DNA of 29,125 nt, taken from the IMG/VR virus record IMGVR_UViG_3300033153_005492, positions 1 through 29,125 of that record; one strand, written 5' to 3'. Positions 1 to 29,125 of the stretch are shown here, one piece after another. Origin of the DNA: a virus. Made by a program: the position numbers and the translations under genes. The notes below the pieces were generated by a model, which was not told the DNA's origin, ran no database searches, and saw only the letters and a program-made list of their open reading frames with translations. Within the stretch, counting starts at the first letter, position 1. The number at the start of each line of letters is the position of its first letter.

Positions 1-205
1 GGTCGTTTTTTTGCCCGATAGAACACTATTACTTATTTTTTTCAATTCTACTTGATAAACCTATCCTTTTTTAACCATTATTATCAAAAGGTTTTATATA
101 AAGTTTATCAAGTGAACAAAAGCCGTCCACACCGAATGAAAACATACATTTTTCTATATACTTTATCAAGCGTTTTATAAAGTAGTTTGCTTCCTTGATA
201 AAGTT
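1..205. promoter_or_regulatory. Non-coding leader before terminase; candidate cos/operator region
   Basis: I see no supportable gene here. The stretch is very AT-rich except for a GC-rich patch at about 123-134. It carries four copies of a CTTGATAAA-type motif, described separately, and a TATACT box at 157-162 that touches the third copy and could be a -10 element without a good -35. In lambda-type phages the cos site and its terminase-binding sites lie directly upstream of the small terminase gene. A packaging site or a regulated late promoter are therefore both plausible roles, and the sequence alone does not decide between them. Confidence 0.4.
51..203. repeat. Two pairs of exact 10-bp inverted repeats
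   Basis: CTTGATAAAC at 51-60 is the exact reverse complement of GTTTATCAAG at 103-112. CTTTATCAAG at 161-170 is the exact reverse complement of CTTGATAAAG at 194-203. All four share the core TTGATAAA or its complement TTTATCAA, with centres 52, 58 and 33 bp apart. I did not notice other 10-bp copies in the window. Repeated short sites of this kind suit binding by a dimeric wHTH protein, such as the small terminase or a repressor. That role is inferred. Confidence 0.7.
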
Positions 206-220
206 ATGCTATTATTTGGC

Positions 221-973
221 ATGGAAAACCAAAAAGATGAACTAATTACTGGTGCAGAATTTGCAAGAAGACTAAATATTTCCCCTCAATCTATAGATTA
301 TCAAAAAAAGAGTGGTAAATTAAATGGATGCACCTATGGGAAAAAGTATTACTACAGAAAAAGTTGCATGGCTCTAGGTAAAAACCCAGATAACCCACAT
401 GAAAATATACAATCAATATCACATAAGAGAATTGCCAAAGAAAAAAAAGCAAGAAGTACAAAGAATTGGGAAGTTCACATAGATGTTGATTCTAAAATAG
501 AAGAGATTAGATTAGATGAAGAATTAAAAAAGAAAAAACCACAAAAGAAAAAACCTACAAAAAAACCTACACCACATACAGATACAAACCAGAAAGATAT
601 TGACGATGCAGAAAATGAAGCTGCAACTTTATTAAGTCAAATTTTAGTAGTTATTAAAGATAAAACAACAACAACAGATAGAACAAAGCTCGATGGACTT
701 AAGCTAAAAGCCACAATACTAAAAGAATACTTCATGGCAAAAAATGAAGAGATCAAAAATAGAAAGCTAGAAGAAAATCTTTTTGATAGGGATGAGGTTA
801 TACAAATACTTTCTTTCTCTATGAATATGATTCGTAACTCTCTGGTAAATTTGCCTAACAATTATGCCGTAAATCTTGACGGACTAACCCAAAAAGAAGT
901 TAAAGAATACGTATCAGAAGATATAAATAAAATCTTAGAAGACTTACAAAGTGTAGATAGCCAATTTGAATAA
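221..973 (+). CDS. Terminase small subunit (lambda Nu1-like)
   Basis: This is the probable DNA-recognition subunit of the packaging motor. The N-terminus begins with a winged-helix/MerR-like segment (LITGAEFARRLNISPQSIDY) of the kind found in lambda gpNu1. A lysine- and proline-rich linker follows at about residues 100-120. A helical C-terminal part contains the LK..ILKEYFMAKNEEIKNRKLEENLFDRDEV-type region typical of small terminases. It sits immediately upstream of the large terminase gene, separated by one small ORF. The start is uncertain: ATG at 206 would add MLLFG, and neither ATG has a good Shine-Dalgarno sequence. I prefer 221 because the conserved wHTH starts shortly after it. The family assignment rests on the motif, the position and the overall layout. 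Confidence 0.75.
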   Translation: MENQKDELITGAEFARRLNISPQSIDYQKKSGKLNGCTYGKKYYYRKSCMALGKNPDNPHENIQSISHKRIAKEKKARSTKNWEVHIDVDSKIEEIRLDEELKKKKPQKKKPTKKPTPHTDTNQKDIDDAENEAATLLSQILVVIKDKTTTTDRTKLDGLKLKATILKEYFMAKNEEIKNRKLEENLFDRDEVIQILSFSMNMIRNSLVNLPNNYAVNLDGLTQKEVKEYVSEDINKILEDLQSVDSQFE

Positions 974-982
974 AGGATAATC

Positions 983-1453
983 ATGAAAGAGTTAATCATA
1001 GGAAATGAAATAAGATTTGAAGATACAGAAGAGGCATTTGAAATCAAAGCAATGTGCGATAGATATTTAATTTGTGTTAGACCATACACGGTTGAAGAAT
1101 CTCAAAGTGAAAAAGATAAATGGAATGAAGGATTAAATGAAATTCTTGATGAACTTGACAATGAAGAATACGAGGAAGAAAGTGAGAGTATAGAACGTGA
1201 TTATGTTTATGAAAATGGAGAATATCCTTGTGTGATTAGTGAAGATACATTTGCTTATACAATCGTTGATCTAAAAGATAATATAAGAGGTGCGGATAAT
1301 TATTATTGTAAATTTGATTATAATATAAAAGAAGAATGTGAAAAAGCAATAAAAGAATTAAATACTATAACTCATGGATGCGAAAATGGAAACTATAAAG
1401 AATATGCAATGAAAATATCACACAGAAATAGAGTACCACTTAAAATAATATGA
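983..1453 (+). CDS. Hypothetical acidic protein between terminase genes
   Basis: I do not recognise this 156-aa protein. It is strongly acidic, with a run of Glu/Asp around residues 50-70 (EILDELDNEEYEEESESIE), and has no membrane segment or signal peptide. A ribosome binding site (AAAGGATAATC) precedes the ATG. The stop overlaps the start of the large terminase gene (ATGA at 1450-1453), so the two are probably translationally coupled. Its place between the two terminase subunits suggests a role in packaging or its regulation, but nothing in the protein proves this. The acidic character could also fit a DNA mimic or a protein-binding factor. Confidence 0.7.
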   Translation: MKELIIGNEIRFEDTEEAFEIKAMCDRYLICVRPYTVEESQSEKDKWNEGLNEILDELDNEEYEEESESIERDYVYENGEYPCVISEDTFAYTIVDLKDNIRGADNYYCKFDYNIKEECEKAIKELNTITHGCENGNYKEYAMKISHRNRVPLKII

Positions 1454-3357
1454 GTGAAAATTTAACACAGAAGCAACAAGAAGTTATTAGTGCAATCTTC
1501 AAAGAGCTTAAACCAAAACCAAAAACAAACACGCTTGAATTTGCAAAGAAGCGTGGGTACTTAAGTCCAGAGAATAGTGCAATAACTGGTAGGTTTGTAC
1601 CGTTCCCATATCAAGAAGATATACTTAGAGATACAAGCGATGATGATATTGAATTGCTTGTATGGATGAAAAGCACAAGGGTGGGATATACAAAAATAGT
1701 GAACTTTTCCGTTGCATACAACATATCAGAAGATCCATGCCCTCAATTAATATTCCAACCAAATGACAGCAAAGCTGGGGAATGGTCAAAAAAAGAATTG
1801 AAGCCTATGCTTAGAGATATGAAATATGTTGGGGATAGGATTCTAAAAACAAGAGAAGATGATAACTTAAATTTCAAAGCATATCCTGGTGGGTTCTTAG
1901 AATCAAGAGGTGGAAAATCAGCAAATAATTATGCAAGTGCTACCGCTAAAAGAGTTTATTATGATGAGTATGATAGATTCCCAGATGATGTTGATGGTGA
2001 AGGTGATCCCTATGAATTAGGAGTTAAAAGAATTGAATCATACTGGAATGGATGCGTATTTATTGGAAGCACCCCAACGGTAACTGGAAAATCTAAAACA
2101 GAATCAAAATTCCATGAAACAGATATGAAATTCAGATATCTTCCATGCCCTCATTGTAATCATTACCAAATACTTGATTTTAAAAATCTTGTTTGGGATA
2201 AAGAATATAGAGAGGGGGTAATGACACATCTTACAGATACAACTAAATTATTATGCATAAATTGTGAAGAAAAGATAGATCACAAAGAAAAAAAGAAAAT
2301 GGATGTAAAAGGAAGATGGAGACAAACACAACCATTCTTCTGTTGTGATAAATGGCAAGACCCCAAAATAAATGAAAATTGGTTCAGAAATCCAGATGAT
2401 AAATATGATGTTAGAAATGGAGAAGCTCTTTGTGTAGAGTGCAATAAAACCGCTGAATATAATAGAATTGGCAGAAAAAAAAGAGGATATCATATTTGGG
2501 CTGGCTATAGTTTTCAGCCAAACACAACCTGGAGTAAAATAGCAGAAACATTTGTAAAATCTATAGGCAGTACTGATAAAATGAGAGTATTTAAAAATAC
2601 ATGGCTCGGAGAAACATTTGAAGAAAAAACGGTAAGATTGCACAGTAAAGATTTAGTAGATAAAATAGATCACTATTCAAAAGCACCAAGTGATACAAAA
2701 GTTATATTAATGACTGTAGATACACAGAACGATAGATTGGAATATTTAATCAAAGCATGGTGTAATGGGGAAACATCATATAACATAGAAGCTGGTAAGA
2801 TTATGGGTGATCCCGTAAATCAAAAAGTTTGGGATGAACTATATGAGAAAGCTACAACAAAACTACCAATGGAAGGTGGACAAGATGTAACCATATTCAA
2901 ATCGTTTATAGATATGGGTGGTGGTCGTACAGATGAAGTAAAGAAATTTGTTAGAAAGCATAGCGATAAGTTCATCATGGTAAAAGGTGATGATAAAGAA
3001 AATAAGCATAACGATACACGTCCTATCGCAACATTAAAAATATCAGAAAAAGATAAAGACAAAATTGTTTGGGTAGCAACTACAAAAGCAAAAGATATTA
3101 TATTTGAAAGACTTGCATTACAAAGAGGGAATAACGGATTTATTCATCATAATACTACATTTGATGAAGAATGGTTTGAACAACTTACAGCAGAAAAAAA
3201 AGTATTCAAAAAGAATAAAAAAGGATTCATAGAAGCTACATATATAAAAACAAGAGACAGAAATGAAGCTCTTGATCTTGAAGTTTATAATCTTGCAGCT
3301 ATAAAATTGATACAAGCAGAAATACCAGGATTTGATTTATCTATAAAAGAAGATTAA
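1450..3357 (+). CDS. Terminase large subunit, GpA family
   Basis: This is the ATPase-nuclease that cuts concatemeric DNA and pumps it into the prohead. At 635 aa it is nearly the size of lambda gpA (641 aa). The adenine/Walker A region reads VWMKSTRVGYTK (about 71-82), close to lambda's KSARVGYSK. A Walker B-like segment RVYYDEYDR lies at about 168-175. Cysteine pairs CPHC and CINC follow, as in other GpA members. The nuclease half contains MTVDTQNDRLEYLIKAW, with the acidic metal-binding residues expected there. It starts in an ATGA overlap with the preceding ORF and ends just before a promoter-like sequence. No disruption is visible. Confidence 0.96.
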   Translation: MSENLTQKQQEVISAIFKELKPKPKTNTLEFAKKRGYLSPENSAITGRFVPFPYQEDILRDTSDDDIELLVWMKSTRVGYTKIVNFSVAYNISEDPCPQLIFQPNDSKAGEWSKKELKPMLRDMKYVGDRILKTREDDNLNFKAYPGGFLESRGGKSANNYASATAKRVYYDEYDRFPDDVDGEGDPYELGVKRIESYWNGCVFIGSTPTVTGKSKTESKFHETDMKFRYLPCPHCNHYQILDFKNLVWDKEYREGVMTHLTDTTKLLCINCEEKIDHKEKKKMDVKGRWRQTQPFFCCDKWQDPKINENWFRNPDDKYDVRNGEALCVECNKTAEYNRIGRKKRGYHIWAGYSFQPNTTWSKIAETFVKSIGSTDKMRVFKNTWLGETFEEKTVRLHSKDLVDKIDHYSKAPSDTKVILMTVDTQNDRLEYLIKAWCNGETSYNIEAGKIMGDPVNQKVWDELYEKATTKLPMEGGQDVTIFKSFIDMGGGRTDEVKKFVRKHSDKFIMVKGDDKENKHNDTRPIATLKISEKDKDKIVWVATTKAKDIIFERLALQRGNNGFIHHNTTFDEEWFEQLTAEKKVFKKNKKGFIEATYIKTRDRNEALDLEVYNLAAIKLIQAEIPGFDLSIKED

Positions 3358-3366
3358 AAAACTCAT

Positions 3367-3395
3367 TTGACTTTTAATTTTAAATAAGGTATAGT
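3367..3395 (+). promoter_or_regulatory. Sigma70-like promoter before head genes
   Basis: TTGACT (3367-3372) and TATAGT (3390-3395) are separated by exactly 17 bp of AT-rich sequence, in the only sizeable gap (80 bp) within the head module. The predicted transcript would start near 3402 and lead into the small connector gene at 3438. It would allow head genes to be transcribed separately from terminase. This is a sequence match only. Confidence 0.55.
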
Positions 3396-3437
3396 TAGGA
3401 ACGAAAACATAAAACACATACTTTAGAAAGTGATTAT

Positions 3438-3728
3438 ATGGTAAAAACTGCATTAGAACTTTTAGCAGAGAGAGTTGGTAAAACAACACTTGAACTAACA
3501 TTGAATAATTATCAAATGTGGTATGATGCAAATCAAGCATTGGCACTAAACAAAGAATACACAATATCAAACGGTCAAAACTCACAAAGAAAACTTACCA
3601 GAGCAGATGCAAAAGAAGTCAAAGATAATCTTGACTATTGGGAAAATAAAGTAGCAGAAGCACAAGGTGAATCTTTGAACGCACCAAAAATAAACACTAT
3701 TTTTACAGCAGGGATTCCAGGTGCCTAA
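3438..3728 (+). CDS. Small head protein, gpW-position / DUF6148-like
   Basis: This 96-aa protein occupies the position of lambda gpW, between the large terminase and the portal. Residues 30-70 carry an ALNKEYTI...RKLTRADAKEV..NLDYWENKV pattern. It resembles the small phage proteins grouped as DUF6148, which have a helical pair with a 'sleeping' beta-turn between them, a gpW-like plan. Proteins at this position generally help join head to tail or close the filled head. An AAAGTGA sequence at about 3427-3433 could serve as the ribosome binding site. The C-terminus overlaps the start of the portal gene by 8 bases. The exact role is inferred from position. Confidence 0.7.
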   Translation: MVKTALELLAERVGKTTLELTLNNYQMWYDANQALALNKEYTISNGQNSQRKLTRADAKEVKDNLDYWENKVAEAQGESLNAPKINTIFTAGIPGA

Positions 3729-5190
3729 TTTATTTGATAAAACGATAGGTTATTTTAGTCCTAAATATGCATTTGAATCTGCACAGTTTAGAAATGCAGA
3801 AGCCCTTTTGCTTAGAGGTAATTTATATGATGGTGCAAAGCAAGGTTCACATTATGATATAAGTTTTCTTGAAACTACAGATGATGAAGATATAGCAGAT
3901 TTACCAACTCTAAGAACAACATCAAGAGCTAAATACAGAAACAATGGATTCTACAGAGGTGTTATAGCGTGTGCAACAGATCACACTATAGGAAGTGGGC
4001 TTAAAGCAAAAAGCACAATAAAAAATAGATTAGTACCTCATTTATCCCCTAAAAGAATAAAAGAAGTCGAAGCTATGTTTGATGATTATTTCAATAGCTG
4101 GGCGAATAGTACAATTTGTGATATAACCGCTAAAGATAATTTTTATATGATGCAAAGATTAGCATATAAAGTTTATAAAAGGGATGGTGATAGCTTTGCT
4201 GCACTTCCATTATCAAATATAGCTTCACAAAAAATTCTTCAAATTGATCTACTTGGTGCAGAAACAATCACATCTACAAATAAAGAATTTACAGAAGGTA
4301 TAAAAGTATCTAAAAACAAAATGCCTTTGATATATTCTATAAAACAATCAAATGGATCATATAAAGAAATTAGAGCATTTAAAAGTGGTAAGAAAAACAT
4401 ACTACATATTTTTGATAGAGAGCGTACAAAACAAATTAGAGGTATTCCGTTTTTAACACCAGTTATGAGGGATGTTGATGCTATAGATGATTATATGAAA
4501 CATGAAATGGGTGCTGCAAAACTATCAGCTATATTCTTTGGAAGTGTGACAACACCAGCAGGAACAAGCACATTTGGAGATACAACAAATCTTCTTAATG
4601 GAGATCAAAAACAAACTGAAAAAAATACCGTAAAAGAAAATAGTATAACTGAATTATCCCCAGGTGATAAACTTGATATACACGGAAAAGGAAGAGAAAA
4701 CCCAAATTTCGATAAGTATATTATGACTAATCTTAAGAAGGTATCTACTTCAACAAGAATTCCATTAGAAATCATTTTGGCTCAATTTGTATCTAGTTAT
4801 TCTGCATCAAGAGCAGCATTATTGCAGATGAAAAAGTTTACAGACCCAGAGAGAATGATATTTAATAATTCTTTCAATAAACCAATTAGGGAACAGGTTA
4901 TTACTTGGGGTATCTTAAATGGTGATTTAGATGTAAGAGATTTCTTTGAATACAGAAGTGCTTATCTTGAATCAATTTGGATAGGTGATCCAGTTGGAAG
5001 TGTTGATCCGTTAAAAGATGTCAATGCTAAATTAAAAGCCATTGCTGGTGATTTAGGTACGCACGAACAATCAACATTTGAACTAGGGAATGGTGATTTT
5101 GAAACAAACGTATCAATACTAGAAAAAGAACTTACATTATTGGTTAAAATAAAAAAACTTAGAAATGAGGTAATAAATGACAACAATTAA
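3721..5190 (+). CDS. Portal protein, lambda gpB family
   Basis: This forms the dodecameric ring at the packaging vertex through which DNA enters and leaves the head. It is 489 aa; lambda gpB is 533. The N-terminal part contains the family hallmark SRAKYRNNGFYRGVI followed by TIGSGLKAKS (about residues 60-95). The C-terminal half has the SYSASRAALLQ segment seen in lambda-family portals. The start is GTG, overlapping the end of the previous gene, with AGGG seven bases upstream. Its end overlaps the protease start. It is shorter than lambda B at the C-terminus and otherwise appears intact. Confidence 0.95.
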   Translation: MPNLFDKTIGYFSPKYAFESAQFRNAEALLLRGNLYDGAKQGSHYDISFLETTDDEDIADLPTLRTTSRAKYRNNGFYRGVIACATDHTIGSGLKAKSTIKNRLVPHLSPKRIKEVEAMFDDYFNSWANSTICDITAKDNFYMMQRLAYKVYKRDGDSFAALPLSNIASQKILQIDLLGAETITSTNKEFTEGIKVSKNKMPLIYSIKQSNGSYKEIRAFKSGKKNILHIFDRERTKQIRGIPFLTPVMRDVDAIDDYMKHEMGAAKLSAIFFGSVTTPAGTSTFGDTTNLLNGDQKQTEKNTVKENSITELSPGDKLDIHGKGRENPNFDKYIMTNLKKVSTSTRIPLEIILAQFVSSYSASRAALLQMKKFTDPERMIFNNSFNKPIREQVITWGILNGDLDVRDFFEYRSAYLESIWIGDPVGSVDPLKDVNAKLKAIAGDLGTHEQSTFELGNGDFETNVSILEKELTLLVKIKKLRNEVINDNN

Positions 5191-6205
5191 GATAGATAGT
5201 GAAATAGGCTATTGGGGAATTTCTGCAAAAGAAGTTAAAAGACAACTTGATGAAGCAAGTGGTGATATTGCTATCGAGATTTCAAGTCCTGGCGGAAGTG
5301 TTTATCAAGGTGTAGAAATATTTAATGCAATCAAAAAATATGATAAAGGTGAAGTTACAACTATCATTGTATCAATAGCTGCATCAATGGCTTCATATAT
5401 AGCATTAGCTGGTGATACTATAAAAGCTTATGACAATGCTGTATACATGATTCATAATGCTAGTATCTATTCTTGGGGAGATCATAGAGCATTAAGAAAA
5501 GATGCTGATTTAGTAGAAAGCTTATCTAGCCTACTTGCAAAAGCCTATGTTGCTAAAACTGGAAAAACTGAAAAAGAAATCGGTGATATGCTTGATGCAG
5601 AAACATACTTATTTGGTGATGAAATTCTTGAAAACGGATTTATCGATGAAATAATTACAAGCAATGAAGAACCAGATAAAGGCACATCTAAAGCGTTAGC
5701 AATAGAAAGCGTTAAAAGTTGTATAGCACACTATCAAGAACATTCTAAAGATGAAGCTACAAATAATGAGATTGCAGCTTTAATTAAAGATGAAAATAGC
5801 GGAGTAAACCGAAACCAAGCTTTGGCGAAAAATCAAAAATCAAAACAAGGAAATAGTATGGAAAAATATACTAAAGAAAAGTTTGAAGCTTTAACAGCAG
5901 ATCATGCCAAAGCTTTAGATGATAAAGGAACTTCTGCAACAACAGAAGAGAGGGCTAGAATTAGCGGTATCATGGCACTACAAGGTGATGATAAAGTTAA
6001 AACGAAAGCAATCGAAGACGGTTCAAGTATTGGTGATGCGGCAATCGCTTTAAATTCAACATTTGATACTACTATAGTAGCAAAGAAAACAGAGTTTGAA
6101 GAAGCAGCGGCAGAAGCAGCAAGACTTGAAACAGAAGACGGAAAAGATGCAACTGCTCTTGATGAAGACGATGCAAAATACTATGAAGAAAGAAAGGCTA
6201 AGTAA
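5177..6205 (+). CDS. Head maturation protease (ClpP/S14-like) with scaffold tail
   Basis: This prohead protease is the functional counterpart of lambda gpC, but of the ClpP (S14) type. The nucleophile is probably Ser70 in SIAASMAS, the histidine His93 in YMIHNAS, and the acidic residue Asp140 in MLDAETYLFGDEI. It also shows the family's SPGGSVYQG loop at about 37-45. Residues from about 160 onward are not protease-like: they form a charged, helical, Ala/Glu/Lys-rich extension, as expected for a fused scaffold. A second in-frame start lies at 5858 with its own ribosome binding site. GAGG precedes the main ATG. The stop overlaps the decoration gene start (TAATG). Confidence 0.92.
   Translation: MTTIKIDSEIGYWGISAKEVKRQLDEASGDIAIEISSPGGSVYQGVEIFNAIKKYDKGEVTTIIVSIAASMASYIALAGDTIKAYDNAVYMIHNASIYSWGDHRALRKDADLVESLSSLLAKAYVAKTGKTEKEIGDMLDAETYLFGDEILENGFIDEIITSNEEPDKGTSKALAIESVKSCIAHYQEHSKDEATNNEIAALIKDENSGVNRNQALAKNQKSKQGNSMEKYTKEKFEALTADHAKALDDKGTSATTEERARISGIMALQGDDKVKTKAIEDGSSIGDAAIALNSTFDTTIVAKKTEFEEAAAEAARLETEDGKDATALDEDDAKYYEERKAK
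5858..6205 (+). CDS. Nested scaffold protein (Nu3-like), internal start
   Basis: An in-frame ATG at codon 228 of the protease gene is preceded by AAGGA at 5847-5851 with a 6-base spacer. This is a better signal than many main starts in the window. It would yield a 115-aa, highly charged, helical protein beginning MEKYTKEKFEALTADHAKAL. Lambda makes its scaffold Nu3 in exactly this way, from an internal start in gene C. The residues around the start match nothing in the protease fold, which supports a separate function. The product would fill the prohead core during capsid assembly and be removed by the protease. The signal is seen directly; expression is inferred. Confidence 0.7.
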   Translation: MEKYTKEKFEALTADHAKALDDKGTSATTEERARISGIMALQGDDKVKTKAIEDGSSIGDAAIALNSTFDTTIVAKKTEFEEAAAEAARLETEDGKDATALDEDDAKYYEERKAK

Positions 6206-6573
6206 TGGAAACAGTAGCAATCACACTAGATAATCTGGTCAGAGAAACAAACAGAGAAGAGGGTATCACACTTTTAACTGGAATTGCATATACAAAAGGT
6301 ATGTTGGTAGTATTACAAGATACTGGAAAATATACAAATGCACTTATTGTATTATCTGGAGTTGCGGCATCAACACCACAAGTTTCGTATGATGAACAAA
6401 AAGTATTTGTACTAACAGAAGATCATGATGCAACAGCAGGCGATGTTGAAGCGGTCGGGTTTACTGGTAGATTCAATAGAGCAGAAGTAACATTCTCTGG
6501 TGCTCAAACAGAAGCACAAACGGTAGGTATACTTCAAAACAAAGATATTATTTTAGAAGATTGGAGTAAATAA
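6205..6573 (+). CDS. Head decoration protein, lambda gpD-like
   Basis: This 122-aa protein (lambda gpD is 110) is predicted to sit as trimers on the expanded capsid and stabilise it. Family-like features are the ITLLTGIAYTKGMLVVLQDTGKY segment at about residues 20-42, the GVAASTP turn, and the C-terminal part with FTGRFNRAEVTFSG. It starts in a TAATG overlap with the protease/scaffold stop and is followed two bases later by the major capsid gene. This is the D-E order of lambda. No signal peptide or membrane segment is present, and the gene looks intact. Confidence 0.88.
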   Translation: METVAITLDNLVRETNREEGITLLTGIAYTKGMLVVLQDTGKYTNALIVLSGVAASTPQVSYDEQKVFVLTEDHDATAGDVEAVGFTGRFNRAEVTFSGAQTEAQTVGILQNKDIILEDWSK

Positions 6574-6575
6574 TT

Positions 6576-7631
6576 ATGGGTAAATATGATAACTTAACAA
6601 GACACGTTGCAAAAGCAGTTGAAACAAGACCGTTTAAAGAGAGATTCTTCGAACCATTCTTTCCTATGACTGATATTCACAATCAAGAATTGGTAGAGTT
6701 TGATGATAAAGCTTATAAAAATGGTATCGCACCATTTGTAAATCCGTTAAAAGACGGTAAGCCAGTTGAAAGAGAAGGATTTAATAACAATATCCTAAAA
6801 CTACCAACTATGAAACCATCAAAGCTATTAACATCTAAAGATTTAGATAAAAAACCATTTGGCGGAACTGTATATGATGCAACTGCTAAAAATGCTATTG
6901 CAAGACAGCTTGTAACTGGTGCGGTTGATGATAATGAAAGTAGACTTGATGTAAGACTTGAAGTTATGAGAACAGACGCACTATTTAACAACAGTCTTAC
7001 TATTGTTGGTGAAGGTGAAGATCGTGTAGTAACATTTGGTAGAGCAGCGGCAAACACAGTTGATCTTGGTGCTGGTGACTATTGGGATGAAGATAATACA
7101 TTGCTTGATGGTGATGTTAGAAGCTTTATTGCTCTTCTTGCTGCTAATGGTAAAAGTGCTACTCACATGGTTGGTAGAAGTGAAACAATGTCTGTAATTG
7201 TAGGTATTGTAAAAGGTCTTACTGATTATAGAAGAATTGAAAACGGAGCATTGAGATTTGAAAATATGCTTTCTGTAGATGGCTCAATCTATGAAGGTAA
7301 TTATCTTGGTATTGAGCTTTGGAGTTATGACGGTGTTTATATTGATGCTGATAATGCAACTCAAAAATCAGTCCCAGCTAAAAAAGTAGTTGTACTTTCT
7401 GCACAAAATGAAAACGAAATGTCTTATGGATATGCATCTGATATTGTATTAGAGCTTAATCTTGCAGAATCGTTTGATGTTTCAGCTAGAAATGTTATTA
7501 CTAAGCTTAAAGCTCAATCATCAGCAGTTGAAATTGAATCTGTACTTACAGCAGCACCATTGCTTAAAGATCACCATTGCTTAAAGATCCGAATTCAACA
7601 CTTGTTGCAACCGTACTGGTATAAGGAGTAG
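6576..7631 (+). CDS. Major capsid protein E, C-terminus frameshifted
   Basis: This is the main shell protein, of the lambda gpE family, 351 aa. The N-terminal part has the characteristic RPFKERFFEPFFPMTDIHNQELVEFDDKAYKNGIAPFV-type segment, and later MVGRSETM and ELNLAESFDVSARNVI. The last 20 or so residues are anomalous (KDHHCLKIRIQHLLQPYWYKE). They begin exactly where a 17-bp sequence is tandemly duplicated (7555-7588). Removing one copy gives LLKDPNSTLVATVLV and a stop at the equivalent of 7622-7624, joined to GGAG as ribosome binding site of the next gene. The present reading frame therefore has a substituted tail about eight codons longer than that short ending. Whether the altered protein still assembles is unknown. 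Confidence 0.93.
   Translation: MGKYDNLTRHVAKAVETRPFKERFFEPFFPMTDIHNQELVEFDDKAYKNGIAPFVNPLKDGKPVEREGFNNNILKLPTMKPSKLLTSKDLDKKPFGGTVYDATAKNAIARQLVTGAVDDNESRLDVRLEVMRTDALFNNSLTIVGEGEDRVVTFGRAAANTVDLGAGDYWDEDNTLLDGDVRSFIALLAANGKSATHMVGRSETMSVIVGIVKGLTDYRRIENGALRFENMLSVDGSIYEGNYLGIELWSYDGVYIDADNATQKSVPAKKVVVLSAQNENEMSYGYASDIVLELNLAESFDVSARNVITKLKAQSSAVEIESVLTAAPLLKDHHCLKIRIQHLLQPYWYKE
7555..7588 (+). repeat. 17-bp perfect tandem duplication in capsid gene
   Basis: The unit CACCATTGCTTAAAGAT occurs at 7555-7571 and again, identically and directly adjacent, at 7572-7588. Because 17 is not a multiple of three, it shifts the frame of the capsid gene near its end. The restored frame ends in TAAGGAG at 7622-7628, the compact stop plus ribosome binding site seen elsewhere in this genome. 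Confidence 0.95.
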
Positions 7632-7634
7632 ATT

Positions 7635-7967
7635 ATGAAAATTAAATTACTTGTATCAACAAAAGTAGAGCTGAAAGGCTCTAAGGTTAGAAAGCTTCAA
7701 AGCGGTGGTGAAACAATCGAAGTAACAAACGAGGTTGGTAAAAAACTCATTGATGATGGTAGAGCGATTGATCCATCAAAAAATGTAGTTGCCACAGACA
7801 ATAAAGAAGCAGAAGCACTAAAAGCAGAGATCGAAACACTTAAAACAGAAAATGAAGGTCTTAAAACATCTATTGGTGAAAAAGATACTGAAATCAAAAC
7901 GCTTAAAGCAGAGATCGAAACGCTTAAAAAAGATGATTCAAATCTTTTAGGTGGCGGTAACAAATAA
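7635..7967 (+). CDS. Small coiled-coil head-region protein
   Basis: This is a 110-aa protein of two parts. Residues 1-50 (VELKGSKVRKLQSGGETIEVTNEVGKKLIDDGRA) look like the small domain common in Mu-like prophage proteins that pairs a 'required/threshold' strand with K.LI..G.A. Residues 55-102 form a regular coiled coil with LKAEIETLK occurring twice, 28 residues apart (four heptads). This is mirrored by a near-perfect 28-bp DNA repeat. It lies between the capsid gene and the FII-like gene, where lambda has FI, so a role in head completion or packaging is possible. GGAG precedes the ATG. The function is not established from sequence. Confidence 0.65.
   Translation: MKIKLLVSTKVELKGSKVRKLQSGGETIEVTNEVGKKLIDDGRAIDPSKNVVATDNKEAEALKAEIETLKTENEGLKTSIGEKDTEIKTLKAEIETLKKDDSNLLGGGNK
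7818..7929 (+). repeat. 28-bp direct repeat encoding heptads
   Basis: The segment starting CTAAAAGCAGAGATCGAAAC at 7818 recurs at 7902 as CTTAAAGCAGAGATCGAAAC. The two 28-bp copies differ at two positions. The offset is 84 bp, exactly 28 codons or four heptads, so recombination between copies would keep both the reading frame and the coiled-coil register. Confidence 0.85.
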
Positions 7968-8266
7968 TGCTAAAATTTGATGATGTCATAGAATCAGATC
8001 ATGTAAATATGCTAAACTCAAAAGAGTTTGGTGCATCATGTAAAAATACAAGAACTGATAAAACCTTTGACGTTATCAAGACGGATGCTTTTATACTTGT
8101 GGATGAGCAAGGATTACCTATCATTGAGGATCAACCAATGTTCAACACATCACAAGCAAACGACATAAAACAACACGATGAACTAACAATAAATGCCATC
8201 ACATATAAGGTTAGAGAAGTTAGAAAAGATGGTATAGGCGGAATAGATGTCTATCTTAAGGATTAA
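7967..8266 (+). CDS. Head-tail joining protein (lambda FII-like)
   Basis: This 99-aa protein has the size and pattern of the small beta-rich head completion proteins such as lambda gpFII (117 aa). Family-like elements are FGASCKNTRTDKTFDVIKTD, the loop around QPMFNTSQANDIKQHDELTI, and the terminal TYKVREVRKDGIGGIDVYL. Such proteins close the portal after packaging and form the docking surface for the tail. It overlaps the preceding stop by one base (TAATG) and leads directly into the tail terminator gene, matching the lambda order FI-FII-Z/U. The protein appears intact. Confidence 0.72.
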   Translation: MLKFDDVIESDHVNMLNSKEFGASCKNTRTDKTFDVIKTDAFILVDEQGLPIIEDQPMFNTSQANDIKQHDELTINAITYKVREVRKDGIGGIDVYLKD

Positions 8267-8268
8267 TT

Positions 8269-8821
8269 TTGTATAAAAAAACTATTATAAGACAATATTT
8301 TGCAGAACTTTTAAAAGCAAGTGTAGCAAGTGTTAATAATCGTGTATATAGTGGCAGAATAGACCCAAAAGAAGATGAAAATTATCCCTATTTAACTGTT
8401 TTTTCAAAAGATGAATCTGTAGAAGAGCAATTCACAAGTTATACATCAAGAGAACTTGAAATAAATTGAAATAAAGATTGGTGTGGTTGTTAAAGACAAT
8501 CAAACATCAGATGATAGTGATTTTGATGCTGTAATTGAAAATATAATGTATGATGTAGAAGCCGTGATGGGTCAAGTAATTACAGTACAAGCAAAAGAAG
8601 TTGGTGACAACTATGCTTTATTTAACAGCGTTGTTTTTGAGGGTTCAACCACAGAAGGCAACAATATAAGCAGTAGTGACATTGGCGGTGCTATGATGAA
8701 TTATTTAGTTAGTTTTGATTATGAATTACCTATAATACCTCTAGTACTTAATGACTTTGATTACATTGAAAGCATTGAAAACATACAAATTACAAACGTA
8801 GGAGTACCAGACAATGTATAG
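8269..8821 (+). pseudogene. Tail terminator (gpU-like), frameshifted by 10-bp duplication
   Basis: Two reading frames, 8269-8469 and from about 8470 to 8821, are the halves of one protein. TTGAAATAAA is tandemly repeated at 8456-8475. Deleting one copy joins RELEI to KIGVVVKDNQ and gives a 180-aa product from the TTG start at 8269 (AAGGA at 8259-8263). The restored protein resembles lambda gpU: an N-terminal helix (IRQYFAELLKASVAS), then NYPYLTVFSKDESVEEQ and a strand ELEIKIGVVVK, then a DFDAVIENIMYDVEAVM helix. Such proteins cap the finished tail and join it to the head. As written, translation stops at 8469 after 66 residues. A separate start for the second half at ATG or GTG codons near 8483 is not supported by a clear ribosome binding site. 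Confidence 0.8.
8456..8475 (+). repeat. 10-bp perfect tandem duplication in tail terminator gene
   Basis: TTGAAATAAA at 8456-8465 is repeated immediately at 8466-8475. The second copy supplies the TGA stop (8467-8469) that ends the first reading frame. Removing either copy fuses the two halves of the gene. Confidence 0.95.
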
Positions 8822-9005
8822 AATAAAACCAAAAAAAGGTTTAAAAGTTATAAATCCAGAAACACTTAGAGGTATATCTAGTGACGGGATTGTTGTTCCA
8901 AAGATTACTTCTTATTGGAAAAACAGAAAAAGCGATGGTGATGTAGATATAACAAAAGTAACTACAAAAAAAGCCCAACAAAAAAACGATGAGAAAGGTA
9001 AATAA
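8814..9005 (+). CDS. DUF2635 protein (Mu gp38-like)
   Basis: This small 63-aa basic protein has the pattern IKPKKGLKVINPETLRGISSDGIVVPKITSYWKNRKSDGDVDI, typical of the DUF2635 family. Members lie directly upstream of the sheath gene in Mu-like contractile tails. The ATG overlaps the end of the tail terminator gene, with AGGAG at 8800-8804. Its stop overlaps the sheath start by one base. The molecular role is not known; it marks the beginning of the Mu-type tail block. Confidence 0.8.
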   Translation: MYRIKPKKGLKVINPETLRGISSDGIVVPKITSYWKNRKSDGDVDITKVTTKKAQQKNDEKGK

Positions 9006-10450
9006 TGATCGAATTTAAAGAAATATTCAATATGAATATCCCTTTTGTTTATTCTGAATTAAATAAAAGAAATATTACTCCAGGCACAATCAAGCAAGAG
9101 TATACAGCTTTAATTTTTGGACAGAAAACAGCAGATGGAACGGCAACAACTGAACAAGTACTTGATATTTTCAGCAAAGAAGAAGCACAACTTAAATTTG
9201 GGAAAACATCAATGCTGGCAGCAGCAATCGAAAGATACTATGACACAAACAAAAGTGTTAAGCTAAAAGTAATAGCATTAGATGATGAAGTTGCTGGTAC
9301 TCAATCAGAATCAACAATTACATTATCTGGTACAGCTTCAAGTGCTGGTACATTAGCATTATATGTAAATGGTAAAGCGTATAAAATTGCTGTAGCAATA
9401 GGTGATACACATTTAGAACTTGCAACACTTTTAAAGAGCAAGATTGATGAAGATGTTTATGCACAATTTACAGCAGCGGAATCAACAGGTGTTATAACAC
9501 TTACTGCGGTTCATAAAGGTACTTATGGAAATACATTAAAAGCTATGATGAATTACAATAGTGAAGATGTATTCCCTACAGATATTGGGGCAGTAGTAGT
9601 TGACTTTTCAGGTGGGGCAGGTGATCCAGATTTAGAAACAAGTGGAGTTATTGGAATTCTTGAAGAAAACCAATTTAACCTTATTGTTCAACCATATACA
9701 GATAATACAAATCTTGTGCTGATCGATACCGCACTAACGGACAATTTTAAAGCAACTGAAATGCTAGATAGTTTCTGTCTCGTTGGTATTGATGATACAG
9801 TATCAAATCTAACAACAAAAACATATATTATAAATTCAGCATTTATTACCATACTTGATAATGGTTCAGTATTCGCAACTGGGCTAGAACAAGCTGCTGG
9901 CATGATCGGAGTAATTGGAGATATCGCTCAATCAAATCCAGGAGGAGGTTATCTTAACAATGAATTGGCTGGATTCCTACCTTTGGATGAAAGAATCAGA
10001 ACAGAACGTAATGTTTTAGCTGGTGGTGGTGTTTCTACATTCAGAGTACAAGGTTCAAATGTGATAATCGACAGAACCGTTACAACATTACAAAAAGATT
10101 CGCAAGGCATATCACAAGAGGTAGACGATACTGATTTAAGAGTATTCTTGACAATCTCTTATGTAAGATATACTTTCATCGTTAGAATGTCACAGTTCCA
10201 AAATTACAAAGTAGGTAATGATAAAGATTTATTCGGTGCTGGTATAAAAGTTATGACACCAAATCTATATAAACAAAATTTGATACTTAACTATCAACAG
10301 CTTGTAAAAGATGCGGTTTGCGAAAACTTAAAACAGTTTGAAGATAGTGTTGTTGTTGAAAAAGTTGGAAATCGTATTAATTCAACTATGCAAATTGATG
10401 TGATCAACATTCTATTGCAACAAGCAATGCAAATAAATTATGAGGTGTAA
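9005..10450 (+). CDS. Tail sheath protein (Mu gpL-like)
   Basis: This is the contractile outer tube subunit of the tail, 481 aa. The start MIEFKEIFNMNIPFVYSEL resembles the N-terminal arm of Mu-type sheath proteins, which reads '..NIRVPGVYAEFDNS'. The C-terminal half has the conserved GGGYLNNELAGFLPLDERI region and the VFLTISYVRYTFIVRMSQF..YK segment (about residues 375-400). These form the core linking sheath subunits. AAAGG precedes the ATG. The next gene is the tail tube, as expected. A myovirus-type contractile tail is therefore strongly supported, in contrast to the lambda-type head genes. Confidence 0.92.
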   Translation: MIEFKEIFNMNIPFVYSELNKRNITPGTIKQEYTALIFGQKTADGTATTEQVLDIFSKEEAQLKFGKTSMLAAAIERYYDTNKSVKLKVIALDDEVAGTQSESTITLSGTASSAGTLALYVNGKAYKIAVAIGDTHLELATLLKSKIDEDVYAQFTAAESTGVITLTAVHKGTYGNTLKAMMNYNSEDVFPTDIGAVVVDFSGGAGDPDLETSGVIGILEENQFNLIVQPYTDNTNLVLIDTALTDNFKATEMLDSFCLVGIDDTVSNLTTKTYIINSAFITILDNGSVFATGLEQAAGMIGVIGDIAQSNPGGGYLNNELAGFLPLDERIRTERNVLAGGGVSTFRVQGSNVIIDRTVTTLQKDSQGISQEVDDTDLRVFLTISYVRYTFIVRMSQFQNYKVGNDKDLFGAGIKVMTPNLYKQNLILNYQQLVKDAVCENLKQFEDSVVVEKVGNRINSTMQIDVINILLQQAMQINYEV

Positions 10451-10453
10451 AAA

Positions 10454-10810
10454 ATGACAGTAGGAATAAAAAGACTTATTATTGATAACGAAACGATCCA
10501 AACTAAAACTGGTACAGCAGAATATAAAGTATCTGGAGCAGAAAAAACCCCAGTACTTGATGATGGTACTGGTGATATGATGTTCACTACACAAGAGAGA
10601 AAAGCGGGTATGATCAAAGTACAAGTATCAACGCTAAAAAGTGCTGATACTGATAAACTAAGAATCACAGAAGGATCTGATATTGTACTTGAACTAATTG
10701 ATGGCAAAACAATAGTTGGTTCAAATATGACGCAAATTGCAGACCCCGCAGTAACAGCGAATGAAGGTGTTGTAGAGTATGAATTTGCTGGTAATGTGGT
10801 AAGCAGATAA
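10454..10810 (+). CDS. Tail tube protein (Mu gpM-like)
   Basis: This 118-aa inner tube subunit directly follows the sheath gene. It shows the family pattern: a conserved start, a middle segment DMMFTTQERKAGMIKVQVSTLKSADTDKL, and the EGSDIVLELIDGKTIVGSNM strand pair, ending with EYEFAGNVVSR. Tube proteins of this type stack as hexamers to form the DNA channel inside the sheath. GAGG lies upstream of the ATG (10441-10444). The stop overlaps the start of the tail assembly chaperone (TAATG). Confidence 0.9.
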   Translation: MTVGIKRLIIDNETIQTKTGTAEYKVSGAEKTPVLDDGTGDMMFTTQERKAGMIKVQVSTLKSADTDKLRITEGSDIVLELIDGKTIVGSNMTQIADPAVTANEGVVEYEFAGNVVSR

Positions 10811-11070
10811 TGGGAACAGTTAAATTAAAAAGACCCATTAAAGATGCGGCTGGTACTGGGGAACTTAAAGAACTTAAGATCAAAGATGAAAGTGAAATGA
10901 GTGCATCTGATTTTTATGATGTGACTTTTTCTGCAACTGGTGAAATGCGTTTGGGTGACATGGCAGGAACTATTGCAAACATTACTGGCATCACAGAAGA
11001 ACAAGTTGCATCATTGCATCCTTCTGATTTCATTATGCTAAGTGGTGAAGTGGGAAAGTATCTGGGGTAG
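10810..11070 (+). CDS. Tail assembly chaperone, short form (gp41/gpE-like)
   Basis: This 86-aa protein lies between the tube and tape-measure genes, where Mu-like and P2-like phages encode a chaperone that coats the tape measure before tube polymerisation (Phage_TAC E/41/14 family). Its ending GDMAGTIANITGITEEQVASLHPSDFIMLSGEVGKYLG is typical of that family. The stop at 11068-11070 follows a slippery heptamer by only ten bases. The same gene therefore also makes a longer fusion form, described separately. It starts in a TAATG overlap with the tube gene and has no clear ribosome binding site, so coupling is likely. Confidence 0.88.
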   Translation: MGTVKLKRPIKDAAGTGELKELKIKDESEMSASDFYDVTFSATGEMRLGDMAGTIANITGITEEQVASLHPSDFIMLSGEVGKYLG

Positions 11071-11201
11071 CAATAGAGTATCAAGACAAGATAGCCGTGA
11101 TTATGAAAATGTTTCATACACAGCTATCTGAAATGAGAAATAAAGCTACAATAGACAATCTATACAAACAAGCGATACGATTCATTCCCGAAGACAACTA
11201 A
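10810..11201 (+). CDS. Tail assembly chaperone, -1 frameshift fusion form
   Basis: A -1 slip on GGGAAAG (11052-11058) moves ribosomes into a frame open from 11049 to the TAA at 11199-11201. The product would have the first 83 residues of the short form followed by 47 more (VSGVAIEYQDKIAVIMKMFH and on, ending RFIPEDN), 130 aa in all. The extension has no good start or ribosome binding site of its own and is otherwise unexplained coding sequence. Fusion forms at this position are made by lambda (G-GT), P2 (E-E') and Mu-like phages. They bridge tape measure and tube subunits. The frame and heptamer are seen directly; the efficiency is unknown. Confidence 0.85.
11052..11058 (+). other. Programmed -1 frameshift site GGGAAAG
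   Basis: In the zero frame this reads G GGA AAG, which satisfies the X XXY YYZ rule, and it is the same heptamer used by lambda in G-GT. It is the only such site in the 22-base window (11049-11070) where the -1 frame is open and the zero frame has not yet stopped. I see no strong downstream hairpin or pseudoknot. Confidence 0.88.
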
Positions 11202-11215
11202 TATAAAGTTGTCTT
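11191..11215 (+). repeat. Hairpin spanning the chaperone fusion stop
   Basis: AAGACAAC (11191-11198) pairs with GTTGTCTT (11208-11215) across a 9-base loop that contains the TAA of the frameshift product. No U-run follows, so it is not a canonical intrinsic terminator. It could set mRNA stability or reduce read-through between the chaperone and tape-measure genes. Confidence 0.55.
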
Positions 11216-11241
11216 TAGAAATAAATTAGAAAGGATATTTT

Positions 11242-13152
11242 ATGGCTTTGAAGGGTGCAAAAGGTTCAGTTAGAATCATTGATAAAGCTACAAGACCACT
11301 ACAGTCTATAGCAAACGCTTTTAAAAAGATGGGTGATTCTGCTAGAAAAAACAATAAACATTTAACTAAGACACAAAAAGCAATAAATGGAATTTCAAAA
11401 GTACAAAATAGACTAAATAGAGTAAATGCTAACCTACAAAGGCAAACAAGAGGTATAGGAAGTCAAGCGATGGGAGTTGCAGCATTAGCTTTATCATTCA
11501 AGGCGGCATTAAATCCAGCAATAAAATTTGAACAAGCAATGAAGAATTTAGAAGCAGTTGCTTTTGGTGCGGCAGATGCAACAGTTCCAGTTGCTAAAAA
11601 TATGGCTTTATTGTCTGGGCAAGCAAAAAAACTAGGTGCATCTACAGCTTTTAGTGCTTCACAAGCGGCAGAAGGTCAAATATTTTTAGCAAAAGCTGGT
11701 TTTAAAACTAATCAAATATTGGCAACTATGCCTTCTTTACTTGATTTGGCTAGTGCTAGTGGTGCGGAACTAGGAAGAACATCAGATGTGTTATCTGATT
11801 TACTTGGTGCATTTGGAATGAAAGCTGGTGAATCTGGAAGATTAGCGGATGTATTAGCAGCGGCAACATCAAGTGCAAACGTGGACATGGAAACACTATT
11901 TGAGACACTAAAAGTTGCAGCACCTATTGGAGTAGCAGCAGGGCAATCAATGGAAGGAATGGTAGCAGCAACCGCCATACTTGGTAATGTTGGTATTAAG
12001 GGTTCAATGGCTGGTACAGCTTTAAAGAATTCACTTGTAAATTTAGCAAGTCCAGCGGCTAAAGGTGCAAAAATGCTTAAGAGTTTAGGCATAGATGTAG
12101 CGGATAGTGCTGGCAATATGCTACCTATGGAAAAGATACTTTTAAATCTTGGTAAAAGTGCTAAGAAGTTATCGCAAACAAAAAGAATAGAAGCCTTTAG
12201 TGCCGTATTTGGTAAGATCGCAATGGCTGGAGCATTAAACCTAGAAAAAGCGGTTACAAGTGGTGATTTTCAAAAGATGGTTACTAATCTTGAAAATGCA
12301 GATGGTGTTGCTAGAAAAATGGCAAAAATAAGAATGGATAGCACAGAAGGTAGTATAGTTCAGCTAATGAGTGCCGTTGAAGGACTTGCTATCTCTTTTG
12401 GTAGCATCTTAACCCCTATTCTTAGAAGAGTTGCAGAAGCAATGATAGCAATCACATCACCTATATCTGATCTAATAAAGAATAACAAAGAAGTTGTAAA
12501 ATGGATTGGTTATTTTGCTGGTGCTTTACTTGCTGCAAAAATAGCAATATTAGCATATACCGCTACATTATGGTTACTTACTCCAGTATTAACAGCTTTT
12601 AGTGTTGCTTTAAAGATCGCAAAAGTAGGGTTAATAGCATTTAATCTTGTAATGAGCTTGAACCCAATAGCTTTAGTTGTGGCTGGACTTGTGTCACTTG
12701 TGGCTGGTATGGTATGGGCTTATAATGAATTTGAAGAGTTTAGAAAAGTATTAGATATATTTAGTACAACTGTTATAAGTGGATTTAAGAATATTGGGGA
12801 ACATTTAAAGGCAGCTTTTGCACATCCTTTTGATTATGTTAGAGGTAGAGTAGCAGAGTTTTTAGAATTTATACAACCAGTAATAGATAAAATAAAATCA
12901 TTATCAGAGTTTAGTATATTTGGTGATGGTAAAAAAGGAAGTCCTGGATTCTTTGATAGTATTTCAAATATGTTTACAGATGATGAATCTACTATAGCAC
13001 CAAAAGCTGCAACACAGAAGATACAGCAAAACGTAGTAAGTAACCACAAATCAGCGATAACAGTAAATGTTACAGATGGCAGAGTTAGAAGCATTGAAAC
13101 TACGGGTAGAGAATCCGCAGACGTATTTTTAAATAATGGGGAGCAGAATTAA
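11242..13152 (+). CDS. Tail tape measure protein
   Basis: This 636-aa protein sets tail length and is ejected during infection. The N-terminus is basic and helical. Residues of about 85-340 match the TP901-type core, with FEQAMKNLEAVAFGA, KKLGASTAFSASQAAEGQIFLAKAGF, GMVAATAILGNVGIKGS and EAFSAVFGK. Hydrophobic membrane-spanning segments follow at about 420-490 (WIGYFAGALLAAKIAILAYT and others), as usual for tape measures. The C-terminus ends in a short beta-like segment with HKSAITVNVTDGRV. AAAGGA precedes the ATG. At roughly 0.15 nm per residue the tail would be short for a myovirus, somewhat under 100 nm. That length is an estimate only. Confidence 0.94.
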   Translation: MALKGAKGSVRIIDKATRPLQSIANAFKKMGDSARKNNKHLTKTQKAINGISKVQNRLNRVNANLQRQTRGIGSQAMGVAALALSFKAALNPAIKFEQAMKNLEAVAFGAADATVPVAKNMALLSGQAKKLGASTAFSASQAAEGQIFLAKAGFKTNQILATMPSLLDLASASGAELGRTSDVLSDLLGAFGMKAGESGRLADVLAAATSSANVDMETLFETLKVAAPIGVAAGQSMEGMVAATAILGNVGIKGSMAGTALKNSLVNLASPAAKGAKMLKSLGIDVADSAGNMLPMEKILLNLGKSAKKLSQTKRIEAFSAVFGKIAMAGALNLEKAVTSGDFQKMVTNLENADGVARKMAKIRMDSTEGSIVQLMSAVEGLAISFGSILTPILRRVAEAMIAITSPISDLIKNNKEVVKWIGYFAGALLAAKIAILAYTATLWLLTPVLTAFSVALKIAKVGLIAFNLVMSLNPIALVVAGLVSLVAGMVWAYNEFEEFRKVLDIFSTTVISGFKNIGEHLKAAFAHPFDYVRGRVAEFLEFIQPVIDKIKSLSEFSIFGDGKKGSPGFFDSISNMFTDDESTIAPKAATQKIQQNVVSNHKSAITVNVTDGRVRSIETTGRESADVFLNNGEQN

Positions 13153-14348
13153 TGTTTGATACAAGACAATATAACGAATCAAGTTTTAGAGGAGTTCCTT
13201 TTTATACATTGTCTACAGATTTATCTAGCGGGCATAGATTAACGGATCACGACTTTATAAATGGTGGAAACATATCAGAAGACAATGGATTAAAAAACAA
13301 AGAATTTAAAGTAGTAGGCTATATAGGTGGAGATAACTATCTCTCAGAAAAAGAAGCACTTGTAAAGGCATTTGATACGCTAGGGAGTGGAATTTTTGTT
13401 GATATGTTCTATGGAAGATTAGAAGTACAAGTAGATACATATACTATAAAGGAATCTAAAACAAGGATTGGTTTTGCTGAAATAGAAATATCATTTAAAA
13501 AAGCATTAAATGAAGTTGTTGAAACTACTGAAATATCATTTATTATAAATATGATAGAAGAAACTTTAGCAAATTTTAGAAATGATTTCAATAATACTAT
13601 TGGATTAGAACTAATGACTGATTCTATTATTGGTATTAATTCTTTTCTAAATGATCTAAATGGAAATGTAAAGTTTTTAAATGATATTGAAAATCTTGAT
13701 GCGATAAAAGATGCGATAAGAAGTGTTCAAACAAACTTAACATCATCGATCAACAATGTAAATCTACTTTCAGATGATATATCTGGATTATTTAGCGTAT
13801 TTGGTGATTCATTTGTTTCTGGTGCAAACTCACAAAAAAGTTTTACAAATGGTCTTTTGAATATGATATCTGCAAGTAATGAAAAAGTATATAAAAATTA
13901 TGCACAAATAGAAGTAAATGAACAAATAAAAACATACACAAATGCTGTAATATCTGGATTAACACAGATCGCCATAAACAACCTTGAAAATATAGATTTT
14001 ACAACTGGTGATGATTTTGGAAGTGTTAAAGAAGATATTTTATCAATATTTTCTATCCTAGAAGAAAATACAACATTAGATGATACAACAGAAATAGATG
14101 AAATTGTCATAAAGCAGAATCTTATAGACAAATATCATTGTGCAAAGAGTGAATTTATATTTTTCTACACTCAAAAATATTCTGGACTTCAAACATTGAA
14201 AGACAATAATATTGTAGCAACAGTAGATGCTCTTAATCTAACAATGGGTAAATATAATGATATAAGTAGGGTTAGTGAAATCCTAGTAAATAATGATATA
14301 ATAGATCCTATATTTATAAATGGAAATATTAAAATGTTGGAAAGATAA
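13152..14348 (+). CDS. DNA circularisation / tail protein N (Mu gp43-like)
   Basis: The first 110 or so residues match the DNA_circ N-terminal domain: SSFRGVPFYTLSTDLSSGHRLTDHDFINGG, then EFKVVGYIGGDNYLSEKEALVKAF and GSGIFVDMFYGRLEVQVDTYTI. The family is named from Mu N, once linked to DNA circularisation. It is now understood as a baseplate or tail component next to the hub. The remaining 280 or so residues are helical and poorly conserved. It overlaps the tape-measure stop by one base and is followed without a gap by the hub gene, the same order as in Mu. The length of 398 aa is within the family range. Confidence 0.86.
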   Translation: MFDTRQYNESSFRGVPFYTLSTDLSSGHRLTDHDFINGGNISEDNGLKNKEFKVVGYIGGDNYLSEKEALVKAFDTLGSGIFVDMFYGRLEVQVDTYTIKESKTRIGFAEIEISFKKALNEVVETTEISFIINMIEETLANFRNDFNNTIGLELMTDSIIGINSFLNDLNGNVKFLNDIENLDAIKDAIRSVQTNLTSSINNVNLLSDDISGLFSVFGDSFVSGANSQKSFTNGLLNMISASNEKVYKNYAQIEVNEQIKTYTNAVISGLTQIAINNLENIDFTTGDDFGSVKEDILSIFSILEENTTLDDTTEIDEIVIKQNLIDKYHCAKSEFIFFYTQKYSGLQTLKDNNIVATVDALNLTMGKYNDISRVSEILVNNDIIDPIFINGNIKMLER

Positions 14349-15266
14349 ATGAAAATAGAATTAAAAGTTGGTGGGAAAAAGTATAGTGGATGGGAAAATA
14401 TAACCATTACAAAATCTATGCAATCAGTAGCACACAACTTTTCTATGAACATTTATAAAGGTGATAATTTATCCATACTAGATGATGATTTAATCGAAAT
14501 ACTAAAAGATGATAAGGTTTTCTTTACTGGCTATCTTGATAGAATAGTTTTAGGCATATCAGATGTTAAAAAGCCTTTATTCCTAGAAGGCAGAAGCAAG
14601 GCATTAGACCTTATAGATTGCAACATATTAAACAATAAGCAATACAATAAACAAACTATAAAGCAAATAATATCAGACCTTGTAGATCCATTTGGTATAA
14701 AAGTATCATCCTCTCTTGAACTTGATACAATAGATGTTTTCGATACAAAGATAGGTGAAACATATTTTAATGCCATAAATAGACTATGTAAGCAAACAAA
14801 TACATTGCCAATTAGTGACAATGAAGGAAACATAGAAATTACAAAAAATGTAGGCAATCAAGAATCAAAAATATTGAAAGATCAAGACTTCAAAGAATTA
14901 ACATATCCAAAAAGATTAATCAATAGATTTGACAAATATACATATAAAAAAGATGGAATCAAATCAGATATTACAGATGGAACAGTAGAAGATAGTACCG
15001 TAAAAAGATTTAGACCTTTTGTAGCAATAAATACAGAAGATAAAACAAACAATGATCTTGCAAAATGGAAAAAGAATAACAATAAATCAAATGAAATATG
15101 TCTTAGAGCAGTTGTGTATGGATGGGATTTTTCTATAAATACCATAGTAAAAGTAGAAACAGATGTAGTTAATGCAAGTTTCCTAATCAAAGATATAACA
15201 TATCTAAAAGGCGATAATGGAACTGTATCAGATATGACTCTAGTTAGTAAGGATTTATATGAATGA
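14349..15266 (+). CDS. Baseplate hub protein (Mu gp44 / late control D-like)
   Basis: This 305-aa protein forms the central hub at the tail tip, equivalent to Mu gp44 and P2 gpD. It starts with the typical strand pattern IELKVGGKKYSGWENITITKSM and FSMNIYKG, then IEILKDDKVFFTGYLDRIVLG. A central LFLEGRSKALDLIDC segment precedes a LysM-free fold with TYFNAINRLCKQTNTLPISDNEGNIEITK. The ATG directly follows the previous stop, with no separate ribosome binding site. The stop overlaps the spike gene by 8 bases. No enzymatic domain is apparent. Confidence 0.87.
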   Translation: MKIELKVGGKKYSGWENITITKSMQSVAHNFSMNIYKGDNLSILDDDLIEILKDDKVFFTGYLDRIVLGISDVKKPLFLEGRSKALDLIDCNILNNKQYNKQTIKQIISDLVDPFGIKVSSSLELDTIDVFDTKIGETYFNAINRLCKQTNTLPISDNEGNIEITKNVGNQESKILKDQDFKELTYPKRLINRFDKYTYKKDGIKSDITDGTVEDSTVKRFRPFVAINTEDKTNNDLAKWKKNNNKSNEICLRAVVYGWDFSINTIVKVETDVVNASFLIKDITYLKGDNGTVSDMTLVSKDLYE

Positions 15267-15732
15267 AGAAATAAACAAATCCACCGAAACGATCAAAGAA
15301 GATATGTCTAATATATTGCGTATAGGCAGAATAACAAATATTGGTGGCAAGGATGGTGAGCTTCAAGACATTCAACTTAAGACACTTAGGAATATAGAGG
15401 ATGCTTTTAAAGTAGGTCAATTTGGTATCAATGCTAAATCACCTATTGGAAGTAGATGTATTGTAGCAAAGATAGGTAATGAAAAGATAGTAATCGCAAA
15501 TGAAAATCAAGCAAGTATTATTGATGTTTCAAGTGGAAATACAGTTCTTTATAATGCCAATGGTGATTATGTTAAATTAGAGAATGGAACTATTACAGTA
15601 AAAGCAGACAGTATAGATTTTGTATCAGAAACATTAACACACAACGGTACAAATATAGGTGATACACATACACATCCACAATCAAATGATAGTGGTGGAG
15701 ATTCACAAGAAGATACTGAACACCCACAATAA
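15259..15732 (+). CDS. Baseplate spike / assembly protein V (Mu gp45-like)
   Basis: This 157-aa protein is the membrane-piercing tail spike that sits under the hub. An OB-fold-like first part (ILRIGRITNIGGKDGELQDIQLKTL) is followed by a beta-repeat stem (ASIIDVSSGNTVLYNANGDYVKLENGTITVKADSI). The tip has GDTHTHPQ (residues 134-141). The HxH pair (His137, His139) is the ligand set that binds an iron ion at the needle tip of P2 and Mu spikes. The remaining 16 residues are acidic and polar (SNDSGGDSQEDTEHPQ). The gene overlaps the hub gene and leads into gp46. Confidence 0.9.
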   Translation: MNEEINKSTETIKEDMSNILRIGRITNIGGKDGELQDIQLKTLRNIEDAFKVGQFGINAKSPIGSRCIVAKIGNEKIVIANENQASIIDVSSGNTVLYNANGDYVKLENGTITVKADSIDFVSETLTHNGTNIGDTHTHPQSNDSGGDSQEDTEHPQ

Positions 15733-15741
15733 GGAGATCAC

Positions 15742-16224
15742 ATGGATATATACTTAAGAAAAGAATATTTAGAAGCAATATTTGATATTTTTGTAGAAAA
15801 TAATGATATAGAGCTTGATGATACATATTTAACTGCATCTATGATATCTATTTTTACAGACGGGAGCAAAAGACAAATAGGAACTCAAATTGATGGCGGC
15901 ACTATTGGCAATAAAGCTTATCACATAGACAAACTAAGCGATGAAAACATCAAAGGCTATAGAGAAGGTCTATATGAGTGCTTGAATTGGCTTATTTTAG
16001 ATAAGATAGTAATAAAGATAGATATTGCCACAGAAAAGATCGGAAATAGATTAAATGTTTCAATTACATTCACTACGGATGATGAAAATCAAGATAATTT
16101 AAAATATTCTCTTGATGAAAAAATGAAAATATTAGACGCTAATTTTATAGAGGATGAAAATTTACCATCCCTATATCCTTCTGAATCACTTTATCCACAT
16201 CAAAATTTATACCCATCGGAATAA
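15742..16224 (+). CDS. Baseplate protein gp46-like with LYPS tail
   Basis: A gp46-type wedge protein of Mu-like baseplates, 160 aa. The conserved segment SMISIFTDGSKRQIGTQ and IGNKAYHIDKLSDENIKGYREGLYECLNWLILDKIVIKIDIATEK resembles the family pattern. That pattern has a W.ID helix and a final strand giving an IraD-like or gp25-like fold. The last 25 residues are unusual: the tripeptide LYP occurs three times (LYPSESLYPHQNLYPSE). AAGGAG precedes the ATG. It is the last gene before a 78-base gap containing a promoter-like box. Confidence 0.8.
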   Translation: MDIYLRKEYLEAIFDIFVENNDIELDDTYLTASMISIFTDGSKRQIGTQIDGGTIGNKAYHIDKLSDENIKGYREGLYECLNWLILDKIVIKIDIATEKIGNRLNVSITFTTDDENQDNLKYSLDEKMKILDANFIEDENLPSLYPSESLYPHQNLYPSE

Positions 16225-16251
16225 AATGTTATACAAAAATTTAAATAAATA

Positions 16252-16260
16252 TGATATAAT
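16252..16260 (+). promoter_or_regulatory. Extended -10 promoter before gp47
   Basis: TGATATAAT at 16252-16260 is a perfect TGN-TATAAT extended -10 with no good -35. That arrangement is normal for many AT-rich genomes, including Campylobacterota. It lies in a 78-base gap in an otherwise tightly packed tail operon. The predicted start is at about 16266-16268, next to an ATG that opens a 12-codon leader. Confidence 0.5.
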
Positions 16261-16267
16261 GCACAAT

Positions 16268-16306
16268 ATGTTGATTTCATCTAATACTAACGGGATTGCA
16301 AAATGA
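16268..16306 (+). CDS. Possible 12-codon leader peptide
   Basis: ATG at 16268 opens MLISSNTNGIAK and stops at TGA 16304-16306, overlapping the gp47 ATG at 16303 (ATGA). There is no ribosome binding site, but the ATG falls at the start predicted from the upstream -10 box. The transcript could therefore be leaderless, with translation coupled to gp47. It may be chance, because the ORF is very short. Confidence 0.2.
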   Translation: MLISSNTNGIAK

Positions 16307-17334
16307 ATATAAAAGACTTAAAAAATCGTATCTACAATGACTTCATATCATCATTCAATAATGCAATAACACCGCTTAAGAAATCACTATTTGAACAACT
16401 GTCAAATACACTAAGTGCCACATTTAACCTAATATATATTTACCTAGATAGAATATACAATGATAGTTTTTTAACTACTTGCACATCATCAAGAGTATTA
16501 GATTATTTCGCACCTCTTAAAAATATCACAAGAAAAGAACCAACAATAGCAACAGGAGTAGTAAGATTTTACGGAATAAATACTACTGTAATAAATAGTG
16601 ACATAGGTATTTTATATAATGGGCTTGAATACAAAACATCAGAAGCAGGTGCAATATCTAGCGGATTTGTTGATCTAAATTGTGAGAGTATTGGAAAAGG
16701 AACAGAAAACAACACCTTACCAAATGTAGATTTATTGCTATCCACTCCTATAAACGGTGTAGATAATAAGGCAACATCTATCGATGGGTTTAGTAGTGCT
16801 ATAGATGAAGAAACAATAGAAAGCGTTAGAACAAGAACAAAACAAAAGAACGCTACATTAACACAAGTAGATAATGACAATTTTTATAAATCATTGGCTA
16901 ATGAGCTATCAAATGTGAAAGCCACTTTTATATCTGACATAAAGAATGGTGAGGGTACTTTTGGTGTAACAATTCTTACTTTTAGCAATGATGGTGTTCC
17001 AATACAATCTGATATAGATCAAGTTGAATCATATTTTACTACAAATAACGCTGTACCAGTATACGTAGACGCAGAATATTTTTTACCAACAATAACATTA
17101 CAAGCTTTTAGCATACAACTTGCAGTAACAAATGAAGACAATAAAACAAACATAGAACAAGCGATAAGAGATTATTTGTATTTGAAGCAAAAACCAGGAA
17201 CAACATTTCAATTTAGCGGATTATCCGATTACTTGCAAGACAGAGGTGCAAGATTAACAAATCCAGATCCATCTAGTGATTATGCTATTGCAGCAGATGA
17301 AATACTTGATTTAGGGGTTGTATCATGGATTTAA
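16303..17334 (+). CDS. Baseplate J-like protein (Mu gp47)
   Basis: The main wedge component of the baseplate, 343 aa, of the baseplate J family. The pattern EPTIATGVVRFYGIN...VINSDIGILYNGLEYKTSEAGAISSGFVDLNCESIGKGTENN (about residues 75-145) is typical. So is the EETIESVRTRTKQKN helix and the C-terminal IEQAIRDYLYLKQKPGTTFQFSGLSDYL. It follows gp46 and precedes gp48, as in Mu. Its ATG has only a weak GGGA upstream and may depend on the leader peptide or the promoter described above. The C-terminus overlaps gp48 by 10 bases. Confidence 0.92.
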   Translation: MNIKDLKNRIYNDFISSFNNAITPLKKSLFEQLSNTLSATFNLIYIYLDRIYNDSFLTTCTSSRVLDYFAPLKNITRKEPTIATGVVRFYGINTTVINSDIGILYNGLEYKTSEAGAISSGFVDLNCESIGKGTENNTLPNVDLLLSTPINGVDNKATSIDGFSSAIDEETIESVRTRTKQKNATLTQVDNDNFYKSLANELSNVKATFISDIKNGEGTFGVTILTFSNDGVPIQSDIDQVESYFTTNNAVPVYVDAEYFLPTITLQAFSIQLAVTNEDNKTNIEQAIRDYLYLKQKPGTTFQFSGLSDYLQDRGARLTNPDPSSDYAIAADEILDLGVVSWI

Positions 17335-17921
17335 AATTCGTAACCCTTATAAAATCTTTCTTTCCACAAGGTAATATTTGGGAATTTCAATCAAATTTTA
17401 TTAGCCTTATAAATGGTATAAGTGTTGAATTTGGAAGAGTATACAATAAAGCAACTACATTTTACAATGAATTCAATCTAATAGAGAGCTATGCTTTAGC
17501 ATTGGATTATTCTAAAGATTATTTAATCAAACAAGGGCTTTTTACAAATATTGAACTCCAAAGAATTATTGTAGAATATCTAAATAAAGATTATACGCTA
17601 CAATCAATTATAGAGGATTTCGCAACTTTCATAGGGTGCGATTTAGAATTTAGTGGAGTTCCTAATCCATTTGTTATAGGTAGAAGCACTATCGGTAATT
17701 ATTTAGGAGATCCATTAATAAACAATACTAGATGTATTTTATATATAAAATTTAACGATATTTATGATGTTGATAATATCAGAAAAGTAAAAGAGTTAAT
17801 TTCATATATGAAGCCACCTTATTTAAGGGTTATCTATAACACTACAAGTGATATTACAGATACACCTTTTATAGTTGGTAGAAATACAACTGGAAATCCA
17901 TTAGGACAAATCTTAATATGA
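17325..17921 (+). CDS. Tail wedge protein (Mu gp48 / YmfQ-like)
   Basis: This 198-aa protein of the DUF2313/YmfQ family completes the baseplate and connects it to the fibres. The N-terminal part (LIKSFFPQGNIWEFQSNF.SLINGISVEFGRVYNKATTF) matches the usual LL..LLPpG.aW......... LL..la.e..r....a..L pattern. A feature of the family, the GRS..GN.LG motif, occurs twice here: PFVIGRSTIGNYLGDPLI at about 115-132 and PFIVGRNTTGNPLGQILI at the very end. The start overlaps gp47. A GAGGAATAT ribosome binding site for the next gene overlaps its stop. Confidence 0.85.
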   Translation: MDLKFVTLIKSFFPQGNIWEFQSNFISLINGISVEFGRVYNKATTFYNEFNLIESYALALDYSKDYLIKQGLFTNIELQRIIVEYLNKDYTLQSIIEDFATFIGCDLEFSGVPNPFVIGRSTIGNYLGDPLINNTRCILYIKFNDIYDVDNIRKVKELISYMKPPYLRVIYNTTSDITDTPFIVGRNTTGNPLGQILI

Positions 17922-17931
17922 GGAATATAAT

Positions 17932-18711
17932 ATGCAAAAACCAAAATTAGTAGATAACGCAACACCAGGTTTAGAATTTCAAGATTCATCAACATCAGAA
18001 GCACTTGATGGAACTATTGTAAGGGCAACATTTCAAAATGATAATTTTGGAAATTTATTTAAGCTTGTGGAGAGTGCTGGATATACTCTTATAGATAATG
18101 ATTTATCACAAGTAGCAAAAGCGGTAAGAGGTTTATATAACGCTACTTTCACATACAATACATCTGCAATAGCAACACAAACAGTTGATGATATTGTATT
18201 GGGTAGTGACGGGGTTTATTATAAAGCTTTGGAAGATGGTATAAATGATGATGATCCCGTAGGTAGTGTAACTGGAGATTGGGAAGTATATCAAGATATA
18301 AATTCTAAACTTTCAGACGTTGTTGATGATACCACACCTCAACTAGGGGGGGATTTGGACTTCAACGGGAAGACAGCCAATAAGTCAGCAGTAAGACAAA
18401 TAGAAGATGCGACTTTGGGAACTGGTACACACACATTTGATTATGAAAATGGCGATATGCAACAACTTACCGTAACTGGTAATATTACTTTGGCTTTTAT
18501 CAATTTCCCAAGTGGTGATGTAGGTGGTGGTTCAATTCAATTAATAAACGCAGGTGCATACATTATCTCATATCCATCTGGTACTGAATTTGTTATGAAA
18601 GAAGAGCCAATTTTTACAGCTTCGGGAATGGATGAAATTTTAGTGAGACAAGATAAAGATGATGTGGTTTCATTATTTGTTGTTGGTCAAGATATCGGTG
18701 TACCTGCGTAA
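17932..18711 (+). CDS. Tail fibre protein
   Basis: This 259-aa fibre-type protein directly follows the baseplate genes, where the proximal fibre is expected. Its N-terminus (LVDNATPGLEFQDSSTSEALDGTIVRATFQNDNFGNLFKLVESAGY) resembles collar-attachment segments of fibres. Residues of about 75-110 form a small YNTS.IATQTVDDIVLGSDGVYYKAL module like those that bind the chitin-like or cell surface. The C-terminus (LTVTGNITLAFINFPSG..GGSIQLINAG) is a compact beta domain that recurs at the end of the 615-aa protein at 23064. The target is unknown. It overlaps the next gene by one base. Confidence 0.72.
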   Translation: MQKPKLVDNATPGLEFQDSSTSEALDGTIVRATFQNDNFGNLFKLVESAGYTLIDNDLSQVAKAVRGLYNATFTYNTSAIATQTVDDIVLGSDGVYYKALEDGINDDDPVGSVTGDWEVYQDINSKLSDVVDDTTPQLGGDLDFNGKTANKSAVRQIEDATLGTGTHTFDYENGDMQQLTVTGNITLAFINFPSGDVGGGSIQLINAGAYIISYPSGTEFVMKEEPIFTASGMDEILVRQDKDDVVSLFVVGQDIGVPA

Positions 18712-19451
18712 TGAATTACTTAAAAAAAATGTTATTAGGTGCTGGAAGCAAAGATAGAAGTATAATATACGTTGGTGGAATTTATAGCGGATGTGATTTA
18801 GATGCTAATATAACAACAATGTCTTTAACAAATCTTTCTGGTGGAATTTCATCGCGTGCTGCCGCTGGTGATATTGTTATTGTAATAAGAGCTTTGAGTA
18901 AGAATGGTACTGGTGGAGCCACAGTTAATGATCCTGCTGGATACATAAGAGCCACTAGAGGTGAAGAAAATGATAATTTTTCTTCTGGTATTAATGTTTC
19001 ATACAAAATAATGTTAGCTACTCCAGATACAAATGTTGAACTACCTAACGACAATGAAGATAATGAAGCGGTTATGGTTAGAGTTTATAGGAATGTTGAT
19101 GAAACAACACCAATGGATGTTCCCGCAAATTATTATGGAAGGGGGGATTATGCTGAACCAAATCCACCAGCCATTACGCCAATTACTGAAGGTGCGTTAG
19201 TTATAGCAGCAGGGGTTGGTTCTTTTTATTCAACCACCGAAAAACCTTTTACTTCTCCCGATCTTGATAATTTTATAGGTGATAGTTTTGTTGGTGCAAG
19301 TAACGATAGTATAGCTTTTGGTTCTGGAATAAAAGAAGATGTTATTGGTGAATTTAATCCAGGGGCATTTGATAATGGCGTTGGCGGATCGGGTGAAAAC
19401 AACAGTAATGGTGCTATAACATTAGCACTAAGACCGAAATACCAACAATAA
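18711..19451 (+). CDS. Tail-fibre region beta-rich protein
   Basis: A 246-aa protein of unknown function. Similar proteins are common in phage tail regions. It is glycine-, asparagine- and aspartate-rich and predicted to be mainly beta. It has an ISSRAAAGDIVIVIRALS segment at about 44-61, a PAGYIRATRGEENDNFSSGINVSYKIML middle, a GALVIAAGVGSFYS strand at about 160-175, and a C-terminal NGAITLALRPK. This pattern suggests a single jelly-roll-like domain, perhaps a fibre tip or receptor-binding piece. It has no signal peptide and overlaps the upstream fibre gene by one base. Function not assigned. Confidence 0.65.
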   Translation: MNYLKKMLLGAGSKDRSIIYVGGIYSGCDLDANITTMSLTNLSGGISSRAAAGDIVIVIRALSKNGTGGATVNDPAGYIRATRGEENDNFSSGINVSYKIMLATPDTNVELPNDNEDNEAVMVRVYRNVDETTPMDVPANYYGRGDYAEPNPPAITPITEGALVIAAGVGSFYSTTEKPFTSPDLDNFIGDSFVGASNDSIAFGSGIKEDVIGEFNPGAFDNGVGGSGENNSNGAITLALRPKYQQ

Positions 19452-19461
19452 AGGATATTAA

Positions 19462-19986
19462 ATGAATTACGAGAACATGAACACAAAAAAAGGTAAGACA
19501 TACCCAGAGTTAAAGAAAGTATATAAAGGGAAGTCTATACCAAGAGACGGAACAGAAATTATAGGTGATTGGCATTTAGTGGCAGACACAGTAAAACCAC
19601 CATACAACATCTATGCAGAAAATGTAAGAGAAATTGCATCCGTTGATTATGTTCAGACATGGGAAGTGTATGATCTCACTCAAACAGAGATAGATGCAAA
19701 CATTGTCTTGCAAGCAAAAGAGAAGCAGAATGTTATTGAGAAATCTGTTCAAATGATCTTAGATACTCAAGCAAAAGCAAAAGGATATGATTCTATTCTT
19801 TCAGCTTGTAGTTATTCAGGGCATACAAACCCCTTTCAGGCAGAAGGACAATCTTTTGTAACATGGAGAGGGTTAGTTTGGGAACATTGCTATAAAGTAC
19901 TTGTAGATGTTCAAGATGGCATAGCACCAGAACCAACCATTGAAGAACTTATCGCAAGTCTTCCAACACTTAATTTAGGAGCATAA
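19462..19986 (+). CDS. Tail-fibre-associated protein
   Basis: A 174-aa protein of two parts. The first half (VYKGKSIPRDGTEIIGDWHLVADTVKPPYNIYAENVREIASVDYVQTWEVYDLTQTEI) is a short beta domain like those at the start of fibre assembly or accessory proteins. The second half has AKAKGYDSILSACSYSGHTNPFQAEGQSFVTWRGLVWEHC, a recurrent phage helical motif with a conserved G-D-S...PFQAEG..F..WR..VW pattern. I recognise this module from many phage tail-fibre regions but do not know its biochemical role. An AAGGATATTAA ribosome binding site precedes the ATG. A fibre chaperone role is one possibility. Confidence 0.6.
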   Translation: MNYENMNTKKGKTYPELKKVYKGKSIPRDGTEIIGDWHLVADTVKPPYNIYAENVREIASVDYVQTWEVYDLTQTEIDANIVLQAKEKQNVIEKSVQMILDTQAKAKGYDSILSACSYSGHTNPFQAEGQSFVTWRGLVWEHCYKVLVDVQDGIAPEPTIEELIASLPTLNLGA

Positions 19987-19987
19987 T

Positions 19988-20233
19988 ATGATAACAGCAA
20001 ATTTAACCGTAGAAGAATCAGAGGGATGGAAAGGTGGAACACTCGGAAAAATAAGCTTTGCGAACTCTGGGGTAGTAGAATGTAGAATTGCATTTACAGA
20101 AGAAGATGTATCGCCACTTGAAACAATACGAGGTGAACCATTTAAACCAGGATTCGTTAGAATTGTAGATCCTACACAATATGTATGGTTTAAAGTAAAA
20201 GGCGAAACAGCAGCTCAACTTTCGGAGAGTTAA
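19988..20233 (+). CDS. Small tail-region protein
   Basis: An 81-aa protein that I do not recognise. It is beta-rich, with VEESEGWKGGTLGKISFANSGVVECRIAF and a FVRIVDPTQYVWFKVKGETAAQL ending. There are no cysteine pairs and no membrane segments. It sits with one base between it and the upstream stop, and two bases before the large adhesin gene, so it is probably co-translated with them. A small accessory to the adhesin or fibre is the simplest view, but this rests on position alone. Confidence 0.55.
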   Translation: MITANLTVEESEGWKGGTLGKISFANSGVVECRIAFTEEDVSPLETIRGEPFKPGFVRIVDPTQYVWFKVKGETAAQLSES

Positions 20234-20235
20234 TT

Positions 20236-22173
20236 ATGATAAAATACTTATTGGATATGCGAGTACCAGGAGCTAATAATTCAAATGTAATTAGGCATAT
20301 TCCTTATGGATCTGTAGTCCTTGCCAACATCATCTACACAATGGAGCACAAAACAGTCGATAAGGACATCTATCTTGATAACTCAGGTTCAGACGGTGAC
20401 GCATCGGACGCTTTGGGGTATGTGGCTAGTGGGCTTGAATTGAGTGGTACTGCTTATATTGATACACAATTGGATTATACTTTGGGTAGTGAACTCATGA
20501 CGGTATCTCCTACAATCGCCTATGGTAGTGAAACCAGTACCATAACCACACCAACTACAGATAGCCTAAATGTTGCAGTTACTGTAACTGGAACTTCATA
20601 TAATAAACCTTCTATAAGTTATGACTTAGGCTTAGAAGAAGGAAGTTCCTATAAATTAAGTTTTGATTTTTTAGAGAATATAGATTTATTACAGCAAATG
20701 ACTATATATTTAGGTGGTGTTATTGTAGAACAAAATGCATGGAAGCCTACAGATGGTAGCTATGAGTACATAATCACTGATGACGGTACATGGGGTACAG
20801 GATTGTTTACTATATATATGGATGGTAGACAATTATCTGACTTTTCAATGACTAATATGTCCGTAAAAAAAATAACATTCAATACAGAGTCACTTTGGGT
20901 ATACGACTACTCAACAAATACTTTTGATATAAGAGAAAACTTTACAGATACTAAAGAAAGAATTGAGTTGGGTGTATATGGACACTACTTTGAACTTCAC
21001 GCTACTCACAATGCAAACGATGTAACACTGCTTAATGCTAATCCTGAACTGGTGCTTAGAATGTTGAAGGGTGATACTGAAACAGGGCTGAGTTTTAATG
21101 CTAGTAATGTGGTTGACTATATGCAACCCACTAGAGAGTATGAGGACTTAGTGCCAGATTTAACCACAGAGTTATTGTATCCAGTCAAAGACTTTGCTTC
21201 AATAGTTAATGCTTTTGGTGGTGCTGTTTATGCACACAGCTATACTCCTTATGTTTTAGACCTTGCTGTAACTGCAGTTGGAACAGCGACCTATTATCCA
21301 AGAGCCAAGTACACGATAGATGCAATAGATGAAGAATATTCTGTATTGCGTTTTGATGCTATAATAAATAGTGGAACAGCGATAATAAACAGAGTCATGT
21401 GGAATAATAGTACCGATTATGTAAATCTTGGAGAGATACAAGATGGGGTGAATGAATTTATAATCCTAACAAAAAATAAAACAGCTACAAACTTTTATCT
21501 TGCAATGGACGGTACGAAGTTATTTGATATATCAATTTCTAATCTATCAGTAGAAGGTTTGGTATCCGATGAGATTATAAATCACGTAGGCGACACAGCC
21601 TACACAAACGCAGACCAGCAAACAAAAGGCGTGCCAATGACGATGTTCAAGCGGGATAGTTTGGGTAGGGTTACTGATTTGGCGGATGAGAATACTATTG
21701 AGTTTAATGGTGATAATATTTTCTTTGACCCTGACTGGACACCGAATAGTGATGTGGATTGGTCATTAAGTATTATGCTTTATTTTAAGACTGAATCAAC
21801 AATACAAAGAATTGGTACATCATCTAATAATGGACTATATTTTAATATGCACACAAATGGAAGACTCTACCCGTATGCACTCGGAAAAGCTCTCCAATGG
21901 TTAAATATGCCTACAGGATGGTTTTTAGCACATGTGACTTATGACGCTACTCTTAAAGAAATAAATTTCTATAAAAATGCAGTAATAACCCCAACTATAG
22001 CAGATATAACAGCTACAAACACAGAGGTATTTAAAATTGGACATACAGGACTTGCAGGATATGAACCACTAAACCCTGTTGGGATAACAAGAATACACAA
22101 GGAAAAAGTGTTATCACAAACTGAGATAGATGCAGAGCTTTTAGAGATGGATGCATTATATCTAATACCATAA
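20236..22173 (+). CDS. Large lectin-like tail adhesin
   Basis: At 645 aa this is the largest fibre-region protein and the best receptor-binding candidate. It contains two divergent beta-sandwich segments resembling carbohydrate-binding modules. One lies at about residues 80-205 (ending SDFSMTNMSVKKI) and one at about 325-450 (ending FDISISNLSVEGL). A LamG/concanavalin A-like domain occupies about 490-645, with WSLSIMLYFKTESTIQRIG, WFLAHVTYDATLKEINFYKN and a final TRIHKEKVLSQTEIDAELLEM helix. It has no signal peptide. No catalytic motif is seen, so it probably binds sugar rather than cleaving it. Domain calls are by pattern and not by search. Confidence 0.68.
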   Translation: MIKYLLDMRVPGANNSNVIRHIPYGSVVLANIIYTMEHKTVDKDIYLDNSGSDGDASDALGYVASGLELSGTAYIDTQLDYTLGSELMTVSPTIAYGSETSTITTPTTDSLNVAVTVTGTSYNKPSISYDLGLEEGSSYKLSFDFLENIDLLQQMTIYLGGVIVEQNAWKPTDGSYEYIITDDGTWGTGLFTIYMDGRQLSDFSMTNMSVKKITFNTESLWVYDYSTNTFDIRENFTDTKERIELGVYGHYFELHATHNANDVTLLNANPELVLRMLKGDTETGLSFNASNVVDYMQPTREYEDLVPDLTTELLYPVKDFASIVNAFGGAVYAHSYTPYVLDLAVTAVGTATYYPRAKYTIDAIDEEYSVLRFDAIINSGTAIINRVMWNNSTDYVNLGEIQDGVNEFIILTKNKTATNFYLAMDGTKLFDISISNLSVEGLVSDEIINHVGDTAYTNADQQTKGVPMTMFKRDSLGRVTDLADENTIEFNGDNIFFDPDWTPNSDVDWSLSIMLYFKTESTIQRIGTSSNNGLYFNMHTNGRLYPYALGKALQWLNMPTGWFLAHVTYDATLKEINFYKNAVITPTIADITATNTEVFKIGHTGLAGYEPLNPVGITRIHKEKVLSQTEIDAELLEMDALYLIP

Positions 22174-22182
22174 GGAGAAAAT

Positions 22183-22605
22183 ATGAATAATAGTACAACA
22201 GAACGGTATGGATTTGTTTTTATCATACCTATAGCACTAAAAGATACACCTATTAATTTTGCAAAATTTGCGAAGTACGATGAAGAGGGTGTTGAAATAG
22301 GAAAACACTCTTATGTAGAATGGTGTAATGCTGACCATCATGAATATACGGAAACTCCCTCGGGAACACATGTTCTATTGGGAGCTAATATTACTTCTAC
22401 AAAAGTACGAAAAAAATTTGAAGATGAGCTTGAAGGTACTCCTTTTACAGTACATGACGGTGAAGATGTGGAACAATGGACGGATGAAAATCAAGACTAT
22501 CATCTTTGGATTGTTCCTACAGAACCTAAGCTTGCTTATGGATATAACGTGTTTGTGAAAGTGTCACCATTGTTTAAGGAAGAAAACTATAAGGAAACAA
22601 CATGA
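22183..22605 (+). CDS. Hypothetical protein after adhesin
   Basis: A 140-aa protein that I do not recognise. It is soluble, fairly acidic and rich in His/Trp/Tyr: WCNADHHEY in the middle and EDVEQWTDENQDYHLWIVPTEPKLAYGYNVFVKVSP near the end. GGAG precedes the ATG (22174-22177). Its stop overlaps the start of the following outer-membrane protein gene (ATGA), which hints at coupled expression. It might be a fibre chaperone or another accessory gene. There is no direct evidence. Confidence 0.55.
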   Translation: MNNSTTERYGFVFIIPIALKDTPINFAKFAKYDEEGVEIGKHSYVEWCNADHHEYTETPSGTHVLLGANITSTKVRKKFEDELEGTPFTVHDGEDVEQWTDENQDYHLWIVPTEPKLAYGYNVFVKVSPLFKEENYKETT

Positions 22606-22991
22606 AAAAATTACTACTAATCGCATTACTAACACTAGGGCTTTCAGCAAATCCGTACTTTGGCTTTGGCGGTACGTTGACAGATAAAAAAGAGGATTGC
22701 AGGGCATATGCTCTTGTATTTGTAGGCTATCAGTTTAATGATAAGTTTGCAGTAGAGGGCAGATATTCTCACATCATGCGTGGGGATGCTCAGTATGCGA
22801 ATATATATACAAAGCTTAAAATTTACAAAGATGCATATGGTCTTATAGGGTTTGAGCAACCTATCAACTCTATCAAAAAATATTCTAATGCCAACTTTGG
22901 TCTTGGATATGAAATTGGTAATGTAGGCTTTGAGGTGGTGTATAAGCATACACAAGATGCTTTAACATCTAATGTAGTATTTAGGTTTTAA
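22602..22991 (+). CDS. Small outer-membrane beta-barrel protein (moron)
   Basis: A 129-aa protein with a clean Sec signal peptide (MKKLLLIALLTLGLSA, cleavage before NPYFGFGG). The mature part alternates hydrophobic and polar residues in strands and ends with phenylalanine (VVFRF), the usual signal for the outer-membrane assembly machinery. It looks like a small OmpA/OmpW- or Opa-like barrel of about 113 residues. Lambda encodes the outer-membrane protein Lom in an equivalent place, near the tail-fibre genes. Such proteins can alter host surface properties or block superinfection. The barrel call is pattern-based. The gene overlaps the upstream stop by 4 bases and has AAGGA before its ATG. Confidence 0.68.
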   Translation: MKKLLLIALLTLGLSANPYFGFGGTLTDKKEDCRAYALVFVGYQFNDKFAVEGRYSHIMRGDAQYANIYTKLKIYKDAYGLIGFEQPINSIKKYSNANFGLGYEIGNVGFEVVYKHTQDALTSNVVFRF

Positions 22992-23003
22992 AAAACACAC
23001 ACA

Positions 23004-23043
23004 ATGGAAGATATGATAAAAGAGACTATATCAATTCTTCCAT
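23004..23043 (+). repeat. Long imperfect hairpin between barrel and fibre-like genes
   Basis: ATGGAAGA (23004-23011) is the exact reverse complement of TCTTCCAT (23036-23043). Inside it TGATA and TATCA pair, leaving a 2-by-2 internal loop and a 10-base loop. It lies in the 72-base gap after the barrel gene and is not followed by a U-run. It could separate expression of the two secreted-protein genes. The same bases also read as a 13-codon ORF, which I do not claim as a gene. Confidence 0.5.
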
Positions 23044-23063
23044 AACTTAATTAAAGGGATAAG

Positions 23064-24911
23064 ATGAAAAAATTAATATTAATAGGATGTATTCTATTAT
23101 TGCCATTTACGGCAAATGCATACGATAAAACAATATGGCTAGACGCGGATGATCCGTTGTTTATTCCTGGAGAAAGTCCAGCTTTGAGTGCATCTAATTT
23201 AAACAAAATAGAGCAAGGTATCCAGGATGCAGAAAGTGCTGGTGCTGGTGATATGAAAAAGCTTGTTTATGATGTAGATATTAGTGGAGTTGTTGATGAT
23301 TCTGAAAAAGTCAATGGGCTAACTGTAGAAACAAATGTGCCAATAGGTGCATTATTTACAGACACAACATATCCAGATGCAACAGCAACAATAGGAGGTG
23401 TATTGACAGATGCACAAGCCGTAAAACTTAATGGTGCATTAGATGAAGTATCACAAGATGGAATATATCTACAAGGTAGCGGCATAATTGGCGATATACT
23501 TACATTTTCAGATGATATGCAAACTGCATTAAGATTTTTTGTAGGTACTACTTTTAAGGATGTTCAAGGAAATATATCATCAGATGGATTAGAAGTAAAA
23601 GCACAAGTTGAAGCATTAGGTGGTGGTGATATTAGATATATTACATCTACTGGTACAAATACTTTAATTTGTACTCCTTCACCACAAGAAATAACACTTA
23701 TTGATGGTACAGATTCAGTACCACAAATAAATTATATCTATATAGATACACCAACAAATACATTAACCGTAAGTACTACAAGTTTTCCAACACTAACAGA
23801 ATATGTACCATTAGCGGTAACATACATTGGTAGTGCGAATTTAGTCCAAAACGAAGGTACATATAAAACTCATAAATGGTCAGATCACATTTATACAGAA
23901 GGCGATAACGGTCACATGAGCCATATAAATAAATGGATTAGAAGCCAACACGCTACATGGATTTCTGGAAATGCATTAGGATATACAGGTAGCGGAACAT
24001 CAACAATAAATATATATGTATCATCTGGTGCAATGTTTCAATTACATCAACATTCTACATCACAAATAGTATCACCAGCATCAACCTATATAATGAATGA
24101 TGAAATTACACCATTTTTAAAGACAAACAATATTGCATCGATCACAACAGATTCAAACGGGATTAGTATAAACAACAGATATGCACCTTTAGTTGTTTGG
24201 TACGCACATTCAGAACTACCAAACGATGCAAAATTATATATAAACAAACCTTCTGGATCTTATAGTTCAGAAGCAGATGCAAGATCAGATGCCCAAAAAT
24301 ATTCAAACTTTTCAATTCCAACAGAATTTAAAGGAACTGCCGTATTAATTCATAGATTAATTATTAGAAATTCTGGCGGGGTTGTTACAATTTACGACGG
24401 TGCTGGTGATGATTTAAGGGGTACTACTCCTGGTTCTGCATCTGGATCATCGACATCTGTAGGGTCTACTTTTCTTGATTCAACATTTAGAGTGCAAAAT
24501 ATAGCAGATACAACAAAACAGATTGATTTAGATGCATCAAATATATCAACTGCAACAATAAGAACAATAACTATGCCAGATGAAGATATAAATCTGATCA
24601 ATGTAGGTAATAGTATTGAGGTGATTCCATATGCAGTAAATATAACATTAGATTTAATACTCAACAATAAGCACAAAAGTACTTTAACGGGTAATTTAAC
24701 AATGAACGCACCTTCTAATATTGTAGGTGGTCAAAGTGGGTATATAACTTTGGTTCAAGATGTATCAGGTGGAAGAATCACCACATGGGATAGTGTATTT
24801 ACATTTTTAAATACAGATAGCACAGACACATCACCAAACAAGATAAACATATATAGATACATAGTATATAGTGCGTCAAAAATTGGGTTAGAGTATGTGG
24901 GTACACTATAA
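23064..24911 (+). CDS. Fibre-like protein with Sec signal peptide
   Basis: A 615-aa protein whose first 19 residues are a clear Sec signal peptide (MKKLILIGCILLLPFTANA). The next segment, WLDADDPLFIPGESPALSASNLNKIEQGIQDAESAG, is typical of fibre N-termini. A stalk module with DISGVVDDSEKVNGLTVETNVPIGALFTDTTYPDATATIGGVL follows, then a large middle part. The C-terminal beta domain (STLTGNLTMNAPSNIVGGQSGYITLVQDVSGGRITTWDSVFTF) is related to the end of the fibre at 17932. A signal peptide on a fibre-type protein is odd, because phage fibres are assembled in the cytoplasm. It may be a moron-type surface protein. AAAGGGA precedes the ATG. Confidence 0.7.
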   Translation: MKKLILIGCILLLPFTANAYDKTIWLDADDPLFIPGESPALSASNLNKIEQGIQDAESAGAGDMKKLVYDVDISGVVDDSEKVNGLTVETNVPIGALFTDTTYPDATATIGGVLTDAQAVKLNGALDEVSQDGIYLQGSGIIGDILTFSDDMQTALRFFVGTTFKDVQGNISSDGLEVKAQVEALGGGDIRYITSTGTNTLICTPSPQEITLIDGTDSVPQINYIYIDTPTNTLTVSTTSFPTLTEYVPLAVTYIGSANLVQNEGTYKTHKWSDHIYTEGDNGHMSHINKWIRSQHATWISGNALGYTGSGTSTINIYVSSGAMFQLHQHSTSQIVSPASTYIMNDEITPFLKTNNIASITTDSNGISINNRYAPLVVWYAHSELPNDAKLYINKPSGSYSSEADARSDAQKYSNFSIPTEFKGTAVLIHRLIIRNSGGVVTIYDGAGDDLRGTTPGSASGSSTSVGSTFLDSTFRVQNIADTTKQIDLDASNISTATIRTITMPDEDINLINVGNSIEVIPYAVNITLDLILNNKHKSTLTGNLTMNAPSNIVGGQSGYITLVQDVSGGRITTWDSVFTFLNTDSTDTSPNKINIYRYIVYSASKIGLEYVGTL

Positions 24912-25256
24912 ATGAGAACAATGATAAATCTACTATTGGTAATAGCATCATTCATTATTTTATATGTATTTGCACCTTTTGTAATTGTAGTAAGATCACT
25001 AAACAAGGCACTAAGGGATAATAATACATTAGATGATTATCTTTATAGTGTAGCACTTGGTAATGACTATACTGGATGTAGGATATTGTACGGAGTTATA
25101 AATCATACAATATCATCAGAAACTTATAGAAGGTCTATCTTACCTTTATCAAAATATAGATATACTTTATTTGTAAAAATAATAAATCTTCTTTTTTGGG
25201 ATAAAAATCATTGCAAAAAGGCTTATAAAGATGAGTTTACACAAAAAAACATCTAA
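24912..25256 (+). CDS. Small inner-membrane protein
   Basis: A 114-aa protein with one strong N-terminal membrane segment (MINLLLVIASFIILYVFAPFVIVV). The soluble part contains LYSVALGNDYTGCRILYGVINHT, YRYTLFVKIINLLFWDKNHCKKAY. I have seen this general plan (membrane helix, then a 'D.fGn.....l....iss' stretch, then a W.D..HC end) in other phage late regions, where the function is unknown. The ATG directly follows the stop of the fibre-like gene. It precedes the holin candidates, so a lysis or host membrane role is possible. Confidence 0.55.
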   Translation: MRTMINLLLVIASFIILYVFAPFVIVVRSLNKALRDNNTLDDYLYSVALGNDYTGCRILYGVINHTISSETYRRSILPLSKYRYTLFVKIINLLFWDKNHCKKAYKDEFTQKNI

Positions 25257-25265
25257 GGGTAAGAT

Positions 25266-25658
25266 ATGACACAAGAAATAATGAGTAGTACCATAATCAT
25301 TTCTATAAAATATATAGTACTATTCTTGATTCCGTTTGTAGAACCACAATTAGCAGGTATATTAGGCGGGATATCATATTTGGTTGTTAGACATGAATTA
25401 AATATGGCTTCATTATCATTTAAAAGTATATTGATTGTAATGTTCTTTGGATGGCTTGGTGCATGGGCTACGGTTAATATTCTATCTGAGTATGAAAATA
25501 TATCAAATGTATGGGTTCAGATATCATCTGCAACGGCAGGATTTCTTAGTTATGATGCAATGATGGCTTTTGGTGCAAATACGACTTCTGTAATTGGATT
25601 CTTTTCGGATATCATTAAAAGTGTAATTAAAAAAGGAGTAAACAAATGGAACTCTTGA
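25266..25658 (+). CDS. Putative holin (three membrane helices)
   Basis: A 130-aa protein with three hydrophobic segments. These are about 10-35 (IISIKYIVLFLIPFVEPQLAG), 50-72 (FKSILIVMFFGWLGAWATVNI) and 85-105 (ISSATAGFLSYDAMMAFGA). The C-terminus is charged (SDIIKSVIKKGVNKWNS). This size, topology and basic tail fit a class I type holin such as the LydA/phage_holin_3 group. It lies upstream of spanins and endolysin. GGGTAAGAT precedes the ATG. The assignment rests on topology and neighbours, since holins share little sequence. Confidence 0.62.
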   Translation: MTQEIMSSTIIISIKYIVLFLIPFVEPQLAGILGGISYLVVRHELNMASLSFKSILIVMFFGWLGAWATVNILSEYENISNVWVQISSATAGFLSYDAMMAFGANTTSVIGFFSDIIKSVIKKGVNKWNS

Positions 25659-25924
25659 TTATAAATATCGCTATATGTTGCTATATAATGGTCACATCAT
25701 ATAAAATACTAAAACATAGAAATACTATGACAGATACATCTTTTCATCATTTGATATCACACTCCTATATGGTGGTATTTTTTATGGTAGCTATAAATTT
25801 ATATGTTCATAAAGGGTATACTATACCCTTACTGTTTGTATTCCTTCATGTACTACAACACATAATGAAAGAAAATATTAGGCTTTTTGAATCAAATAAA
25901 TGGACTGAATCGGTTAAGGATTAA
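25646..25924 (+). CDS. Small membrane protein, second holin-like candidate
   Basis: A 92-aa protein with two or three hydrophobic segments: LLIINIAICCYIMVTSYKIL at the start, then YMVVFFMVAINLYVH, then IPLLFVFLHVLQHIM. Its end is charged. It overlaps the holin candidate gene by 13 bases in another frame, with AAGGAG upstream of its ATG. It could be a second holin, an antiholin or a pinholin-like partner. The sequence does not discriminate, because these proteins have no conserved catalytic residues. Confidence 0.55.
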   Translation: MELLIINIAICCYIMVTSYKILKHRNTMTDTSFHHLISHSYMVVFFMVAINLYVHKGYTIPLLFVFLHVLQHIMKENIRLFESNKWTESVKD

Positions 25925-25925
25925 T

Positions 25926-26231
25926 ATGTTCACTACATTAATACAAAAAGTAATTATAGGGATCATGGGCATTGCTTTATTATCATTAGGTTTTTATTCT
26001 GCAAAGCAATATTTTGTGAATATTAGCAATGAAATAACCATAAATAAACAAAAGACAGATATCATAAATCTAAATACGGCAGTTATAGAATATGAAAATA
26101 TCCTTAAAATTATACCCTACCAGGTACTAAACAAAGAAAGAGGAGAAAAAGCACATGAAGATATTAATACTACCTATAATGATAATACTTTACTCATTGG
26201 CAATGACTGGATGTACTCAAAGAGCAAATGA
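25926..26231 (+). CDS. i-spanin (Rz-like)
   Basis: A 101-aa inner-membrane spanin. It has an N-terminal membrane anchor (KVIIGIMGIALLSLGFYSA) followed by a charged helical periplasmic part (NEITINKQKTDIINLNTAVIEYENIL and AHEDINTTYNDN). I chose the ATG at 25926, preceded by AAGGA, over a TTG at 25887 that would add 13 residues inside the upstream gene. The o-spanin gene begins inside its 3' end in another frame, the architecture of lambda Rz/Rz1. Together they fuse inner and outer membranes in the last step of lysis. Confidence 0.75.
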   Translation: MFTTLIQKVIIGIMGIALLSLGFYSAKQYFVNISNEITINKQKTDIINLNTAVIEYENILKIIPYQVLNKERGEKAHEDINTTYNDNTLLIGNDWMYSKSK

Positions 26232-26460
26232 TCTAAAATGCCCTAAGACTGTTTACCCCGAAATTGTTGCTATTGATAAAATCAAAAAAGATAGAAGTAT
26301 TGTTTTTAGAGAAGATGGATCACTAAATATTGAAGATGGTCAAAAATTAGGCAGAATGGTTAAATCTTTATTTATTGTGCAGCACTACTATTATACTTCA
26401 ATTACAGACTATACACTTCTAACAGATAAATTAATGTCCGACAATATAAAAGGCAATTAG
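26155..26460 (+). CDS. o-spanin lipoprotein (Rz1-like)
   Basis: A 101-aa lipoprotein with signal peptide MKILILPIMIILYSLAMTGC and lipobox LAMTGC. Cys20 is the expected lipidation site after signal peptidase II cleavage. It starts inside the Rz-like gene, overlapping it by 77 bases in a different frame, with GAGGAG upstream. It is longer than lambda Rz1 and not proline-rich. The C-terminal half (MVKSLFIVQHYYYTSITDYTLLTDKLM) is helical. The overlap with the i-spanin gene and the lipobox together support the call. Confidence 0.75.
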   Translation: MKILILPIMIILYSLAMTGCTQRANDLKCPKTVYPEIVAIDKIKKDRSIVFREDGSLNIEDGQKLGRMVKSLFIVQHYYYTSITDYTLLTDKLMSDNIKGN

Positions 26461-26463
26461 ATA

Positions 26464-26565
26464 ATGAACATAATACTACCAGTAGCAGGCAAAGACATAC
26501 CAGTACCGAGAAAAGAAGCCAAAAAACTATATTTGGTTTTAAAAGAAATATTTGAGGAGAAGTGA
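26464..26565 (+). CDS. Small ORF, 33 aa
   Basis: Reads MNIILPVAGKDIPVPRKEAK, then KLYLVLKEIFEEK. It lies in a compact lysis cassette, begins four bases after the o-spanin stop, and overlaps the next start by one base (TGATG). AAAGG lies at about 26449-26453. No family recognised. The packing and coding look support a real gene; the function is unknown. Confidence 0.5.
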   Translation: MNIILPVAGKDIPVPRKEAKKLYLVLKEIFEEK

Positions 26566-26720
26566 TGAAAGCAAACAGAGAGACAACACTAAAACAACAT
26601 CAAGGCGAAAGAACAAAGTGCTTGGTCTATACGAGAGTTATGGGTTATCATAGACCAGTTGAAAGCTTTAATATTGGCAAGCAAGGGGAACATAAAGAAA
26701 GAAAGTTTTTTACATCATGA
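26565..26720 (+). CDS. 51-aa NrdD glycyl-radical-domain-like protein
   Basis: A short basic protein with the segment TRVMGYHRPVESFNIGKQGE. The RV-x-GY core followed by a Lys/Gly-rich FN.GKQ.E stretch matches the glycyl-radical C-terminus of anaerobic (class III) ribonucleotide reductase. Gly27 would be the radical-bearing residue. There is no catalytic domain, no CxxC zinc pair, and no full-length reductase in this window. Similar small proteins occur in other phage and plasmid regions. It overlaps the gene before it (TGATG) and the endolysin gene after it (ATGA). A spare-part role for a host reductase is possible but unproven. Confidence 0.6.
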   Translation: MKANRETTLKQHQGERTKCLVYTRVMGYHRPVESFNIGKQGEHKERKFFTS

Positions 26721-27268
26721 AAGTAGCTCTGATCGCTGGACACGATGAATTTTACAAAAGAGGTGCGGTAGCATTTGGAATAAGTGAAAATGAATATATG
26801 ACTTCACTTGTAAATGATATACATTTTCTATCAAAAAATATTTATGGAATAGAAACAAAAGTATTCAAGCGTCCTAATCAAAAGATACACGGATATAAAG
26901 GTGCTATGCGTATTCTTCATGGAGAAATAGATGAATGGGGTGCTGATCTTGATATAGAGTGTCACTTTAACGCTTCAAAAAGTCCAGCCAAAGGGCATGA
27001 AATTTTATATCTAATTGGATCAAAAGGTGGTGCAAAATATGCAAATATGCTTGATAAGCACTTTGATAATCGTCTACCAAACAGAGATAGGGGAATAAAG
27101 CCTATTAAAAGGGGTGATAGGGGATTTTATGGACTTAAGGTAGGGAAATCCTCATCTATACTAACAGAAGCGTTTTTTGGCAAGGAATTGGAATCATTTA
27201 TAGAGGGTGGCACTTTAAGAATAAATCTTATAAATGCCTATATTGAATTTTTAAAAGAGTTGTCTTAA
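26717..27268 (+). CDS. Endolysin, N-acetylmuramoyl-L-alanine amidase
   Basis: This 183-aa enzyme cleaves the amide bond between muramic acid and the stem peptide, and is the likely endolysin. It matches the zinc-dependent amidase_3 family: His9 in IAGHDEFYKRGAV, an acidic residue in SENEY (Glu24 or Glu26), His83 in ECHFNAS, and the catalytic Glu151 in ILTEAFFG. It has no signal peptide, so it needs a holin to reach the cell wall. The start overlaps the small NrdD-like gene. Its stop codon overlaps the stop of the opposite-strand gene. Confidence 0.9.
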   Translation: MKVALIAGHDEFYKRGAVAFGISENEYMTSLVNDIHFLSKNIYGIETKVFKRPNQKIHGYKGAMRILHGEIDEWGADLDIECHFNASKSPAKGHEILYLIGSKGGAKYANMLDKHFDNRLPNRDRGIKPIKRGDRGFYGLKVGKSSSILTEAFFGKELESFIEGGTLRINLINAYIEFLKELS

Positions 27269-27780
27269 TTCTTATTTGAAACATAGCACTCTTCTGGTTT
27301 GATCAGTTCTGCATTATGCCACCAATTTTCAAAAAATTTAATTTTAAATGTTTTGAATTGTTCGGAATAATCTATTACTATAGATGCGTGTTTTTCTTTT
27401 TCATATTTATCATTCCACACCCAGCACAAAATACCTTCTTTTGGTATATTGTTATACCACTCTTTAGGTTTTGGTCTATATTCATAGGAATTTGTATTCC
27501 ATGAAGGGCTTGCATCTCCTACCCATCTACCTACAGTATCATCTTGATATTTCTTTCTTCTTTCAACATCTTCACCTAACGCAAAAGCTTTCCTTGCTTC
27601 AAAGTGTTTATCTTCTATGACATAATGTGATTTAGTTGTTGACTTAAAGAGTAATTCATCTTTTTCTTCACAATCATGCATTACCCATGTTTTTGTTGAC
27701 TCTACGTATTTCCACAAATTACCACCATTTGCCCAATGAATTATTTCGGGTAACAATGTTTTTGCTCGTTCTCTTGTCAT
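27265..27780 (-). CDS. Hypothetical phage early protein
   Basis: A 171-aa protein read from the opposite strand. The N-terminus (TRERAKTLLPEIIHWANGGNLWKY) and a middle DTVGRWVGDASPSWNTNSYEYRPKPKEWYNNIPKEGILCWVWND resemble modules in phage early proteins. In those, short 'W..v..P.w.....YRIKP' units are followed by an enzyme-like part. No function is known. A GGAG ribosome binding site precedes the ATG on the minus strand. It ends convergently with the endolysin gene, the two stops overlapping in TTAA. It is the last gene of the minus-strand operon. Confidence 0.65.
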   Translation of the reverse strand: MTRERAKTLLPEIIHWANGGNLWKYVESTKTWVMHDCEEKDELLFKSTTKSHYVIEDKHFEARKAFALGEDVERRKKYQDDTVGRWVGDASPSWNTNSYEYRPKPKEWYNNIPKEGILCWVWNDKYEKEKHASIVIDYSEQFKTFKIKFFENWWHNAELIKPEECYVSNKN

Positions 27781-27803
27781 CTAATTCTCCTTATAATAAT
27801 GAT

Positions 27804-28211
27804 TTATCCAAATCTTAAAATTTCTCTTTCGAGTTCTAGTTTACCAATAGGAACTAAAAGTAAACATTCATCAACGGCTCTATTGAAAAAGCTATCGAAA
27901 TTATCTTGTGTCATATTCTGAAAGGCGATAGACTTAGGAACTCTAAATGCTATCCCCCTTGCTTCAATTATATCGCTATGCCCTGTTTGTATCTTCATAT
28001 AATCTACAAGATTATCGAGTGTTTTAAATTCATCTGTATTTTCAAAGATTATATTCATTAAGGCATAGAATTTTTTATGAAACTTGTAGTTTCTAGGTCT
28101 TTTAGATTCAACTATTATAAAGTCACCATTCTTCCATTTTTTAATAGATTCTGATGCTTCTGAATCGAATGGTGATAATCCTACATCTGTCTTAATAAAT
28201 CGCAACTTCAT
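27804..28211 (-). CDS. DUF1367 family phage protein
   Basis: A 135-aa protein. The pattern PRNYKFHKKFYALMNIIFENT followed by HSDII and RVPKSIAFQNMTQDNFDSFFNRAVDECL is typical of DUF1367. That family is found in phage early or recombination regions, and its function is not established. The start overlaps the stop of the nuclease C-terminal fragment (ATGA on the minus strand), so it is probably coupled to the nuclease gene. Family members are often longer; this one is on the short side and complete at both ends. Confidence 0.8.
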   Translation of the reverse strand: MKLRFIKTDVGLSPFDSEASESIKKWKNGDFIIVESKRPRNYKFHKKFYALMNIIFENTDEFKTLDNLVDYMKIQTGHSDIIEARGIAFRVPKSIAFQNMTQDNFDSFFNRAVDECLLLVPIGKLELEREILRFG

Positions 28212-29016
28212 AGTGTAATTGACTTTTTCACAGCACTATGCCCATTATGTGCAAAATTAATAACATCACTCCATATAGAATCAAACTTTAAACTCCCACT
28301 CATAAGCATTTCTTCTCCAATGTGATATTCTTGACATTCAAAAGTTTCTTTAGATACCATCATTAGGCTAAACTCAACAGCGTAATTTTTACCGATTGAT
28401 CTAACCCATTTATTTGCATGATATATATATGCGACTGAAGATCATAATCCAACATCATTAATTTACGCTTTAATTCGCTACTCTCTCCATATTGATTTTT
28501 CTTTAGTTTATAGAAATTAAGGAATGTACTTTTTAGATCAATGATTTTAACAACTCCATTTCCTTTTCCATCGTCATAAATAACGAGCTTATCAAATTTA
28601 GATTTAGTTTTTACTCCATCTATCTCACCAAATAGTGCAAGCTCAACACTTTCGCCATCTAATAGTTCAGGGTATTTCAACTTAATACTATCGTATGACT
28701 TTGTGATAAACTCATAATCTTCTTTAGATATTCGCACTCTTGTTTCTAGTGCGTTATCTATTTCCGCAACATAGTATCTTTCGTCAAAAACATCTTTCCC
28801 TTCCAGAATAAATGCGTGGAATGATGATCCTACATCAAAAATGATTTGTAATTCATCTGAAATCTCTTGACCACCTCCAAGAAGAACATCAAATAGCCCA
28901 CGTTGAAAAACTTGTTTCAGAAGAGAATTAGACACTATCAAATCTTTATGATTAAGAATGTCAACTTCTCCAGTCGAGAAATAATCTTCATCAGAAATAT
29001 TTACCAATTTAGGCAT
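28208..29016 (-). pseudogene. PD-(D/E)XK exonuclease (RecE-like), frameshifted
   Basis: An N-terminal piece (28363-29016, 217 aa) and a C-terminal 51-aa piece (28208-28363) belong to one gene. The nuclease signature is present: GSSFHAFILE (63-72, His67), Glu125, Asp142, DLK (160-162) and QSHIY (194-198, QxxxY). Just after QSHIY an (AT)5 run shifts the frame. With one AT unit fewer, the frame reads QSHIYHANKWVRSIGKNYAV and then LMMVSKETFECQEYHIGEEM into the second piece, giving a 268-aa protein of normal length. The C-terminal piece could also be translated alone from its ATG pair (TAATG overlap). The intact protein would make 3' overhangs for single-strand annealing. Its upstream neighbour may be the partner annealase. 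Confidence 0.78.
28421..28430. repeat. (AT)5 run at nuclease frameshift
   Basis: ATATATATAT at 28421-28430 lies exactly where the nuclease reading frames must be joined. Four units would keep the gene in frame; the five present break it. Short dinucleotide runs can gain or lose a unit by slippage. Confidence 0.75.
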
Positions 29017-29125
29017 TATAGAGCCTTTAACTCATTCAATAGTCCAGCCATTGCTTCACTATCAAATTCTCTCCATGTTGGAGTTTTACCAAACACCTCT
29101 GCACATTTAGCTTTAATCGCTGGTG
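29016..29125 (-). CDS. C-terminus of upstream gene (partial), possible annealase
   Basis: Only the last 36 or so codons lie in the window. They read PAIKAKCAEVFGKTPTWREF, then DSEAMAGLLNELKAL, and stop in a TAATG overlap with the nuclease start. The product is therefore co-translated with a RecE-like nuclease. RecT/Erf-type annealases are usually encoded beside such nucleases, but the visible end is too short to decide. The 5' end is beyond the window edge. Confidence 0.5.
   Translation of the reverse strand, partial: PAIKAKCAEVFGKTPTWREFDSEAMAGLLNELKAL

Follow-up and report, generated by a model that had tools for sequence, protein, structure and literature searches.

A predicted signal peptide is reported for PblB of S. 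pneumoniae NTUH-P15, a phage tail protein that functions as an adhesin; in S. mitis, phage induction releases PblB, which binds to viable cells (PMC4508584). The signal peptides named in a study of phage proteins belong to a spanin, an endolysin, an internal virion protein and a hypothetical protein, with no fibre among them (PMC10194101), and a survey of the target proteins of phage DGRs found no signal peptides (PMC6199706). In phage lambda, Lom is a signal-peptide-bearing barrel that is expressed in lysogens and whose gene is flanked by the tail spike gene and the side-fibre genes (PMC12309495). The long fibre of cyanophage A-1(L) is anchored to the baseplate by its shoulder domain (PMC10966104).

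Here we analyzed a virus record of 29,125 bases with 33% G+C, called the window throughout, in which the standard genetic code applies and TGA is read as stop. The late genes are arranged in the order terminase, portal, ClpP-like protease, capsid genes, sheath, tape measure, hub and baseplate J; the baseplate gene is akin to those of SfV-type myophages. Baseplate J is followed by gpI-like and tail-fibre genes, then by the ORF at 23064-24911 (615 aa, ATG start, plus strand), and finally by small membrane genes and an Amidase_3 endolysin (26717-27268, plus strand). This ORF sits in the tail region, 5' of the lysis genes, as expected for a tail fibre gene. A search with the terminase gave no host, and the window genes examined include no recognisable integrase or repressor. 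Two small elements were seen ahead of the endolysin. A 112-bp stretch (26459-26570) is 95.5% identical to positions 7182-7293 of an otherwise different phage, L002, and encodes a 33-aa micro-ORF (MNIILPVAGKDIPVPRKEAKKLYLVLKEIFEEK) that stands ahead of unrelated genes in the two phages. A 52-aa ORF (26562-26720), alone before the endolysin, corresponds to the C-terminal tail of the anaerobic ribonucleotide reductase NrdD (TIGR02487 positions 549-579 of 581, E 6e-6).

The initial annotation had described the product of 23064-24911 as a fibre-like protein with a Sec signal peptide, and the leader features, the start, the A-x-A site and the hydropathy all confirm the signal peptide. The N-terminus reads MKKLILIGCILLLPFTANA, followed by YDK. 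Residues 1-19 (23064-23120) are composed of an n-region MKK, an h-region LILIGCILLLPF and a c-region TANA with the A-x-A site; cleavage by signal peptidase I is predicted between ANA and YDK. The positive n-region, the hydrophobic h-region and the A-x-A site are thus placed at the true N-terminus, as in proteins handled by Sec and signal peptidase I. The Kyte-Doolittle 9-mer peak is 3.42 in the leader versus a maximum of 2.16 in the remainder of the protein, and a second transmembrane-like segment was not found (beyond residue 35 the 19-mer hydropathy peaks at 1.12). Of 200,000 random 28-mers drawn with the mature composition, 265 reached 3.42, with KK and A-x-A not yet required; by this comparison, chance hydrophobicity was rejected as the origin of the leader. 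The leader also contains a lipobox-like LIGC. Its Cys is residue 9, which is too early for a normal lipoprotein signal and makes signal peptidase I the likelier enzyme. We infer that the predicted leader is used and cleaved after ANA.

A start-site check rejected the possibility that the leader is produced by one alternative start or a frame error. A Shine-Dalgarno-like AAAGGGA (23053-23059) is found 4 nt before the ATG, and the in-frame codons 5' of it are TAA AGG GAT AAG, so that the frame is open only three codons upstream. Alternative starts are present at TTG 13, TTG 32, TTG 41 and ATG 64. TTG 13 falls within the hydrophobic core, while starts from TTG 32 onward would trim or delete the fibre head described below; ATG 64 has no Shine-Dalgarno sequence. 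A start downstream of the signal was the finding that, according to the initial annotation, would overturn its reading. We consider it highly improbable that the protein truly begins at TTG 41 or ATG 64 and has no signal peptide: a GGAGA does lie 10 nt ahead of TTG 41, but AAAGGGA is close to ATG 1, a later start would remove the head that matches fibre profiles from mature residue 2, and a clean in-frame signal peptide would become an accident.

Behind the leader the protein is built like a fibre. The head, residues 20-57 (23121-23234; YDKTIW...LSASNLNKIEQGI), is of the fibre/minor-tail type and starts right at the predicted mature N-terminus. Mature residues ~2-101 match positions 4-105 of the phrog_37253 profile (E 0.0017); the other head matches are to the minor tail protein phrog_2012 (E 0.0026) and to a tail-fibre family (E 8.7e-4). 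Because these matches start at mature residue 2, the leader stands in for the initiator Met alone in an otherwise ordinary fibre; it is therefore an added part rather than a product of chance hydrophobicity. Judged from the sequence, it is near certain that an export signal has been fused to a complete fibre. The head is followed by a common fibre repeat, residues 58-105 (23235-23378; GDMKK..YD...VVDDSEKVNGLTVETNVP.GALFTDTTYPDATATIGGVLTDAQAVKLNG), which is 69-71% identical to its counterparts in L053/L054 and 88-92% identical to those in L057/L058. A conserved fibre module covers residues ~150-455 (23511-24428), and a C-terminal fibre-type domain covers residues 474-615 (24483-24908). The latter matches a protein of Phage C72C1 (30.5%, E 6e-7), the tail fiber of Caulobacter phage S2B (E 5e-4) and the tail-fibre family phrog_4549 (E 2.7e-4). 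The ORF consequently has the modules of a tail fibre or receptor-binding protein; the fibre modules claimed in the initial annotation are upheld by the repeat (69-92%), by the presence of the ~300-aa module in other phages and by the tail-fibre PHROG match of the C-terminus. Together with the signal peptide and the disfavoured downstream start, they give good support to the view that an export signal was added to an existing fibre gene.

The ~300-aa module has no counterpart in Pfam or PHROGs. Pattern and alignment searches identified it in fibre-like proteins of about 27 other IMG/VR viral contigs, with 31-64% identity. The near-invariant motif is D-N-G-H-x-x-H-x-x-x-W-I-R, with further conserved His positions; the His and Asp residues of the module could bind metal. 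An AlphaFold2 model of the module has most 10-residue blocks at pLDDT 84-97. The modelled fold of its first half, residues ~139-290, resembles baseplate shoulder domains. In the VIA comparison, which covers listed folds, residues 166-290 matched the shoulder of the A-1(L) long tail fibre (8kec) with Z 9.3 and rmsd 2.5 over 87 residues. The lactococcal p2 RBP (Z 7.5) and Bordetella MTD (Z 6.7) also matched, both within the range for which a common arrangement is warned of. A Foldseek search against the PDB gave no match at E<=0.001. The best matches in the viral library were phage proteins, one of which is named as carrying the major-tropism-determinant N-terminal domain. The mature fibre is probably a trimer.

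Full-length protein scans of viral contigs and genome contigs gave no relative. The same holds for a scan of 84,980 species genomes with the module alignment, which was based on two short peptide patterns and is weak evidence of absence. The closest module relative, L024 (62-64% identity), ends before the 5' end of its gene. The corresponding sequence (L024/L071) is a contig end of IMGVR_UViG_3300033153_009453, in which the fibre module is readable only with TGA as glycine. There are 40 in-frame TGA codons in the stretch, and 19 kb contain no ORF of at least 150 aa in the standard code versus 10 in table 25. A transfer of the fibre module between phages whose hosts use the standard code and phages whose hosts read TGA as Gly seems to have taken place.

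The initial annotation had proposed a comparison with homologues lacking the signal. Of 26 module homologues with intact 5' ends, all on distinct contigs, 24 have ordinary leaderless N-termini; the other two carry signal peptides (L042, MDNYIRIIILLLLSFRLSGQ; L051, MKKLTILLFLFISVLGYSQQ). The maximum-likelihood tree of the module indicated that the three leader-bearing proteins need three changes, all of them forced by strongly supported branches. The L042 and L051 fibres resemble the window fibre in having a signal peptide plus the ~300-aa module, and the L042 fibre also has a Peptidase_S74 chaperone; they differ from it in their head domains and occupy separate branches. The fibres of L014, L007/L028, L026 and L030 are 31-42% identical to the window fibre across residues ~150-500 and keep the motif, but they have no signal peptide and their N- and C-terminal modules are unlike those of the window fibre. 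The leader on a fibre thus looks recurrent but rare.

The fetched loci, a sample biased to fibre regions, contain 236 distinct ORFs of at least 300 aa, and six of these have such leaders: the window fibre, a run of four neighbouring genes in the L042 phage, and a fibre-like gene of L063. The latter (L063 623-2653) encodes a fibre-like repeat protein with a signal peptide (MFEKVWIAIIAGIVLACLCMAARG) and adjoins tail genes in an unrelated viral contig. A 460-aa ORF on the minus strand of L066 (10204-11586; G003), in a likely head-gene position, has a long hydrophobic N-terminus when read from its first start (MKKYFRLGLGLVVMTIVAICLAIF); this may reflect an overlong start call.

In view of these relatives we consider it quite improbable that the hydrophobic N-terminus is not used for export, the fibre being assembled in the cytoplasm and the segment serving as a membrane-contact tip or simply being tolerated. 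The fibre modules are otherwise wholly virion-like, as this would require; but the segment has all signal-peptide features, with A-x-A immediately before the fibre head, and similar leaders arose separately in other phages.

An exported fibre could still belong to the particle. The main rival to the explanation that we favour holds that the protein is a virion fibre: after export it would fold and form trimers in the periplasm, and it would dock on particles when lysis mixes periplasm and cytoplasm. This route is unlikely, even if several observations speak for it. The predicted mature N-terminus is a normal fibre head, and the shoulder-like fold is the part which anchors the long fibre of A-1(L) to its baseplate (PMC10966104). 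In L051 the leader-bearing fibre gene lies directly 3' of tape-measure and tail-tip-like genes, in the position of gp61 of Cellulophaga phage phi18:1, an MS/MS-identified tail protein. On the contig of L042 (L062 1536-10996) four consecutive genes each have their own signal peptide; three have tail-fibre matches (collagen, Peptidase_S74 and collagen) and one is without a family match. The location of the L051 fibre behind tail genes, and the fact that each of the four fibre-type genes recognised in the L042 phage bears a leader, suggest a virion role there. Hence the initial annotation may be wrong in its premise that export is not expected of a particle-bound fibre. On the other hand, phi18:1 gp61 is itself leaderless, literature searches gave no case of an exported fibre that docks after lysis, and the window phage has other, leaderless fibre candidates. 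We also considered whether fibres of Bacteroidota phages normally carry signal peptides, and rejected this idea; none was present in the inspected fibre and tail genes of phi18:1, phi38:1 (part) and P2559Y.

The other fibre candidates are two genes on the plus strand. The product of 17932-18711 has no leader, and its first ~115-120 residues share 54-55% identity with the product of the gene that follows the gpI-like gene in the related phages L003-L005; it is likely the virion fibre. The second (20236-22173) encodes a large leaderless tail-region protein of 645 aa with no family match. The leader-bearing fibre and the outer-membrane-protein-like gene next to it are both absent from the L003-L005 loci, and tblastn of the fibre against the loci of the three nearest relatives gave no match. 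The exported fibre would be accessory, because it is missing from these loci while the N-terminus of the other fibre is conserved there. The presence of another fibre with such an N-terminus also implies that the exported fibre is not the only host-binding fibre of the phage.

The adjoining gene (22602-22991, plus strand, 129 aa) is directly upstream of the fibre gene and has its own signal peptide (MKKLLLIALLTLGLSA). It is outer-membrane-protein-like on the basis of sub-threshold family matches, PF13505 (OMP_b-brl; E 5.7e-4) and an AcfA-family OMP (E 5.3e-4), both below the cut-off. The structure model, built from 2 sequences, is poor, with a pLDDT of 42. A homologue in L002 is 78% identical, and L002 shares with the window only this gene and the 112-bp element. 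A larger common block, extending to the fibre-like gene of 645 aa and to the small gene that precedes the outer-membrane-protein-like gene, was not supported by the comparison. The outer-membrane-protein-like gene is itself exchanged between phages. The fibre leader might be a copy of the leader of this neighbour: the two align with a score of 7 versus a mean of -14 and a maximum of 2 in 300 shufflings, but both are AT-rich signal peptides beginning ATGAAAAAATTA.

Such a neighbour raises the question of a moron. The two genes could be expressed in the lysogen, with the fibre as a surface protein that alters the bacterium's own adhesion or phage sensitivity, and the precedent for this is Lom, expressed in lambda lysogens from a gene that has the tail spike gene on one side and the side-fibre genes on the other (PMC12309495). 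A 72-bp gap 5' of the fibre gene, where neighbouring genes are mostly tightly packed, is also consistent with it. However, promoters in the region are not above chance (20 found versus 29.6 expected), the examined genes include no recognised integrase or repressor, and the neighbour lies outside the Lom/Ail family in the Pfam search, with no match up to E 1. We therefore regard the moron explanation as improbable.

The explanation that we favour, with a likelihood that we put somewhat short of even, is that the fibre is made late, is exported by way of Sec and has its role away from the virion, for instance by blocking receptors as a free protein. The in-frame fusion of a Sec signal peptide to a complete fibre would have created an accessory gene that is expressed with the late genes. 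After cleavage of the leader the mature fibre would accumulate in the periplasm and be kept apart from assembling virions. As an unattached receptor binder it could occupy receptors in that compartment, at the envelope, or once lysis frees it; occupied receptors might reduce superinfection of the cell making the fibre, or the number of progeny that adsorb to debris and already infected neighbours. An off-virion role is favoured because the gene is absent from the nearest relatives and adjoins an exported outer-membrane-protein-like gene. Against a free blocker, the mature fibre keeps a virion-type head and a shoulder-like domain, which a blocker would not need. Furthermore, we know of no partner that takes the mature fibre across the outer membrane. 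The proposal of the initial annotation that the gene was recruited for a secreted or surface protein is plausible overall on this evidence. The leaderless relatives, the other leaderless fibres of the phage and the absence of the gene from the nearest relatives are in its favour, while the virion-type head and the baseplate-shoulder-like domain oppose a full change of role.

More tentatively, and with appreciable doubt, exported phage fibres may be a recurrent, independently evolved class in unrelated tailed-phage lineages, which work off the particle or are matured in the periplasm and added at lysis. Such a class would break the rule by which the fibres of tailed phages are both made and assembled exclusively in the cytoplasm. 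Should the export of fibres be deliberate, receptor binders would be secreted tools for superinfection control, decoys or surface adhesins; alternatively, part of the particle would be assembled outside the cytoplasm. Either role, if true, would change the annotation of fibre genes and the prediction of host range, because not every fibre encoded in a genome would be on the particle.

The locus can finally be compared with the described systems. The A-1(L) gp34 shoulder (8kec), the p2 RBP shoulder and Bordetella MTD resemble the fibre module in fold, in one subdomain only; these are virion proteins, and no leaders are described for them. Lambda Lom, like 22602-22991, is the product of a small signal-peptide-bearing, outer-membrane-like gene beside fibre genes. 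It differs from the window gene in that the latter has no Lom/Ail Pfam match, and the lambda fibre itself is not known to be exported, whereas the window fibre has a leader. PblA and PblB of Streptococcus prophages are a precedent for the proposed role, as phage tail proteins that are found outside the particle and on cells; they come from Gram-positive hosts, and the likeness to the window fibre drawn here is one of description. The domain scheme of S. mitis PblB has no leader and its release occurs by phage-induced permeabilisation, whereas the window fibre carries a leader of its own.
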